From contig NZ_CANMRQ010000009.1 of assembly GCF_947500325.1 (NCBI RefSeq), forward strand, positions 1-64,000: DNA of 64,000 nt. Reading direction: 5' to 3'. Positions 1 through 64,000 of this stretch are shown here, one piece after another; position 1 is the stretch's first letter, and every line of letters begins with the position of its first letter. Source of the stretch: an uncultured Lacinutrix sp. (GTDB lineage: Bacteria; Bacteroidota; Bacteroidia; Flavobacteriales; Flavobacteriaceae). A model generated the notes under the pieces. It did not search any database, was not told the origin of the DNA, and worked only from the letters and a program-made list of their open reading frames with translations. Made by a program: the position numbers and the translations under genes.

Positions 1-48
1 ACCACTATTAAAAAGAACTTTAAAGCTCACTTTACGCTTAAACGTTAG
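1..48 (+). CDS. Possible C-terminus of a gene entering from the left
   Basis: Frame 1 is open from the window edge to a TAG at 46-48 and gives a short basic peptide ending LKR. The bidirectional hairpin just downstream (72-106) fits a plus-strand gene ending here. Frame 3 stops at once and frame 2 would run through the terminator, so frame 1 is the best guess. Sixteen codons are too few to name a family. Confidence 0.25.
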   Translation, partial: TTIKKNFKAHFTLKR

Positions 49-71
49 AAGAGAAAATACTTTAAAGCATA

Positions 72-106
72 AAAAAAACCTGAACAAATCTGTTCAGGTT
101 TTTTAT
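72..106. terminator. Bidirectional rho-independent terminator
   Basis: The stem AACCTGAACA / TGTTCAGGTT has a short AATC loop, with an A-run before it and a T-run after it, so it can end transcription in both directions. It serves the dodecin gene on the minus strand and probably a plus-strand gene entering from the left edge. Confidence 0.8.
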
Positions 107-123
107 TAACTAATAAAATGATT

Positions 124-309
124 TTATTTTACTTCAAAAGTAATTTTTAAATTAACTCTAAAGTCTGATACTTCACCATCAGTAACACTAGCACTTTGAT
201 CTTGAACATACACAGAGCGAATGTTTTTAACACTTTTAGAAGCGTGTTTTACTGCTTTTTTTGCATCTTCCCAGCTTTTATCAGAGTTTGATAATACTTC
301 AATAGCCAA
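124..309 (-). CDS. Dodecin family flavin-binding protein
   Basis: The 61-residue product has the dodecin pattern: an SWEDA segment near residue 12, a KHASKSVKNIRSVYV stretch, and a final beta-strand RVNLKITFEV. Dodecins are about 65-70 residues and form hollow dodecamers that store riboflavin or FMN/FAD, protecting the cell from free flavin. The start is a TTG; no in-frame ATG is available upstream, and homologues usually begin with a few extra residues, so the exact start is uncertain. The gene stands alone, with its own terminator downstream at 72-106. Confidence 0.9.
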   Translation of the reverse strand: MAIEVLSNSDKSWEDAKKAVKHASKSVKNIRSVYVQDQSASVTDGEVSDFRVNLKITFEVK

Positions 310-440
310 ACGTATAAAGATGAAAATAGCTAAAGGTTGATTAGATTTTTAATGCTATTCTATAATAAATTAAACGAAAGTTAAATACTATTTTGTAGAG
401 ATAAAGTTTTATTAAGTACTATGTTTACCATTTTAACAAT

Positions 441-477
441 AAAAAGCCTTAAGTGTTTGCTACTTAAGGCTTTTTAT
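441..477 (-). terminator. Terminator of the porin-like operon
   Basis: The 8-bp stem GCCTTAAG / CTTAAGGC (446-453 and 463-470) is flanked by an A-run on the left and a T-run on the right, so it can act on both strands. It lies just downstream of the 495-2030 gene. Confidence 0.8.
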
Positions 478-494
478 TTATTATTTGGATAACT

Positions 495-2030
495 TTATAA
501 TTGAAAGCCAAGAGATAGAGTGATATTTGAATTAACATTATCAATTGTTACTGCATCAACTAAACCGGTATTAAATAGCTGATGATTTCTAGATTGTTTT
601 GATTGATCGTAGGTTAAATCAATGGTGGTATTTCCAAATTTATAACCAAGACCAAGAGAGTAACCTCTTAAATCACCAATTGTTGTTTCATTTTTATAAG
701 GACTTTCTTCAAAACGGTATCCACCTCTTAAACTAAATCTTTTAATTTTATATTCTCCGCCAACTTTATATGTTGAAGCTGCTTTTAAATTATTATTAAT
801 AATAAGGTTTTGATCTGAGAAATAAGCATCTGAAGTTGGCTTGAATTTTATATTACTATAATCTTTTCTTGAATAATCAAAATTTATTAAACCATTAGTT
901 CCAAAAATATATGCTAGACTACCAGTGATTTTCCCAGGAGATTGTAATTTGTATTGAGGGAATACATTTAGGACTTGAGGATCAAGAACTCTTAGAATGT
1001 CTGTTCCTCCTTCATTTCTAACTGTTTCAATATATTGAGTTGTTTCTTCTTCAATAGTCATCCAAGTAGGTGAGTCATAAGTTAAACCTAATCTCAAACC
1101 TTGTGCAACTTTAAATATTGTTCCTATTTGAAATGAAAAACCACTTCCGTTTACACTAATATTGTTTTCAAAACCAACTTGGTTTACAAGCGATCCAGTA
1201 TTGTCGTTTTCTTCGAATAGGAATGTAGAGCGTTCATAATTTAAGAAATGAGAATTAAGATTTAATCCAAAATAAAAATTGTCTCCGTATAGAGCAGAAG
1301 CATTAAAAGCAACTTTGCCATTATATCCTGTAGAATTTAAGCTGTATTCTTGACTGAATTTTCCGTTAGCAATATTTGATGTGTATGATGTATTATCATC
1401 ATCTGGAGTATCTGGTTCTAATATAAAGGAATCGTAACCTAAGAATGCTTGTTGATTTGTATAACCAAAAATGTTTCCAATTTCTGAATAAGCTTGACTA
1501 ACAGTTTCTCCAGGTAAAGCTGAAATTTCATCCAACCTTAAACCCTGAGTTATGTTAAGAAAATAATCACCTATAGAGTTCCCATTTGAAGTGTCTGTTC
1601 CATTGGTGCCTTTAGCAAACCAATTGTCTTCATAGTTTCTAGTATTGTCATAAGCAATACTTAATGCAAATTTTTTCCATTTAGAATTTTCATTTCTATT
1701 TTTAAAAACAAAAGCACCACCACCTTGTTGTAACTTGATATCGGACTCCGAGTTTGAGTTTCTGCCTTCAAAAAAAGAGACATCGTTATCAATATTTAAA
1801 CTACCTAATGTAAAAGATGCATTACTGTTAGCGAATACAGAAGAACTAGCAGGGTTTATGTTTACAGCACTTAAATCTCCTCCTAAAGCACCAAATGCAC
1901 CACTTAAAGCTCTAAATCTTGCTGTTCCAGTTATTTCTCCACTACTATATCTTAAGGCGTCATTTATATCTTGGGCGTAAATCGTAGGCATAAGAAGTAT
2001 ACCTACGAAAAGTAATATTAACTTTTTCAT
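495..2030 (-). CDS. OmpP1/FadL-type outer-membrane transport protein
   Basis: The 511-residue product starts with a signal peptide (cleavage near residue 20, after IYAQ). After it comes a Gly/Ala-rich segment (residues about 35-60: ALGGDLSAVNINPASSS) typical of the N-terminal plug of the FadL/TodX family. The rest alternates polar and aromatic residues as in a beta-barrel and ends in a phenylalanine-containing terminal strand. FadL-type proteins let hydrophobic compounds pass the outer membrane; the substrate here cannot be read from the sequence. The gene lies 25 bp downstream of the 2056-3024 lipoprotein gene and probably shares its transcript. Confidence 0.85.
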   Translation of the reverse strand: MKKLILLFVGILLMPTIYAQDINDALRYSSGEITGTARFRALSGAFGALGGDLSAVNINPASSSVFANSNASFTLGSLNIDNDVSFFEGRNSNSESDIKLQQGGGAFVFKNRNENSKWKKFALSIAYDNTRNYEDNWFAKGTNGTDTSNGNSIGDYFLNITQGLRLDEISALPGETVSQAYSEIGNIFGYTNQQAFLGYDSFILEPDTPDDDNTSYTSNIANGKFSQEYSLNSTGYNGKVAFNASALYGDNFYFGLNLNSHFLNYERSTFLFEENDNTGSLVNQVGFENNISVNGSGFSFQIGTIFKVAQGLRLGLTYDSPTWMTIEEETTQYIETVRNEGGTDILRVLDPQVLNVFPQYKLQSPGKITGSLAYIFGTNGLINFDYSRKDYSNIKFKPTSDAYFSDQNLIINNNLKAASTYKVGGEYKIKRFSLRGGYRFEESPYKNETTIGDLRGYSLGLGYKFGNTTIDLTYDQSKQSRNHQLFNTGLVDAVTIDNVNSNITLSLGFQL

Positions 2031-2055
2031 ATTTAATTTTATGTTTTGTAGAATT

Positions 2056-3024
2056 TTATCTTCTTCCGCCTCTTCTTGATGAAGATGATCTTGAACTTCT
2101 TGCAGGGCTAGAGCTTCTTGAAGGACTAGAGCTTCTAGTAGAACTTCTGCTAGGTGCTGAACTTCTTGAAGGTGTATATGTTCTTGGAGTAGACCTTGTT
2201 GGTCTTACAGTTGAAGAATTATTGTTTCTTATTCTAGGTCTTGTTGTTTGAGATCTTGTTGGTCTTGTAGTATTAGAAGAATTAATTCTAACGCGTCTTG
2301 CTAAGTTTGATCTGTTAACATTAGACCTTGTTCTTGATCGTGTAATAGAGTTATTACGAGTGCTTGTAGATCGGCGAATTCTGTTGTTTGATGCGTATCT
2401 ACTATTTATTCTGCCTCTACGTGTAGAATTGTATGCGATACCTCTTCCAGAGTTTCTATAATAGCCATTACCATATCCCCAATAGTTTCCTACACCATAA
2501 TAAGGGTTGTTAAATCCATTACCCCAACCGTATCCATAACATAAAAGGCCATTATTATACCCGAAATTTCCATTCCATCCCCAATTGTTCCATCCCCAAT
2601 TGTTCCATCCCCATCTATTCCATCCCCAAAAAGGTCTATTCCAATTATTGTAAAAACCCCAACCGTTATCATAAACATTTATGGTAACTTCATTACTGTT
2701 TTCTCCCCAAGCAGCATAGCCTTCTTCTTGAGTATTTTCATCAGAATAATTACCTTGGTATGAATCTATATCAACAAAAACTTCACCTTCTTCAGCTTCC
2801 ATTTCTAAAGACTTTTCTTTAAAATAATTTTTATAGTAGTTGTTGTTATTGTCTTCTTGTTTTTTTTCTGTGGCAATTTGAGCTTGTCTATTATCTTCCT
2901 CTCCATAAATCCCATCACTATTTTGTCCAACATATTGGTATGAACCGCAAGATGTCATTCCTAAAGCTAAGCCTAGAATGGCAAGTGCTGGTAATTTAGT
3001 CTGTAAGTAGTTAATTAATCGCAT
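2056..3024 (-). CDS. Lipoprotein with Trp/Gly/Asn-rich middle and Arg/Ser-rich tail
   Basis: The 322-residue product has a lipoprotein signal with the lipobox LGMTSC (Cys near residue 26). Residues about 120-190 form a low-complexity region of repeated WGWNN units with many Gly and Tyr. Residues about 195-322 are almost only Ser, Arg, Thr, Pro and Asn and end in SSRRGGRR. The middle resembles prion-like or adhesive sequences and the tail is strongly basic, so it may bind RNA, lipopolysaccharide or nucleic acid at the envelope; this is inference. It is the first gene of a pair with the FadL-like gene. A candidate -7 element (TATTTTTG on the minus strand) lies at 3053-3060, without a clear -33 TTG. 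Function unknown. Confidence 0.7.
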   Translation of the reverse strand: MRLINYLQTKLPALAILGLALGMTSCGSYQYVGQNSDGIYGEEDNRQAQIATEKKQEDNNNNYYKNYFKEKSLEMEAEEGEVFVDIDSYQGNYSDENTQEEGYAAWGENSNEVTINVYDNGWGFYNNWNRPFWGWNRWGWNNWGWNNWGWNGNFGYNNGLLCYGYGWGNGFNNPYYGVGNYWGYGNGYYRNSGRGIAYNSTRRGRINSRYASNNRIRRSTSTRNNSITRSRTRSNVNRSNLARRVRINSSNTTRPTRSQTTRPRIRNNNSSTVRPTRSTPRTYTPSRSSAPSRSSTRSSSPSRSSSPARSSRSSSSRRGGRR

Positions 3025-3124
3025 ATCTTTTTAATTTAATTGTTGAACATAACAAAAATAGTTAGTTTTGTCCAACTATTTTATTTTTTAACAGAGTCAC
3101 AATATTTGTGCCAAAACACTAAGT

Positions 3125-4603
3125 ATGAGCAAAAAACTCACAAGTAGAGCAGAAGATTATTCAAAATGGTATAACGAGTTGGTTGTAAAGGCTGATTTAG
3201 CTGAGAATTCGGCTGTTAGAGGTTGTATGGTAATTAAACCTTATGGTTATGCTATATGGGAGAAAATGCAAGCAGAATTAGATAGAATGTTTAAAGAAAC
3301 GGGTCATCAAAATGCGTATTTCCCTCTTTTTGTTCCTAAAAGTTTGTTTGAAGCAGAAGAAAAAAACGCTGAAGGCTTTGCAAAAGAATGTGCTGTTGTT
3401 ACTCATTATAGGTTACAGAACGATCCTGAAAATGAAGGGAAGTTAAGAGTAGACCCAGAAGCAAGATTAGAAGAAGAACTAGTAGTTAGACCTACAAGTG
3501 AGGCTATTATATGGAATACATATAAGGGTTGGATACAATCTTATAGAGATTTACCTTTATTAATAAATCAATGGGCTAATGTTGTACGTTGGGAAATGCG
3601 TACACGTTTGTTTTTAAGAACAGCAGAATTTTTATGGCAAGAAGGGCATACTGCGCATGAAACAAAAAAAGAGGCTATTACTGAAGCTGAAACTATGAAT
3701 AATGTTTATGCTACTTTTGTTGAAAACTTCATGGCAATTCCAGTTGTTCAAGGATTAAAATCTGAAAGCGAGCGTTTTGCTGGAGCTGTTGAAACTTATT
3801 GTATTGAAGCACTAATGCAAGATGGAAAAGCATTACAAGCTGGGACATCTCACTTTTTAGGTCAAAACTTTGCTAAAGCATTTGATGTTAAATTTACTTC
3901 TAAAGAAGGGAAGCAAGATTATGTTTGGGCAACATCTTGGGGAGTTTCTACAAGGTTAATGGGAGCGTTAATTATGACCCATAGTGATGATCAAGGTTTG
4001 GTTTTACCACCAAATTTGGCACCTAATCAAGTGGTCATTGTTCCAATATACAAAACAGATGAGCAACTTGAAGAAATAACATTAGTTGTAAATCAGATAA
4101 TGAAAGATTTAAGAGCTAAGCATATTACCGTGAAGTTTGATAATAGAACAACACATAGGCCAGGAGCTAAATTTGCTCAACATGAATTACAAGGGGTTCC
4201 TTTACGTATAGCTATTGGGGCAAGGGATTTGGAAAATGGAACAGTGGAACTGGCAAGAAGAGATACTTTAACTAAGGAGACAGTCGCTTTAGATACTTTA
4301 ATAGGAAAAGTTGAAGGACTAATGGTAGAAATTCAAGAAGCTCTTTTTAATAAGGCTTTAAATTATAGAAACACGCATACAACAGAAGTAGATAATTTTG
4401 AAGAATTTAAAAAAGTATTAGAAACTAAAGGAGGCTTTATTTCAGCGCATTGGGATGGTACAATAGAAACAGAAGATAAAATAAAAGAGCTTACAAAAGC
4501 AACAATAAGATGCCTTCCTTTGGATGGGGAATTAGAAAATGGAGTTTGTGTCTATTCTGGAAACCCTTCAAAGCGTAGAGTATTGTTTGCAAAAGCGTAT
4601 TAA
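3125..4603 (+). CDS. proS: Prolyl-tRNA synthetase
   Basis: This is a 492-residue class II aminoacyl-tRNA synthetase that charges tRNA-Pro. Motif 2 is visible around [26 protein letters not shown] (near residues 155-180), and the [16 protein letters not shown] segment near residue 240 is typical of ProRS. The anticodon-binding domain starts near residue 300 (NQVVIVPIY). The length and the lack of the editing insert place it in the archaeal/eukaryal-like short ProRS type, which Bacteroidota use. It is divergent from the lipoprotein/porin pair. Confidence 0.97.
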
Positions 4604-4636
4604 ATGAATTTTTTTTAAAAAAAGTTTATTTAGCTA

Positions 4637-4666
4637 TTGCAAGAGTAGAAAATAGTTGTATTTTTG
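4637..4666 (+). promoter_or_regulatory. Upstream promoter P1 of tRNA-Glu/rpsT
   Basis: TTG at 4637-4639, a 19-base spacer, then TATTTTTG at 4659-4666. This matches the Bacteroidota sigma-A consensus TTG-N19-TAnnTTTG exactly. Confidence 0.75.
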
Positions 4667-4706
4667 CATCCGCAATGGAGACATAGCAAAGTTATTTGAA
4701 AAGTAT

Positions 4707-4736
4707 TTGTAAGTATTAAATAATAATTTATATTTG
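4707..4736 (+). promoter_or_regulatory. Downstream promoter P2 of tRNA-Glu/rpsT
   Basis: TTG at 4707-4709, a 19-base spacer, then TATATTTG at 4729-4736, again an exact consensus match. It starts 70 bp after P1 and ends 17 bp before the tRNA. Confidence 0.8.
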
Positions 4737-4753
4737 CACACTCAAAAATAAAT

Positions 4754-4825
4754 GGCCCGTTCGTCTATCGGCTAGGACGCCAGGTTTTCATCCTGGTAAG
4801 AGGGGTTCGATTCCCCTACGGGCTA
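4754..4825 (+). tRNA. tRNA-Glu (anticodon UUC)
   Basis: The acceptor stem pairs GGCCCGT with ACGGGCT (with a G-U first pair) and the discriminator base is A. The anticodon stem CCAGG/CCTGG (4780-4784, 4792-4796) holds the loop TTTTCAT, so the anticodon is TTC at 4787-4789. The T-arm has GGTTCGATTCC. CCA is not encoded. It is 29 bp upstream of rpsT and probably cotranscribed with it. Confidence 0.97.
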
Positions 4826-4854
4826 CAATTTTTTAATAAAGAAAAAAAGAACAA

Positions 4855-5106
4855 ATGGCAAATCATAAGTCAGCGTTAAAGAGAATTAGACAAAACGAAA
4901 CGAAACGCTTAAGAAATAAGTATCAGCACAAAACGACTCGTAATGCAATTAAAAAATTACGTGAGTTAACTGATAAGAAAGAAGCGGAAGCATTATTGCC
5001 TTCAGTAGTTTCAATGTTAGATAAGTTAGCTAAGAATAATGTTATTCACGCTAATAAAGCAGCTAACCTAAAATCAGGTTTAACTAAGCATGTAGCAACG
5101 ATCTAA
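4855..5106 (+). CDS. rpsT: 30S ribosomal protein S20
   Basis: An 83-residue, very basic protein with the S20 signature: start [13 protein letters not shown], the K-T-N/R-K-rich first helix, and an ending with [16 protein letters not shown]. It binds 16S rRNA in the small subunit. It lies directly behind tRNA-Glu and has its own strong terminator, so tRNA and S20 look like one small transcription unit fed by two promoters. Confidence 0.97.
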
Positions 5107-5128
5107 TATTATTTAACACATAATATTT

Positions 5129-5162
5129 AAAAAGCCTATCGGTAATTCGATAGGCTTTTTGC
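5129..5162 (+). terminator. rpsT terminator
   Basis: The 9-bp stem AGCCTATCG / CGATAGGCT (5133-5141, 5148-5156) is followed by a T-run. The A-run before it means it could also act on the minus strand. Confidence 0.85.
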
Positions 5163-5260
5163 TTTTTAATAATAAAGAAGACTAAAATATAGTATGTCTA
5201 GTCTCTTAGGTCTAATAAATAGCATTGTAGTGTGTAGAAAGTGTTATATAGATATAAAAA

Positions 5261-5298
5261 AGAAAAGCCTTGAATTTATTAATTCAAGGCTTTTTTAT
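5261..5298 (-). terminator. rho gene terminator
   Basis: The 12-bp stem AAGCCTTGAATT / AATTCAAGGCTT (5265-5276, 5281-5292) has flanking A- and T-runs and lies just after the rho stop codon on the minus strand. It is notable that the gene for factor-dependent termination ends at an intrinsic terminator. Confidence 0.8.
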
Positions 5299-5314
5299 AT
5301 TTAAAAATGAGTTT

Positions 5315-6985
5315 TTATCCGTTCATGGAGATTAAAAATTCTTCATTACTTCTTGTTTGCTTGAAGCGATCATTAATAAATTCCATAGCTTCTACAGGAT
5401 TCATATCTGCAAGGTACTTACGCATTACCCACATTCTTTGGATAGTGGTAGCATCTAGTAAGATATCATCGCGACGAGTACTAGATGATGTTAAATCGAT
5501 AGCAGGGAATATACGACGGTTAGATATTTTTCTATCTAATTGAAGTTCCATATTACCTGTACCTTTGAATTCTTCAAAGATTACTTCGTCCATTTTAGAT
5601 CCAGTTTCTGTAAGCGCTGTAGCAATAATAGTAAGTGAACCTCCATTTTCTATATTACGAGCGGCTCCAAAGAAACGTTTAGGTTTGTGTAATGCATTTG
5701 CATCTACACCACCAGAAAGTATTTTACCAGAAGCAGGTTGTACTGTATTATAAGCTCTAGCTAAACGTGTTATAGAATCTAATAAAATTACAACATCATG
5801 ACCACATTCTACTAGTCGTTTTGCTTTTTCTAATACAATGTTTGCAATTTTTACATGTTCGTGAGCTTCTTTATCAAAAGTAGAAGCGATAACTTCTCCT
5901 CTTACATTTCGTTGCATGTCTGTTACTTCTTCAGGGCGTTCATCAATTAATAAAATCATTTGATAAACTTCAGGATGATTAGCAGCAATTGCATTAGCCA
6001 CATCCTTAAGTAACATTGTTTTACCAGTTTTTGGTTGTGATACAATCATACCACGTTGCCCTTTTCCTATAGGAGCAAACAAATCCATTATACGAGTTGA
6101 AATGGTTGCTTGTTTTTCGGCAATATTAAATTTTTCTTGTGGAAACAAAGGTGTTAAATGTTCAAAAGAAACACGATCTCTTACAACATCAGGACTTTGT
6201 CCATTTATTTTATTTACTTTAATTAGCGGAAAGTATTTTTCTCCTTCTTTAGGAGGTCTTACATTACCTAATACTGTATCTCCGGTTTTTAAACCAAATA
6301 AACGAATTTGAGATTGTGATACATAAATATCATCAGGAGATGATAAATAGTTGTAATCTGAAGAGCGTAAAAATCCATAACCATCCTGCATAATGTCTAA
6401 AACGCCTTCGCTTTCTATTATGGCATCAAATTCAAAATCCGGTTCTCGATAACGGTTGCGGTTATCTTTGTTACCATGGGTGTTTCCATTTTTTTGGTTA
6501 CGATTTTGATTATTTTTTTGATTACGATTTTGATTGTTATCTTTTTTATTCTGATGATTATGAACCGGCTTTTTGTGATGTGGCTTTGGCTGTTGTGTTT
6601 TAACCTCTGCTTTTTGTTCTGGTTTATTATCAGTTTTTGTTTCTTGTTTCTGCTCTTTTTTGTCATCAGCATTAAAAGCTAGAGTCTCTTGTTTAGCAGT
6701 TGGTTGTTCTTGTTTTTTAGCAGGAGCAGGACGCTGTACACGTTCTCTTTTTTGTCTTTGTGGTTTAGGCTTTTCAGCTTTTGGTTTATCCACTTTAGGC
6801 TTTTCAGCTTTTGGTTCTTCCTTTTTTACTTCAGCTACTGCTTTAGGATTAGCTGCTTGATAGTCTAATATTTGGTATACTAAATCTAATTTTTTTAATG
6901 AGCGATACTTAGGCACTTTAAGTTTTTTTGCCATTTCCTGTAGTTCAGGAAGCTTCATTTCTTTTAATTGTGAGATTTCAAACAT
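5315..6985 (-). CDS. rho: Transcription termination factor Rho with long disordered insert
   Basis: The 556-residue product is a hexameric RNA-dependent ATPase that releases transcripts. Residues about 1-50 form the Rho N-terminal helical domain ([12 protein letters not shown] pattern). A region rich in Lys, Pro, Gln and Asn follows (about 50-190). The cold-shock-like RNA-binding domain ([14 protein letters not shown]) starts near residue 195. The ATPase core has Walker A PKTGKT, Walker [18 protein letters not shown], and the R-loop region [16 protein letters not shown]. coli Rho is 419 residues; the difference is almost entirely the insert. Such inserts are known in Bacteroidota Rho and can change RNA affinity or drive condensation. 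Confidence 0.96.
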
Positions 6986-7189
6986 TGAATTGTTTAATTG
7001 AATATTTTGTGTAAAATATGTTGTTGAAATTTTTCCGAAGAAAATTATATGTAATTCTGAAGAATTAACGTGTTGCTAATGTGTTTGTTGCAATACGTTA
7101 CTGCAATTATACAACTTTATTTTAAGATTTTAAGTTAAAATTAATAAAAGAAGTTATATTTTTGTACTTCAATTTTTCGAATAAAATAA

Positions 7190-7600
7190 ATGATACAACG
7201 TATACAATCTATCTATTTACTTTTAGCAGCTGGAATATCAGCTGGATTGATTTTTGTATTTCATTTATGGATAACCAGTGAAAACATAAAAGTTTTTGCG
7301 ATGGACGAATTGTTGTATTTAGGCCTATTTACTGGTTCTGCAGCTTTGTCTTTGTTATCTATATTTATGTTTAAAAATAGGAAGTCTCAATTTATGTTGG
7401 GACGACTTAATATCATATTAAACTTTATTTTACTAGGATTACTTGTATATCAATCTCTAAATGTATCTGGAGAAGCTTTGGTTTCTGAGAAAGGTATTGG
7501 GATTTTTCTTCCTATTCTGTCTATTGTATTATTAGCATTAGCTAATAAGGCTATTAAAAAGGATGAAGATCTTGTAAAATCTGTAGATAGATTACGATAA
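7190..7600 (+). CDS. DUF4293 family membrane protein
   Basis: The 136-residue product begins MIQRIQSIYLLLAA, the hallmark start of DUF4293. It has four hydrophobic segments (about residues 5-27, 40-60, 70-88, 100-118) and a short charged tail. The family is widespread in Bacteroidota, often beside rho, but its function is unknown. It diverges from rho; a candidate -7 element TATTTTTG is at 7157-7164. Confidence 0.85.
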   Translation: MIQRIQSIYLLLAAGISAGLIFVFHLWITSENIKVFAMDELLYLGLFTGSAALSLLSIFMFKNRKSQFMLGRLNIILNFILLGLLVYQSLNVSGEALVSEKGIGIFLPILSIVLLALANKAIKKDEDLVKSVDRLR

Positions 7601-7628
7601 ACCTAACATCTTAGTAGTATTAGTGCGT

Positions 7629-7660
7629 GAGCCCAAGGTGAAGATCTTGGGCTTTTTTAT
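7629..7660. terminator. Bidirectional terminator
   Basis: The stem AGCCCAAG / CTTGGGCT (7630-7637, 7646-7653) is followed by a T-run on the plus strand. It separates the convergent DUF4293 and phosphoesterase genes. The T-run supports the plus direction best. Confidence 0.75.
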
Positions 7661-8158
7661 TTAATATCTTTTGGGGAATTCTATTACTTCTAAGTTTTTA
7701 ATTTTTTTGCCATCTATCGTAAAACGTAGCATTGTTCTTACTTTATGGAACCCATGCTTTCCTACAGCGCCAGGGTTCATATGTATTAAGTTTAATTTTT
7801 TATCTGGCATCACTTTTAGAATATGAGAATGCCCACATATAAAAATACGTGGTGGATTTTTATATATTTCATCGCGTACTCTTATATTGTATTTTGCTGG
7901 ATATCCACCTATATGAGTAATCCAGACATCAACATCTTCACACATAAATCTATTGTGCTCTGGGAATTCTAATCGTGCTTTATCTCCATCTATGTTACCA
8001 TAAACTCCTTTTAAAGGTTTTAGATTTTTAATAGCATCTGTTACTTTTAAATCGCCAATATCTCCAGCATGCCATACTTCGTCAGCTAATTTTACATATT
8101 TTAAAATATCATCATCAATATGACTATGAGTATCTGAAAGTAAAAGTATTTTTTTCAT
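7661..8158 (-). CDS. YfcE/MJ0936-type metallophosphoesterase
   Basis: The 165-residue product has all calcineurin-like phosphoesterase motifs: DTHSH near residue 9, AGDIGD near 36, YGNIDGD near 54, and CGHSH near 109, followed by a final NPGAVGKH block. These residues bind two divalent metals. Family members hydrolyse phosphodiesters, but their natural substrates are mostly unknown. Single gene convergent with DUF4293. Confidence 0.9.
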   Translation of the reverse strand: MKKILLLSDTHSHIDDDILKYVKLADEVWHAGDIGDLKVTDAIKNLKPLKGVYGNIDGDKARLEFPEHNRFMCEDVDVWITHIGGYPAKYNIRVRDEIYKNPPRIFICGHSHILKVMPDKKLNLIHMNPGAVGKHGFHKVRTMLRFTIDGKKIKNLEVIEFPKRY

Positions 8159-8248
8159 TTATAAAGAACTTGTTTCTAGATATATTTTTTAGGAAAAGTA
8201 AATGAATTATTAATAATAATTTAGGATTTCTTTAGGAAGAAAAACAAT

Positions 8249-8276
8249 TATATTTGTCATTCTATTTTTTAGAATA
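8249..8276 (+). promoter_or_regulatory. truA promoter element and leader palindrome
   Basis: TATATTTG at 8249-8256 matches the Bacteroidota -7 element; no clear TTG sits at -33. Just after it, ATTCTA and TAGAAT (8259-8276 region) form a 6-bp inverted repeat with a T-rich centre around the expected transcription start. Confidence 0.45.
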
Positions 8277-8293
8277 ACAAAAATACTACATTA

Positions 8294-9055
8294 TTGCGCT
8301 ATTTTATAGAATTATCTTATAACGGAAAAGCATATCATGGTTGGCAAATACAACCTAATGCAATATCTGTACAAGAGGTTTTAGAAAAAGCATTGTCAAC
8401 GTTATTAAAAGAACCCATTTCTACAATGGGAGCCGGAAGAACCGATGCAGGTGTTCATGCTAAACAATTATTTGCTCATTTTAATACAGAAGGAGCGTTT
8501 GATAAGGACACACTTGTTTATAAGTTAAATTCATTTTTGCCTGAAGATGTTGCCGTTAAAAATATATTTACTGTTAAGCATGATGCACATGCTAGATTTG
8601 ATGCCGTAAGTCGTGCTTATTTATATAGAATCGCACTAAATAAAAGTCCGTTTAATACTACGCAAGCTTTTTATTTAAAACCAAGGCTGGATGTGGAAAA
8701 GTTAAAAGAGGCTACAAAAATTTTATTTGATTATAAAGATTTTCAATGCTTTTCGAAAACTAATACAGATGTAAAAACGTATAATTGCACTATAATGAAA
8801 GCAGAATGGCATATTATAGACAATGAATTGCATTTTATTATAAAAGCAGATCGTTTTTTAAGGAATATGGTTAGAGCTATTGTGGGTACATTAATTAATA
8901 TTGGAATTGGTAAACTTGAAGTTGATGATTTGCATAATATTATAAAATCTAAGAATAGGAGTGAAGCTGGTTTTTCGGTTCCTGCACATGCTTTATATTT
9001 AACAGAAGTTGCTTACCCAGAAACTATAAAAATTAAAGATAAAATTGGCAAATAA
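8294..9055 (+). CDS. truA: tRNA pseudouridine(38-40) synthase TruA
   Basis: The 253-residue product converts uridines 38-40 of the anticodon arm to pseudouridine. The catalytic aspartate is D51 in GAGRTDAGVHA. Other family motifs are YNGKAYHGWQ at residue 9 and FLRNMVRAIVGTL near 195. The start is a TTG at 8294, because the first in-frame ATG would remove the conserved N-terminal strand. Its last 11 bases overlap the start of the ABC transporter gene, so the two are translationally coupled. Confidence 0.96.
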   Translation: MRYFIELSYNGKAYHGWQIQPNAISVQEVLEKALSTLLKEPISTMGAGRTDAGVHAKQLFAHFNTEGAFDKDTLVYKLNSFLPEDVAVKNIFTVKHDAHARFDAVSRAYLYRIALNKSPFNTTQAFYLKPRLDVEKLKEATKILFDYKDFQCFSKTNTDVKTYNCTIMKAEWHIIDNELHFIIKADRFLRNMVRAIVGTLINIGIGKLEVDDLHNIIKSKNRSEAGFSVPAHALYLTEVAYPETIKIKDKIGK

Positions 9056-10811
9056 AAAAGAAAACATATTTGATGTCAACTTATTTAAGCGTTTGTTTAA
9101 ATTCACAAAACCATATAAAACTGTTTTTTATGGGGTTTTACTATCTGTTTTAATAATAGCGGGTTTAAGTATTTCAATACCAAAACTTTTACAAATCGCA
9201 ATAGATAATCATGTAAAAATAAGAAAAGAAGAAGGTTTTTTATTTTACATTATTTTAATGATTGCACTATTATTAGTTCAAACTATATTTCAGTTCTTAT
9301 TTCAGTTTTATGCCTCTTGGTTAGGACAAAATATTGTTAAAGATGTGCGTGTGTTGTTGTTTAATCATATGCTAAAATTTAAAATGAAGTATTATGATAA
9401 TTCTTCGGTTGGAACTTTAATAACACGAGCGGTTACAGATATGGAGCGCATTGCCGATATTTTTGGCCAAGGGTTGTTTATGATTTCTAGAGATTTAATG
9501 GTGATGTTAGTTATTTCTGTAGTGATGTTGTTTACAAATTTTAAGTTGAGCTTAATTGTATTTGTGACAATGCCAATTGTATTATATGCGACTAAGATTT
9601 TTCAGCGTTATATGAAAAAGGCATTTGAAGAAGTTAGAACAGAGGTTTCTAATCTTAATTCTTTTGTGCAAGAACGTGTCACTGGAATGAAAATTCTTCA
9701 ATTGTTTACTAGGGAAGTTACAGAGCAAAAAAACTTTAAAGCCATAAATGAACGCCATAAAAAAGGTTGGTTAAAAACAATTTGGTATAATTCAATATTT
9801 TTTCCAATAGCAGATTTTTTATCATCAATTACTTCAGGTTTAATAGTGTGGTTTGGTGGGTTAATGGTTGTATTACATGGTACTGCTACCGAAGGTGAGT
9901 TATTTATGTTTATTATGATGATTCCAAAATTGTTTAGACCACTACGACAAATTGCAGATAAATTTAATACGTTGCAAATGGGTATGGTTGCAGCTACACG
10001 TGTGTTTAAAGTTATTGATACAACATCACAAATTGATGACACTGGAGTTAATCAAGCCAATCAATTTAAAGGAAATATAACTTTTAAAAACGTACATTTT
10101 AGTTATGTTGAGGATGAAGCGGTCTTAAAAGGCATTTCATTTAATGTTGAAGCTGGACAAACAGTTGCTATTGTAGGATCTACTGGAGCTGGAAAATCTA
10201 CAATTATTAATTTGTTAAATCGTTTTTATGAAATTAATAGTGGTACTATTTGTATAGATAACATAGATGTGAAATCTGTAACGCTAGCTTCCTTAAGAGC
10301 TCAGATAGCAGTTGTGTTACAAGATGTTTTTCTATTTGCAGATACCATTATGAATAACATAACACTAAATAATCCTAAAATTACTGAAGAAGAAGTTATT
10401 CAAGCAGCAAAAGATATAGGGATACATGACTTTATTAGTAGTTTGCCAAATGGTTATCATTATAATGTAAAAGAAAGAGGTGTCATGTTAAGTTCTGGGC
10501 AACGTCAATTAATTTCGTTTCTACGAGCTTATGTAACCAACCCAAGTATTTTAATTTTAGATGAAGCTACATCTTCTGTAGATTCATATTCTGAGCAATT
10601 AATACAAAATGCAACAGATAAAATAACTAAAGGTAGAACATCTATAGTTATTGCTCATAGATTAGCTACAATTCAAAAAGCAGATCAAATCATTGTTATG
10701 GATGCTGGTGAAATTGTAGAGCAAGGGACTCATAAAGAGTTATTAAAAAAGAAAGATGGTTATTACCGCAATCTATATGAAGTTCAATTTCTAAAAGCTG
10801 AAGTGGCTTAG
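9045..10811 (+). CDS. ABC exporter, fused permease and ATPase (MsbA-like)
   Basis: The 588-residue half-transporter has an N-terminal six-helix membrane domain (about residues 20-310) and a C-terminal nucleotide-binding domain. Visible ATPase motifs are Walker A GSTGAGKST near 377, the signature LSSGQ near 483, Walker B ILILDEATSSVD near 504, and the switch histidine in IAHR. It would act as a homodimer that exports lipids or hydrophobic compounds; the substrate is not evident. The start is a TTG inside the end of truA. It converges with, and overlaps by 4 bp, the DUF3667 gene. Confidence 0.92.
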   Translation: MANKKENIFDVNLFKRLFKFTKPYKTVFYGVLLSVLIIAGLSISIPKLLQIAIDNHVKIRKEEGFLFYIILMIALLLVQTIFQFLFQFYASWLGQNIVKDVRVLLFNHMLKFKMKYYDNSSVGTLITRAVTDMERIADIFGQGLFMISRDLMVMLVISVVMLFTNFKLSLIVFVTMPIVLYATKIFQRYMKKAFEEVRTEVSNLNSFVQERVTGMKILQLFTREVTEQKNFKAINERHKKGWLKTIWYNSIFFPIADFLSSITSGLIVWFGGLMVVLHGTATEGELFMFIMMIPKLFRPLRQIADKFNTLQMGMVAATRVFKVIDTTSQIDDTGVNQANQFKGNITFKNVHFSYVEDEAVLKGISFNVEAGQTVAIVGSTGAGKSTIINLLNRFYEINSGTICIDNIDVKSVTLASLRAQIAVVLQDVFLFADTIMNNITLNNPKITEEEVIQAAKDIGIHDFISSLPNGYHYNVKERGVMLSSGQRQLISFLRAYVTNPSILILDEATSSVDSYSEQLIQNATDKITKGRTSIVIAHRLATIQKADQIIVMDAGEIVEQGTHKELLKKKDGYYRNLYEVQFLKAEVA

Positions 10812-11626
10812 TTTTTTGCTCTTTTGGCAGCTTCTATTGCTGCTTTTTGAGCTTCAATCATTTCTTGGCCAGTATCTGTAAGAAACATCCAAGTAGCAAA
10901 ACCTATAGAAGAAATTATTATAAAAGCGATAAAAATGGCTCCAAAACCAAGAGTTCTAAGTATTATACCTTCTAATGATAATTTGTATAGTCGTTTTAAA
11001 CAATAAGCATTGTATAATACCATTAAAGGAAATAATAAAAGACTTATTAAAATAAAATCTACTTTAAGGGCTAGTAGTACAACCATTAAAACAGAAGTTA
11101 TTATAGATATTTGAGCTTGAATATAAAGGAAGACAACTAGTAGTTCGGTAAAATTGTAGTTCCTCTTATTAAAAAAGACAATTTTGGCCATTAAGGCATA
11201 TATAGGAATATAAGACATCATGACTAAAGATGAATATTTGGTCATAAAATCAATTTGACCGGCTTGCATTTCTTTATTTGCCGCATTAGAATAACCACTT
11301 AGAAAATGATTAGTCATTGCATCTGGAAAAAAGTTTGTAAGAATATAAGTGTAAAATCCAGTTAGAGTTATAGCAATAGCAAAATAACTAATAACGTCTA
11401 CATATTTTTTTCTAGTACCATTAATGTAACTACCTATTACTTCTTCAGGTTTAGAAAATAAATGTCTAAATGTTCTAAGCAGTTGATTGTCATAATTTAA
11501 ATAACGATAAGTAAAATCTTCAAATAGATTACGTATTGTTAGTCTATTTCTAATAACTTTTGCGCCACATCCATTACAAAAATTTATTTGTTGTGGTAAT
11601 AACCTTCTACAATTTTTACAAACCAT
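10808..11626 (-). CDS. DUF3667 family membrane protein with zinc ribbon
   Basis: The 272-residue product starts with a four-cysteine zinc ribbon (C3, C6, C17, C20). A conserved block (TYRYLNYDNQLLRTFRHLF) leads into about four membrane helices between residues 80 and 255. DUF3667 proteins are common in Bacteroidota and have no assigned function. It follows cdaA by 1 bp and is probably the last gene of the folP-cdaA operon. Confidence 0.85.
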   Translation of the reverse strand: MVCKNCRRLLPQQINFCNGCGAKVIRNRLTIRNLFEDFTYRYLNYDNQLLRTFRHLFSKPEEVIGSYINGTRKKYVDVISYFAIAITLTGFYTYILTNFFPDAMTNHFLSGYSNAANKEMQAGQIDFMTKYSSLVMMSYIPIYALMAKIVFFNKRNYNFTELLVVFLYIQAQISIITSVLMVVLLALKVDFILISLLLFPLMVLYNAYCLKRLYKLSLEGIILRTLGFGAIFIAFIIISSIGFATWMFLTDTGQEMIEAQKAAIEAAKRAKN

Positions 11627-11627
11627 A

Positions 11628-12419
11628 TTAATCTAAATCATCTTTAATAATTTCAATTAATTCTGTAGAATCTTTAAAATCGATAAACATTCCGTTTCTA
11701 AAACATGAAATCTGTCCAGTTTCTTCACTTACAGCAATAGCAATAGCATCTGTACGTTCTGTAATACCAACAGCTGCTCTATGGCGCAGACCAAAACGTT
11801 GCGGTATTGTTTTTTCGTTATTTACTGGTAGAATAACACGTGTAGCTTTTACTATATTGTTTTCTATAATAATAGCGCCATCATGTAATGGACTATTTTT
11901 AAAAAAGATACTTTCTATTATAGGTTGGGTAACTTTAATATTCATTTCATCGCCTGTGTTAACTAGAAAGTCAAGATTATTGTTCCGTTCTAAGACTATT
12001 AAAGCACCTGTTTTTGAAGTACTCATTTTATTGCAGGCAGCAATAATAGTATCTATATCTGTTTTAGAAGTTGAAATACCTTCAGTTTTTAAGAACTTTA
12101 AATGTTTTAGGAAATTTCTTTTATTGCCAAAGTTTGTAGAGCCAATCATTAATAAAAACTTACGAACTTCTTGTTGAAAAACGACAATTAAAGCAATAAA
12201 ACCAACACTCATAAAACCACCAAGTATTTTAGTTAGTAATGTCATTTGTAAGGCTTCAACAACAAGAAATATGAAGTATATAATTACAATACCTATAAAA
12301 ATATTAATAGCAACAGTACCACGAACTAGTTTATAGACATAGTAAAGTAATAGCGCAACTAATACAACATCTATAATGTCTATTAGGCTAAAATTTAAAA
12401 CGGTATCAAATATTTCCAA
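11628..12419 (-). CDS. cdaA: Diadenylate cyclase CdaA
   Basis: The 263-residue product makes cyclic di-AMP from two ATP. Three membrane helices occupy about residues 10-95, and the DAC (DisA_N) catalytic domain follows with LHDGAI near residue 178 and RHRAAVG near 212, which bind ATP and metal. Cyclic di-AMP normally controls osmotic balance and cell-wall homeostasis. The start is a TTG, just before IFDTVL. It lies 38 bp after folP; the folP-cdaA pair recurs in Bacteroidota. No cyclic di-AMP phosphodiesterase gene is visible in this window. Confidence 0.95.
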   Translation of the reverse strand: MEIFDTVLNFSLIDIIDVVLVALLLYYVYKLVRGTVAINIFIGIVIIYFIFLVVEALQMTLLTKILGGFMSVGFIALIVVFQQEVRKFLLMIGSTNFGNKRNFLKHLKFLKTEGISTSKTDIDTIIAACNKMSTSKTGALIVLERNNNLDFLVNTGDEMNIKVTQPIIESIFFKNSPLHDGAIIIENNIVKATRVILPVNNEKTIPQRFGLRHRAAVGITERTDAIAIAVSEETGQISCFRNGMFIDFKDSTELIEIIKDDLD

Positions 12420-12457
12420 GGAAAATAGGTTTTGGTAAATTTAAAAATTAAAAACTA

Positions 12458-13282
12458 TTACATGTTAAGTTCGTTAAATAATTTTACACATTCTACAGCT
12501 TCTTTTACATCGTGGACACGTAATATTTTTGCGCCTTTTTGTAAAGCAACCATATTTAAGGCTGTTGTACCATTAAGCGCTTGCGCTGGAGATGAATTTA
12601 ATGTTTTATAAATCATAGATTTTCTTGAAACTCCTGCTAGTAAAGGTAAACCTGTTATTTTAAAACCTTCTAAAACGTTAAGTAATTCAAAATTTTGTTC
12701 TGTGGTTTTAGCAAAACCAAAACCAGGATCAATAATAATATCTTTAATGCCCAATGCTCTGGCTGAAGTAATTCTTTCAGAAAAATAAAATAAGACATCT
12801 TTTAAAATATCATCATAATCTGTATGTTGTTGCATTGTTTGTGGTGTGCCTTTCATGTGCATCATAATATATGGAACATTTAAACTTGCAATTGTTTTAA
12901 GCATTTTATTGTCTAAATGCCCAGCAGAGATGTCGTTAATCAAAGCGGCACCTTTTTCTATCCCTTTTCTTGCTACTTCTGCTCGAAAAGTGTCAACCGA
13001 AATAATTATATCGGGAAAATGCTTTAGTAATAATTCGATTATAGGAAGAATACGTTTAAGTTCTTCTTCTTGAGGTACGTTCTCCGCGTTTGGTTTAGAA
13101 CTATAAGCACCAATATCAATAAAAGTAGCTCCGTCATCGAGCATTTTTTTTACTTGATTTAGAATGCCAGATTCGTCTTTGTAAAATCCACCATCGTAAA
13201 AAGAATCTGGTGTTACATTAAGAATACCCATTACTTTTGGAGTAGACAAATCTATTAATTTGCCCTTGCAATTAATCGTCAT
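12458..13282 (-). CDS. folP: Dihydropteroate synthase
   Basis: The 274-residue TIM-barrel enzyme joins p-aminobenzoate to hydroxymethyl-dihydropterin diphosphate in folate synthesis, and is the sulfonamide target. Motifs seen: MGILNVTPDSFYDGG near residue 18, GATFIDIGAYSSKP near 51, and DPGFGFAKT near 187; GVSRKS near 217 completes the pterin and substrate sites. First gene of the folP-cdaA-DUF3667 operon and divergent from the DUF1599 operon. Confidence 0.96.
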   Translation of the reverse strand: MTINCKGKLIDLSTPKVMGILNVTPDSFYDGGFYKDESGILNQVKKMLDDGATFIDIGAYSSKPNAENVPQEEELKRILPIIELLLKHFPDIIISVDTFRAEVARKGIEKGAALINDISAGHLDNKMLKTIASLNVPYIMMHMKGTPQTMQQHTDYDDILKDVLFYFSERITSARALGIKDIIIDPGFGFAKTTEQNFELLNVLEGFKITGLPLLAGVSRKSMIYKTLNSSPAQALNGTTALNMVALQKGAKILRVHDVKEAVECVKLFNELNM

Positions 13283-13388
13283 TGATACCTTTGTATTAGT
13301 TGTTTGTAAAGCATTTTAAAACTATAAACGCTAAACTTTGAATTTTAAACAATTTTATGCGAAATTTACGCAAAATAGAATCAATAAT

Positions 13389-13928
13389 ATGCAAGATACT
13401 TCAAAACAATACGACGATGTAATAGAAACCTGTCGTAGTCTATTTATTAATAAAATGAGTGATTATGGAAGTGCATGGCGAATTTTAAGATTACCATCAC
13501 TTACAGATCAAATTTTTATTAAAGCACAACGTATTAGAAGTTTACAGCAAAATGATGTAAGAAAGGTTGACGAAGGAGAACAAAGTGAATTTATTGGCAT
13601 TATTAATTATTGTATAATGGCATTAATTCAATTAGAAAAAGGTGTAGTAGAACAGCCAGATTTGTCAACCAAAGATGCTACAACATTATATGATGAAAAA
13701 GTAGCAATTACAAAACAGTTAATGCAAGATAAAAATCACGATTATGGTGAAGCTTGGCGAGATATGCGAGTAAGCTCTTTAACCGATTTAATATTGCAAA
13801 AACTATTGCGTGTTAAGCAAATTGAAGATAATTCGGGAAAAACAATAGTTAGTGAAGGTATAGATGCTAATTATCAAGACATGATAAACTATGCTATTTT
13901 TGCAATGATTCATTTAAACGAAAAATAA
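13389..13928 (+). CDS. DUF1599 domain protein
   Basis: The 179-residue product contains two related halves: each has a K(M/N)xDYGxAWRxxRxxSLTDxIxxKxxR pattern (about residues 20-50 and 115-145), a tandem duplication. This is the DUF1599 architecture, related in look to all-alpha nucleotide pyrophosphohydrolases; a nucleotide-related role is only inference. I chose the ATG at 13389 because the 17 codons before it (TTG at 13338) match no conserved family sequence. First gene of an operon that runs to prmA, 6 bp before the next gene. Confidence 0.85.
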   Translation: MQDTSKQYDDVIETCRSLFINKMSDYGSAWRILRLPSLTDQIFIKAQRIRSLQQNDVRKVDEGEQSEFIGIINYCIMALIQLEKGVVEQPDLSTKDATTLYDEKVAITKQLMQDKNHDYGEAWRDMRVSSLTDLILQKLLRVKQIEDNSGKTIVSEGIDANYQDMINYAIFAMIHLNEK

Positions 13929-13934
13929 TATTTT

Positions 13935-15242
13935 ATGAAATACTTAGTACACATTTGTCGCTTTTTAGTAGGTGCATTGTTCATTTTTTCAGGAATGATA
14001 AAACTTAATGATCCTATTGGTTTTTCATACAAATTACAAGAGTATTTTAGTGCAGATGTATTAAATCTTCCTGTTTTTGAGCCTTATGCATTAGGAATAT
14101 CGGTTTTTGTAGTTGTTTTAGAAGTTGTATTAGGTGTGTTTTTACTTATTGGTTATAAACCAAAATTTACAGTTTGGAGTTTATTAGCAATGATTATTTT
14201 CTTTACGTTTTTAACCTTTTATGCGGCATATTTTGAAAAAGTAAAAGACTGTGGTTGCTTTGGCGATTTCTTAAAATTAGATCCATGGGAGAGTTTTTAT
14301 AAAGATCTAATATTGCTTATTTTAATATTAGTGCTAGTGGTAGGATTAAAACATATTAAGCCACTTTTTGGTAAATTTCCAACAACACTTCTTGCTTTAT
14401 TAGGGTTTATTGGTAGCTTATGGTTTGGCTATTATGTATTAATGCACTTGCCTACATGGGACTTTAGAGCTTATAAAGTTGGTGCTAATATAGGAGAAGG
14501 CATGATAGTGCCTGAGAATGCTCCAAAAGCAATACAGGAATTTACATGGACTTTTAAAGTAAATGGCGAAAACAAAGAATATATTACTAACGGGAGTTAT
14601 CCTACAGTAGATGGTGAGTATGTAGGAGTTGAAACTAAGGTTATTGAAGAAGGATATGATCCACCAGTAAAAGATTTTTCTATTGAGACTGAAGATGAAG
14701 ACTTTACAGATAGATTTTTAACAGAAGATAATGTGGTTATGGTAGTGTCTTATAACTTGCAAACGGCAAACGCCGAAGGTATGAAAGCCATGAAAGAAAT
14801 AACCGATTTGGCTATTAAAAAGGGATATACTGTTATAGGTTTGTCTGCATCTGGTAAAGAAGATAAACAATATGCAAAAGAGACTTATAATTTGAATTTT
14901 GATTTTTATTTATGTGATGAAAAAGCGCTTAAAACTGTTGTACGTTCTAATCCTGGAATACTGAAATTAAATAAAGGAACTGTTATTCAAAAAGCTCATT
15001 TTAATGATGTTGATGCTATTGATTTACCTGAAGTTGAGCGTAAACCAGAACCTGTTGTGGTTGAAGAATTAATAGCTTATTTTATTAATGGAGAGGAATC
15101 TACCAAAGAAGAAATAGACGCTTTAAATCCTGAAAGTATTCTAAAAACAGAAGTGTTTAATGAAGGAGAAGAATTAGAAGCAATTAATTTAGATAATAAT
15201 GGCGCATTCACTGGATTAATAAAAGTTACACTTAAAGAATAA
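13935..15242 (+). CDS. BT_3928-like DoxX/MauE-type membrane protein
   Basis: The 435-residue product has an N-terminal DoxX/MauE-like domain of four to five helices (residues about 1-175), with RFLVGALFIFSGMIKLNDPIGF at the start and a conserved CGCFGDFL motif near residue 106. The C-terminal half is soluble and looks thioredoxin-like without a clear CxxC. DoxX/MauE proteins handle disulfide or quinone redox chemistry. With a thioredoxin-like lipoprotein two genes downstream, an envelope redox task is plausible but inferred. Confidence 0.82.
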   Translation: MKYLVHICRFLVGALFIFSGMIKLNDPIGFSYKLQEYFSADVLNLPVFEPYALGISVFVVVLEVVLGVFLLIGYKPKFTVWSLLAMIIFFTFLTFYAAYFEKVKDCGCFGDFLKLDPWESFYKDLILLILILVLVVGLKHIKPLFGKFPTTLLALLGFIGSLWFGYYVLMHLPTWDFRAYKVGANIGEGMIVPENAPKAIQEFTWTFKVNGENKEYITNGSYPTVDGEYVGVETKVIEEGYDPPVKDFSIETEDEDFTDRFLTEDNVVMVVSYNLQTANAEGMKAMKEITDLAIKKGYTVIGLSASGKEDKQYAKETYNLNFDFYLCDEKALKTVVRSNPGILKLNKGTVIQKAHFNDVDAIDLPEVERKPEPVVVEELIAYFINGEESTKEEIDALNPESILKTEVFNEGEELEAINLDNNGAFTGLIKVTLKE

Positions 15243-15248
15243 TATAAT

Positions 15249-16325
15249 CTGATAAGTTACCTATTAAATAAAACGTTCTATGCACTACTCACATTATTTG
15301 GAGTGGTCACGGTAATATTCTTTTTGTTTAATGTACTTCCTGGCGATCCAGCTCAAATGATGCTTGGTCAAAATGAAGACAGTGAACAATTAGCAATAGT
15401 TAAAAAAAAGTATGGTTTTGATAAACCAATTGCAACTCAATATTTATATTATTTAAATGATTTATCTCTAGTTTCATTTCATTCTAATAATGAAGATGAT
15501 TACACTTTTTTAAAAAATGATAAATATTCAGAGGTAAGTTTGTTTACTATTGGAAATACAATAACCGTATTAAAACTGCCTTATTTAAGGGAGTCATTTA
15601 CTAAACAAGGAAAAAAAGTTAGTTCTGTTTTAAGAGAAACAATACCAAATACTTTTGTTTTGGCAGTGTCAGCCATTTTAATAGCTCTGTTATTGGGTAT
15701 TAGTTTGGGTGTGGTTTCTGCTTTGAAAAAAGATTCTTTTATAGACAAATCAATTCAAATTCTTAGTACAATAGGAATGAGTGTGCCTTCTTTTTTTAGT
15801 GCTATTTTGTTTGCTTGGTTGTTTGGTTTTGTATTACATGAATATACCAATTTAGAAATGACAGGAAGTTTGTATGAATTAGACGATTTTGGTGAAAAAG
15901 TAAATATTAAATGGAAGAATTTAATATTGCCAGCCATCGTATTAGGAATACGACCATTGGCAGTTGTTATACAGTTAATGAGAAATTCATTACTTGAGGT
16001 GTTTAACCAGGACTATATTCGTACGGCAAGAGCAAAAGGATTAAGTGAGTTTCAAATTATAAAAAAACATGCTATTAAAAATGCTCTAAATCCAGTTGTT
16101 ACTGCTATTTCTGGCTGGTTTGCTTCTATGTTGGCTGGTGCAGTATTTGTAGAATATATTTTTGGATGGAATGGTTTAGGAAAAGAAATTGTAAATGCAT
16201 TAAATACATTAGATTTGCCGGTAATTATGGGCTCGGTATTAATTATAGCGCTTCTGTTTATTATAATCAATATTTTTGTAGATATAATATATACTTGGTT
16301 AGATCCTAAAGTTAAGTTGGAATAA
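15249..16325 (+). CDS. DppB/OppB-type ABC transporter permease
   Basis: This is a peptide/nickel-type permease with about six helices. The first helix runs into the family's LPGDP motif, and the EAA-type loop is DYIRTARAKGLSEFQIIKKHAIKNALNP near residue 255. A long insert (about residues 55-115) between helices 1 and 2 is usual in Flavobacteriaceae homologues. The first ordinary start (GTG, 15303) would cut helix 1 in half. Homology needs the codons from CTG at 15249, directly after the stop of the previous gene, so I infer a CTG start (ATA at 15252 is the alternative). No partner permease, ATPase or binding protein is nearby. Confidence 0.85.
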   Translation: MISYLLNKTFYALLTLFGVVTVIFFLFNVLPGDPAQMMLGQNEDSEQLAIVKKKYGFDKPIATQYLYYLNDLSLVSFHSNNEDDYTFLKNDKYSEVSLFTIGNTITVLKLPYLRESFTKQGKKVSSVLRETIPNTFVLAVSAILIALLLGISLGVVSALKKDSFIDKSIQILSTIGMSVPSFFSAILFAWLFGFVLHEYTNLEMTGSLYELDDFGEKVNIKWKNLILPAIVLGIRPLAVVIQLMRNSLLEVFNQDYIRTARAKGLSEFQIIKKHAIKNALNPVVTAISGWFASMLAGAVFVEYIFGWNGLGKEIVNALNTLDLPVIMGSVLIIALLFIIINIFVDIIYTWLDPKVKLE

Positions 16326-16344
16326 AAATAATAAAACGAGTTTT

Positions 16345-16836
16345 ATGAAAAAATATGTTTTACTTCTTGTGTTTATGTTATCACTAACAAATTGTAAAGC
16401 TCAAGTGGAAGCCGAAAAATTTTCGAAAGAAGCTTTAGCAGATGTTTTTATAGATCAAGAAGGTAGTAATGTTATGTTTTCAGATATTTTGAAAAAATAT
16501 GAAGGCAAGCAAATATTTATAGATATATGGGCATCTTGGTGTAAAGACTGTATAAAAGGAATGCCAAAAGTAAAGCAATTACAAAATAATAATCCTGATA
16601 CTGTATTTTTATATCTATCATTAGATAAGAGTTTGCAATCTTGGAAAAGAGGAATTGAGAAACATCAAGTAGAAGGAGAGCATTATTATATGAAATCTGG
16701 TTGGAAAGGTGAATTTGCTACATTTTTAGACTTAGACTGGATTCCTCGATATTTAATAATTAATAAGTCTGGAGATATTACTCTTTTTAGAGCAATAAAA
16801 GCAGACGATAAAAATATAAAAGCAATACTAAAATGA
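16345..16836 (+). CDS. TlpA-like thioredoxin-fold lipoprotein
   Basis: The 163-residue product has a lipobox LSLTNC (Cys17) and a thioredoxin fold with the active site WCKDC at residues 65-69, preceded by FIDIWAS. The cis-proline region is IPRYLI near residue 138. It should reduce or rearrange disulfides in the periplasm, anchored to a membrane. Its stop overlaps the tpiA start by 4 bp (ATGA), so the genes are coupled. Confidence 0.9.
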   Translation: MKKYVLLLVFMLSLTNCKAQVEAEKFSKEALADVFIDQEGSNVMFSDILKKYEGKQIFIDIWASWCKDCIKGMPKVKQLQNNNPDTVFLYLSLDKSLQSWKRGIEKHQVEGEHYYMKSGWKGEFATFLDLDWIPRYLIINKSGDITLFRAIKADDKNIKAILK

Positions 16837-17582
16837 GAAAAAACATAGTAGCAGGGAATTGGAAAATGAATAATGATTTGCCTCAAACCGAAGCATTAAT
16901 ATCAGATTTATTAAAGCAAGAACAAACTTCAAATGCAGAGGTGATGATTGCTCCAACTTCGGTAAACTTATTTCAAGCTTTTGAAACGACAAGGTTATCT
17001 AACATAGAAGTTATAGCGCAGAACATGCATTTTGCAGAAAATGGAGCATATACTGGAGAAGTTAGTGCATCTATGCTTAAAAGTGTTGGAGTAAATACTG
17101 TAATTTTGGGGCATAGTGAACGTCGCGCTTACTTTAATGAAACAGATGAGATGTTGGCAAAAAAAGTTGACACAGCTTTAGCTAATAATATGAGAGTTAT
17201 ATTTTGTTTTGGAGAAGAACTAGAGGATAGAAAATCTGGTAATGAAGAAGAGATAGTAGAAAATCAAATTAAGAAAGCTTTATTTCATTTAGATGCTTCA
17301 GTTTTTAATAGCATTGTATTAGCATACGAACCAGTATGGGCAATTGGTACGGGAGAAACTGCAAGTCCAGAACAAGCACAAGATATGCATGCTTTTATTA
17401 GAAAAACTTTAGAAAGTAAATATGGTAATACTGTGGCAGATGCTATGACTATTCTTTATGGCGGAAGTGTAAAACCTACTAATGCTAAAGAAATTTTCTC
17501 TAAACCAGATGTTGATGGTGGACTTATTGGTGGAGCGTCTTTAAAAGCTGAAGACTTTTTTGCTATTGTGAATGCGTTTTAA
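16833..17582 (+). CDS. tpiA: Triosephosphate isomerase
   Basis: The 249-residue TIM barrel interconverts dihydroxyacetone phosphate and glyceraldehyde 3-phosphate. Catalytic residues are seen in GNWKMN (Asn and Lys near 8-10), ILGHSERR (His near 94) and AYEPVWAIGTG (Glu near 166), and the phosphate-binding YGGSVKP and GGLIGGASL loops are present. It overlaps the preceding thioredoxin-like gene and is 18 bp from prmA. Confidence 0.98.
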   Translation: MRKNIVAGNWKMNNDLPQTEALISDLLKQEQTSNAEVMIAPTSVNLFQAFETTRLSNIEVIAQNMHFAENGAYTGEVSASMLKSVGVNTVILGHSERRAYFNETDEMLAKKVDTALANNMRVIFCFGEELEDRKSGNEEEIVENQIKKALFHLDASVFNSIVLAYEPVWAIGTGETASPEQAQDMHAFIRKTLESKYGNTVADAMTILYGGSVKPTNAKEIFSKPDVDGGLIGGASLKAEDFFAIVNAF

Positions 17583-17600
17583 ATTATAAAACAACTAAAA

Positions 17601-18437
17601 ATGTCAAATACTATATATATAGGATATTATTTTAAAGTAAAACCATTGCAACCTGCAGTAGAAATCTTAATCGCTGAGTTAGGTTATGCAGGCTTTGAAA
17701 GTTTTGTAGAAACAGAAACTGGTGTTACTGCTTACATTCAAAAAGAAGAATGGGTAGATAGTATTCTAGATAATATTTATGTTTTATCAAATGAAGAATT
17801 TGAGATTACATATACATTTGATGAAATAGAACAAGTAAATTGGAATGCAGAGTGGGAGAAAAACTTTAATCCAATAATTGTTGATGATTTATGTTCTGTT
17901 CGAGCTCCTTTTCACGATAAACCAAATACTAAGTATGATATTGTTATAGAGCCAAAAATGAGTTTTGGTACTGGTCATCATGAAACAACACATATGATGA
18001 TTCAACACATAATGTCTAATGATTTTGCCAACAAATCGGTTCTTGATATGGGTTGTGGTACTGCAGTTTTAGCAATTTTAGCAGAAATGAAAGGTGCTAA
18101 TACTATTGATGCTATAGATATTGATAATTGGTGTTATTTAAATAGCATTGAAAATGCAGAAAGGAATAACTGTAAATTCATCTCTGTTTATGAAGGAGAT
18201 GCAAGTTTATTGGTAGATAAAAAGTACGATATTATAATAGCAAATATTAATCGTAATATCTTATTGAAAGATATTGTAACTTATACTAAGTGTTTAAATA
18301 AAAAAGGGCAATTGTTTCTTAGTGGTTTTTACGATAATGATATTACTATTATAGAAGAAGAATGTAATAAACACAATCTATCACTTATTTCAAAATTAGA
18401 ACGTAATAGTTGGGTTGCTCTACAGTTTAAAAATTAG
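17601..18437 (+). CDS. prmA: Ribosomal protein L11 methyltransferase
   Basis: The 278-residue product has the PrmA layout: an N-terminal substrate-binding domain (1-110), then a SAM-dependent methyltransferase domain with FGTGHHETT near residue 122, the SAM loop LDMGCGTAVLAI near 148, and IIANINRNIL near 213. It methylates L11 on Lys and the N-terminal amine. Last gene of the operon that starts with DUF1599. In related genomes clpS usually follows; here three accessory genes come between. Confidence 0.95.
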   Translation: MSNTIYIGYYFKVKPLQPAVEILIAELGYAGFESFVETETGVTAYIQKEEWVDSILDNIYVLSNEEFEITYTFDEIEQVNWNAEWEKNFNPIIVDDLCSVRAPFHDKPNTKYDIVIEPKMSFGTGHHETTHMMIQHIMSNDFANKSVLDMGCGTAVLAILAEMKGANTIDAIDIDNWCYLNSIENAERNNCKFISVYEGDASLLVDKKYDIIIANINRNILLKDIVTYTKCLNKKGQLFLSGFYDNDITIIEEECNKHNLSLISKLERNSWVALQFKN

Positions 18438-18455
18438 CATAGACCTAAATATTTA

Positions 18456-19112
18456 TTATTCATAAAACTGGATAGTTTTATAATCTCCAGATTTAGAAAT
18501 TGTTTTAATTACTTCTTGTTTAATATTTTGCATTTCAGGATCAGTAACTATATAATCTGTAGCAAAAACTAGAAATATTTTATCTTCTTGATATACCCAT
18601 ATCCAATTTATAGTTTTAAAATAAATTTCAGCATCTTTATATTTTGTTAAGCTTTCAAAACAAGATCTAGCTTTTTTTGCATCCTTAAACTGCCATTCTT
18701 CTATAGATATATGGCTAGATTTTTTGTTGTTATTAGGTACAACATAAGAATAATGAATTGATGCTACATCTAAAAAATCTTTATTATTGAAGCCTGAAGC
18801 TAATGTTTTTTGAAAACTTTTAGAGCTATACCCTTGCTTAATATCATTTAGTTCATTTGCATCATTAGTGAAAGGGTATTCTATGTATTTTGAAAGTAAG
18901 TTTTGGGTAATTGTAGAAACTTTTTGTGTTTTATTTTTTTGTTCATTCCCATTAAAAGAGATATTAAATACTCTAATAGAATCTTTTTCTATGTTTTTTT
19001 TAGGAACTATCTCTTTAGTTTGAACAGCGTTGTCTTGTAACTTTTCTTGTTTTACTTCTTTACAACCCAATAACAAAAAAAATAGTAGACCTAAATTTCT
19101 TAAAATACTCAT
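18456..19112 (-). CDS. Lipoprotein of unknown function, possible immunity protein
   Basis: The 218-residue product has a lipobox LLLGC (Cys17) followed by a charged linker and a soluble domain from about residue 75, with no motif I recognise. It lies 4 bp downstream of the L,D-transpeptidase-like gene in the same direction. A periplasm-facing lipoprotein coded right after a cell-wall-acting enzyme is the usual arrangement for an immunity protein; that role is inference. Confidence 0.7.
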   Translation of the reverse strand: MSILRNLGLLFFLLLGCKEVKQEKLQDNAVQTKEIVPKKNIEKDSIRVFNISFNGNEQKNKTQKVSTITQNLLSKYIEYPFTNDANELNDIKQGYSSKSFQKTLASGFNNKDFLDVASIHYSYVVPNNNKKSSHISIEEWQFKDAKKARSCFESLTKYKDAEIYFKTINWIWVYQEDKIFLVFATDYIVTDPEMQNIKQEVIKTISKSGDYKTIQFYE

Positions 19113-19116
19113 GTTT

Positions 19117-19623
19117 CTATAGTTTTATTAAAGATGGTTTAATAGCAGCTATATATACTATTTTAGCATATCTTTTAGTGCTTACTTCTTTAGCTGTTTT
19201 ACAATCTGCTAATTCTTTAATTAAGTTATTAAATCTATCCCATTCGCCAGATCCACATATTTCTATACATCCAATAGAACCAAAAGTTCCTGCCATAGGG
19301 TTGTTAGGTCCTCTGTGTACAAAAAAACCATCGTAAACTCTCCATGCCATTTCTTTCATAGTAGTTATCCAAGACCATGATAATATATAAGATTGGGCTT
19401 GCTGTAATCCAACCATATGAGCATTAAGAGTTTTTGTCCTTTTAACCCCAAATCTTATTGCCTTAAAGTTTTTTTCTACTGAATTACCTAATTTGTCTTT
19501 TCCTTTTACTGTAACAGTGTATAGGGGAACTTGGTATTTAATCCCATCTGGTCTATGTGGGAAACTAGTTAATTTTGCTAGTCCAATTTTAGTATTGGTT
19601 ACCGTAATAGTGACTTTATGCAT
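19117..19623 (-). CDS. L,D-transpeptidase-like (YkuD/DUF2778-type) protein without signal peptide
   Basis: The 168-residue product has VHRG (His103) and, after 12 further residues, SIGCIEI (Ser116, Cys119). This His-...-S-x-G-C pattern is the active site of L,D-transpeptidases and of the DUF2778/Tlde1 family of type VI secretion effectors that attack peptidoglycan peptides. There is no signal peptide or membrane segment, as expected for an effector exported by another machine. The first 60 residues look like a beta-rich domain. The SIGC sequence differs from the usual SHGC. No type VI secretion gene lies in this window. Confidence 0.65.
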   Translation of the reverse strand: MHKVTITVTNTKIGLAKLTSFPHRPDGIKYQVPLYTVTVKGKDKLGNSVEKNFKAIRFGVKRTKTLNAHMVGLQQAQSYILSWSWITTMKEMAWRVYDGFFVHRGPNNPMAGTFGSIGCIEICGSGEWDRFNNLIKELADCKTAKEVSTKRYAKIVYIAAIKPSLIKL

Positions 19624-19980
19624 TTTATGTTTAAGCTTTTTGATATTGAAAATCCCATAACTGGACTAGTTTTTTTGCCAATATGAATTTACTAATTTAT
19701 TAATTACTAATTAATAAGAATAGATTCTTTTTTTTCTTTTTGTTTATGTTTTGTGTAAGTATAGGTTTAGTGGTTTTTTAGGAAATTTAAAACGCTATTT
19801 GATTTAATTTTTATGGCGGAATCATTTTTTAGTATACAATACAAATATTATACAATCTATAGGACTTAATTGGAATGAAAACAAAAAAACACTGAAATAT
19901 TACATTAATATGAATACAGTTATCGTTTATTGTTTTTTGATAATAATTCAAAATTTAACATAAAAATCGTTAAAATAATG
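19624..19980. other. AT-rich intergenic stretch without gene
   Basis: No coding frame, RNA gene or clear terminator was seen here. The stretch lies between the divergent L,D-transpeptidase-like and M57 protease genes and leads into the palindrome at 19983. Confidence 0.5.
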
Positions 19981-19982
19981 CA

Positions 19983-20031
19983 TTTTTACGGTAAAAACCG
20001 TAAAAACTTTATTTTATATTAATTATATTTG
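19983..20031 (+). promoter_or_regulatory. M57 protease promoter with palindromic operator
   Basis: A perfect 9-bp inverted repeat TTTTTACGG / CCGTAAAAA (19983-19991, 19998-20006) lies 17 bp before a -7 element TATATTTG (20024-20031). No TTG is found at -33; the palindrome takes that place, which suggests activator- or repressor-controlled transcription. Confidence 0.6.
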
Positions 20032-20057
20032 TGACAGAAAATAAATTTATTTTAAGT

Positions 20058-20112
20058 CTATAGATTAAGTCGAGTTAGTTAATAATAGCTACTCGAAACT
20101 AATAATCTATGC
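20058..20112 (+). other. Structured 5' leader of the M57 protease mRNA
   Basis: In the roughly 125-nt leader, ATAGATTA (20060-20067) pairs with TAATCTAT (20103-20110), and inside it CGAGT (20071-20075) pairs with ACTCG (20091-20095). The two nested helices form one long stem-loop, about 50 nt before the start codon. It could be an mRNA stabiliser or a control element. Confidence 0.45.
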
Positions 20113-20162
20113 ATATTTGTTTACGTGAACATATTTAACCATTAATTATAATCCAAACAAAA

Positions 20163-21197
20163 ATGAAAAATTTTAGAATATTTTTAATAGCAATACTTTC
20201 ATTGTCATTCTTCATTCAATCTTGTCAAAAAGATGAGGTTAATGAGGAGGCTTCAACTTTAAATGAAGATGTAATAATTAATACTAATGGAACTCAAGGA
20301 AGAACTTTAGTTACAGACACAGAGGTACTTAATTCAATTAAATCTCTCGACTTAGATGTTGGAGTTGTTACCAAAGGAGAATTTTATTTACCAGATGGTA
20401 CTATAGAAGAAAGAATCTATATAGGTAATGATATTGTTATTACTAGAGGAGAAATTGAAGCATTAAATAATGCTTATTCAGAGACTGGACGTCAATATAG
20501 AACAGCTAATTTGGTAACTGGATCTAATAGAACTATAAATATCTTAGGTTATACAGGTGGTAGTCAAGCATTGTCGAACAAGGCGCAAACGGCTTTAACA
20601 AGAGCAGTTGCTAATTATAATAATATTAGTAATATGACACTACAATTTAATTTAACGTTTGGTACTAATTACCAAGCTGCTGATATGGTTGTGTATGATA
20701 ATTCAGTTAATACACCTGGAGGAACTGGTGGAGTTGCAGGTTTTCCAAAATCTAACGGAGAGCCTCATAAATTTGTACAAATTTATGGTATAGATCAGTT
20801 TTCTACCAATGTTAATGAGCATGTTATTACACATGAGATTGGACACTCTGTAGGTTTTAGACATTCAGATTGGTTTGATCGTTTAAGCTGTCCACCTCAA
20901 GCTCAAGGTAATGAAGGAACAGGATCTGATGGAGCTATCCATATTTCTGGAACTCCTACAGGAAGAGATTTATCTTCTGTTATGCAAGCTTGTTTTTCTA
21001 CAAGTGTAAGTGGTAATTTTAACGGTAATGATGTGTCGTCTTTACGTTCTATGTATCCAGCTGCTTCAGGAAGTATCTGTGATGGTGTGTCTGAGTGGCA
21101 AAGTGGAGTAAGTTATTCTCCAGGAGAACAGGTTACTTACTTTGGTAATCTTTATCAGCGTACAAATAGCGGATGGAATTTATTAGGACCTTGTTAA
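20163..21197 (+). CDS. M57-family metalloprotease lipoprotein with chitin-binding-like tail
   Basis: The 344-residue product has a lipobox ending SC at residue 21. The zinc-binding signature HEIGHSVGFRH (His224, Glu225, His228, His234) is the extended HExxHxxGxxH of metzincin-like M57 'dual-action HEIGH' proteases. Residues about 310-344 (WQSGVSYSPGEQVTYFG...W..LGPC) match the pattern of a small CBM5/12 chitin- or polysaccharide-binding module. The product is likely a cell-surface or secreted protease held on polymeric substrate. It is the third gene of the accessory island between prmA and clpS. Confidence 0.88.
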   Translation: MKNFRIFLIAILSLSFFIQSCQKDEVNEEASTLNEDVIINTNGTQGRTLVTDTEVLNSIKSLDLDVGVVTKGEFYLPDGTIEERIYIGNDIVITRGEIEALNNAYSETGRQYRTANLVTGSNRTINILGYTGGSQALSNKAQTALTRAVANYNNISNMTLQFNLTFGTNYQAADMVVYDNSVNTPGGTGGVAGFPKSNGEPHKFVQIYGIDQFSTNVNEHVITHEIGHSVGFRHSDWFDRLSCPPQAQGNEGTGSDGAIHISGTPTGRDLSSVMQACFSTSVSGNFNGNDVSSLRSMYPAASGSICDGVSEWQSGVSYSPGEQVTYFGNLYQRTNSGWNLLGPC

Positions 21198-21259
21198 GTC
21201 GCAAATTATGATTATGTTTTTACTTTAGAGTAAAGCACTAATCTTAAACATAAATTCAT

Positions 21260-21302
21260 TAAGTGGGTCATTTAATATAATTTAAATGACCCATTTGTAT
21301 TT
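21260..21302 (+). terminator. M57 protease terminator
   Basis: A 12-bp stem TGGGTCATTTAA / TTAAATGACCCA (21264-21275, 21281-21292) is followed by a T-rich stretch. It lies about 65 bp after the stop codon. Confidence 0.7.
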
Positions 21303-21463
21303 ACATAGTTTTGGTCTATCTATTAGATAAAAAACGTTATGATTATAGGTTTTATATGTTGAATTTTTTCTTGTTATTTTAAGAAGAGAGAGGCTTAATG
21401 GCACTCTTTTTGTTTTTATCTTTGTATAATATTATATAAATTAGCTATAATATGTAAAGATAT

Positions 21464-21739
21464 ATGAGTGGTAAAACAAAAATAGAGGAAGATGTTCTTT
21501 TAAAAGAAGAAGTTATAAGGCAAAATGAAATTGTTGTCTATAATGATGACGTTAACACCTTCGATCATGTAATAGAAACCTTAATAAAAGCTTGTGATCA
21601 TACTCCAGAACAAGCTGAACAATGTACTATACTAGTGCACTATAAAGGAAAGTGCACAGTTAAGACCGGAGAGCTTCGAGACTTAAAGCCTAGATGTTCT
21701 AAAATATTACAAGCGGGTATTAATGCAGAAATAATATAG
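21464..21739 (+). CDS. clpS: ClpS adaptor of the Clp protease
   Basis: The 91-residue product has the ClpS core: VVYNDDVNTFDHVIETL (N-degron binding Asn/Asp pair near residues 28-30), a helix with HTPEQAEQCT, and VHYKGKCTVKTG near residue 65. It delivers N-end-rule substrates to ClpAP or ClpCP. A -7 element TATCTTTG is at 21417-21424. It converges with the ROK gene, with 3 bp between the stops. Confidence 0.95.
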   Translation: MSGKTKIEEDVLLKEEVIRQNEIVVYNDDVNTFDHVIETLIKACDHTPEQAEQCTILVHYKGKCTVKTGELRDLKPRCSKILQAGINAEII

Positions 21740-21742
21740 TTT

Positions 21743-22675
21743 TTAACTTCTTGTATATAACTTCTCTTTCAAAGACAAGTAGAAATCATCATCTGTTAGT
21801 CTACAAGCGCCTAATATAGACGCTTTTTCTTTTAAATAAGAAACTTCAACTGGAATTTCTATTTTATGTTTTTTTAATTCTTCATTTATAGTTGGTAGAA
21901 AAAGGTGTTTACCGCTAGTGATATTACCTCCTAATACAATTACTTCAGGATTAAAACTTTTTATATACGGCAAAATGATTTCAACAAAATGTTTACCAAA
22001 TGTCTTGAATATGTTTTCAACCTGTGTATTGTCTTTTGCTAGGTCTGCTAATTCTTTAACACCTTTAATTTTATTGCCGGTCTTTTCATAGTATGTTTTT
22101 ATAAACCATCTAGTTGAAATAAACTCATCTGCAATTTTACCTTTAAAAGGCGTATTGTATATAAAGCCATCTTTTGGTACAGAATTACTATTTACAATAG
22201 GGATTCCATTTTTCATAAAAGCAGACCCAAAACCAGTTCCAAAAGTAAATGTTGCCGCTTTATTTTTAAATATAGCCTTACCTATCCATGCTTCACCAAT
22301 ACCAAATGAAAAAGCATCATTTACGAACCGGATAGAGGTAGATTTAGGAAGGTTTAATGCATTATATAGTGTTTCTTTGATGTTTGTATTGTATAAACTA
22401 TCTAGCTTTTGCAAACCCTTTATTAAGCTAATTCCATTTTCGTAATCAAAAGGACCAGGAGTAGCAATGCCTATACCAGTAATGTCTTTTTTGTTAATGG
22501 TGCTAATTGTTTTATTTATTGTGGCTACCCATTTATTAATTATTGTGTCTTTATCTACTTTAGTGTTTATTATGTTTGTTGCGAAAGAATTTTCAATAAC
22601 AGTTTTAGTATCTAGATTGATTGCTAGCGCAGAAATATGATTGCCGCCAATATCAATACCAATAGCTATATTCAT
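21743..22675 (-). CDS. ROK-family sugar kinase
   Basis: The 310-residue product has the actin-like ATPase fold of ROK proteins: phosphate-1 motif GIDIGGNHISA at residue 6, GIGIATPGPFD near 88, the catalytic FVNDAFSFGIGE near 125, FTFGTGFGSAF (phosphate-2) near 147 and VLGGNI near 250. It probably phosphorylates glucose or a related hexose. The usual ROK zinc motif CxCGxxGC is absent, so the substrate site differs from the common bacterial glucokinases. Confidence 0.85.
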   Translation of the reverse strand: MNIAIGIDIGGNHISALAINLDTKTVIENSFATNIINTKVDKDTIINKWVATINKTISTINKKDITGIGIATPGPFDYENGISLIKGLQKLDSLYNTNIKETLYNALNLPKSTSIRFVNDAFSFGIGEAWIGKAIFKNKAATFTFGTGFGSAFMKNGIPIVNSNSVPKDGFIYNTPFKGKIADEFISTRWFIKTYYEKTGNKIKGVKELADLAKDNTQVENIFKTFGKHFVEIILPYIKSFNPEVIVLGGNITSGKHLFLPTINEELKKHKIEIPVEVSYLKEKASILGACRLTDDDFYLSLKEKLYTRS

Positions 22676-22797
22676 TTTTTTAGATTATGGGGTTCTTGTA
22701 GATTTACAATATACTGATTTATATGAATATAGGATTGGTTTTTAGATAAACAACATATGCAATTAGAAGTATTTGTTAAATGCAACATGTTATAAAA

Positions 22798-22841
22798 GCA
22801 AAAATCCACAATAATTATTTAATAATTAAGTGGATTTTTTT
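22798..22841 (-). terminator. tRNA-Arg terminator
   Basis: The 10-bp stem AAAAATCCAC / GTGGATTTTT (22800-22809, 22830-22839) with an AT-rich loop lies directly after the 3' end of tRNA-Arg on the minus strand. Confidence 0.75.
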
Positions 22842-22842
22842 G

Positions 22843-22916
22843 TGACCTCGACAGGATTCAAACCTGTAACCTCTTGAGCCGTAATCAAGTGCGCTATTCA
22901 GTTGCGCCACGAGGCC
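22843..22916 (-). tRNA. tRNA-Arg (anticodon ACG)
   Basis: Read on the minus strand, the acceptor stem GGCCTCG pairs with CGAGGTC, discriminator A. The anticodon stem CTTGA/TCAAG encloses TTACGGC, giving ACG. The T-arm is GGTTTGAATCC. The first anticodon A would be edited to inosine to read CGU, CGC and CGA. CCA is not encoded. Confidence 0.97.
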
Positions 22917-22930
22917 AATTTTTGTGGGTG

Positions 22931-22961
22931 CAAATATATCTCTTTTTTATATAAAGGTCAA
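22931..22961 (-). promoter_or_regulatory. tRNA-Arg promoter
   Basis: On the minus strand TTG (22959-22961) is followed by a 20-base spacer and TATATTTG (22931-22938), a consensus Bacteroidota promoter 14 bp upstream of the tRNA. Confidence 0.75.
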
Positions 22962-22984
22962 AATAAAAATAAAAAAAATCAACT

Positions 22985-23137
22985 TTAATCTAAAGCATTT
23001 TTGGTAACGAAGAGTTTCCAACCAAAAATAGCCAACTGTAGTTTAGTGGCTTTAGTTAAATCTAAGCGTTGTTTACTGTAACTAGGTAAAACTGCTTTGT
23101 TTATTTTAGAGAGTGTTTTAAATAATAGTTTTTTCAA
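22985..23137 (-). CDS. Small 50-residue conserved flavobacterial-type protein, TTG start
   Basis: A TTG-start frame codes for 50 residues: a basic start (MKKLLFKTLSKINKAVLPSY), then DLTKATKLQLAIFGWKLFVT and a final NALD. An in-frame TAA lies four codons upstream of the TTG, so no longer frame is possible. The amphipathic, Lys-rich make-up and my recollection of very similar short proteins in other Flavobacteriaceae support a real gene. It lacks a signal peptide and has no assigned function. It lies upstream of tRNA-Arg in the same direction. Confidence 0.7.
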   Translation of the reverse strand: MKKLLFKTLSKINKAVLPSYSKQRLDLTKATKLQLAIFGWKLFVTKNALD

Positions 23138-23680
23138 GATTAACTTTAATTACAATACATAATAATGACAAAATTATAGTTTTTTAAATCGTTAGCCAAA
23201 TACTGTTTTTTTGTTAAAATAGTAAAACTTATTCTAGACTAAGTTTTACTTCTTTTATTTGATTACAGTCCTATTGATAAAATGGTATCAATAATTAATT
23301 TAGCTAGTGTCATCATAATTTTTTGGTTTTAAGGGTTAATAATTGATTGTGTTTTTTGATTGTTCAACCAATATATATTTTTTGAGAATTATTATCCAAA
23401 TGAAAACGATAGAATTAATACATTTGACTTTAGATTTATAAGTAAAAAAATAAGATGTATTTTGATATTTAAACTTTAAGCTTCAATGAAGTGTTAATAT
23501 GTAACTTAAAAACATGATTATTGTTTTAATTATTAACAATTGTAGGGGCTTTTTTTGTTGGTTTTATTTTTTCAAGGGCGTTTTCATTAAAAAAATGATA
23601 TAAAAACCAGTTTTCATTTTTTTTATTATTGTTTTTATTTCAATTTTTTGAAAAAAAATTTGAGCGAAAATGAAGTAAAA
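23138..23680. other. Intergenic stretch with one inverted repeat
   Basis: No gene was seen. A perfect 11-bp inverted repeat AGTAAAACTTA / TAAGTTTTACT with an 8-base loop lies at 23221-23250, followed by a weakly T-rich stretch. It has no plus-strand gene before it, so it may be an operator or a leftover terminator. Confidence 0.4.
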
Positions 23681-23710
23681 TTGATAAGCTTTAATAATTG
23701 TGTACCTTTG
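23681..23710 (+). promoter_or_regulatory. Promoter of the T9SS nuclease gene
   Basis: TTG at 23681-23683, spacer of 19, TACCTTTG at 23703-23710: full consensus. The ATG at 23725 is only 14 bp later, so the mRNA leader is very short. Confidence 0.75.
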
Positions 23711-23724
23711 CAAAAAGCAAATAG

Positions 23725-25707
23725 ATGAAAAAGCCCCTAGTTTTTATTGTTGTTTTATTCTTATGTAAAATAACTATTGCCCAAAATGTTGTAATTAATG
23801 AATTGGATTGTGATAATCCTGGATTAGATGAAAAAGAGTTTGTTGAGTTATTAACCAGCACTCCTAATATGTCTTTAGATGGCTATCTTTTAGTTTTCTT
23901 TAATGGCTCTACATCTGGTATGGATTCTAGTTACTATGTAGTAGATTTAAATGGAAGTGTTTCAGATGAAAACGGATTGTTACTTATTGGTAGTACAACT
24001 GTAACTCCGTTTCCTCAATTATTAATTCCTGCTAATGTTATTCAAAATGGTGCAGATGCTGTTGCAATTTATCAGGCTGATATTTCTCTTTTCCCTGGAG
24101 GTACACTAGCAACAACCACAAATTTGATAGATGCATTAGTTTATGATACTAGTGATGCTGATGATGCAAATTTATTAATGCTCTTAGGCGAAACCAATCA
24201 AATAAATGAAGGGTCTGGAAATAATTCCAATTCAATTCAGCGGTTTGATGATGGTATGGGAAATATTACTTATACTTCTACAACACCAACTCCAAGAGCA
24301 TTAAATGATGGTAGTGGTATTGTTTTTAATGCCATTGAAATTTCTACTACTCAAGAACAATATAATGAAGGCGATACATTCACAATTACATTTACTTCGC
24401 AAACTAATGTAGTAACAGATGCTACTTTTAGCTTTACTTTAAATAATTTTGGATTTACTACTTCAGATTTTACTGGAAATACAACAGTTACTATTCCATC
24501 TGGTCAAAACTCAGTAACAACAAATATCACAATAGTAGACGATGCTCTTGATGAAGGAGATGAGGAGCTAATAATAAAATTTACAAATTTACAATCTCCT
24601 TATATTCCTTTTAACAATTTTTTAAAGTTACGTGCTGTGGATAATGATTTCGTAGTTGCACCTTACGGTATACCAACAAGTAGTCCTTATCCAAACCCAA
24701 ATCCGTCGCCATTAATTGTACAGAGTACACAACCAAATGGTTATTATGATAGTTTAGAAGGTCAGTCTGGAGCTAATTTAGAACAAGCAATACAAGATAT
24801 AATAGCAGAAGAAGGTGTGGTTAGAGCGCAAACATATGCAGACGCAATTAATATTTTAAAAGAAGCAGATCAAAACCCAGCAAATAGCAATCAAGTTTGG
24901 TTGGTTTATACTGAGCAAGGTAGAGCAAAATTAGATTTTCAAACGACTTCAAATAGTACTGGGAAATGGAATAGAGAACATACTTTTCCTAGGTCATTAG
25001 CTGGTTACAATAGTATTGATGAGGATGATGATGCAGACGGAATTGATGTATATTGGAATACTACAGCAGACTCTTTACGACATGGAAATTCTGATGCTCA
25101 TGCTTTAAGAGCTGCCGATGGACCAGAAAATAGTGTAAGAAGTAATCAACACTATGGTCAATATAATGGACCATCTGGAAACCTGCAAAGTTTTAAAGGA
25201 GATGTTGCGCGTAGTGTTCTATATATGCAATTACGTTATAATGGGTTGGAGGTTGTTAATGGTTTTCCAAGTACTACAGGGCAAATGGGTGATTTAGCAA
25301 CGTTGTTAGATTGGCATAGAAATGATCCGCCAGACGATTTCGAGATGAATAGAAATAACGTTGTGTATACATGGCAATTTAATAGAAACCCCTTAATTGA
25401 TATGCCAGATTTGGTAGAATATATATGGGGAAATAATGTAGGTGATGTATGGAGTAATACTTTGGGGTTTGAAGATTTTGTGTTTGATAATTTGAAATTG
25501 TATCCTAATCCTGCTAGTAATCAGTTTTTTGTGTCTGGTTTAAAAGAAGAAAGCGAACTTGTAATTATTTCTTCAGACGGAAGAGAATTGTATTCAGGAG
25601 TTTTGAAAAATAAAAAAGCGATAAACCTAGATTTAAGTAGTGGGTTATATCTGGTAAGAATAAAATCTGAAGGAAAAATAACTACAAAAAAATTAGTAAT
25701 CGAATAA
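23725..25707 (+). CDS. Secreted endonuclease I with lamin-tail domain and T9SS sorting tail
   Basis: The 660-residue product has a signal peptide (cleavage near residue 20). Residues about 20-195 look like a lamin-tail domain (VVINELDCDNPG, DGYLLVFFNG). Residues about 200-310 look like a Calx-beta domain (VDDALDEGDEELIIKF). Residues about 335-570 form the endonuclease I (NucM/EndA) domain with the active-site motif WNREHTFPRS at 415-424 (His419), and SDAHALR, a second family motif. The last 75 residues (LYPNPASNQF to TTKKLVIE) form a type A T9SS sorting domain. It should cleave extracellular or surface DNA and RNA. Confidence 0.9.
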   Translation: MKKPLVFIVVLFLCKITIAQNVVINELDCDNPGLDEKEFVELLTSTPNMSLDGYLLVFFNGSTSGMDSSYYVVDLNGSVSDENGLLLIGSTTVTPFPQLLIPANVIQNGADAVAIYQADISLFPGGTLATTTNLIDALVYDTSDADDANLLMLLGETNQINEGSGNNSNSIQRFDDGMGNITYTSTTPTPRALNDGSGIVFNAIEISTTQEQYNEGDTFTITFTSQTNVVTDATFSFTLNNFGFTTSDFTGNTTVTIPSGQNSVTTNITIVDDALDEGDEELIIKFTNLQSPYIPFNNFLKLRAVDNDFVVAPYGIPTSSPYPNPNPSPLIVQSTQPNGYYDSLEGQSGANLEQAIQDIIAEEGVVRAQTYADAINILKEADQNPANSNQVWLVYTEQGRAKLDFQTTSNSTGKWNREHTFPRSLAGYNSIDEDDDADGIDVYWNTTADSLRHGNSDAHALRAADGPENSVRSNQHYGQYNGPSGNLQSFKGDVARSVLYMQLRYNGLEVVNGFPSTTGQMGDLATLLDWHRNDPPDDFEMNRNNVVYTWQFNRNPLIDMPDLVEYIWGNNVGDVWSNTLGFEDFVFDNLKLYPNPASNQFFVSGLKEESELVIISSDGRELYSGVLKNKKAINLDLSSGLYLVRIKSEGKITTKKLVIE

Positions 25708-25723
25708 GAGTTTTTGAAAATTA

Positions 25724-25755
25724 AAAAACCCAAGTTTTAACTTGGGCTTTTTTTA
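25724..25755. terminator. Bidirectional terminator
   Basis: The stem CCCAAGTT / AACTTGGG (25729-25736, 25739-25746) has A-runs before it and T-runs after it. It ends the nuclease gene and, on the other strand, the BlaI/M56 operon. Confidence 0.8.
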
Positions 25756-25765
25756 GAGTTATTCA

Positions 25766-26749
25766 TTATTCTTTTGAGGAGATAATAATTACACCGTCTT
25801 TTCCTTTTTCTCCATGAAGACTTGTAGCGCTTTCACCTTTTAGTACATTAATACTTTTAATTTTTTTTGAGTCTAGATCTTTTAATTTGTCTTTACTTAT
25901 TTGCTTGCCGTCATAAATTATAAGTGGGTTTTTGTTAGTATCAGAGGTGAACATTATATTGCCTTTGTTTCCATTAGAATTAATATTAATAATATGGTCA
26001 TCTTCAATAATCGTTTTTCCACCTGAATCACCATTAATAATGACCTCTTTTTTTACAGTGTTTCCATTTTGTTCTTTTATAATGGTAATATCTTCTGTAT
26101 GTTTTCCTTTATGTTTATCAGTTTCTTTGATAATAAAAACATTACCATCATTTTTTGATCTTTTAACCTTATGCTTACCGTTTTCAATAATTACTTCTAT
26201 GTCTTCATTGTTGCCGCTATTATTATCATTACTTGAAAACACGAAAACATTAGATTTTGATTCTTTTATTTCATGTTCTTCATGCTCTTCGCTTTCTTGA
26301 TGTTCTTCGTGCTCTTCGTTTACATCATGTTTTTCGTAATTTGAGTGTTTTATGTGAGTTGTGTGTTTTGTATGCCCGTTACCATGTTTTGATGAAAAAT
26401 GAAATTCGTTAGATGATTTAGAGTCGCTCCCAATAGAAATACTATCATCATTACTGTCAAATTTTATGCTAATATTTGGAATGGGTTCCTTGCTATCGGC
26501 TTCATATTTGGCTTTTGAATTTTTAGATTTTGCAGAAATTTTAATTTTAGTAATTTCATTGTTTTTATTTCTTTTTAAACCTTTAAATTCTAAAGAAAAA
26601 CCTTGTTTTTTGAATTGCTTTTTTATCTTTTCTAATTCTGCATCTGATGCATCTTTAGATATTATGACAATTTCTACTTCGCCAACCTGGTTTATAGAAG
26701 CTATTTCATTTTCTATAGGGATAATAACCTCTCTTGTATTAAAGCTCAT
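25766..26749 (-). CDS. C-terminal part of an M56/BlaR1-type protein, His/Glu-rich, out of frame with its N-terminal part
   Basis: The 327 residues start MSFNTREVIIP, which in related M56 proteins directly continues the last membrane helix (LALFLMSFNT). Residues about 130-170 are a striking His/Glu-rich stretch with repeated EEHEEH units, likely metal-binding. The last 55 residues (PLIIYDGKQIS to DGVIIISSKE) resemble a TonB-receptor plug domain, common at the end of Bacteroidota M56 proteins. The ATG (26747-26749) overlaps the stop of the upstream gene as TAATG. Either the gene is split by a one-base deletion, or the two parts are made by coupled translation. Confidence 0.7.
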   Translation of the reverse strand: MSFNTREVIIPIENEIASINQVGEVEIVIISKDASDAELEKIKKQFKKQGFSLEFKGLKRNKNNEITKIKISAKSKNSKAKYEADSKEPIPNISIKFDSNDDSISIGSDSKSSNEFHFSSKHGNGHTKHTTHIKHSNYEKHDVNEEHEEHQESEEHEEHEIKESKSNVFVFSSNDNNSGNNEDIEVIIENGKHKVKRSKNDGNVFIIKETDKHKGKHTEDITIIKEQNGNTVKKEVIINGDSGGKTIIEDDHIININSNGNKGNIMFTSDTNKNPLIIYDGKQISKDKLKDLDSKKIKSINVLKGESATSLHGEKGKDGVIIISSKE

Positions 26750-27564
26750 TAAAAGAGCGCTAGTAAAGGAAGGATTAGAGAATACTTCCAGGTGTTTAAT
26801 TTGTTTGATTTTGATTTGTGTAACATAATGATTCGTTTTTTTATTAATGAATTGTAAAAATTGTTTACAAGTACCAATTGGTGCTTTGGTACAAGCGTTT
26901 TTAGTAAAAGGGTTTGGTATGTTTTTGAGTTTTCAACTTTATTTTGAGTCTTCTCGTCTGCAATAAATTCTAGATTTTGTTTTAAAGACTTGTTGTATAA
27001 CCATATAAATGGGTTAAACCAAAATAGTATTGTAGCTATTTTTGTTATTAATATATCTATAGAATGGTATTGCTTTGCGTGTATTTTTTCATGAAGAATA
27101 ATGTGATTTAATTCATTGACAGTGAAATGCTCAGGATTATAAACAATAAATTTAAAAAAAGAGAAAGGAGAGTGTTCTTTATTGGTCTCTATAAAGGTAT
27201 ACTTACCTTGTTTTTCTCTTTTGTTTTTAATTATAATATTTAGTAGGGATATTAATTCAATCAAAAACTTAATAGTAAAAAGTCCAACTCCAATAAAATA
27301 AACCCATGTAATAGCATTTAAGAAAGAGAATGTTTCTATAGTTTCTGTTTGCGTTATAGTTTGAATAGATTCTATGTTGAAGTTTGTATTTAAATTCTTT
27401 TCAATATAAATAGGGATGACAATAAATGGCGTTATTGAGGCTGCTGCAATACCAGCTAATAAAAAATAACGATTAGACTCAAAAAAGGTTTCTTTTTGTA
27501 GAAACAATTTATAGCATAAATAGAATAGAATTATAATTGCGTTTGCTTTTAATAAATAGTCCAT
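26749..27564 (-). CDS. M56 (BlaR1/MecR1-type) membrane metalloprotease, N-terminal part
   Basis: The 271 residues hold three to four membrane helices and the gluzincin site HEKIH (His158, Glu159, His162) with a downstream EFIADEKT. M56 sensors cleave BlaI-type repressors or other targets on envelope signals. The frame ends abruptly after the motif LPLLALF inside the last helix, at a CTTTTAATG. One more T would continue straight into the next frame. The start lies 2 bp after the BlaI gene. Confidence 0.8.
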   Translation of the reverse strand: MDYLLKANAIIILFYLCYKLFLQKETFFESNRYFLLAGIAAASITPFIVIPIYIEKNLNTNFNIESIQTITQTETIETFSFLNAITWVYFIGVGLFTIKFLIELISLLNIIIKNKREKQGKYTFIETNKEHSPFSFFKFIVYNPEHFTVNELNHIILHEKIHAKQYHSIDILITKIATILFWFNPFIWLYNKSLKQNLEFIADEKTQNKVENSKTYQTLLLKTLVPKHQLVLVNNFYNSLIKKRIIMLHKSKSNKLNTWKYSLILPLLALF

Positions 27565-27566
27565 AA

Positions 27567-27926
27567 TTATTTCCTTTTTTCAATTAAATCTATTATCTCT
27601 TTCAATTCATCTACACTTATCTTTTCTTCTTTAGCGAAAAAGGACACCATATTTTTATAAGAATTGTTAAAGTAATTTTCAATAGTGGTGTTTAAAAAAC
27701 GCTTTCTATAAATGTCTTTTTCTATAATAGGGTAGTACTGGTGTGTTTTTCCATATGCATTATAGCTTACAAAACCTTTTTCTTCTAGGTTTCTAACCAT
27801 TGTAGAAAGTGTGTTGTAGTGTGGTTTTTCACCATCAATTTCTGCTAAAATATCTTTTACAAAAGCTTTTTCGAGCTTCCATAGAATATGCATTATCTCT
27901 TCTTCTTTGTTTGTTAACTTTTCCAT
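27567..27926 (-). CDS. BlaI/MecI/CopY-type transcriptional repressor
   Basis: The 119-residue product has the penicillinase-repressor winged helix: LTNKEEEIMHILWKLEKAFVKDIL at the start, the recognition helix around YNTLSTMVRNLEEKGFV (residues 38-54), and a dimerising C-terminal helix region. It is the first gene of the operon with the M56 protease and should repress that operon by binding the triple palindrome at 27955-28010. The regulated stress (beta-lactam, metal or other) cannot be read from the sequence. Confidence 0.9.
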   Translation of the reverse strand: MEKLTNKEEEIMHILWKLEKAFVKDILAEIDGEKPHYNTLSTMVRNLEEKGFVSYNAYGKTHQYYPIIEKDIYRKRFLNTTIENYFNNSYKNMVSFFAKEEKISVDELKEIIDLIEKRK

Positions 27927-27945
27927 AATATATTTTAATCTACAA

Positions 27946-27976
27946 CAAACCTATAACTATTTTTGTAGTTATACAA
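27946..27976 (-). promoter_or_regulatory. Promoter of the BlaI-M56 operon
   Basis: On the minus strand TTG (27974-27976), spacer of 20, then TAGGTTTG (27946-27953). The operator palindromes overlay the spacer and the -33 element. Confidence 0.7.
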
Positions 27977-28010
27977 CTATTTTAATAGTTATGTAACTAT
28001 TTTTATAGTT
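27955..28010. promoter_or_regulatory. Triple palindromic operator, 20-bp period
   Basis: Three copies of a 16-bp dyad (AACTAT....(A/G)TAGTT) start at 27955, 27975 and 27995, exactly 20 bp apart, separated by the 4-bp spacers ATAC and ATGT. Two copies are perfect or nearly perfect palindromes. Two-turn spacing puts all sites on one face of the DNA. The likely ligand is the adjacent BlaI-type repressor. Confidence 0.8.
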
Positions 28011-28082
28011 TTTTTAACACGAAATCATTCTTTACTTATTTATAATCTTATGGTATCTTCGCAAAAATAAAAATCAAAATTC

Positions 28083-29021
28083 ATGAGTATTCTTTGGGTT
28101 ATTTTAGGGTTAATCTTACTAGTTGTTGGTGGAGACTTTTTGGTGAAAGCATCAGTGGGATTGTCTTTAAAATTTAATATATCTAAGATGGTTATTGGTA
28201 TGACTGTTGTTTCTTTTGCTACTTCGGCACCAGAATTATTAGTCAGTTTGCAAGCCGCGTTAAGTGGTTCTCCAGCTATAGCAATAAATAATGTTGTTGG
28301 ATCTAATATTGCAAATATAGGTTTGGTATTGGGTATAACTGCTTTGATTGGGGCAATTGCAGTAGATAAATCATTTTATATTTTGAATTGGCCAGCAATG
28401 ATGATTTTTTCATTTATGCTATATTATTTTTTAAATAATGATGGGTTTTTAACTCAGATTGAAGGTGTTATTCTGTTTTGTAGTTTAATACTCTTTATAG
28501 TTATTTTATTAAAAAATGCTAAAAGTGAAGATGTTACAGAGGAAGTTGATGATGCTTTAGCGATTGTGTCAAATGCTAAAATATTGTTATGGTTAGTTAT
28601 AGGAGCTGCTGCATTGTATTTTGGATCAGTTTGGTTGGTAGATGGTGCAAAAGATTTAGCAAAAGCTATAGGAGTTAGTGATGCGGTTATAGCAGTTACT
28701 GTTATTGCTATTGGAACTAGTGTGCCAGAATTAGCTGCTTCAGTTATTGCGGCGGCAAAACAGGAAAAGGCATTGTCTTTGGGTAATTTAATAGGATCTA
28801 ATATTTTTAATATAGGGTCTGTGTTGGGTTTAACTTCTATTGTAAAAACAATACCTGTGACAGATACTAAGATTTTAGATAACGATATTTTTTGGATGAT
28901 ATCATTCGCTGCTATTTTGATTCTATTAATATTAATACCAAAAAGAATGCAGATAAGTCGTTACAAAGGGTTATTGTTAGTAATAGGATACTGTGTGTTT
29001 ATATATACTGCATTTCTTTAA
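28083..29021 (+). CDS. Calcium/sodium antiporter (YrbG/CaCA family)
   Basis: The 312-residue integral membrane protein has two inverted halves of about five helices each. Each half carries the alpha-repeat: SFATSAPELLVSLQAA near residue 45 and AIGTSVPELAASVIAAA near 212, plus the GSNIANIG and GSNIFNIG motifs. These bind the transported cations. It should expel Ca2+ (or another cation) in exchange for Na+ or H+. Single gene, separated from the BlaI operon by a shared divergent region. Confidence 0.93.
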   Translation: MSILWVILGLILLVVGGDFLVKASVGLSLKFNISKMVIGMTVVSFATSAPELLVSLQAALSGSPAIAINNVVGSNIANIGLVLGITALIGAIAVDKSFYILNWPAMMIFSFMLYYFLNNDGFLTQIEGVILFCSLILFIVILLKNAKSEDVTEEVDDALAIVSNAKILLWLVIGAAALYFGSVWLVDGAKDLAKAIGVSDAVIAVTVIAIGTSVPELAASVIAAAKQEKALSLGNLIGSNIFNIGSVLGLTSIVKTIPVTDTKILDNDIFWMISFAAILILLILIPKRMQISRYKGLLLVIGYCVFIYTAFL

Positions 29022-29035
29022 AAAAAATATATAAA

Positions 29036-29074
29036 TAAAAAAAGCGTTTGAAATTTTCAAACGCTTTTTTTTGG
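29036..29074. terminator. Bidirectional terminator
   Basis: A long stem around AAGCGTTTGAAA / TTTCAAACGCTT with flanking A- and T-runs separates the convergent antiporter and glutamine synthetase genes. Confidence 0.8.
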
Positions 29075-29093
29075 ATTTAACAGTATTAATTAT

Positions 29094-30107
29094 CTAGCTA
29101 ATATTAGCAGATTTAACCGTTTTTATAATACGACCAGCAATTTTGTATGGATCACCATTAGATGCTGGACGACGATCTTCTAACCAGCCTTTCCAGCCTT
29201 TTTCTACTGTAATAATTGGAATTCTTATAGATGCGCCACGATCTGAAACACCATAAGAAAAATCATCTACGTGTGCAGTTTCGTGTAAACCAGTTAAACG
29301 CTCATTGTTAAATTCGCCATATACAGCCATATGTTCTTTTACAACAGGTCTAAATGCTTCACAGATTTTCTCGTATGTTTCTTGAGAACCACAAGTTCTT
29401 AAAACTGTATTTGAGAAATTAGCATGCATACCAGAGCCATTCCAATCTCCTTTTACAGGTTTTGGGTGGTATTCAATGTAATAGCCATATTGTTCTGTTA
29501 AGCGGTCTAATAAGTATCTAGAGATCCAAATCTCGTCACCAGCAATTTTAGCGCCTTTTGCAAATAATTGGTATTCCCATTGTCCAGAAGCTACTTCTTG
29601 ATTTATGCCTTCAAAATTTAATCCTGCAGCAATACAAAGATCGGCATGTTCTTCAACAAAATCTCTTCCGTGTGTATTTCTTCCGCCAACAGAGCAATAG
29701 TACATTCCTTGAGGTCCAGGATAACCACCAATAGGGAAACCTAAAGGTAATTGGGTTTCCTTGTCCATAATAAAATACTCTTGTTCAAAACCAAACCAAA
29801 AGTCGTTGTCATCATCTTCAATAGTAGCTCTTGCATTTGTTTCATGTGGTGTACCATCAGCATTTAATACTTCTGTCATTACTAAAAAGCCATCCTTTCT
29901 TGCAGGGTCTGGATAAATAGCAACAGGTTTTAATAAGCAGTCAGAAGCGCCTCCTGAAGCTTGTTTTGTTGAAGATCCATCAAAAGACCAAATTGGACAA
30001 TCTTCTAATTTGCCACTAAAGTTTTCTTCAACTTTAGTTTTGCTTCTCATATTCTGTGTTGGTTTGTAACCATCTAACCAGATATACTCTAATTTAGATT
30101 TACTCAT
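29094..30107 (-). CDS. Type II (eukaryotic-like) glutamine synthetase
   Basis: The 337-residue product makes glutamine from glutamate, ammonia and ATP. The beta-grasp segment WSFDGSST is near residue 41, the metal-binding FGFEQEYF near 104, the ATP/ammonia site NGSGMHAN near 224 and RGASIRIP near 288. The short length fits GSII (usually 330-370) and not GSI. It is transcribed away from a GSIII gene, with a -7 element TATATTTG on the minus strand at 30140-30147. Confidence 0.95.
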   Translation of the reverse strand: MSKSKLEYIWLDGYKPTQNMRSKTKVEENFSGKLEDCPIWSFDGSSTKQASGGASDCLLKPVAIYPDPARKDGFLVMTEVLNADGTPHETNARATIEDDDNDFWFGFEQEYFIMDKETQLPLGFPIGGYPGPQGMYYCSVGGRNTHGRDFVEEHADLCIAAGLNFEGINQEVASGQWEYQLFAKGAKIAGDEIWISRYLLDRLTEQYGYYIEYHPKPVKGDWNGSGMHANFSNTVLRTCGSQETYEKICEAFRPVVKEHMAVYGEFNNERLTGLHETAHVDDFSYGVSDRGASIRIPIITVEKGWKGWLEDRRPASNGDPYKIAGRIIKTVKSANIS

Positions 30108-30139
30108 AATAATTACAGATAATATTAATAATTAAGGTG

Positions 30140-30147
30140 CAAATATA
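30140..30147 (-). promoter_or_regulatory. -7 element of the GSII gene
   Basis: TATATTTG on the minus strand, 33 bp before the GSII start. No TTG is seen at -33, which is common for regulated promoters. Confidence 0.45.
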
Positions 30148-30272
30148 AAATGAAATTTAATTAACCCATAAAAAATAGAGGTAAAAAAAATAAAAATTAT
30201 CAAATGAGTGTTAATAACCCTGTTTTTTTTAGGGTATGATGTTTTTAAGTTAAAAAAATAGAGTTAAATTGA

Positions 30273-30280
30273 TATATTTG
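30273..30280 (+). promoter_or_regulatory. -7 element of the GSIII gene
   Basis: TATATTTG on the plus strand, 19 bp before the GSIII start. No clear -33 TTG. A 5-bp GC-containing inverted repeat (ACCCT / AGGGT, about 30217-30236) lies about 40 bp upstream and could be an operator. Confidence 0.45.
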
Positions 30281-30299
30281 TAAAAAAAACACCAAAAAT

Positions 30300-32486
30300 A
30301 TGTCGACTCTTAGATTTTTTGCTTTAAAAGAAACATTAAATAGAAAGCCAGTTGTGGTTAATGAAGAAGAAAAGCGTTCAGAATTGTTTGGACAAAATGT
30401 TTACGATTATAAAAAAATGCGTCAAACATTAACTAATGATGCCTATGTTAGTCTTATTAATGCTATTGAAAAAGGAGCAAAAATAGAAAGAGGGATAGCA
30501 GATCAAATTGCATCTGCAATGAAGGATTGGGCTTTGTCTAAAGGTGTAACGCATTATACACATTGGTTTCAGCCATTAACAGGAGCTACAGCAGAAAAGC
30601 ATGATGCTTTTTTCGAAACTATCGAAAATAATGATGCTATTGAAAAATTTGGAGGAAGTCAACTAGTGCAGCAGGAACCAGATGCGTCTAGTTTCCCTAA
30701 TGGAGGCATTCGTAATACTTTTGAAGCAAGAGGTTACACGGCATGGGATCCAACATCTCCAGCATTTATATATGGTACAACGTTGTGTATCCCTACAGTT
30801 TTTGTTGCCTATACAGGAGAAGCTTTAGATTATAAGACTCCTTTGTTAAGAGCATTACATGCTGTTGATTCTGCAGCAGTAGCGGTTTGTAAATATTTTG
30901 ATAAAAATGTAAAGAAAGTAAATGCCTCTTTGGGTTGGGAACAAGAATATTTTTTAATCGATAGTGCTTTAGTGTCATCACGTCCAGATATATTGTTAAC
31001 AGGAAGAACTTTGTTGGGGCATGCGTCCGCTAAAGGTCAGCAGTTAGATGATCATTATTTTGGTACTATCCCCAACAGGGCAATGGCATATATGAGGGAT
31101 TTAGAAACCGAGTGCATGTTGTTAGGGATTCCAGTTAAGACAAGGCATAATGAGGTTGCTCCAAATCAATTTGAATTAGCGCCTATATACGAGGAGGCTA
31201 ATTTAGCAGTAGACCATAATGCATTATTAATGGATGTTATGGATAAAGTAGCAGAGCGCCATAGTTTTAAAGTATTGTTTCATGAAAAACCTTTTAAAGG
31301 AATAAATGGGTCTGGTAAGCATAATAATTGGAGTTTAAGTACAGATACCGGAGTTAATTTGTTGAGTCCTGGAAAAACACCAATGAGTAATCTTCAGTTT
31401 CTAACGTTTTTTATTAATACTATCAAGGCTGTTTATGATAATGAAGAATTACTTCGTGCTGCCATAGCTTCTGCTAGTAATGATCATCGTTTAGGAGCAA
31501 ATGAAGCGCCACCTGCAATTATTTCTGTTTTTATAGGTGAGCAATTAACAGGTGTTTTAAATGAACTTGAAAATGTGACCACAGGGAAATTATCTCCTCA
31601 GGAAAAAACAGATCTCAAATTAAATGTAGTAGGCAAGATTCCTGAAATACTTTTAGATAACACCGATAGGAATAGAACATCTCCTTTTGCTTTTACAGGT
31701 AATAAATTTGAGTTTAGAGCTGTTGGGTCAAAAGCAAACTGTGCAAATCCAATGACGCTGTTAAATGCAATTGTAGCAAAACAATTAATTGATTTTAAAA
31801 TAGAGGTAGATACGCTTATAGATAAAAAGGATTTAAAGAAAGATGAAGCGGTGTTCAATATCTTAAGAGAGTATATTAAGCAATCGAAGCGTATTTTGTT
31901 TGAAGGCAATGGTTATGGTGAAGCTTGGGAGAAAGAAGCTAAAAAAAGAGGTTTAAGTAATAATAAAACAACACCTGAAGCTTTAAAAGCTAAAGTGTCT
32001 AAAAAAGCTATTGCATTATATAAAGATTTGGATATAATGAATGAGGTTGAAATAGAAGCACGTTACGAGATTGAAATGGAAGAGTATATTATGAGGCTTC
32101 AAATAGAAGGACGTGTGCTTGGGGATATTGCGAGAAATCATATTGTGCCAACAGCAGTTAAGTATCAAAATATATTGATAGAAAATGTTAAAGGTCTAAA
32201 GGTTATATATGGAGAAAAATTTAAAGAATTCGCTAAAGCACAGTTGGTTTTAATTGAAGATATTTCTAAACATATAGTTTCAATAAATACAAATGTTACT
32301 AAAATGACGGAAACTAGAAAAAAAGCAAATAAAATAGATGACGTAGAAACGAAAGCTATTGTGTATTGTGATAAAGTGAAACCGTTTTTAGATACTATTC
32401 GTTACGATTGCGATAAGTTAGAATTGTTAGTAGATGATGAGTTGTGGCCGCTTACAAAGTACCGTGAGCTGCTGTTTACTAAGTAG
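30300..32486 (+). CDS. glnN: Type III glutamine synthetase
   Basis: The 728-residue product has the GSIII layout: an N-terminal GSIII domain (FGQNVYDYKKMRQ near 30), catalytic motifs GWEQEYFL near 218, HNEVAPNQFELAP near 282, NGSGKHNNWS near 335 and SNDHRLGANEAPPA near 395, and a C-terminal helical domain of about 200 residues. GSIII is the usual glutamine synthetase of Bacteroidota. With the divergent GSII gene, the cell has two unrelated enzymes for ammonium assimilation under one divergent control region. Confidence 0.96.
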   Translation: MSTLRFFALKETLNRKPVVVNEEEKRSELFGQNVYDYKKMRQTLTNDAYVSLINAIEKGAKIERGIADQIASAMKDWALSKGVTHYTHWFQPLTGATAEKHDAFFETIENNDAIEKFGGSQLVQQEPDASSFPNGGIRNTFEARGYTAWDPTSPAFIYGTTLCIPTVFVAYTGEALDYKTPLLRALHAVDSAAVAVCKYFDKNVKKVNASLGWEQEYFLIDSALVSSRPDILLTGRTLLGHASAKGQQLDDHYFGTIPNRAMAYMRDLETECMLLGIPVKTRHNEVAPNQFELAPIYEEANLAVDHNALLMDVMDKVAERHSFKVLFHEKPFKGINGSGKHNNWSLSTDTGVNLLSPGKTPMSNLQFLTFFINTIKAVYDNEELLRAAIASASNDHRLGANEAPPAIISVFIGEQLTGVLNELENVTTGKLSPQEKTDLKLNVVGKIPEILLDNTDRNRTSPFAFTGNKFEFRAVGSKANCANPMTLLNAIVAKQLIDFKIEVDTLIDKKDLKKDEAVFNILREYIKQSKRILFEGNGYGEAWEKEAKKRGLSNNKTTPEALKAKVSKKAIALYKDLDIMNEVEIEARYEIEMEEYIMRLQIEGRVLGDIARNHIVPTAVKYQNILIENVKGLKVIYGEKFKEFAKAQLVLIEDISKHIVSINTNVTKMTETRKKANKIDDVETKAIVYCDKVKPFLDTIRYDCDKLELLVDDELWPLTKYRELLFTK

Positions 32487-32551
32487 TTACACGTGGCAGA
32501 CAACTTTGTAATAGAAGGTTTTTTTGTGATTACGTTTTTTTTAAATTTAAA

Positions 32552-32682
32552 TGCATTTCATCGATGTTAGTAAATAGCTAATCGAAAAAACAGTTGAATT
32601 GACTTTGTTTTAATGTTTTATTAAACTTTGTATTGATTAAATTCTATATATTTGGAATGCTATTAATCAATATATATTTAAC
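32552..32682 (+). promoter_or_regulatory. Duplicated curlin leader, copy 1
   Basis: This 131-bp block is repeated ungapped before the second curlin gene (34441-34571) with only 8 differences by my count. It holds a TTAG...CTAA dyad near 32568-32582, a -7 element TATATTTG at 32647-32654 with a TTG 16 bp upstream, and the inverted repeat ATTGATTAA / TTAATCAAT (32632-32640, 32663-32671) around the -7 element. Shared control of both curlin genes is likely. Confidence 0.7.
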
Positions 32683-33924
32683 ATGAAAAAACTATTTTTC
32701 GGTGCTGCGGCACTATTATTCTCGGGCGCAATATTCGCGCAAAACACTTCAAACTCTAATCAATCTGGCGACGACCAAAGAGTATACGTAAGACAGGCTG
32801 GTACTAACTTAACTTCTGATGTTACACAAAGTAACGGCTCTGGGTTGGGTTCAAATAAGGCTGCAATATGGCAATACGGAGATGGAAGTATTGCTAATGT
32901 TAATCAAATGGGGACTAATAATCAGTCTTGGGGGTATCAAGAAGGCGATAGTCAAACCTCAAATGTAAATCAGGGACTTAATAATACTGCAAGTGCAGAT
33001 AATAAGGCAAGAACTGTTCAACATAATGGAGCTGGTAATATGTCGACAATAAATCAAGATGGGAATTTGAATGAAGCTTATGTTCATCAAGATAATGAGA
33101 CTAATACTGCTACTGTTACCCAAGATGGTACAGGAAATAGTTCTGCTACTTTTCAAGCATATGAATTGGATAGTGGAAGTAATAATATAGCTACTGTAAC
33201 TCAATTAGGTTCTGGTAATCAAGAATATAGTTATCAGCTTGGTAATGGAAATGTCTTAACAGCTAATCAAGATGGTGTAGATAATAAATCTGATGTTGTT
33301 CAAACTTCTCCGCTTACAGGTGTTGGAAATAATGCACTTGTTAATCAATTTGGTGAGAGACAAAATGGTAGGATGAGACAAACTGGAGATAATAATAATG
33401 GTGTCTTTTGGCAAACAGGTAACGATAATATTTCTGAGTTAAACCAAACTGGAAATAATAACTTTGGTTATGTTTCAAATCAAAATAGTTTTAATTATGC
33501 TCGTACAGATCAGGAAGGTGATGGTAACTCGGCAACTAACTGGCAATATGGAGGAGCTACAAATTCTAAGTCGTATCAAAGACAAATTGGAGATGGTAAT
33601 ACAATATTTACTGACCAAACCAATGGAGATGGAAATATAGCTAGCACATATCAAGATGATAACAATTATGGTACAGTGCATCAAACAGGAGGAGATAATA
33701 ATCAAGCATTATTAGTTCAAAAATCTCAAGGTGGTTTAGGTCATAATGCAGCTATTGTTCAAAATGGTACTGGTAATATGGCAAATGTGTTGCAATTAGG
33801 ACCAGGTGGAGATTTTGTTAATGATGCAGAGAACTGTGATTTCCAACAGCCAGAGACATTAAATTGTCCGTCTCCTTTAAATGATGTGGTTATTGATGAC
33901 CCATGTCCAGCACCATGTATTTAA
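32683..33924 (+). CDS. Major curlin-like amyloid subunit, copy 1
   Basis: The 413-residue product has a signal peptide (cleavage after FAQ, residue 20). Most of the chain is repeats with the curlin pattern, in which Q-G-x-x-N units recur every 20-23 residues (examples: DQDGNLNEA, TQDGTGNSS, QTGDNNNG). These stack as beta-strand-turn-strand in CsgA amyloid. The final 30 residues leave the repeat pattern and carry four cysteines (385, 395, 408, 412), ending CPAPCI. E. coli CsgA is about 150 residues, so this subunit is much longer. It has its own promoter and terminator. Confidence 0.88.
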   Translation: MKKLFFGAAALLFSGAIFAQNTSNSNQSGDDQRVYVRQAGTNLTSDVTQSNGSGLGSNKAAIWQYGDGSIANVNQMGTNNQSWGYQEGDSQTSNVNQGLNNTASADNKARTVQHNGAGNMSTINQDGNLNEAYVHQDNETNTATVTQDGTGNSSATFQAYELDSGSNNIATVTQLGSGNQEYSYQLGNGNVLTANQDGVDNKSDVVQTSPLTGVGNNALVNQFGERQNGRMRQTGDNNNGVFWQTGNDNISELNQTGNNNFGYVSNQNSFNYARTDQEGDGNSATNWQYGGATNSKSYQRQIGDGNTIFTDQTNGDGNIASTYQDDNNYGTVHQTGGDNNQALLVQKSQGGLGHNAAIVQNGTGNMANVLQLGPGGDFVNDAENCDFQQPETLNCPSPLNDVVIDDPCPAPCI

Positions 33925-34006
33925 TTTAAGAGAGTGCTTTAGCAGAAAGGGAATTTAACTAATAAATGTGACGTCCTAGATAAATAGCGTTACAGAATTG
34001 ATAAAT

Positions 34007-34040
34007 TAAAGGCAGTAATTTTAAATTACTGCCTTTTTTC
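34007..34040 (+). terminator. Terminator of curlin gene 1
   Basis: The 11-bp stem AGGCAGTAATT / AATTACTGCCT (34010-34020, 34024-34034) with a TTA loop is followed by a T-run. Confidence 0.85.
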
Positions 34041-34440
34041 TTTTTACAAGGATTTGATTAGAGATTAATTATAATCAAACAATTGCGATTTACTATGAAC
34101 ATGTTTTTTATTATATCAGATTTTGTTTATAAATCTATATCATATTGTATCGAATACGATTAAATATTAAAATATATTTATTTTAATTAGTTTTGAATAT
34201 AATTAACAATAATAGACGAAAGAAAAGGTAGGTAAATAGATTTTTAGATAGAAGAGTGGCTGTGTATTATGGTGTTAAATTATTATCGTTTTTATAAGAT
34301 TTTTGTTGTAATTGTGAGATGAATTGTAGTTGCTTGAAAAGTACTGTAAACTCTTATTTTATACGTAGTTCTACGTATAAAAAGAGCTAAAAAAACTGAA
34401 TGTTTATTTTTTTAAAAATAAGTTTTTTCTTACATCTAAG
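34041..34440. other. Inter-curlin region with a perfect 22-bp palindrome
   Basis: No gene is supported in this 400-bp stretch. At 34359-34380 TTATACGTAG and CTACGTATAA form a perfect 10-bp inverted repeat with a 2-base centre, 191 bp before the second curlin start and not present before the first. It looks like a binding site for a dimeric regulator. Confidence 0.5.
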
Positions 34441-34571
34441 TGCGTTTCATCGATGTTAGTAAATAACTAATCGAAAAAACAGTTGAAGTGGCTTTATTTT
34501 AATGTTATATTAATTTTTGTATTGATTAAATTCTATATATTTGGAATGCTATTAATCAATATATATTTAAC
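34441..34571 (+). promoter_or_regulatory. Duplicated curlin leader, copy 2
   Basis: Copy of the block at 32552-32682 with the same spacing to the start codon. The -7 element TATATTTG is at 34536-34543 and the inverted repeat ATTGATTAA / TTAATCAAT at 34521-34529 and 34552-34560. Confidence 0.7.
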
Positions 34572-35840
34572 ATGAAAAAATTATTTTTCGGTGCTGCGGC
34601 ACTATTATTCTCGGGCGCAATATTCGCGCAAAACTCTTCTAACTCTACACAATCTGGTGATGATCAAAGAGTATACGTAAGACAAGCTGGTACAAACTTA
34701 ACTTCCGATGTTACACAAGGTAATGGCTCTGGTTTAGGTTCAAACAAAGCTCAAATATGGCAACAAGGAGACGCTAATAGCTCTGCAGTTGATCAAGAAG
34801 GAACTAATAACCAAGCTTATGTAGAGCAAGGTATTAGCTGGCCAGCACCAACTGGTAATTCTGTTACTATTAATCAAGGAAAAAATGATGATGGTAGTTA
34901 TGATAACAAAGCTAGAGTTGAGCAACATGGTGGATCTGGTAGTGCTACTACAATTGATCAAGATGGCGATGCAAACGAAGCTAGTTCTCATCAAGATGGA
35001 ATAGCAGGTTCTGTAGACATTGATCAAGCAGGTTCGGCTAATAAGTCTGAAGTTATACAAAACCTTGGTAGATATACAGATACTGGTAACAGTGCTACAA
35101 TTAGCCAAACTGGTACTAATAACCAAAGTTGGGCTAAGCAAGATGGTGATGGTAACACAATATATGCTACACAAACAGATTACAATAACAAGGCTGACCA
35201 AAAGCAAAACTCTATAGGAGCTTATGCTGGTAACACTGCTACTGTAGATCAATCATCTTCTGATAATAAAGCGAGACAACGTCAAGTTGGAGGTGGTAAC
35301 AATGCAACAGCAGTACAGCATGCTATTACTGGACCTGGTGTAAATAACTATGTTGAGCAAAATCAATATGGAGATGATAACACAGCTTTCTCTGATCAAG
35401 ATGGAGATGGTGGTATCGTTCGTCAAGATCAATATGGTAGTGATAATAACGCTACAGTTAATCAATATGCTCCTGGTACAGGAAACATAGTGTATCAAAG
35501 ACAAATGGGAAGCGGTAACACTGTATTCTCAGGTCAGTATGGAGGTAGTAATAACTTAGTTAGTACTTACCAAGATGATTTAAATACAGGTTTCACTTCT
35601 CAAACAGGAGATGGTAACCAAGCGTTATTAGTACAGAAGTCTCAAGGTGGTGCTGGTCATATGGCTAACATTACTCAAAATGGAATGGGTAACATGGCTA
35701 ATGTATTACAGTTAGGTCCTGATGGAGATTTTGCTGCTGATGGTGAAAATTGTGATTTCCAAGCGCCAAAAGACTTAAACTGTCCTAGTCCTTTGGATGA
35801 TATCGTTATTGACGATCCATGTCCAGCTCCATGTATCTAG
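34572..35840 (+). CDS. Major curlin-like amyloid subunit, copy 2
   Basis: The 422-residue paralogue has the same signal peptide as copy 1, encoded by nearly the same DNA (one difference in the first 60 coding bases). Curlin-type repeats fill the middle but have diverged from copy 1 in order and sequence. The C-terminal block resumes near identity (LLVQKSQGG to LQLGP, then the tail with cysteines 394, 404, 417 and 421). A tandem duplication with preserved ends and a changed middle explains this. It precedes the assembly operon, separated from it by a terminator. Confidence 0.88.
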   Translation: MKKLFFGAAALLFSGAIFAQNSSNSTQSGDDQRVYVRQAGTNLTSDVTQGNGSGLGSNKAQIWQQGDANSSAVDQEGTNNQAYVEQGISWPAPTGNSVTINQGKNDDGSYDNKARVEQHGGSGSATTIDQDGDANEASSHQDGIAGSVDIDQAGSANKSEVIQNLGRYTDTGNSATISQTGTNNQSWAKQDGDGNTIYATQTDYNNKADQKQNSIGAYAGNTATVDQSSSDNKARQRQVGGGNNATAVQHAITGPGVNNYVEQNQYGDDNTAFSDQDGDGGIVRQDQYGSDNNATVNQYAPGTGNIVYQRQMGSGNTVFSGQYGGSNNLVSTYQDDLNTGFTSQTGDGNQALLVQKSQGGAGHMANITQNGMGNMANVLQLGPDGDFAADGENCDFQAPKDLNCPSPLDDIVIDDPCPAPCI

Positions 35841-35894
35841 GATACTAGTATAGGATAAGTGATAGGGTTTTTAATAAATCTTATACATAAAATA

Positions 35895-35936
35895 TAAAAG
35901 GAGAGTGACTATATAGCAAGCACTCTCCTTTTTTAT
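35895..35936 (+). terminator. Terminator of curlin gene 2
   Basis: The 11-bp stem AAAGGAGAGTG / CACTCTCCTTT (35897-35907, 35921-35931) with a T-run. It would set curlin copy 2 apart from the assembly genes, or let through only part of the transcripts. Confidence 0.85.
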
Positions 35937-35961
35937 TTAAATAAAAAAATATAAATTAGAG

Positions 35962-35992
35962 AACATTATTACTGGAATTTAATAATAATGTT
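35962..35992 (+). promoter_or_regulatory. Inverted repeat before the curli assembly operon
   Basis: A perfect 10-bp inverted repeat AACATTATTA / TAATAATGTT (35962-35971, 35983-35992) lies 26 bp before the start of the small curlin gene. No consensus -7 element was found here, so a regulator-dependent promoter is possible. Confidence 0.4.
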
Positions 35993-36018
35993 TTGTATAA
36001 ATAATAAATTATAACAAA

Positions 36019-36549
36019 ATGAATCAGATTAAAAATAAATTAAGATGTCTTTTTGTAATTTGCTTTTTATGTGCTCAAATTAGTGTAAGCCAAACTTATT
36101 CTGATGATGTAAATGATAATGAATCTGTAACTGTTAATGGTACAAATGTTTCAGCTGGAGTATTTAACTCTTTTTTTAATGCACCACAAAGTATCACAAC
36201 CGCTCCTCAGGGAAGCTCTGTGTTTTTAACGCAAATAGGTGAGTCTAATCAGGCAACTGTAGCTGTAGCAGCACAAACATCAGATATTAATGTTTTACAA
36301 AATGGAAATGATAATGATGCAAATTTAATATATCAAGTGAAATCTGTATTTACAGATTTACAGCAAAATGGCGATAACAATTATGTATTAGATTATGCTA
36401 TTGATACAAATCAAGATGTGTCTTTAGATTTACAGCAAAATGGAGATAATTTGAATTTTGAAAGATTTGGGACTAATCAAATGTCTAAAAATATTAAATT
36501 CACTCAAACAGCAGCATCTCCAACAATTATTATAAGGAGTTTTAAATAA
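36019..36549 (+). CDS. Small curlin-repeat protein, CsgB-like nucleator candidate
   Basis: The 176-residue product has a signal peptide (cleavage near residue 24, after VSQ) and four to five curlin-like repeats (LTQIGESNQA, LQNGNDNDA, LQQNGDNNY, LQQNGDNL). The final repeat ends in hydrophobic and basic residues (PTIIIRSFK), resembling CsgB, whose basic last repeat anchors it to the cell and seeds CsgA. It lacks the Cys tail of the two large curlins. It is 2 bp before the CsgE gene and first in the assembly operon. Confidence 0.75.
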   Translation: MNQIKNKLRCLFVICFLCAQISVSQTYSDDVNDNESVTVNGTNVSAGVFNSFFNAPQSITTAPQGSSVFLTQIGESNQATVAVAAQTSDINVLQNGNDNDANLIYQVKSVFTDLQQNGDNNYVLDYAIDTNQDVSLDLQQNGDNLNFERFGTNQMSKNIKFTQTAASPTIIIRSFK

Positions 36550-36551
36550 AA

Positions 36552-37358
36552 ATGAAACTAAAAGAAACTGTTTTACTTATTGTATTTCTAAATGTGTGTA
36601 TAAATATATCTGCGCAAAAATACTTTAATAAAGAGGTTAAAGCAGTTATTAAAATAGATAAAACAAGTGAGTTTTTTACCTTTACTGCTACGGCAGAAAA
36701 TTTAACACCTTCTGATCTTAGTTTGAGATATGAATTTACTGTTTATAAAACAGATAGTAATGGTAATACATCTAATTCTAAACAGGACAACCGCTTTTTT
36801 TTTAATGGTAGTGATAAAAAAGTATTATCTTCAGTAAATGTAAATGTAAGCTCTAAGGATAAAATAATAATATTATTATTAATATATCCAATTAGTAATG
36901 ATAAAACTCAAGGAGCCATTGGAAAAGACCGGATAGTAATAACTGGTAAAAAAAATGAAGTTGGACTAAATATAGAATTAAGTAAAGAAAGAGTAAAAGA
37001 AATAGAAAGTAAAAAGAATTCTCAAGACCAAGATACATCTGCTAAGGACGGAGTGTTTCTAGAAGGTCTTGTTATACAAAAAACATTAACTAAATCAGGT
37101 AGAGATTTTTATCGTTACTTTTACTCAGAATATTATAATAGACAGATTAAAAGCCCTAAAAATATAGTAATTGAAGAAGTGCCAGGGCAAAGAAGAAGCA
37201 CTAGAATATCTGTAAAAGTAGATGGGCAATTAGTATGGCAATTTTTTGCAAGACCCAAAAAGGATTATTTAAAAGAAATGGCCTTTACTAGTTTAAAAAG
37301 ATGCCTTATATATTTACAACAATTACAAAGACAAAAACAAACCTTAACACGCTATTAA
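36552..37358 (+). CDS. csgE: CsgE with an N-terminal CsgH-like domain
   Basis: The 268-residue product has a signal peptide (about 1-21). Residues about 165-260 are the CsgE domain (LVIQKTLTKSGRDFYRYF, VIEEVPGQRRSTRISV, VWQFFARP), the periplasmic adaptor that closes the CsgG pore and guides curlin. E. coli CsgE is only about 130 residues. Residues about 28-130 form an extra beta-rich domain with YEFTVYKTDSNGNTSNSKQD near 60 and VLSSVNVNVSS near 91. This pattern resembles CsgH, the curlin chaperone of Alphaproteobacteria; this match is from memory of the family and needs a profile search. Confidence 0.85.
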   Translation: MKLKETVLLIVFLNVCINISAQKYFNKEVKAVIKIDKTSEFFTFTATAENLTPSDLSLRYEFTVYKTDSNGNTSNSKQDNRFFFNGSDKKVLSSVNVNVSSKDKIIILLLIYPISNDKTQGAIGKDRIVITGKKNEVGLNIELSKERVKEIESKKNSQDQDTSAKDGVFLEGLVIQKTLTKSGRDFYRYFYSEYYNRQIKSPKNIVIEEVPGQRRSTRISVKVDGQLVWQFFARPKKDYLKEMAFTSLKRCLIYLQQLQRQKQTLTRY

Positions 37359-37360
37359 AA

Positions 37361-37777
37361 ATGAAACTTAAGTTATTTTTTATGTTATTTTTTATAACTA
37401 CAACTACAACTATAGCTGTAGCACAGCAGTTTAGTTATAAACCATTAAATCCTGCTTTTGGAGGAGAAACATTTAATTACAATTGGTTATTGAGTTCTGC
37501 AACTGCTCAAAACGGATTTGAAGAACCAACAACAGCGAGAACACAACAGTCAGCTTTAGACAGGTTTGGGGCAAGTTTAAATCAACAAGTTTTAAACCAA
37601 ATTTCGAGATCTTTATTATCTCAACAGCTTCAGGCTGTTGGAGACTTTAATCAAGAAGGAACATTTACTTTTGGTTCTCTTAATGTTGAAATATTTGATT
37701 CGGAAGAAGGCTTAGTGATTAATATTCTGGATACTTCTAATGGAGAAGAAACTCAAGTTATTGTTCCTAACCCCTAA
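37361..37777 (+). CDS. csgF: Curli assembly protein CsgF
   Basis: The 138-residue product has a signal peptide (to about residue 22, IAVAQ) followed by the CsgF signature FSYKPLNPAFGGETFNYNWLLSSA. In E. coli this segment binds inside the CsgG channel and CsgF couples the nucleator to the pore. I chose the ATG at 37361, 2 bp after the csgE stop, because a longer frame from 37301 overlaps csgE and would place 20 non-signal residues before the signal peptide. Confidence 0.92.
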   Translation: MKLKLFFMLFFITTTTTIAVAQQFSYKPLNPAFGGETFNYNWLLSSATAQNGFEEPTTARTQQSALDRFGASLNQQVLNQISRSLLSQQLQAVGDFNQEGTFTFGSLNVEIFDSEEGLVINILDTSNGEETQVIVPNP

Positions 37778-37786
37778 TTAGATTAT

Positions 37787-39292
37787 ATGAATAATTACCT
37801 TAAATCTGCAACCTACGTTTTTGTATGCTTGTTTATTAGCTCTTGTGGTACATATTTTAATCAACCATTTACACAAGAACCTTCTAGAATTGGAGAGTAT
37901 TCAAAATCCACAAATATTCTTTTAGATTTACCACCTGCTAAAGACCCAGTAGAAATTGCTGTATATAATTTTAGTGATCAAACTGGACAGTATAAAGCGG
38001 TTGAATCTGGTAGTACTTTTAGTACAGCTGTAACTCAAGGTGCAACAACTATACTTATAAAAGCTCTAGGAGACTCTGGATGGTTTGTTCCTGTAGAGAG
38101 AGAAAATTTTAATAACCTTTCTACAGAACGGAATATTATAAGAAATACAAAACAAGAATATATTAAAGGATTAAACCCTAATGAACCACCACTGCCACCA
38201 TTATTATATGCCGGATTAATGCTTGAAGGTGGTATTATATCTTATGATACCAATATTGTTACTGGTGGAGCAGGAGCAAGATATTTTGGGGTTGGAGGAT
38301 CTGCAAGATATAGGCAAGATAGAATTACGGTTTATCTAAGAGCTGTATCTACAAGTAGTGGTGAGATTTTGAAGACGATTTATGTGTCTAAAACAATATT
38401 GTCTCAAGCTGTTGATGTTAGTCTATTTCGTTTTGTTAAGTTTCAAAGGTTGCTAGAAGCAGAAACAGGGTTCACTCAAAACGAACCAGTACAACTAGCT
38501 GTAAAAGATGCTATAGAAAAAGCTGTTCATGATCTTATTGTTGAAGGTATAAAAGATGGATATTGGAAAACAAAAGCTGGAGAAGAAGTTGATAATTTAA
38601 TTATAGATAATTATAATAAAGAGTTAGAAGAGGCTAATTCAACACATTTGTTCAATAGATTTACTTTTAAAAGAAGAACAGAAAATGTTATAAGCGGATC
38701 AATAGGAGCTACAAAAATAAATGGTGATTATGTGAATTCGCAATATAAATTAAATACAAGTATAGGGTATAAAAGATACATTAATAAACATTTTAATTTA
38801 AATCTTAGCGTTAACAAATTTAATTTAGCAAATGAGAATTTATTTAATAAAAGTTTTGTGTCTATAGATGCTAATTTGGAGTATAATATTATTCCATTTG
38901 ATAAACTATCGCCATATATATATATAGGCGGAGGAACTAATATTTCTAACGATTTTAATAATATTGATCCAAAAATTCAATTTGGTGGAGGCTTAGAGTA
39001 TTTAGTTACCGATAGAATAGGAATTGCTCTTTTTGCAGAAAATAATATGGTTTTTAGTGATCTTGTTGATGGTTTAGAAAGAGGAGAAAGAGATGATATG
39101 TATTTTAAAGTTGGTTTAGGATTAAATTTTTATATAGGAAATTATAATACTAAAAAAGATATTGAAAGAGCAAAAGAGCGAGAGAGAAGAAAAGAACTAA
39201 AAAAAATAAAAAGGCAGAATATAGAAAAAGCCTTGTATAATGATAAGGCTAAAAAAGCAGAAGAGAAACAAGAAGAAGATGGCCAGAATTAA
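37787..39292 (+). CDS. csgG: CsgG secretion channel with extra C-terminal beta-barrel
   Basis: The 501-residue product has a lipobox FISSC (Cys20). Residues about 25-285 are the CsgG domain (VAVYNFSDQTGQYK-type start near 57, WFVPVERENFNNLSTER near 100, AGLMLEGGIISYD near 145), which forms the nonameric curlin export pore. Residues about 300-455 are a second part with alternating strands (SGSIGATKI, SIGYKRYI, YIYIGGGTNIS, KVGLGLNFYIG), typical of an eight-stranded outer-membrane barrel. A charged helical tail (about 460-501) ends the chain. E. coli CsgG is 277 residues, so the barrel and tail are additions. Confidence 0.93.
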   Translation: MNNYLKSATYVFVCLFISSCGTYFNQPFTQEPSRIGEYSKSTNILLDLPPAKDPVEIAVYNFSDQTGQYKAVESGSTFSTAVTQGATTILIKALGDSGWFVPVERENFNNLSTERNIIRNTKQEYIKGLNPNEPPLPPLLYAGLMLEGGIISYDTNIVTGGAGARYFGVGGSARYRQDRITVYLRAVSTSSGEILKTIYVSKTILSQAVDVSLFRFVKFQRLLEAETGFTQNEPVQLAVKDAIEKAVHDLIVEGIKDGYWKTKAGEEVDNLIIDNYNKELEEANSTHLFNRFTFKRRTENVISGSIGATKINGDYVNSQYKLNTSIGYKRYINKHFNLNLSVNKFNLANENLFNKSFVSIDANLEYNIIPFDKLSPYIYIGGGTNISNDFNNIDPKIQFGGGLEYLVTDRIGIALFAENNMVFSDLVDGLERGERDDMYFKVGLGLNFYIGNYNTKKDIERAKERERRKELKKIKRQNIEKALYNDKAKKAEEKQEEDGQN

Positions 39293-39308
39293 TATAAAAA
39301 AATTGAAA

Positions 39309-40835
39309 ATGAAAACGATTAAAAATATAGTCTTGTTTTTTGCTACCATACTGTTTTTTACAGCATGTAGTGAAAATCAGATTGACGGTGTTAAAGTTGG
39401 TTCTATAAATGGTAAAGTGGTAAGTGAAGGCACGAATACACCATTGGAAAACGTAAAAATATCTACAAATCCTTCTTCTAGTACTACTTTTACAGATGAT
39501 GAGGGTAACTTTGTTTTAAATAATGTAGAAGTTCAAACCTATTCAGTTCAAGCAGAATTGGGAGGTTATGTAACCTCTTTTGAGTCTGCTACGGTTATAG
39601 AAGATGCTGCAGCTACAGTTGCTTTTGAATTAATTACATCTAACGCAAATAATCAACCACCAACAACTCCTAATTTAGTATTTCCTGAAGATTTATCTAC
39701 AGAAGTATCATTGGATGTAGAATTTACTTGGGAAGCTTCAGATCCAGATTCTAATGATGAATTAACATATGTTTTAGAGTTGAGAAATGGTATTACAAAT
39801 GATGTTGAATTATTTGAAACAGCTCAAGATACTTTTTATCTAGCAACAAATCTAGAGTTATCTACTACTTATTTTTGGCAAGTAAAAGTAAGTGATGGTA
39901 TTAATGATGAGGTTGTATCTCCAGTTAGTCAATTTACAACTATTACTGTGCCAGATAATCCATTAGTGTTTGTTAAAGAGGAGAATGGGAATAGTGTTAT
40001 TTATTCAGGTAAAAAAAGTACTAATGATGGTACAGGAATAATAATAGATGTTGATTTATTAAAACTTACAAGTGAGACCAATAATAGCTTTAGACCTAGA
40101 GCAAATACAACGCTTAATAAAATAGCATATTTTAGAACAGTTGGAGGTAACACGCATCTTTTTGTCATGAATAGTGATGGATCTAATAAAACACAAGCAA
40201 CTTCTTCTATTCCAGTTGCAGGGTTTCGAGCAGATCATTTAGATTTTTGTTGGGCACAAAATGGAAGTAAATTATATTATCCTAATTTTGATAAATTGTA
40301 TCAAATAAATCCTAACGGAAGCGGTGTTTCTCAAATATACCAAACAACAGATGGTTCTTTTATTTCTGAAGTGCAAGAAACGTTATTAGATAGTGATTTA
40401 TTACTATTAAAAACCAATACGTCAGATGGATATAACGCAAGAATTTTTACCGTAAGATTATCTACAGGGATGGAAGAGACAGTTGTTGTTGAAAACCTTT
40501 CAGGAGCTTTAGGAGGTATCGATATTACTGCTAATGGAAATGAAATAGTATATACAAGAGATGTTTCGGGTTCAGAAAATGCAAATTATCGTCAGTTTGA
40601 AAGTAGAATATTTCTTTTTGATGTAGCGAGTTTAGTTAGCACGCAATTGCCATCAGGAACAGTTTCAGGAGAAAATGATTTAGATGTAAAGTATTCACCA
40701 GATGAAGGTTCTCTTATTTTTACTAGGGTTTTGAATAATATTTCTGCGATACCAATTGTAATGACATATCAATTTGGAGTTTCTAATGAAGAAAGTCAAC
40801 AATTTAGTGCTGGATCAATGCCAGACTGGGATTGA
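39309..40835 (+). CDS. Curli-operon lipoprotein with CarboxypepD-like, Fn3-like and propeller domains
   Basis: The 508-residue product has a lipobox ending TAC (Cys20). A carboxypeptidase-regulatory-like fold (GKVVSEGTNTPLENVKIS near 35) comes first, then a fibronectin type III-like domain (FTWEASDPDSNDELTYVLEL near 145), and then a TolB-like beta-propeller of about 270 residues (VMNSDGSNKTQ, YSPDEGSLIFTR). The ATG at 39309 was chosen since the longer frame overlaps csgG and hides the signal. It is 16 bp after csgG and so part of the curli operon. No curli gene set I know contains it; a role in surface anchoring of fibres is inference. Confidence 0.75.
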   Translation: MKTIKNIVLFFATILFFTACSENQIDGVKVGSINGKVVSEGTNTPLENVKISTNPSSSTTFTDDEGNFVLNNVEVQTYSVQAELGGYVTSFESATVIEDAAATVAFELITSNANNQPPTTPNLVFPEDLSTEVSLDVEFTWEASDPDSNDELTYVLELRNGITNDVELFETAQDTFYLATNLELSTTYFWQVKVSDGINDEVVSPVSQFTTITVPDNPLVFVKEENGNSVIYSGKKSTNDGTGIIIDVDLLKLTSETNNSFRPRANTTLNKIAYFRTVGGNTHLFVMNSDGSNKTQATSSIPVAGFRADHLDFCWAQNGSKLYYPNFDKLYQINPNGSGVSQIYQTTDGSFISEVQETLLDSDLLLLKTNTSDGYNARIFTVRLSTGMEETVVVENLSGALGGIDITANGNEIVYTRDVSGSENANYRQFESRIFLFDVASLVSTQLPSGTVSGENDLDVKYSPDEGSLIFTRVLNNISAIPIVMTYQFGVSNEESQQFSAGSMPDWD

Positions 40836-40856
40836 TAATTTAATAAACTTAATTGA

Positions 40857-40894
40857 AAAGAAGCACGCAATATAATTTGTGTGCTTTTTATTTA
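40857..40894 (+). terminator. Curli operon terminator
   Basis: The 10-bp stem AAGCACGCAA / TTGTGTGCTT (one G-U pair; 40861-40870, 40881-40890) is followed by TTTTATTT. Confidence 0.8.
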
Positions 40895-40906
40895 TAAATA
40901 TCTTTG
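40877..40906 (+). promoter_or_regulatory. purM promoter inside the curli terminator
   Basis: TTG at 40877-40879, spacer of 19, TATCTTTG at 40899-40906: full consensus. The -33 element lies in the loop and 3' arm of the curli terminator hairpin, so readthrough and initiation may interfere. Confidence 0.7.
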
Positions 40907-40923
40907 CAGTTCAATACACAACT

Positions 40924-42102
40924 ATGAGTCAAGATATAAGTAAGCGTTACAGTCAAAGAGGAGTATCAGCATCAAAAGAAGATGTGCATAATGCGATCAA
41001 AACTATAGATAAAGGTTTGTTTCCTAAAGCTTTTTGTAAGATTGTTCCAGACTATCTTACTAATGATGATGACTATTGTTTGATAATGCATGCAGATGGT
41101 GCAGGAACTAAAAGCGCATTAGCATACATGTACTGGAAAGAAACTGGAGATATTTCTGTTTGGAAAGGTATTGCTCAAGATGCTTTGATAATGAATATTG
41201 ATGACTTATTGTGTGTTGGAGCAACAGATAATATTATGTTGTCATCTACTATAGGAAGAAATAAAAATCTAATTACAGGTGATGTTATCGCTGCTATTAT
41301 TAATGGTACTGAAGAATTAATTTCCGATTTAAAATCACATGGAGTTACCATTCATTCTACTGGAGGAGAAACTGCAGACGTAGGTGATTTGGTTCGTACT
41401 ATTATTGTAGACTCTACAGTAACGGCAAGAATGAAGCGAAAAGATGTTATTGATAATGCAAATATTAAAGCAGGTGATGTTATTGTTGGATTAGAAAGTT
41501 TTGGACAAGCTACCTATGAAAAAGAATACAATGGCGGTATGGGAAGTAATGGTTTAACTTCAGCTAGACATGATGTTTTTGATAATTATTTAGCAAAAAA
41601 ATACCCAGAAAGCTTTGATGCTGCTGTGCCAGAAGATTTGGTGTATTCAGGACGTATGAAGTTAACAGATACTGTAGAAAATAGTCCTATAGATGCGGGG
41701 AAATTAGTGTTGTCACCTACAAGAACTTATGCTCCTATTATAAAAGAAATACTGTCTAAATATAACTCGGGAACCATTCATGGTATGGTGCATTGTTCTG
41801 GAGGAGCGCAAACAAAAATTCTTCATTTTATTAATGATTTGCATATAGTAAAAGATAATTTATTTCCAATCCCTCCATTATTTAAATTAATACAAGAGCA
41901 ATCTAAAACAGATTGGAAAGAGATGTATCAAGTTTTTAACTGTGGTCATAGAATGGAGTTATATGTTTCGCCAGAAATAGCAGAAGAAATTATAACAATT
42001 TCTCAAAGCTATAATGTTAAAGCACAAATAATTGGTAAGGTAGAAGCTTCAATTTCTAAAAAACTAACAATTAAAAGTGAATACGGTATTTTTGAATATT
42101 AA
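40924..42102 (+). CDS. purM: Phosphoribosylformylglycinamidine cyclo-ligase-type protein (PurM-like)
   Basis: The 392-residue product belongs to the AIR synthase-related family, which makes aminoimidazole ribonucleotide in purine synthesis. Visible family blocks are DGAGTKSALAYMY near residue 58, the metal and ATP region AQDALIMNIDDLLCVGATD near 84, STGGETADVGDL near 147, and MVHCSGGAQTK near 293. This long PurM-like type is usual in Bacteroidota. The ATG at 40924 follows the promoter at 40899-40906; an upstream ATG at 40879 lies before the promoter and is rejected. Confidence 0.9.
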   Translation: MSQDISKRYSQRGVSASKEDVHNAIKTIDKGLFPKAFCKIVPDYLTNDDDYCLIMHADGAGTKSALAYMYWKETGDISVWKGIAQDALIMNIDDLLCVGATDNIMLSSTIGRNKNLITGDVIAAIINGTEELISDLKSHGVTIHSTGGETADVGDLVRTIIVDSTVTARMKRKDVIDNANIKAGDVIVGLESFGQATYEKEYNGGMGSNGLTSARHDVFDNYLAKKYPESFDAAVPEDLVYSGRMKLTDTVENSPIDAGKLVLSPTRTYAPIIKEILSKYNSGTIHGMVHCSGGAQTKILHFINDLHIVKDNLFPIPPLFKLIQEQSKTDWKEMYQVFNCGHRMELYVSPEIAEEIITISQSYNVKAQIIGKVEASISKKLTIKSEYGIFEY

Positions 42103-42147
42103 TTTTATTTCACTATATTTAGTTTAACCAATAGTTAAACCAATCTT

Positions 42148-42843
42148 TTGTTAAAGAAAGTACTAATTACCCTAACCATAGTACTTGTTCTTATTAATAT
42201 CTTTTTAATTAATACTTACGGGTATTATGAAAGGCGATTAATAAGGCTTATCTCTATAGGTGCTTATTTTTTAGTTTTTATATATTATAGTGGGGCTAAG
42301 AATAAGAATATCTTGTTGGTTTTTAGTCTTCTCATATCTGTAGATATTCTTGGGTTGTTTTTTGAAAAAGGATTAGTAAGTATAATTGGCCCCTTAATAA
42401 AATTAATTTCTTATTTTTTTATAATTAAAGAAGTTATAAAAAAAATAAAGTTTAAAAAGATTAACAAACCAATATACTTTTTCTTAGGAGTAGTAATTTT
42501 ACTAAACTTATTACTCGTCTATCAAACAGTATGGTCTACGTTTTTAAAAATTAATAATTATATAGAAAGTGCCGTTTATATTGTTTATGGCTCAATAAAT
42601 GTTGCGGTATGTATTGCTGCATTAAATTATAATTTTAGATATGGCACTAATCGCTCAATTTATTATCTCTATTTTGTTTTTGCATTAGTTCTATCAGATG
42701 CATGTTGGTTTATTGCATATTACTTAGATTCCAATTCTGCATTTTATTTTGATATCTTATTTTATTTAGTAGCATTATGTTTTATTATTTTATATGCATT
42801 GGATACTAAAAATCAAGATGATGTTTTGTTAATTGAAGATTGA
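42148..42843 (+). CDS. Multi-helix membrane protein, YhhN-like, paralogue 1
   Basis: The 231-residue product has about seven to eight membrane helices and a short acidic tail ending DDVLLIED. The layout (SADxxG-like VDILGLFF near residue 67, NYNFRYGTNRS near 153, ALVLSDACWF near 173) recalls lysoplasmalogenase/YhhN proteins, but the key motifs are too diverged for a firm assignment. Start is a TTG. The next gene is a clear paralogue. Confidence 0.65.
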   Translation: MLKKVLITLTIVLVLINIFLINTYGYYERRLIRLISIGAYFLVFIYYSGAKNKNILLVFSLLISVDILGLFFEKGLVSIIGPLIKLISYFFIIKEVIKKIKFKKINKPIYFFLGVVILLNLLLVYQTVWSTFLKINNYIESAVYIVYGSINVAVCIAALNYNFRYGTNRSIYYLYFVFALVLSDACWFIAYYLDSNSAFYFDILFYLVALCFIILYALDTKNQDDVLLIED

Positions 42844-42887
42844 TCTTTAATTAAAGTAATTGTTTCTAACCATAAATAAATTTTTTA

Positions 42888-43595
42888 GTGTATAAAAAAG
42901 TATTGTATTCAATTACTGTAATTTTAATACTTCTAAGTATTTATGTTATAGCTAACTCTTCTATTCAAATTAAAGAAATGGTAGAGTTAATAGCTGTGTG
43001 TGTTTATCTTTTAATCTTTCTATATTATAGTAAAGTAAGAGATAAGATGATTTTTTATGCATTTATTCTTTTTATGGTCACCGATATATTGGGGCTTTTT
43101 TATTCAGAAAATATTGTTAGTAAAATAATACCAATAATTAGAGTTTTAGCTTATTTAATATTTGCTAGGCGAATAATGAATAAGTTTGAGTTGTTAAAAG
43201 GAAATAAATACATATTATTTTTCTTTTTTATAGTTATCACTTTAAATGTATTATTGCTGTATAATATAATTTTAGGAAACTCCACACCTTTAATAGATAA
43301 TACAGACCAACTATTGTTCTTTTTCTTTGGAATTTTACTTATTGCTATGAGTAGTATGTCTGTTAATTATAATTTTAGGTATAATAGCAAAAGATCATTA
43401 TACTTTTTGTATTTTATTTTCGCTTTCATTATAGCAGATGTTGCTTGGTTTATTGCTTCTTTTATTGAACAAACGTTTTCTAGTTACTTAGATACAGTAG
43501 CATATATTATAGCTTTAATGTTTATGGTGAGGTATGCAGTAGAAACAGAAGAAAAAGATGATGTGCTTTTGGAATCAGATAACGAATTTAAATAA
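42888..43595 (+). CDS. Multi-helix membrane protein, YhhN-like, paralogue 2
   Basis: The 235-residue product has the same plan as the preceding gene: MVTDILGLFY near residue 63, NYNFRYNSKRS near 160, FIIADVAWFIAS near 180 and an acidic end DDVLLESDNE. It has a GTG start. The two genes arose by tandem duplication. Its 3' end overlaps the convergent 43588-43878 gene by 8 bp. Confidence 0.65.
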   Translation: MYKKVLYSITVILILLSIYVIANSSIQIKEMVELIAVCVYLLIFLYYSKVRDKMIFYAFILFMVTDILGLFYSENIVSKIIPIIRVLAYLIFARRIMNKFELLKGNKYILFFFFIVITLNVLLLYNIILGNSTPLIDNTDQLLFFFFGILLIAMSSMSVNYNFRYNSKRSLYFLYFIFAFIIADVAWFIASFIEQTFSSYLDTVAYIIALMFMVRYAVETEEKDDVLLESDNEFK

Positions 43596-43878
43596 AACCT
43601 TTAATAAGCATTAAAAAGCAGCATGTAATAAAGCAGTCAAATAAATAAAGTATTGTTACTAGCTTAAAATTCGAGACACCAACCATTTTATAAAACCGTA
43701 ATTTTTTACGCATACTTTTATCGTTAATCATTAACCAAAAAAGAATAACTAAGAATAATTTAGTAAGTAAGGCGCTAATTATATCTGGACTATATATAGT
43801 TAGTAATATTGTTACAGCAAAAGACCAAATAGCAAGAGGCCTGTAATATAATAATATAGCGCGAAATCGGTTTAGCAT
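43588..43878 (-). CDS. Small membrane protein of unknown function
   Basis: The 96-residue product has about three membrane segments (residues 12-30, 33-50, 72-93) and a conserved-looking loop MINDKSMRKKLRFYKMVGVSN. I recall similar small proteins (with an FYxNLGISN pattern) encoded beside ABC exporters in Bacteroidota, but no exporter is adjacent here. It is convergent with the YhhN-like pair and divergent from prfA. Confidence 0.6.
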   Translation of the reverse strand: MLNRFRAILLYYRPLAIWSFAVTILLTIYSPDIISALLTKLFLVILFWLMINDKSMRKKLRFYKMVGVSNFKLVTILYLFDCFITCCFLMLIKGFI

Positions 43879-44008
43879 AATAATTATACTAACGTAAAAA
43901 GATGTTATATATTTTTATAGACTTCATTTTTTTATACTTTATTACTAAGTTTATTAAATAGCACAAATACATAAATTATTGTACTTTAGCAGCACAATTT
44001 TAAGATAG

Positions 44009-45085
44009 ATGTTAGAGAAATTACAAATAGTAAAACAACGTTTTGATGAGGTTAGTGATTTAATCATTCAACCAGATATTATTACAGATCAAAAACGTTA
44101 TGTTGAACTAAATAGAGAATACAAAGATTTACGTTTATTAATGGATAAACGGGAACTATATATAGAGCTTACAAATAACCTAGCTGAAGCTGAAGAAATC
44201 ATTGCAGATGGAAGTGATGCTGAAATGGTTGATATGGCTAAAATGCAATATGATGAAGCTAAAGAAGGTATTCCTGCTTTAGAAGAAGAAATTAAAGTGT
44301 TATTGATACCAAAAGATCCTCAAGATGCAAAGAATGCTGTGGTCGAGTTACGAGCAGGAACTGGTGGAGATGAAGCTAGTATTTTTGCAGGCGATTTGTT
44401 TAGGATGTATACAAAATATTGTGAAGGAAGAGGTTGGAAAGTAGATACAGTAGATTTTTCTGAAGGTACAAATGGAGGATTCAAGGAAATTCAATTTGAA
44501 GTTTCAGGAGAAGATGTATATGGAACATTAAAGTTCGAAGCAGGAGTACATCGAGTACAACGTGTACCTCAAACAGAGACTCAAGGTCGTGTGCATACTA
44601 GTGCAGCTACTGTTATGGTATTTCCAGAAGCGGAAGAATTTGATGTGGAAATTAATCCTAAAGATGTAAGAATTGATTTTTTCTGTTCATCTGGACCTGG
44701 AGGGCAATCGGTAAATACCACATATTCTGCTGTGCGTTTAACACACGTTCCAACTGGTTTAGTAGCCCAATGTCAAGATCAAAAATCTCAACATAAAAAT
44801 AAGGAAAAAGCCTTTAAAGTATTACGCTCTCGTTTATATGATTTAGAGTTGGCAAAGAAAATGGAAGAAGATGCTGCTTTAAGAGGAACAATGGTTACTA
44901 GTGGCGATAGAAGTGCTAAAATTAGAACTTATAATTATCCTCAAGGCCGTGTAACAGATCATAGAATAGGGCTAACCCTTTACGATCTGTCAAATATTGT
45001 AAATGGTGATATTCAAAAAATAATAGACGAACTAATGTTAGCTGAAAATACTGAAAAACTAAAGGCTAATAATGATGTTATGTAA
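44009..45085 (+). CDS. prfA: Peptide chain release factor 1
   Basis: The 358-residue product reads UAA and UAG and frees the peptide. The GGQ loop is present as [24 protein letters not shown] near residue 230, and the catalytic-domain region [21 protein letters not shown] is near 307. The codon-recognition domain occupies about residues 110-200. Standard length for RF1. A terminator follows directly. Confidence 0.96.
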
Positions 45086-45086
45086 A

Positions 45087-45115
45087 TGCAAGCCTCTTTT
45101 TTAGAGGCTTTTTTA
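45087..45115 (+). terminator. prfA terminator
   Basis: Stem AAGCCTCT / AGAGGCTT (45089-45096, 45102-45109) with a T-loop and a T-run starting 4 bp after the stop codon. Confidence 0.85.
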
Positions 45116-45169
45116 TAAATCAAAACTTTAAAAATAGCTTAGTAGTTATTTTGTGAAATATGTGACAAA

Positions 45170-45757
45170 ATGAAAAACGTAATATTCTGCACATTAATTA
45201 TCATGCTTTTTGGTTGTGAAAAAAATGAAAATAAAAACCCCAATAAACATTCTGTTTTAAAAACTGAGGCAGTTAAACAAACAAAAGTAGAAGCAGAAAG
45301 TAAAGTTTCTAAAATAATTGAAGACTGTATTTTTGATCAAGCAACTCAAACAGATGATTTTTTAAAAGGGATTAAAGAATTAGAAGGTTATACTTGGGAT
45401 GATGAAGCTAAAACTGCTGAAATAATCTTAAATGATCATTGGTTTTTAAGTATAACTCGAGGAGGCTGTGATAGTTTTAGTATGTCAATGGATTTTTTAT
45501 ATGATAGAGCCCTTAATTTTGATGAAAATAAAGAAATGATATTCAATCAAATTATTTGGGGTACTAATTTGCTAAACAATGAATTTAATAGTGACCTTAT
45601 TAAAGAGACAATTGTAGAAGGTAAAATTACTATAACAAAAGAAGAAGATTTTATATATGTCCATTTTATGAACCCAGAAATATATGAATTGTATAATTTT
45701 AAATTTAGTAGTATTAATGAAGTAACAAATTTTAATATTTCATATCATATCGATTAA
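45170..45757 (+). CDS. Lipoprotein of unknown function
   Basis: The 195-residue product has a lipobox IIMLFGC (Cys16), a charged linker, and a soluble domain from about residue 45 (EGYTWDDEAKTAEIILNDHW). No family was recognised. It is 13 bp before pyrF in the same direction and may be cotranscribed with it. Confidence 0.65.
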   Translation: MKNVIFCTLIIMLFGCEKNENKNPNKHSVLKTEAVKQTKVEAESKVSKIIEDCIFDQATQTDDFLKGIKELEGYTWDDEAKTAEIILNDHWFLSITRGGCDSFSMSMDFLYDRALNFDENKEMIFNQIIWGTNLLNNEFNSDLIKETIVEGKITITKEEDFIYVHFMNPEIYELYNFKFSSINEVTNFNISYHID

Positions 45758-45770
45758 TTAGTTCCAAAAA

Positions 45771-46586
45771 ATGACAACACAAGAACTTACAAACCAAATC
45801 AAAAAGAAAAACTCTTTCCTGTGTATAGGATTGGATGTTGATTTAAATAAGATTCCACAATATTTATTAGAAACTGAAGATCCAATCTTTGAGTTTAATA
45901 AAGCCATTATTGATGCTACACACCATTTATGTGTAGCCTACAAGCCTAATACAGCATTTTATGAAGCTTATGGAATTAAAGGATGGAAATCATTAGAAAA
46001 AACAATTAAGTACCTAAATGAGAAGCATCCAGAGATTTTCACAATAGCAGACGCTAAAAGAGGAGATATAGGAAATACAAGTACAATGTATGCTAAAGCT
46101 TTTTTTGAAGATTTAGCTTTCGATAGTGTTACTGTAGCACCATATATGGGGAAAGATTCAGTAGAACCATTCTTAGCATTTAAAGACAAGCACACTATTA
46201 TGTTGGCATTAACTTCTAATAAAGGAGCGTTCGATTTTCAAACAAAAGCTGTAGAAGGAAAAGAGTTGTATAAGCAAGTATTGCAAACGTCTAAATCTTG
46301 GAATAATGCTCAAAATCTAATGTATGTTGTAGGTGCTACTAAAGCTGAATACTTAGCAGATATTAGGAAAATAATACCTAATAACTTTTTATTAGTTCCT
46401 GGCGTTGGAGCTCAAGGCGGAAACTTACAAGATGTATGTAAATATGGAATGAGTGAGAATATTGGGTTATTAATAAATTCTTCTAGAGGCATAATATATG
46501 CTTCTAAAGAAGAAGATTTTGCTAAAGCAGCAGCAGTTAAAGCTCTAGAATTGCAACAGCAAATGGAAACAATCTTAAATAAATAG
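45771..46586 (+). CDS. pyrF: Orotidine 5'-phosphate decarboxylase
   Basis: The 271-residue TIM barrel removes CO2 from orotidine monophosphate to make UMP. The catalytic [12 protein letters not shown] motif is near residue 97 and [10 protein letters not shown] near 19. The length and motif spacing fit the type 2 enzyme. The C-terminal VPGVGAQGG and [10 protein letters not shown] phosphate-binding motifs are present. Confidence 0.96.
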
Positions 46587-46624
46587 TTCGCTAATCAAGA
46601 AGTAATAATTCTTGTAATATTTTA

Positions 46625-47416
46625 ATGGAAATTAAGGACCAATTAGATAGACGCTTAAAACTAAAAGGAGTACCTAAAAGAATAATTTCTTTAGTGCCGT
46701 CCCAAACAGAGTTGTTATATGATTTAGGGCTAGAAGATTCTATTGTTGGTATTACTAAGTTTTGTGTACATCCCTTTCATTTTAAAAGTACAAAGCAAGT
46801 TGTTGGAGGTACAAAAAGCATTAAAATTGAAAGAATAAAAGCACTACATCCAGACATTATTCTTTGTAATAAAGAAGAAAATACTAAGGAAATTGTAGAG
46901 GCCTGTGAACTAATTTGTGCAACGCATATTTCAGATATATATACAATAAAAGATTGTTTAGAGCTCATCTATCAATATGGAGAAATTTTTAATAAAAGAA
47001 CAAATGCTCTAAAAATATCTGATAAGATAAAGTATAATTTAAAGGACTTTCAAGAGTATATCGAAGATAAAGCTATATTAAAAGTTGCTTATTTTATTTG
47101 GAGAAAACCATGGATGGTTGCAGGAAATAATACTTTTATAAATTATTTATTAGTACTTAATAAATTTGAAAATATTTATCAAAACAAAGAACGCTATCCA
47201 GAAGTAAATATTGAAAATATTCAAAAAGAAGGAGATCCAGAAATTGTATTACTATCAAGCGAGCCTTATCCATTTAAAGATGAACATGCGTTCGAAATTG
47301 GTCGTGTTTCTCATCATGCTAAAACAATATTTGTTGATGGGGAAATGTTTTCTTGGTATGGATCTAGGCTTATAAAAGCGTTTGATTATTTTAAATTATT
47401 AAGAAACAGGCTTTGA
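46625..47416 (+). CDS. Helical-backbone metal receptor (BtuF-like binding protein)
   Basis: The 263-residue product has the two-lobed fold of cobalamin and iron-chelate binding proteins: KRIISLVPSQTELLYDLGL near residue 19 and ALHPDIILCNKEE near 74, with a later WRKPWMVAGNNTFIN block near 159. There is no signal peptide or lipobox, so it is predicted to be cytoplasmic, unlike classical BtuF. The gene stands apart from any ABC permease. Its 3' end overlaps the convergent small gene by 18 bp. Confidence 0.85.
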   Translation: MEIKDQLDRRLKLKGVPKRIISLVPSQTELLYDLGLEDSIVGITKFCVHPFHFKSTKQVVGGTKSIKIERIKALHPDIILCNKEENTKEIVEACELICATHISDIYTIKDCLELIYQYGEIFNKRTNALKISDKIKYNLKDFQEYIEDKAILKVAYFIWRKPWMVAGNNTFINYLLVLNKFENIYQNKERYPEVNIENIQKEGDPEIVLLSSEPYPFKDEHAFEIGRVSHHAKTIFVDGEMFSWYGSRLIKAFDYFKLLRNRL

Positions 47417-47596
47417 GTTCTCTCTAGCTAGAAATTTCAACTGATTTAATTTATTAAGTAATTTTAACGCTTTAAATTCAGAGTCATCACTAAGAGCATG
47501 ATCTGTCTGTCTTAAATTATAAGCTTGCTCAACAAGTTGTTTGTAGCGCCTATTTAATTTTTGCTGATGAGATTTTAAAACGTCCTTACGGTTCAT
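47399..47596 (-). CDS. Lacal_2735-like small protein
   Basis: The 65-residue product is highly charged and helical, with LNRRYKQLVEQAYNLRQTDHALSDDSEFKAL near residue 14. This fits the Lacal_2735 family pattern of small flavobacterial proteins (K-L-x-x-x-Y-x-x-L-x-x-E-A, then a D-rich block). Function unknown. It overlaps the preceding gene end by 18 bp. Confidence 0.6.
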   Translation of the reverse strand: MNRKDVLKSHQQKLNRRYKQLVEQAYNLRQTDHALSDDSEFKALKLLNKLNQLKFLARENSKPVS

Positions 47597-47793
47597 CTAA
47601 CTGTCGGTTTTAGTCCTATTAAGATACGTTAATAATTGATAATTAGCAACTTATAATTGATTGTTTTTTGTTAATATTAAAAAATATTTATTTTGTTTTA
47701 ACCGAAGGAGTTGTTTTTATAGTGTAATTATATGGTATTTAACCTAATTAATCAATAGTTACATGTAACTTATTAAAGTTAAAAAAGAAAGAT
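47597..47793 (+). other. Intergenic stretch before an unassigned terminator
   Basis: No gene of normal size is seen. A strong terminator follows at 47794 although the nearest plus-strand gene ends at 47416. A -7-like TTATTTTG lies near 47690-47700. The stretch may code for a small RNA of about 100-130 nt, or an 8-codon ORF near 47731, but neither has firm support. Confidence 0.35.
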
Positions 47794-47827
47794 AAAAACC
47801 AACCTTAACTTAAGGTTGGTTTTTTAT
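47794..47827 (+). terminator. Strong terminator without assigned gene
   Basis: A 12-bp stem AACCAACCTTAA / TTAAGGTTGGTT (47797-47808, 47810-47821) is followed by a T-run. It lies 378 bp after the nearest plus-strand stop codon. Confidence 0.75.
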
Positions 47828-47972
47828 ATCTAAACTAACTAACTCAAGTAATATGAAGAAAACTACTTGAGGTACAAAACTAAGAAGAAAGTAGCTTATT
47901 AATGTTATCTTAATATTAGCGTTGTATTAATTTAAAATATTATTTTTATAAATATCCTAAAATAAAATAGTC

Positions 47973-48476
47973 ATGAAACGTACTTTTATTTTTTTTACTA
48001 TCTGTTTATTTTCTTTAACTATTATGGCTCAAAATAAATGTAAATGCTGTACAGAAAAAAATAGCGAATTTGATTTTTGGATTGGGACATGGACTGTTAC
48101 TAACCCAGATGGAACTGCTGCTGGGATTAATGTTATAGATAAAATTCAAGATAATTGTATTTTACGTGAAAACTGGACAAGTAGTAAAGGAAATTATACA
48201 GGTACAAGCTCTAATTTTTATAATAAACAAACGAAACAATGGGAGCAACTTTGGATAGATAATCAAGGCGGTAGCTTACATTTAAAAGGCGAAAGAGTAG
48301 GCAATCAAATGATTCTTCAAACAGATATGTCTAAGAATAAAGATGATAAACCATTTATTCATCGTGTGACTTGGACATTAAATAAAGATGGTACGGTTCG
48401 CCAATTATGGGAAACTATTACGAATAAAACTGAAGTTGTTATAGCTTTTGATGGTTTGTATAAAAAGAAAAAATAA
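47973..48476 (+). CDS. Secreted lipocalin-like protein (DUF1579-like)
   Basis: The 167-residue product has a signal peptide (cleavage near residue 20, IMAQ) followed by CKCC and an all-beta domain that starts FDFWIGTWTV. That start, with the later WEQLWIDNQGG and VTWTLNKDGTVRQLWE, resembles DUF1579-type lipocalin-like domains. The ligand and role are unknown. Single gene with a strong terminator downstream. Confidence 0.7.
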   Translation: MKRTFIFFTICLFSLTIMAQNKCKCCTEKNSEFDFWIGTWTVTNPDGTAAGINVIDKIQDNCILRENWTSSKGNYTGTSSNFYNKQTKQWEQLWIDNQGGSLHLKGERVGNQMILQTDMSKNKDDKPFIHRVTWTLNKDGTVRQLWETITNKTEVVIAFDGLYKKKK

Positions 48477-48490
48477 AATTAATTTATAAT

Positions 48491-48534
48491 AAAAAAGCCG
48501 CTTATGTAAATATTTACATAAGCGGCTTTTTTTT
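48491..48534. terminator. Bidirectional terminator with a very long perfect stem
   Basis: A perfect palindrome of about 38 bp centred on GTAAATATTTAC and containing AAGCCGCTTAT / ATAAGCGGCTT, with A- and T-runs at the ends. It ends the 47973 gene and the convergent DUF4197 gene. Confidence 0.88.
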
Positions 48535-48546
48535 ATGTTGTAATAC

Positions 48547-49257
48547 TTAATCTTGTAAGGCAAAAACCTTTTGTAAAAGACTAGTAGTTCTAGAAGATAC
48601 TTTATTACGTATTTCTAGTTCTTCAACAGCTATCATTTTATAGACACCTTTTAGAGCTTCATTAGTAACATAGTCTGTTAAATCTGGATTTACTTTTTTA
48701 GTAAATGGAATGGCATTGTACTTATTAATTAAATTTGTCCAAATTTGATCTGCACCAACCTTAGCAAAACTATTTTTAATCACAGGATTAAATTTACCAT
48801 ATAAAGCTGTTTTGGTTCTTCCACTTAAATATTGCGTTGCAGCATCTTTGTTGCCTAATAGAATTGTTTTAGCGTCATTAAAAGTAATACCTTTTACAGC
48901 ATCAATAAATATTGGTGTTGCTTCCCCAACGGCATCTTCTGCTGCGCGATTTAGTACTTTTAATCCATCGTCTGCTAAACTTCCTAGTCCAATATCACGT
49001 AAACCTTTATCTACTTTTTTTAATTCTTCAGGTAATAATATTTTTACTAGTTCATTTCTGAAAAAACCATCTTTCTGAGTAAGTTTGCTTACTTGTTTGT
49101 CTATCCCTAAATCTAATGCTTCTCGTAAACCATTTCCAATATCTATTTGAGAAATACCACCTCCAGTACCTTGAGGTAATTGGTTAACAACATCTTGTAA
49201 CTCTGCACAAGCTGTGAAATTTAAAATTAAAATGAAAGCTATTAATTTACGTGTCAT
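48547..49257 (-). CDS. DUF4197 lipoprotein
   Basis: The 236-residue product, read from the ATG at 49257, has a lipobox FTAC near residue 18 and matches DUF4197: GLREALDLGI near 45, NRAAEDAVGEATPIFIDAVKGITFNDAKTILLG near 105-140, and AATQYL near 143. The alpha-helical family is found in the envelope of many Gram-negative bacteria, role unknown. A TTG two codons upstream is an alternative start. Confidence 0.88.
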   Translation of the reverse strand: MTRKLIAFILILNFTACAELQDVVNQLPQGTGGGISQIDIGNGLREALDLGIDKQVSKLTQKDGFFRNELVKILLPEELKKVDKGLRDIGLGSLADDGLKVLNRAAEDAVGEATPIFIDAVKGITFNDAKTILLGNKDAATQYLSGRTKTALYGKFNPVIKNSFAKVGADQIWTNLINKYNAIPFTKKVNPDLTDYVTNEALKGVYKMIAVEELEIRNKVSSRTTSLLQKVFALQD

Positions 49258-49297
49258 AATCAAGATTTTTTATATTTAACAAATATATATTTTACAG

Positions 49298-50242
49298 ATG
49301 AAATTAAGTCAATTATCATGCCTGTTTTCTTTTGTTATATTTTTTAGTTGTCTAAATAAAGAACATAATAAAGCCGAATTTAATACACAGTATCTTACCG
49401 TTTTGGGAGTCGCTCAAGATGCAGGTTATCCGCAAATAGATTGTAATAAATCGTGTTGTATTAATTATTACAATGGAAAGGAAGATAAGAAATTAGTGTC
49501 TTGCTTGGGTTTAGTGGATAAAAACATTAATAAGAAGTATTTGTTTGATGCTACTCCTGATATTATTGAGCAAACGCAGTTATTAAAATCAAATCATATA
49601 GATAATGGTAGAATAATAGATGGTGTTTTTTTAACACACGCGCATATTGGTCACTATACTGGTCTAATGCATTTTGGTAGAGAAGCTTTAGGAGGAACTG
49701 GAATACCTATATATACAATGCCAAAAATGGAATCTTTTTTAAAACAAAATGGGCCTTGGAGTCAATTGGTAACTTTAAAAAATATTAAAATACATACTTT
49801 AAAATCAGACTCTACTGTACACCTTAGTTCAAAACTTAAGGTTACTCCTTTTTTGGTGCCACATCGTGATGAGTTTTCAGAAACTGTAGGTTATAAAATT
49901 CAAGGAGAAAGTAAATCGGCTTTATTTATTCCTGATATTAATAAATGGAAATTGTGGAAAAAAAACATAGTGGAAGAGGTGAAGAAAGTAGATTATGCCT
50001 TTTTAGATGCAACTTTTTTTAAAGAAGGTGAAATACCAAGGCCAATGAGCGAAGTACCACATCCTTTTATTGAAGAAACAGTTGCACTATTTGATAAAGA
50101 ATCTAAAAATCTTAAAAGTAAGATTGTTTTTATTCATTTTAACCATTCAAACCCAGCTCTTTTAAAAAAGCACAGGTTAAAAGATAGTATTCAAAAACTA
50201 GGTTTCAGGTTTGCAAAAAAAGGAATGAATTTTCCCTTATGA
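49298..50242 (+). CDS. PqqB-like metallo-beta-lactamase-fold hydrolase, lipoprotein
   Basis: The 314-residue product has a lipobox IFFSC (Cys18) and the metal site THAHIGHYTG near residue 112, with later conserved VPHRDEFSETVGY (near 188) and FLDATFF. PqqB-type hydrolases have unusual substrates. Here no PQQ synthesis genes are near, so it is probably a related hydrolase of unknown substrate located in the envelope. It overlaps the convergent purU by 6 bp. Confidence 0.82.
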   Translation: MKLSQLSCLFSFVIFFSCLNKEHNKAEFNTQYLTVLGVAQDAGYPQIDCNKSCCINYYNGKEDKKLVSCLGLVDKNINKKYLFDATPDIIEQTQLLKSNHIDNGRIIDGVFLTHAHIGHYTGLMHFGREALGGTGIPIYTMPKMESFLKQNGPWSQLVTLKNIKIHTLKSDSTVHLSSKLKVTPFLVPHRDEFSETVGYKIQGESKSALFIPDINKWKLWKKNIVEEVKKVDYAFLDATFFKEGEIPRPMSEVPHPFIEETVALFDKESKNLKSKIVFIHFNHSNPALLKKHRLKDSIQKLGFRFAKKGMNFPL

Positions 50243-51085
50243 GAAAATCACAGTTTTATTATTATAAACCATTACTTTTCTATTAATATGGTGCTTAATA
50301 GCTGTAGATAATACTATTTTTTCTAAATCACGACCTTTAGCTATTAAATCGGGTATAGCATGTGTGTGAGATACTCTTGCTACATCCTGTTCAATAATTG
50401 GACCTGCATCGAGTTCTTCTGTTACGTAATGGCTTGTTGCTCCAATAATCTTAACACCTCGTTTAAAAGCTGAATGATAAGGTTTAGCACCTACAAAAGC
50501 TGGTAAAAAAGAATGATGAATATTTATAATTTTGTTAGGATATTCTTCAATTAAATTTCCAGATATTATTTGCATATACCTAGCTAAAACAATAAAATCG
50601 ATTTGATGTTCTTTTAATAGTTTTAATTGGGCATTTTCAGCTGCAGTTTTAGTTTCTCTGGTAACGGGTATATGGTAAAATGGAATGTTAAAATTGTCTG
50701 CAATTGATTTTAAATCATTATGATTACTAACAATAAAAGGAATATTAACATGTAGTTCACCAGAGCTATAACGTCCTAGAATATCATATAAACAATGATC
50801 GTATTTTGAAACAAAAAGAGCCATTTTGGGTTTGTTTTCCGCATCATAAATTCGCCATTTCATATCAAATTTTTCTGCTAAAACCGATTTGAAATTGGCC
50901 TTAAATGTTTTCATAGAAAAAGAGTAGAATTCACTTTCTAGCCTCATAAAGAATATATTTTGTTCTCTATCTACATGTTGATCAATGTAGACTATATTTC
51001 CATTATTATTAGCTATGAAGTTAGTAACATTAGCTATAATTCCAGATTGATCTTTACAATTTATAAGTATAGTAATCTTTTTCAT
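50237..51085 (-). CDS. purU: Formyltetrahydrofolate deformylase
   Basis: The 282-residue product has an N-terminal ACT domain (about 1-80, INCKDQSGIIANVTNFIA) and a formyltransferase-like domain with VLARYMQIISGNL near 165, IINIHHSFLPAFVGAKPYHSAFKRG near 183 and GATSHYVTEELDAGPIIEQ near 216. It frees formate from 10-formyl-THF, balancing the one-carbon pool and supplying formate for purine synthesis. It is divergent from icmF. Confidence 0.95.
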   Translation of the reverse strand: MKKITILINCKDQSGIIANVTNFIANNNGNIVYIDQHVDREQNIFFMRLESEFYSFSMKTFKANFKSVLAEKFDMKWRIYDAENKPKMALFVSKYDHCLYDILGRYSSGELHVNIPFIVSNHNDLKSIADNFNIPFYHIPVTRETKTAAENAQLKLLKEHQIDFIVLARYMQIISGNLIEEYPNKIINIHHSFLPAFVGAKPYHSAFKRGVKIIGATSHYVTEELDAGPIIEQDVARVSHTHAIPDLIAKGRDLEKIVLSTAIKHHINRKVMVYNNKTVIFS

Positions 51086-51230
51086 TTTAGTTAGAATCTA
51101 GTTGATACTAAATTACTTTAAAAAAGAAGTGGTTTTTTATGAGTTAAAACTTTTAGATAATTCCAGATTTAAGCGCTATTTTTTTGAATATTCCGTAAAT
51201 TGCATGCCTAAAACAGATTATTTTTTCCGA

Positions 51231-54200
51231 ATGATACAAACAACACCATACAAACCAAAACATAAAGTTAGAATAGTAACTGCTGCGGCCTTATTTGATG
51301 GCCATGATGCATCCATAAATATTATGAGACGTATTATACAGTCTACAGGTGTTGAGGTTATCCATTTAGGACATGATAGAAGTGTAGATGAAGTTGTAAA
51401 TACTGCTATTCAAGAAGACGCTAATGCTATTTGTTTAACATCATATCAAGGAGGGCATAATGAGTATTTTAAATATATGTACGATCTTTTAAAAGAGAGA
51501 GGAGCTGGACATATTAAAATTTTTGGCGGCGGCGGCGGCGTTATTTTACCATCAGAGATTAAAGATTTAATGGATTATGGAATTTCACGAATTTACTCAC
51601 CAGATGATGGTCGTGAAATGGGATTACAAGGTATGATTAACGATTTAGTTGAAAAATCAGATTTTGCAATTGGTGATTCATTAAATGGAGAAGTAGAAAT
51701 TCTATCTAAGAAAAACCCTAAAGCAATTGCTCGTGTCATATCTTCAGCAGAAAATTTTCCTGAAGTAGCTAAGCAAGCTTTAGATAAAATTCATGCTAAA
51801 AATAAAAAATCTAAAACACCAGTTTTAGGAATAACCGGTACCGGTGGAGCAGGGAAATCGTCATTAGTTGATGAGTTGGTTCGTCGTTTTTTAATAGATT
51901 TTCCAGAAAAAACGATTGGTTTGGTGTCTGTAGATCCGTCAAAACGAAAAACTGGAGGTGCTTTATTAGGAGATAGAATTAGAATGAATGCTATTAACTC
52001 GCCAAGAGTTTATATGCGTAGTTTAGCTACACGTCAGTCTAATTTAGCATTATCAAAATACGTTAATGAGGCTGTAGAAGTTTTAAAAGCGGCTGAATAC
52101 GATATAATTATTTTAGAAACTTCTGGTATTGGACAAAGTGATACAGAAATTATGGAGCACAGTGATGTTGCTTTGTATGTTATGACGCCTGAATTTGGAG
52201 CGGCAACTCAATTAGAAAAAATTGATATGCTTGATTTTGCAGATCTAGTAGCGATTAACAAATTTGATAAAAGAGGTTCTTTAGATGCTTTACGCGATGT
52301 GAAAAAACAATACATGCGTAATAATAATTTATGGGATACGCCGCAAGATAAATTACCAGTTTACGGTACAATAGCATCTCAATTTAATGATCCAGGAATG
52401 AATACGCTTTATAAAGCGATAATGGATAAACTTGTTGAAAAGACAGATAGTGATTTAAAATCTTCTTTTGAAATATCTGAAGAGATGAGTGAAAAGATTT
52501 TTGTAATTCCACCAAATAGAACACGTTATCTATCTGAAATTGCAGAAAATAATCGCGCATACGATAAAACAGCAAATACTCAAGTTGAAGTTGCTCAAAA
52601 ATTATATGGTATTTATAAAACTATAGAGTCGGTAATTGAAACTACTCCTAAATTAGATAAATCTGGTATAGATTTAGAATCGATTGAAACTAACGAAGAA
52701 AATAAAGATTTTGTTAGATTATTGATATCAGAATTTGATCGCGTAAAATTAAATTTAAATCCTTACAATTGGGAAGTTATTATTGGTTGGGACGAAAAAG
52801 TAAATAAATATAAAAATCCTATATATACTTTTAAGGTAAGAGATAAAGAAATAAAAATAGAAACGCATACAGAGTCGTTATCTCATTTGCAAATAGCAAA
52901 AGTTGCTTTGCCAAAGTATCAAGCTTGGGGAGATATTTTAAGATGGTGTTTACAAGAGAATGTTCCTGGTGAATTTCCTTATACATCTGGATTATATCCT
53001 TTTAAAAGAACAGGTGAAGATCCAGCACGTATGTTTGCTGGAGAAGGCGGACCAGAACGTACTAATAGACGTTTTCATTATGTAAGTGCAGGTTTACCAG
53101 CTAAACGTTTATCTACGGCTTTTGATAGTGTAACGCTTTATGGTAACGATCCAGATTTACGCCCAGATATTTATGGGAAAATTGGAAATGCAGGTGTTAG
53201 CATTTGTTGTTTGGATGATGCTAAAAAATTATACTCTGGTTTTGATTTAGCAAATGTTATGACTTCGGTAAGTATGACCATTAATGGTCCGGCTCCAATG
53301 TTGTTAGGTTTCTTTATGAATGCTGCAATTGATCAGCAGTGTGAGTTTTACATAAAAGAAAATGGATTAGAAAAAGAAGTAGAAGCAAAAATTGCTAAAC
53401 TATATAAAGGAAAAGAAAGACCTAGTTATAATGGAGAATTACCAGAAGGTAATAATGGATTAGGTTTATTTTTATTAGGTGTAACTGGTGATCAAGTGTT
53501 ACCAGCAGATATTTATGCAGAAATAAAAAAGAATACCATAGCTCAGGTAAGAGGAACAGTTCAAGCAGATATATTAAAAGAAGATCAGGCTCAAAATACA
53601 TGTATTTTTTCTACAGAATTTGCATTACGTTTAATGGGTGATGTTCAGGAGTATTTTATTGAAAACAATGTACGTAACTTCTATTCGGTATCTATTTCTG
53701 GATATCATATTGCAGAAGCTGGAGCAAATCCAATTACGCAATTGGCTCTAACATTATCTAATGGATTTACTTATGTAGAATATTACTTATCTCGAGGCAT
53801 GGATATTAATAAGTTTGGTCCAAACTTATCGTTCTTTTTTTCAAATGGAATTGATCCAGAATATTCTGTTATTGGTCGTGTTGCTCGTAAAATATGGTCT
53901 AAAGCATTAAAGCATAAATATGGAGCTAATGCTCGTGCGCAAATGTTAAAGTATCATATTCAAACTTCAGGACGTAGTTTACATGCTCAAGAAATAGATT
54001 TCAACGACATTCGTACTACATTACAAGCATTATATGCTATTTACGATAATTGTAATTCATTGCATACAAATGCATATGATGAAGCTATTACCACGCCAAC
54101 AGAAGAATCTGTTCGTCGTGCAATGGCAATACAGTTAATTATAAATAAAGAATTAGGATTAGCTAAAAATGAGAATCCAATTCAAGGCTCTTTTATTATT

Positions 54201-54644
54201 GAAGAGCTAACCGATTTAGTTGAAGAAGCTGTACTTCAGGAATTTGATAGAATAACAGAACGAGGCGGTGTTTTAGGAGCCATGGAAACTATGTATCAAC
54301 GTAGTAAAATTCAAGAAGAAAGTTTATACTATGAGACATTAAAACACAATGGTAAATTTCCAATAATTGGTGTAAATACATTCTTAAGTTCTAAAGGTTC
54401 TCCAACTGTAGTACCAGCAGAGGTGATTAGAGCTACTGAAGAAGAAAAACAATTTCAAATAAAAACGTTAGAGAATTTACATAAAGCTAATGACACAAAA
54501 GCGTTGTTAAAAATGCTTCAGAAAAAAGCAATCAATAATGAAAATATATTTGAAGAATTAATGGAAGTTTGTAAGGTCTGTTCTTTAGGAGAAATTACAA
54601 GCTCTTTATTTGAGGTTGGAGGTCAATATCGAAGAAACATGTAA
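51231..54644 (+). CDS. icmF: Fused isobutyryl-CoA mutase with G-protein chaperone
   Basis: The protein of about 1137 residues fuses three domains: a cobalamin-binding domain ([14 protein letters not shown] near residue 20), a MeaI-like GTPase (GTGGAGKSS near 204, [20 protein letters not shown] near 233, and NKFDKRG), and a mutase domain ([18 protein letters not shown] near 605). The fused order and the FAGEG...NRRFHY motif mark IcmF, not classical methylmalonyl-CoA mutase. It interconverts isobutyryl-CoA and n-butyryl-CoA and links valine or fatty-acid breakdown to central metabolism. I chose the ATG at 51231, since residues before it (TTG start at 51102) match no family sequence. Confidence 0.93.
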
Positions 54645-54717
54645 AATGAAAATTTAAATAGATTAACAATCTATTTCATCGAAAACTATATATTTAAAAT
54701 AGTTTAATTTTTGTTAA

Positions 54718-54756
54718 TAAAAGCGAGAGCATCTATATGGATGCTCTCGCTTATTT
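54718..54756 (+). terminator. icmF terminator
   Basis: The 12-bp stem AGCGAGAGCATC / GATGCTCTCGCT (54722-54733, 54740-54751) is followed by TATTTAT. It can also end the convergent gene. Confidence 0.8.
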
Positions 54757-54786
54757 ATATAAGATAGTTTCCTTTTTAGCTTCTGT

Positions 54787-55920
54787 TTAAAAAAGAATTT
54801 TTTTTGAAACACGTTGTTTATTACTAGTAATTAAAACAGTATATAGTCCCGAAGGATAGTTTTTAGTGTTTATTTTGGTATTGAATGTTGAGTTTTCAGT
54901 ATAGAAGTTTTTATTAAAAACTTCTTTTCCATTAATGTCAATAATACTAATGGATACTTTTTTTTCTTTTAATGTATCAATTTTAATATGTAAACTATCT
55001 GCGGTTGGATTTGGAAATAGCTTTATATTAGATATAGTATTTTCAAATTCGTCAACACTTAAAAAGGCATTATCAATAATTCTTAGGTTTTTAGTGGTGG
55101 CATCAGAAATATAGATTTTATTATTTATATCATCACCAAGAATACCATTTGGAGCACTAAAAGTTGCATCATTAATATTTCCATCACTATCTCCAATTAT
55201 AGATCCTGCATATAATGTTATCGTTCCATTATTAGGGTTTATAGTATATATTTTATTTTCTCCAATTTGAGTGGCAATAAGTTGATTTCCTATAGTACTT
55301 AAAAAACCTAAAAAATTTGAATTTGAAGGTCCATTTGCAGATAATTGGGCAATTAGCGTAAGTGTGTTATTTTCAAACTTAAATATTTTTCTATCATTAA
55401 AATTGGCTATGTATGGTATGTTATTTATAAAAGCTATTCCTGCAGGTCCATTTAATGGAGCACCATCATATAGCGTAGTTATTGTACCGTTAGATTCTAA
55501 TTTTTTTATTTTACTAGAAGATGTAAAAGTGCCATACTCAACTATTATGAAATCTTCAGTATTTGGAATACGTTTTATACCAGCAGGAGTTATTAGTCCT
55601 GCAGTATAGCTTGCCAATAAATTTGCATTAGTATCGTATTTGTAAATTGAATTTGCTGTATGGTCACATATGTATATTTCATCTAAGGAATTAGCAGCGA
55701 TTCCATTAGGATTTGAGAAACCATTTTTAAAAATCGAAACATTCCCTGTAGTATCGTATTTATATACTGTATTTCCATTCCAATCAGAACCGTAAATATT
55801 ACCTTGAGAGTCTATGGCTAAACCATCAGAAAAAGACCCTTCAATTATAGTAGAAACTGTTTGGGCGTATATGTTTGTAATTAATAATTGAAGAAATAAA
55901 AAAGTAATAGTTTTTAACAT
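54787..55920 (-). CDS. Secreted NHL-type beta-propeller protein with T9SS sorting tail
   Basis: The 377-residue product has a signal peptide (cleavage near residue 19). Six or so NHL-like repeats follow, such as GLAIDSQGNIYGSDWNGNTVYKYD, GIAANSLDEIYICDHTANSIYKYD and GILGDDINNKIYISDATTKNLRII. The last 80 residues (IKLFPNPTADSL to RVSKKILF) form a type A T9SS sorting domain. It is likely exported to the surface, where such propellers bind proteins or sugars. Convergent with icmF, next to the membrane-bound AraC regulator. Confidence 0.88.
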   Translation of the reverse strand: MLKTITFLFLQLLITNIYAQTVSTIIEGSFSDGLAIDSQGNIYGSDWNGNTVYKYDTTGNVSIFKNGFSNPNGIAANSLDEIYICDHTANSIYKYDTNANLLASYTAGLITPAGIKRIPNTEDFIIVEYGTFTSSSKIKKLESNGTITTLYDGAPLNGPAGIAFINNIPYIANFNDRKIFKFENNTLTLIAQLSANGPSNSNFLGFLSTIGNQLIATQIGENKIYTINPNNGTITLYAGSIIGDSDGNINDATFSAPNGILGDDINNKIYISDATTKNLRIIDNAFLSVDEFENTISNIKLFPNPTADSLHIKIDTLKEKKVSISIIDINGKEVFNKNFYTENSTFNTKINTKNYPSGLYTVLITSNKQRVSKKILF

Positions 55921-56005
55921 GATATTTTGGATTTAAAAATTATAAGCCAAAAATATATTTGTAAAACATGTTAATCGACCGTGTGTATACGTTCGTTCCT
56001 TTTAG

Positions 56006-57115
56006 TTATAGATTTTGTTTTATATAATTACTAGGTGTATCGTTCATTATAGCTTTAAAAGCTTTATTAAACGTTGATTTAGAGTTAAAACCAGAATCCA
56101 TAGCTATGGCTAATAATGTTTTAGATTGGTGCTGGTTTTCTTGTATTTTTTGTAAAAAATCTTCAATTCTAAAGTGATTTATATACTCGTAAAATGTTTT
56201 CTTGTAAACTTGATTAAGTAACCAAGATAAATTATTAGAAGAAGTGTTTAATGCTTCAGATAAAGATTTCAAACTTAAATGCGGTGTTGTATGTATATTA
56301 TCTTCAGTTATTAGCTCGTTAAGTCTATTTTTTAAAAGTTCTATTTCTTCAGGTTTTAATCTTACAATCGTTTTTTTAGCTGCTAATTTATTTTCTAATG
56401 GTAATCTAAAAATGTTAGGTTGTGTTAAGCTAAAAAAACCAATAAAATATATAAATACCGGAGCAGAAAGCCACATTGTTGTATAGTTTATATAATTTGA
56501 ATAGTAACCAAAACTATACAAGCATACAAAAGTCAACAACCATAAAATAAGAAAAAAGGCCAAAGCGCTTAATACAAAAGTTAAATAACGTATTATATTT
56601 TGATTAAATGATAACTGGTTTTTTTGAATCTGTTTAAACTTTTTAAGAATTAAAAAAGATTGAATCCAGTAGAATGCTATAGACAATAAGCCTCCTAATT
56701 CGACTATAAAAAACATGATGTTTAATTTTCCTAGCTTTATTAGTTCATTTAGCTCTGTTACACTATAAAATAAAGACCAAATAAAATAAATAATGTTTAA
56801 GAATATTGGAGTATAGTGGTACCAATTAAGTCTAAAAGCTGGCTTTTCATTAAAAGTAAGTTGTCTTATGTAGCTATATAGAAGAGGTCCAAAGATATAA
56901 ATTGTAGTATCTGCAATGATACCTAGTTTTATATTACCAGTAATAATAAAAGGGACAGCTCTAACAAAAAGAGTTAAAGATGCAATTAGTAAAATAATAG
57001 ATAAAGTTCTATTTGCTTTTTTATTTTTATTAGGAAGTAGTTGGATTGCCAGAGCAAGAAAGAGACCTTGACTCATACCTATAACTAATATTATATCTAC
57101 TAAACTTAATGGCAT
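56006..57115 (-). CDS. Membrane-bound AraC-family regulator
   Basis: The 369-residue product has an N-terminal domain with about seven membrane helices (residues 8-235), then a cytoplasmic AraC-type DNA-binding domain with two helix-turn-helix motifs (LSLKSLSEALNTSSNNLSWLLN near 285 and TLLAIAMDSGFNSKSTFNKAFKA near 335). This 7TM-AraC type is typical of Bacteroidota and senses an envelope or external signal. It ends 85 bp before the start of the T9SS propeller gene and reads in the same direction, so it may control it. Confidence 0.9.
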   Translation of the reverse strand: MPLSLVDIILVIGMSQGLFLALAIQLLPNKNKKANRTLSIILLIASLTLFVRAVPFIITGNIKLGIIADTTIYIFGPLLYSYIRQLTFNEKPAFRLNWYHYTPIFLNIIYFIWSLFYSVTELNELIKLGKLNIMFFIVELGGLLSIAFYWIQSFLILKKFKQIQKNQLSFNQNIIRYLTFVLSALAFFLILWLLTFVCLYSFGYYSNYINYTTMWLSAPVFIYFIGFFSLTQPNIFRLPLENKLAAKKTIVRLKPEEIELLKNRLNELITEDNIHTTPHLSLKSLSEALNTSSNNLSWLLNQVYKKTFYEYINHFRIEDFLQKIQENQHQSKTLLAIAMDSGFNSKSTFNKAFKAIMNDTPSNYIKQNL

Positions 57116-57760
57116 TTCTTTTTTTAGCTAAAGTAAATATAAAGAATAATCTCTAGGGGCGTTTTGGGTACATTAGGACTAATTAATAATCTTTTAGATT
57201 GATTTTTGATGAATTGAAAATATAAATTGTTTTTGTTTTATGTAGAATTAAATAAGTTTATAAAAAAATGTATTTTTTTTCTTAAAAAGATCCGAAGTAA
57301 TTATTGATTTCGTATATTTATTGTAATCAAAAGCCCTTAAATTATGATTAATCCTATCTTATTAAAGTCCAAACTCCGCTATTTTCTTACTTTTTCATTT
57401 AAGCATAATATAAATTCTACTTTTTAAGCAGAATTGATTTTGTGTAATTAAATAATACATAGCAAATAAAGTTAAGTTGCTACTAATTATAGTTTTAGTA
57501 TATACCTAAAGCGATACAGTAATTAAAAAATAAGAATCCCTCAATCTACACTATTCTTATTTTACTCAATTATATATTACGAAAATATAATTAAGAGGTT
57601 TTATGTCAATCTATATTCGATTTACATAGAGCACAAAGAGTGTTTGTTAGATGTTGATTTTTAATCAAACATCTAATAATTATAGTATAACCTTCTATTT
57701 AAAAAGAAGATTAATCTATAAATTAAAATATTATTCTACTAACAAATTAAATTAATAATT
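57116..57760. other. Long intergenic region with inverted repeats
   Basis: No firm gene was seen. AAAATAAGAAT / ATTCTTATTTT (57527-57537, 57553-57563) is a perfect 11-bp inverted repeat. A second, with one bulge, is TTAGATGTTGATT / AATCAAACATCTAA at about 57646-57678. A 27-codon frame starts near 57343 but nothing else supports it. The stretch may be the long control region of the beta-helix gene. Confidence 0.45.
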
Positions 57761-59041
57761 ATGAAAAAAAGTATTTTATTATTTAGCGTTGTCCTTGTAA
57801 GTTTTTTCGGTTATTCTCAGATAGATTCAGGAATACTGGGAATAGATAACTGGCTTGAAAACTGGACTAATTTTAAGCCTATAGACCAAGAGTATAAAAA
57901 AACGAACAAATCAATTATAGGTTTGATAACAGATGATACTACATTGTCAAATAGATATACATACTTATTACAAGGAGTAGTTTACGTAACAGATAATGCG
58001 ACCTTGACCATAGAACCAGGAACAATTATAAGAGGTGATCATGAGTCTAATGGAACATTAGTTGTAACAAAAGGAGCAAAAATAATTGCAGAAGGAACAG
58101 CGTTAAACCCAATTGTTTTTACATCTAATAAAAAACGTTCTGCTAGAAAACCAGGAGATTGGGGAGGAATTATAATTTTAGGAGACGCTCCAGTAAATAC
58201 TTTTGGAGGTGTTAGTAGTATAGGTTTTGATTTAGAATCGAGGTTTTCAACTTATGGAGGAGACAATATACAGAGTTCATCAGGTATTTTAAAGTATATA
58301 AGAATAGAATATTCAGGAGGGAAATTAAGTTCTGCAAAAGAATTAAATGCAATTTCATTTGCTGGAGTAGGTGATAAAACAATAATAGAAAATGTTCAAG
58401 TAAGTTATTCTAATGATAATTCTTTTGAGTTTATTGGTGGTAATTTAAAAATGAATAATTTAATTTCATATAGAGCAATAGGTAATGATTTTGATTTTAC
58501 CAAAGGGACACAATCTATCATCAATAATAGTATAGCTATTAGAAATCCTTATTCTTCAGGGGTTAAGACTTCTAGAAGTATTGAAATTGATACCTATGAT
58601 AAAATTGAAAATTTTGACCCTTCAAAAGATAAAACCATTGTAAAAGCTAATAATATAACTTTAGTTAATGTTGAAGATAATGAGCAAGGCTTAGTAAAAG
58701 AAGCTATTAATTTAAAAAAAGACAGCTATTTAATTCTGAATAATAGTGTTGTATATGGTTTTAGGGATTTTGTTGTTGTAGATGATGTATTAATTATAGA
58801 AGAATTTGAAGAAGTTATAGCGCTAAATAATGTTAGGATAAGTCATTGTAAAAATGATTTTAGTACTAATTTTAAAGATGAAATAATGGATTTAGATATA
58901 AAATATAACTACATATTAAATAGAGTGAAAATAACAGATGATAAGATTGAAGATTTTTTTATTAATCCAGATTTGAAATATTCTCCAGATTTTAGACATA
59001 TAAGTTTTGAAAATGATATGAAAAATATAGTAGGAAATTAG
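57761..59041 (+). CDS. Secreted beta-helix-like surface protein
   Basis: The 426-residue product has a signal peptide (cleavage near residue 19, YSQ). After it comes the block common in Bacteroidota surface proteins: LLQGVVYVTDNATLTIEPGTIIRGDHE near 70, then GDWGGIIILGDAPVNT near 126 and many short beta-strand turns typical of a right-handed parallel beta-helix (IIENVQVSYSNDNSFEFIGG). No T9SS tail is visible. Closely related domains sit at the start of larger surface proteins; here the protein is short. It has about 645 bp of leader. Confidence 0.7.
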   Translation: MKKSILLFSVVLVSFFGYSQIDSGILGIDNWLENWTNFKPIDQEYKKTNKSIIGLITDDTTLSNRYTYLLQGVVYVTDNATLTIEPGTIIRGDHESNGTLVVTKGAKIIAEGTALNPIVFTSNKKRSARKPGDWGGIIILGDAPVNTFGGVSSIGFDLESRFSTYGGDNIQSSSGILKYIRIEYSGGKLSSAKELNAISFAGVGDKTIIENVQVSYSNDNSFEFIGGNLKMNNLISYRAIGNDFDFTKGTQSIINNSIAIRNPYSSGVKTSRSIEIDTYDKIENFDPSKDKTIVKANNITLVNVEDNEQGLVKEAINLKKDSYLILNNSVVYGFRDFVVVDDVLIIEEFEEVIALNNVRISHCKNDFSTNFKDEIMDLDIKYNYILNRVKITDDKIEDFFINPDLKYSPDFRHISFENDMKNIVGN

Positions 59042-59130
59042 ATTTGTCCTATATTAATTAGATTATTGATAAACAATTAATTAACAGTATTTTATTTGTG
59101 TAAAACATAAAAATAAAACGAATAGTTAAT

Positions 59131-59160
59131 TTGATTTCACGACAAAAGTACGTATATTTG
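59131..59160 (+). promoter_or_regulatory. Promoter of the Xre/RES toxin-antitoxin operon
   Basis: TTG at 59131-59133, spacer of 19, TATATTTG at 59153-59160: full consensus. Its position shows that a GTG at 59160 cannot be the start codon of the antitoxin. Confidence 0.8.
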
Positions 59161-59177
59161 TGAAAAATGACGCTATT

Positions 59178-59681
59178 ATGAAGCAGCACAAGCAAGAGCA
59201 TCACATTAAAAATTTAGTGAATGAACCTGAAGCATTTTATAATCTAGATAATAAATACGATAGGATTATTAGTGTCCTAGGTGGGAGTTTAACATTTGAT
59301 CAAACTATAAATAGCGATTTTGATTTAATTCAAATTACGCGTAGAGGTTTACCTAAGTCTGTAGTGTCAACTTTAAGTAGTTTGTTGGGTGTTTCTATGG
59401 AGAAAATGAGCGATTTAATTCATATATCGCATAGAACTATACAGCGTAAAAGTGATAGTGATTTATTAAATATATATAGCACAGAGCAAATTCTTGAAAT
59501 TGCTCAAGTTGTTTCTCGAGGAATAGAAGTATTAGGTAGTATAGATAATTTTACATCTTGGTTACATAGTGATATTCGCGTTTTAAATTACAGTAAACCT
59601 ATTAGTCTATTAGATACTAGTTTTGGTACGTCTCTAGTGTTAGATGTTTTAGGTAGAATAGAATTTGGTATCTATTCTTAA
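59178..59681 (+). CDS. Antitoxin of a type II RES/Xre system (ParS/MbcA-type)
   Basis: The 167-residue product, from ATG at 59178, has an Xre-like helix-turn-helix in its middle (LSSLLGVSMEKMSDLIHISHRTIQRK near 78-103) and a C-terminal ParS/MbcA toxin-binding domain that ends with ISLLDTSFGTSLVLDVLGRIEFGIYS. It binds and blocks the toxin coded next and should repress its own promoter at 59131-59160. The start follows from that promoter. Confidence 0.92.
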   Translation: MKQHKQEHHIKNLVNEPEAFYNLDNKYDRIISVLGGSLTFDQTINSDFDLIQITRRGLPKSVVSTLSSLLGVSMEKMSDLIHISHRTIQRKSDSDLLNIYSTEQILEIAQVVSRGIEVLGSIDNFTSWLHSDIRVLNYSKPISLLDTSFGTSLVLDVLGRIEFGIYS

Positions 59682-59684
59682 TTT

Positions 59685-60149
59685 ATGAGAGCATTTAGAA
59701 TTGCTAGAAAGCAGTATTTAGAAGACTTAAGTGGTGAAGGCGCACGATTATATGGAGGACGTTGGAACAAAAAGGGATATAGTATGCTTTATTTTTCAGA
59801 AAGCCTATCACTATGTCTTTTAGAGATTCTTGTACATTTAGATTTTAAATATTTACCGGAAGATTATGGTTATTTAGAAATTGAAATCCCTGATGAATTA
59901 ATAAAACCTATATTAAAAGCATCTAAATTAGATGCACATTGGAGAGATAATCCACCACACACTTACACAAAATCTTTGGGGACAAATTGGTTAAAATCTG
60001 AGAAAAGTCTTGCAATGCAAGTACCTTCTGCTATTTTACCAATTAATAATAATATATTAATAAATCCAAGACATAAATTAGCGTCATCAATTAAGATTAT
60101 TACATCTGAAATTTTAGATGTTGACGATAGAGTACTTAGTAATAATTAA
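59685..60149 (+). CDS. RES-domain toxin (NAD+ phosphorylase type)
   Basis: The 154-residue product has the RES signature: FRIARKQY at the start, GARLYGGRWNKKGYSMLYFSES near 20 (with the conserved Arg, Tyr and Glu residues), and SLCLLEILVHLD near 43. RES toxins of this kind break down NAD+ by phosphorolysis and stop growth. The start is 3 bp after the antitoxin stop, the standard antitoxin-first order. Confidence 0.93.
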   Translation: MRAFRIARKQYLEDLSGEGARLYGGRWNKKGYSMLYFSESLSLCLLEILVHLDFKYLPEDYGYLEIEIPDELIKPILKASKLDAHWRDNPPHTYTKSLGTNWLKSEKSLAMQVPSAILPINNNILINPRHKLASSIKIITSEILDVDDRVLSNN

Positions 60150-60278
60150 ATAATAAGTACACAGACCTTTTTTATCTTTGAAATTATGTAAAGAAGAAAG
60201 GTTAAAAAAATAAACTGCAAATAATGCATCTTTTTTATAAATTCTAAGTCTATTATATGAATTTAAAATTTAGATATT

Positions 60279-60380
60279 ATGAAAAATATAGAATGCACTT
60301 GTAACTGCGAAAACTGTAACAAAGGACAATGTACTTCTTGTACATGTGAGAATTGTAATTGTACTAATTGTAATTGTTAA
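60279..60380 (+). CDS. 33-residue cysteine-rich protein, metallothionein-like
   Basis: An ATG frame of 33 residues holds 11 cysteines (6, 8, 10, 13, 18, 21, 23, 26, 28, 31, 33) in C-x-C and C-x-x-C patterns, plus Asn and Thr but no aromatic residues. This is what a metal-thiolate protein looks like. A terminator-like hairpin follows and then the sigma factor gene. A -7-like TATCTTTG is at 60173-60180, without a clear -33 TTG. It is too short for standard gene finders. Role in metal storage or sensing is inference. Confidence 0.65.
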   Translation: MKNIECTCNCENCNKGQCTSCTCENCNCTNCNC

Positions 60381-60388
60381 ACTAAAAA

Positions 60389-60428
60389 CAGTTCGAGTAA
60401 TTACTAATTACTCGAACTAACTTTTTTT
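60389..60428 (+). terminator. Hairpin between the Cys-rich gene and sigZ-type gene
   Basis: A 14-bp stem AGTTCGAGTAATTA / TAATTACTCGAACT with one unpaired base, and a T-run ending 4 bp before the sigma factor start. It would end or attenuate transcription before the sigma gene. Confidence 0.8.
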
Positions 60429-60431
60429 ATT

Positions 60432-60971
60432 ATGACTACAAAACAAGTTTGGCAAAGTTATTCTGGAGATTTAAAACGCTTTATCAATAGTAAAGTAAAA
60501 GATAATACTATTACAGATGATATTTTGCAAGATACTTTTATTAAAATCCATACAAAACTGGACACCCTAAAAGATGTATCTAAAATAAAAGCTTGGATCT
60601 TTTCTATAGCTAGATATTCTATAATAGATTATTTTAAAACAAAAAATCAAATTTTTGAAATTGCTGATTTTGAAACAGAAGTTAAAATAGAAGAGACTAT
60701 TCATACAGAAAAAGAATGTTTAAGAGGTATTCTAAAAGGTTTGCCTAAAAAATATAGAGAACCACTCTTTCTATCAGATATAAAAGGGTTAAAGCAAGCT
60801 GAGGTTTCTAAGCAGTTAAAGATTAGTCTTCCAACTGTAAAATCTCAAATACAGAGAGCTAGAAAAATGGTAGCTCAAGGATTTATAGATTGCTGTGGTT
60901 ATACTATAAATGAAAAAGGAGTTTTAGTAGGAGAAGTAAAAGCTAAAGAAGAATGTAAAGTCTGTAGTTAA
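60432..60971 (+). CDS. sigZ: SigZ-type ECF sigma factor with Cys-rich tail
   Basis: The 179-residue product has sigma region 2 (residues 5-75, DDILQDTFIKIHTKLDTL, KIKAWIFSIARYSIIDYF) and region 4 (95-150, LPKKYREPLFLSDIKGLKQAEVSKQLKISLPTVKSQIQRA). After region 4 a short tail holds Cys154, Cys155, Cys175 and Cys178 (CC...CKVC), which could bind zinc or another metal or sense redox state. No anti-sigma gene is adjacent. It follows the Cys-rich gene and the hairpin. Confidence 0.88.
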   Translation: MTTKQVWQSYSGDLKRFINSKVKDNTITDDILQDTFIKIHTKLDTLKDVSKIKAWIFSIARYSIIDYFKTKNQIFEIADFETEVKIEETIHTEKECLRGILKGLPKKYREPLFLSDIKGLKQAEVSKQLKISLPTVKSQIQRARKMVAQGFIDCCGYTINEKGVLVGEVKAKEECKVCS

Positions 60972-61055
60972 TATAATGTATGATATTATTTATAAAACGG
61001 TTTTGCCATACAGAAAAAGGAGATAGGTTTTTTATGTTTCCTAATAAATTAAAAG

Positions 61056-61814
61056 TTACTTTTTAATAATTAAATGGTCTACTGTTTCTATGTCCCAATC
61101 AATTACTAATCCGCCTGCAAGAGATTTAGTAATTTCTTTTCCGTAAAGATGTTCGCATAAATATAAAGCAGCTTCAAAGCTTTTTGCACCACCAGCAGAA
61201 GTAATATATTTCCCATCGTGTACAAATAAGACATTTTTTCTAATATCTAATTCGGGGAACATTTCTCGCATAAAATCTATATCGCTAGGAAATGTTGTAG
61301 AAACAGAATTATCTAATAAGCCAGCTTTAGCAAGTACAAAAGCACCATCACAATGAGATGTTACAAATAGTGCTTCTTTATCTATTTTTTTTACAAAATC
61401 AATCATTGCTGTATCATTAAGATCACTATCTAAATGGTGTTCTGCACTAGGCACAACTAGAATATCAATTTTTGGTAATTCATCTTTTAAATAATTATAG
61501 TCAGGTAGAATACGCATACCTTCAAAAGAAGTAATAGCAGCATCTGTATTAGCTACAGTAAAAACATTCATTGCCTTTATGTTCTCTCTAAAAATAGTAT
61601 GTTGGAAAATATCGAAAGGGGCAGTCAATTCAGTATTAAAAGTGCCATCCATTATTAAAAACGCTACATTATAACGGTTTGGTTCTAGTTTAGGGAATGT
61701 TTTTTCACTCTTGCGTTCTTCTATTTTGTTTTCCCATGTCTCTATTTGTTTTTCTTTATCTGTTTTACAACTAAATAAAAGGATAACGATTATAAGTGAT
61801 ACTATATGTTTCAT
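61056..61814 (-). CDS. DJ-1/PfpI-like lipoprotein
   Basis: The 252-residue product has a lipobox LLFSC (Cys16) and a GATase1-like DJ-1 domain (residues about 45-250) with the nucleophile elbow SHCDGAFVLAKAGLLD near residue 153 and HDGKYITSAGGAKSFEAALYL near 198. That sequence is most like the AraC-type GATase-1 domains, but there is no DNA-binding domain. Most DJ-1 proteins are cytoplasmic; a lipid-anchored one is unusual. It is 2 bp after the 61817-62440 gene. Confidence 0.8.
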   Translation of the reverse strand: MKHIVSLIIVILLFSCKTDKEKQIETWENKIEERKSEKTFPKLEPNRYNVAFLIMDGTFNTELTAPFDIFQHTIFRENIKAMNVFTVANTDAAITSFEGMRILPDYNYLKDELPKIDILVVPSAEHHLDSDLNDTAMIDFVKKIDKEALFVTSHCDGAFVLAKAGLLDNSVSTTFPSDIDFMREMFPELDIRKNVLFVHDGKYITSAGGAKSFEAALYLCEHLYGKEITKSLAGGLVIDWDIETVDHLIIKK

Positions 61815-61816
61815 AA

Positions 61817-62440
61817 TTAATTTTTGTCAAATATTCTTTTTAGAGCAATTGCAAGTTTATAGCCAGAATTTGCAAAAGCATTTTCTACACGTCTTAAATT
61901 TGGCCAAGTACTGTCATTATCATCATCACTATTGTTAGCTCTAGACTCGTCTATATTTAATGTAGCCGCAATTTTTTTAGTTTTATTATTAATAAGCAGT
62001 ATGTCTAATTTTACTTTAGAAGGAGAAGTTGAACCAGCAAATTCATAACCAGAATATATCCAAAGCACATTTACCTGCATTGTATAATTAGTTTTAGTCG
62101 TGTTATTTATTATTAATTCGGGTGATTTATACTTCGATAGTCTTTCATTAAATTTAGAGATATAAGCTTTAGGCCAAAGCAAGTGTTTGGAGTTTTTATA
62201 ATCTTTTAACCAAACAATAGTATCCTTTTTTTTAGATTGAATTTTCTTTTTTCTATTATCAATATACTTAGCTTCAGAAATTCTTTTTCCTCCTCTTTCT
62301 TGCTTTTCATAATTAAAAATGACTTGAATAGAATCTTCATTTTTTAAAAATAAAAGTTGCTCTTTATTAATTTTAATATGTTGAGCAAAAGCAAATGTAT
62401 AACTAGCAGTTATTAATAAAATTGTCAGTAATAATCTCAT
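61817..62440 (-). CDS. Secreted protein of unknown function
   Basis: The 207-residue product has a signal peptide (cleavage after FAQ, about residue 19) and a mainly beta soluble domain with a Lys-rich middle (KKKIQSKKKD) near residue 65. No family was recognised. It is the first gene of a two-gene operon with the DJ-1-like lipoprotein. Confidence 0.65.
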   Translation of the reverse strand: MRLLLTILLITASYTFAFAQHIKINKEQLLFLKNEDSIQVIFNYEKQERGGKRISEAKYIDNRKKKIQSKKKDTIVWLKDYKNSKHLLWPKAYISKFNERLSKYKSPELIINNTTKTNYTMQVNVLWIYSGYEFAGSTSPSKVKLDILLINNKTKKIAATLNIDESRANNSDDDNDSTWPNLRRVENAFANSGYKLAIALKRIFDKN

Positions 62441-62590
62441 GTAATAATTTTATTTTAGTTCAAATATAATGAAGAATTACAGCGAAAAACGGTTGTAATT
62501 GTTTTTTTTATATAGATATAATAATTCTTATAATAATAAATAAGACAATTGTTTTTGTAATTTAGACAATCAAAATTATTAACTACCCAT

Positions 62591-64000
62591 ATGAAACTTC
62601 TTTATAAATTATTATTAATTATGCTATTACTTTTTTCTGGATGTAAAAAAGGCAAAAAAGCTGAAATAACTGTAATAGAAGAGGTTGATACATATGTTCA
62701 GGACCATTATAATAAACAAGAGGTAAACATAGTTATGCGTGATGGCATAAAATTGCATACTACTATTTATTCTCCAAAAGATAAAAGCAAAGCATACCCA
62801 ATTTTAATGATGAGAACACCATACAGTTGCAAGCCCTATGGTGATAATGAGTTTAAAGAAAAAATAGGGCCAAATAGTCATTTAATGAAAGAAGGGAATA
62901 TAATAGTCTATCAAGATGTTCGCGGTCGTTGGATGAGCGAAGGTGTTTATGACAATATGAGAGCTTATATTCCTAATAAAAAAAATGAAAAAGATATTGA
63001 TGAATCTTCAGATACGTATGATACAATTGACTGGTTAGTTAATAATGTAGAAAATAATAATGGTCGTGTTGGCACTTGGGGAATTAGTTATCCAGGGTTT
63101 TACGCAACCTATTCAACAATAGATGCTCATCCAGCATTAAAAGCGGCTTCGCCTCAAGCATGTATTGGTGATTTCTTTTTTGATGATTTTCATCATAACG
63201 GCGCCTTTTTATTGAGCTATTTTAGAGCAGTTTCTCTATTTGGAACAGAAAAAAGTAAACCTACAGATTCGACTTGGTATAAATTGCCAGAATTAGGAAC
63301 AGAAGATCAATACCAATTCTTTTTAGATGCTGGACCATTAAGTAATTTGAATAGTTATTTTCAATATGAAAAACCGGATGATAACTCTGTTTCTAAATCA
63401 GATAAAATTGATGATGTATTTTGGAAAGAAATAATAGATCATCCCAATTACGATAGTGTATGGAAACCTAAAGGGTTGATTCAGAATTTAAAAACTATAA
63501 AGTCGTCTGTAGCAACAATGGTAGTCGGCGGTTTTTTTGATGCCGAAGATTTATATGGGCCTTTAGAAACATATAAAACAATTGAAAAATATAACCCTAA
63601 TAATTATAATACGATAGTGTTTGGACCATGGGATCATGGGCGATGGGCAAAATCTGAAGAAAAAAACTATGTAGGGAATTACTTTTTTGGAGACTCTATT
63701 TCTTTAAGATTTCAAAAAGATGTAGAAACTAAATTTTTTAATCACTTTTTAAAAGGCGAAGGTAATGGAAAATCTGGATTGCCAGAAGCTTATGTTTTTG
63801 ATTCGGGAAAGAAAACATGGAGTAGTTTTGATGCCTGGCCTCCAAAATCTATTGTAAAACAAAAAATGTTTTTGAATGAAAATCAGGAATTATCTGTGTC
63901 TAAAAGAGGAATAACTAAAGAAGTATTTATTAGTGATTTAAAAAGACCTGTACCATATTCTGAAGATATTAAAACGGTTTTTACACCAAGAAAATATATG
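62591..64000 (+). CDS. CocE/NonD-family hydrolase, lipoprotein (cut by window edge)
   Basis: The frame is open for 470 codons to the window end. A lipobox LLLFSGC (Cys18) is followed by the alpha-amino-acid ester hydrolase/S15 start VNIVMRDGIKLHTTIYSP, then YQDVRGRWMSEGVY near 107 and the nucleophile elbow GTWGISYPGF (Ser166). A GPWDHGRW-type block near residue 345 follows, and the end reaches the KRPVPYSED region that begins the jelly-roll domain. It should hydrolyse acyl or peptide esters such as beta-lactam side chains or dipeptides in the periplasm. The 3' end is missing. Confidence 0.9.
   Translation, partial: MKLLYKLLLIMLLLFSGCKKGKKAEITVIEEVDTYVQDHYNKQEVNIVMRDGIKLHTTIYSPKDKSKAYPILMMRTPYSCKPYGDNEFKEKIGPNSHLMKEGNIIVYQDVRGRWMSEGVYDNMRAYIPNKKNEKDIDESSDTYDTIDWLVNNVENNNGRVGTWGISYPGFYATYSTIDAHPALKAASPQACIGDFFFDDFHHNGAFLLSYFRAVSLFGTEKSKPTDSTWYKLPELGTEDQYQFFLDAGPLSNLNSYFQYEKPDDNSVSKSDKIDDVFWKEIIDHPNYDSVWKPKGLIQNLKTIKSSVATMVVGGFFDAEDLYGPLETYKTIEKYNPNNYNTIVFGPWDHGRWAKSEEKNYVGNYFFGDSISLRFQKDVETKFFNHFLKGEGNGKSGLPEAYVFDSGKKTWSSFDAWPPKSIVKQKMFLNENQELSVSKRGITKEVFISDLKRPVPYSEDIKTVFTPRKYM

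Follow-up and report, generated by a model that had tools for sequence, protein, structure and literature searches.

A CsgH-like domain fused to the curli adaptor CsgE in Flavobacteriales, and probable programmed frameshifting at a poly-A run in its split relatives

The product of the gene described here is very probably the CsgE adaptor of a curli operon, equipped with an N-terminal inhibitor domain of the CsgC/CsgH fold, and split relatives of this gene would make both a free and a tethered form of that domain by programmed frameshifting. It also seems likely that slippage on a run of ten adenines (A10) would set the ratio of free CsgH to pore-docked CsgH-CsgE in these relatives, that the device is shared with dnaX, and that this state has alternated with in-frame fusion in the course of evolution. 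If this is true, both chaperone steps of curli export would come from a single gene, and in a set proportion. We arrived at this reading by computing the domain make-up of the protein, its fold match, the distribution of the fusion, the frame layout of the split genes, the conservation of their A run, the selection acting on their parts and their likeness to dnaX.

A CsgE gene with an additional N-terminal domain in a curli operon

In the window, by which we mean the whole stretch of 64,000 nucleotides that was analysed, the genes run in the order curlin, curlin, short curlin-like gene, csgE fusion, csgF and csgG (Table 1), and the PF10614 and PF03783 matches downstream of the csgE fusion place it in a curli operon. 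Among the named relatives found, Lacinutrix neustonica (Flavobacteriaceae, Flavobacteriales) is the nearest, at 75% identity. The C-terminal part of the protein scores 65.8 bits against the curated PF10627 cut-off of 25, and a profile search of the 4.57-Mb genome to which the window belongs returned this single PF10627 match. In addition, a profile built from homologues of the protein matches E. coli CsgE (2NA4) at E 2.2e-8. The identity of this part as CsgE rests on profiles, since the N-terminal sandwich described below took up all 50 of the Foldseek matches shown and the CsgE fold was not among them.

The short curlin-like gene directly upstream, in which curlin repeats are barely detectable, possibly has the role of the nucleator (CsgB). 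For csgF, the mechanical open reading frame begins at 37301 and the signal-like N-terminus at the ATG at 37361. Two further features of the neighbouring genes are recorded in their own right. The csgG product continues for approximately 230 residues beyond the CsgG domain, a region with weak matches to outer-membrane β-barrels (PF13505 at E 0.0005 and PorG, NF052316, at E 8.8e-7, both below cut-off). The two longer curlin paralogues are nearly identical over their N-terminal 50 residues, and both have a C-terminal CDFQ...CPAPCI stretch with four cysteines.

Table 1 Features of the window and of the split dnaX gene (window positions unless a locus is named)
Feature	Position	Strand	Basis and remarks
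CsgA-like curlin with Curlin_rpt repeats, likely substrate	32683..33924	+	PF07012 E 1.1e-20; pI 4.05 without first 20 residues
Second CsgA-like curlin, likely substrate	34572..35840	+	PF07012 E 4.5e-26; pI 4.06 without first 20 residues
Short curlin-like gene, possibly CsgB-like, directly upstream of csgE	36019..36549	+	NF007470 (CsgA) E 4.5e-5, below cut-off; PF07012 E 0.068 only
csgE gene with N-terminal CsgH-like domain	36552..37358	+	268 aa plus stop; profile matches, AlphaFold2 model, Foldseek
Apparent signal peptide, residues 1-22	36552..36617	+	Judged by eye; helix 2-22 in the model
CsgH/CsgC-like seven-stranded β-sandwich, residues 29-132	36636..36947	+	NF041112 at residues 33-105; model; Foldseek 2N59, 2XSK
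A8 run directly after the last sandwich strand	36948..36955	+	TGA at once in the frame with an extra A
Linker, residues 133-169	36948..37058	+	Largely low confidence in the model
CsgE domain, residues 170-264	37059..37343	+	PF10627 E 4.8e-18
csgF	37361..37777	+	PF10614 E 1.9e-32; start judged by eye
csgG with extra C-terminal region	37787..39292	+	PF03783 E 2.1e-65 at residues 52-262
Split dnaX	L257:397-2207		GA10G; 0-frame gamma, -1 frame tau tail

The N-terminal domain has the CsgC/CsgH fold

A first-pass annotation of this DNA had claimed that residues 28-130 form an additional β-rich domain resembling CsgH. The domain is present at approximately residues 28-132 (with the motifs YEFTVYK, GNTSNSKQ and LSSVNVN), and its likeness to CsgH is borne out by both of the checks that had been proposed with the claim, a search with CsgC and CsgH profiles and a comparison of predicted folds. 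When searched on its own, the N-terminal stretch matches the CsgH profile at E 2e-6 and that of CsgC at E 0.0078. With the whole protein as query, the CsgH model NF041112 gives E 1.1e-5 and 25.4 bits, which is below its curated cut-off of 35 bits (the short open reading frame of one split gene, L006, reaches 34.4 bits). Across the alignment on which structure prediction was based (A3, 54 members including the window protein), the CsgH model matches 45 members at E<=1, the best at 1.1e-9, and the CsgC model matches 23 members at the same threshold, the best at 7.8e-6.

The AlphaFold2 model built from these 54 sequences (mean pLDDT 83.4) predicts a seven-stranded sandwich of the CsgC/CsgH type, with strands at residues 29-38, 41-50, 56-67, 73-84, 89-98, 104-113 and 124-132. 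Among the 350,542 PDB chains of the Foldseek library, the best match is CsgH of R. palustris (2N59, E 1.1e-5, TM by target 0.63), followed in second place by CsgC of E. coli (2XSK, E 3.7e-5, TM by target 0.79). A single-sequence phmmer search of the N-terminal stretch against the PDB gave no match, a profile of 51 domains found CsgC in the PDB with weak significance (E 0.06) but missed CsgH, and Pfam alone leaves the domain unnamed (DUF1425 at 0.0087 and Tafi-CsgC, PF10610, at 0.083, both below cut-off).

Disulphides distinguish CsgH from CsgC, and in CsgH the cysteine pair staples the first strand to the last (PMC4838910). The window protein has no cysteine in residues 23-133 and none of the 131 matched domain stretches has two, so the CsgH disulphide is missing; the hallmarks of CsgC are likewise absent (there is no CxC motif, and the score against NF007507 is 14.4 bits for a cut-off of 75). 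Inhibition by CsgC and CsgH is described as electrostatic, with pIs more than two units above that of CsgA (Taylor 2016, PMC4838910). The charge contrast that such a mechanism needs is present in the window, where the CsgH-like domain has a pI of 9.46 and the curlins of approximately 4.05.

The low identity in the two structural matches (20% and 11%), the lack of the CsgH cysteines and the 34 other chains found at E<=0.001 (36 in all, with β-glucuronidases and transglutaminases just below CsgH and CsgC) would also suit an immunoglobulin-like sandwich unrelated to CsgC/CsgH function, acting as a mere spacer or oligomer cap. We regard this as quite unlikely, given that CsgH and CsgC lead the list drawn from so large a library, that the CsgH profile is found in most members of the alignment, that the gene sits in a curli operon, and that the free product of the split relatives (see below) is the same domain preceded by a hydrophobic N-terminus. 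We conclude that the N-terminal domain has the CsgC/CsgH fold and is related to CsgH by profile, and that it falls short of two formal criteria for CsgH; we infer an anti-amyloid activity for it.

The fusion is the commonest CsgE layout of the order

CsgE was found in 35 of 296 genomes of the order, and the in-frame CsgH-CsgE fusion is its commonest layout there, accounting for 31 of these genomes; a further three are split, and one (L005) has no recognisable CsgH. In the genus of the window, 11 of 13 genomes have CsgE, in every case as an in-frame fusion. At the level of the phylum, CsgE was detected in 41 of 395 genomes. The collected loci (L001-L159, n=159) comprise 88 fused genes, 43 split genes and 28 without a CsgH domain detectable by profile, 27 of the latter lying outside the order. 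A second set of named loci, which partly duplicates the coded genomes, retained 80 of 115 confirmed loci (62 fused, 17 split and one without CsgH), with F. johnsoniae CI04, F. frigoris, F. gillisiae, F. chilense and F. aquidurense among the split examples. Of the groups coded here by genus and family, g2 is Flavobacterium-type and includes at least one Myroides (L095), and f5 is Weeksellaceae-type.

Among six CsgE proteins tested from Bacteroidota of other orders, three have a LysM domain at the N-terminus in place of a CsgH-like domain (L060:1486-2241, L066:1462-2337 and L073:1483-2238) and may be anchored to peptidoglycan. The other three (L065, L077 and L147) gave no further Pfam domain at E 0.001, and a divergent CsgH-like domain is possible in these proteins.

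In split genes the two domains meet at a poly-A run

Genus g2 has CsgE in 93 of its 398 genomes, 52 times as an in-frame fusion and 41 times as a split gene, in which an open reading frame for CsgH with a hydrophobic N-terminus lies directly upstream of CsgE, itself in another frame that is open over 112-129 residues. In genus g90, which belongs to another family, all three CsgE-bearing genomes (out of seven) are split. Altogether there are 45 split genes, 42 in the Flavobacterium-type genus and three in g90, with runs of nine to twelve adenines and A10 in 43 of them. The 43 splits to which the following counts refer are the 41 of g2, one further g2 genome (L007) and one gene of g90 (L030, with A9); the other two g90 genes, L260 and L261, have A10 followed by C at identical junctions.

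In all 43 splits the A run falls, within a tolerance of 2 nt, in the overlap of both frames (A10 in 41, A9 in one and A12 in one). The usual junction reads GAA AAA AAA AAG, the 0-frame meets a stop 1-11 codons past the run, and CsgE continues in the -1 frame, except that the A12 gene (L111) has it in the +1 frame. One A added to A10, or one removed from A12, brings both domains into a single frame, and in L021 the DNA itself has A11 and encodes an in-frame fusion. A conserved run within the frame overlap, with a stop close behind it, is the layout of a programmed frameshift. The 0-frame ends after a complete CsgH domain: for the short product of F. johnsoniae CI04 (135 aa), all seven strands of the domain are present in the predicted model (mean pLDDT 85.8). 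Among PDB chains this model again matches CsgH 2N59 best (E 5.4e-6, TM by target 0.72), and CsgC comes sixth.

The same two open reading frames could be read as a pair of conventional adjacent genes, csgH and csgE, the second of which has a translation start of its own. A start-like codon does precede the CsgE domain in 15 of the 43 splits, and the stretch ahead of the domain contains a short hydrophobic patch whose best 10-residue mean hydropathy reaches up to 2.30. As this overlaps the values obtained by the same measure for the starts of the CsgH frames (minimum 1.84, median 2.70), hydropathy alone cannot rule out a signal on CsgE. The other 28 splits, however, have no ATG, GTG or TTG ahead of the domain, only 13-30 residues are open before it, PF10627 matches once in each of the 93 CsgE-bearing genomes of g2, and the border coincides in every split with a long A run inside the overlap. 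An independent start of CsgE is on these grounds very unlikely, and we read the splits as single genes whose frame changes at the run.

Both parts are under purifying selection and the run is conserved

Homopolymers are error-prone, and 41 of the 43 splits fall in one clade, as might be expected if they were decayed or mis-assembled, be it through homopolymer errors or as an inherited pseudogene. We find this hardly credible. The same A10 recurs in 41 genomes, one per species, among which synonymous sites are near-saturated (median pS 0.71), and the split CsgE parts have a median dN/dS of 0.095 (42 genes; 861 pairs, with 334 pairs of saturated dS and any with dS<=0.05 excluded). The split CsgH domains give 0.142, and purifying selection thus operates both before and after the shift, as in a gene read through a frameshift; for comparison, the CsgE of 54 fused relatives gives 0.225. 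Single-contig genomes are also among the splits, a second family is affected, dnaX has the same layout (see below), and the tree requires repeated changes of state. The run itself stands out from its surroundings: A10G is present in 40 of the 40 main-clade genes chosen as A10, and the best of 574 other 11-base windows in 26 of 40.

The phylogeny was explored with a quick tree of 131 genes (LG+G4, SH-aLRT support only, with long-branch warnings and 48 of 126 inner branches weak). A clade of 46 genes (SH-aLRT 98) includes 45 with a run of at least ten adenines (41 split, three fused with A10 and one fused with A11) together with L110, which has no run. Elsewhere on the tree, L116 and L030 are split, L106, L112, L084 and L089 are fused and possess runs, and L133, the sister of the split L116, is fused without a run. 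The minimum number of changes on this tree is at least five between split and fused and at least nine between run and no run.

In all eight fused genes with a border run of at least nine adenines, both shifted frames stop within six codons, so that slippage there would give the short product. Two other fused genes have A8 at the border (L016 and L158), with one shifted frame open for 74 and 16 codons, respectively. The remaining 78 of the 88 fused genes lack any run of at least eight adenines in the 70 nt around the border of the CsgE domain, and two products are therefore not needed for the system in general.

The A8 of the window gene, followed by a stop in the frame with an extra A, led us to consider slippage there too. 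The run is similar in kind to the A10 of Flavobacterium, and none of the other 10 CsgE genes in the genus has it at the same place (in L158 a different part of the linker contains an A8). As the A8 is not conserved in the genus, the idea was dropped: the window gene is a plain in-frame fusion that gives the tethered form only.

Transcriptional slippage is the favoured level of the proposed frameshifting

Taken together, the layout and conservation of the split genes suggest that programmed frameshifting yields free CsgH and CsgH-CsgE from each of them, probably through transcriptional slippage. The alternative is that the ribosome, and not RNA polymerase, changes frame, by a -1 shift at A AAA AAG of the kind described for E. 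coli dnaX. It has in its favour that this heptamer is in register in 42 of the 43 splits (the 41 with A10 and L030 with A9), with CsgE in the -1 frame. Several observations make this the doubtful choice of the two and favour transcriptional slippage. Seven bases are enough for the ribosome, yet ten A's are kept throughout the A10 genes of the main clade. In several other lineages the run is followed by C, T or GT (L260, L261, L106, L084 and L089), although L030, L112 and L116, also outside the main clade, do have G. In the A12 gene L111, CsgE occupies the +1 frame, which is out of reach of a -1 shift.

No special RNA structure stands out downstream either. The stretch just past the run is the most stable window in the split genes, but with a mean z of -1.51 (15 of 43 below -2) it is only slightly more stable than in fused relatives without a run (mean z -1.13, 11 of 42 below -2). 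Because these run-less relatives are nearly as stable, we did not use the search for a stimulatory structure behind the run as evidence for frameshifting.

The same putative slip site occurs in dnaX

In five single-contig genomes, GAAAAAAAAAAG occurs 18 times: five times in csgH/csgE, five times in dnaX and eight times elsewhere. In all five of these genomes, dnaX combines GA10G with the same frame layout as csgH/csgE. A profile check in one of them (L257) located gamma in the 0-frame (NF011531, E 3.6e-185) and the tau tail in the -1 frame (E 2.1e-24); the other four (L243, L246, L251 and L253) were assigned by near-identical context and frame layout. Within genus g2, the motif TTYGAYGGN-GA10G is found in 91 of 121 genomes. 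A separate case is L248 (G620), where GA10G lies within an open frame of 617 codons and is read straight through.

Two products of dnaX have been described in other bacteria, through slippage on A9 in T. thermophilus and through ribosomal frameshifting in E. coli (PMC1088944). In the light of this precedent, Flavobacterium genomes appear to use the same slip site for both csgH/csgE and dnaX.

Discussion

CsgE acts together with CsgG, and CsgC and CsgH stop the nucleation of curlins by charge (PMC4838910, PMC5135000). The window gene would supply the CsgE adaptor of the curli (type VIII) secretion operon with an N-terminal amyloid-inhibitor domain of the CsgC/CsgH fold. Once exported by the Sec pathway, the protein would probably use its CsgE part to form a ring and cap the periplasmic side of CsgG. 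The basic CsgH-like domains (pI 9.5), held on a flexible linker, would meet the very acidic curlins (pI 4.05) at the mouth of the pore and prevent their nucleation up to the moment of export. In the large clade of Flavobacterium and, apart from it, in g90, a run of A9-A12, usually A10, would act at the domain border: the 0-frame would stop soon after CsgH and the shifted frame run on into CsgE, and one gene should consequently give both free CsgH and CsgH-CsgE. We infer the geometry of ring and tether, as well as the occurrence and level of slippage; the resulting picture would be of an inhibitor tethered at the mouth of the pore, which untethered copies of this domain may or may not accompany.

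Bacteroidetes genera are described as lacking csgC, and csgH has been described in Alphaproteobacteria (Dueholm 2012, PMC3521004). A CsgH subfamily in Bacteroidetes is mentioned by Taylor 2016 (PMC4838910), in passages that do not state a fusion to CsgE, and the sections on csg gene counts in Sleutel 2023 (PMC10192328) and in a 2025 review (PMC12822426) mention no such fusion. The main text of the GeneTack survey (PMC3711429) contains no occurrence of csg or curli, and among the matches listed in a search of open-licence PMC full texts there was no report of a CsgH-CsgE fusion or of csgE recoding. Two points go beyond the first-pass annotation: the fusion is the common form of CsgE in the order, and one clade appears to make both forms from one gene. 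The presence of an inhibitor-like domain inside CsgE suggests a physical coupling between inhibition and delivery to the pore. The split relatives look like an instance of recoding in a pair of secretion chaperones, one that makes a clear prediction about the two products; F. johnsoniae, one of the species concerned, is widely used in the laboratory. In genome annotations, csgE genes of this kind may appear as broken or as two separate genes.

Comparison with the known curli proteins places the N-terminal domain closest to CsgH of Alphaproteobacteria (NF041112, 2N59), which it resembles in profile, in fold, in its setting in a curli operon and in its basic character, and which in the split relatives is also matched by a separate short open reading frame. 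It differs from CsgH in being fused to CsgE, in having no disulphide cysteines and in scoring below the curated cut-off. CsgC of Enterobacteriaceae (2XSK, 2Y2T) is its second-best match in fold and a weak one in profile; the CxC motif is missing here, and CsgC is a separate gene of the csgBAC operon (PMC3521004). The C-terminal part is CsgE by profile (PF10627, 2NA4), with csgF and csgG downstream; the PDB chain of E. coli CsgE has 114 residues, whereas approximately 140 mature residues precede the CsgE domain here.

As regards recoding, the split genes share with dnaX of T. thermophilus and E. coli the predicted output of two products from one gene, a poly-A slip site and a nearby stop (PMC1088944), and with dnaX of Flavobacterium an identical GA10G. 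The direction is reversed: in T. thermophilus and E. coli the long form is what standard decoding produces (PMC1088944), whereas in Flavobacterium csgH/csgE and dnaX alike the 0-frame leads to the short form and the long form would require the shift. Shigella mxiE offers a parallel in which a nucleotide inserted at a homopolymer joins overlapping open reading frames into a long product; there, however, the run is of U and the product is a transcription activator rather than a chaperone pair (PMC1088944).
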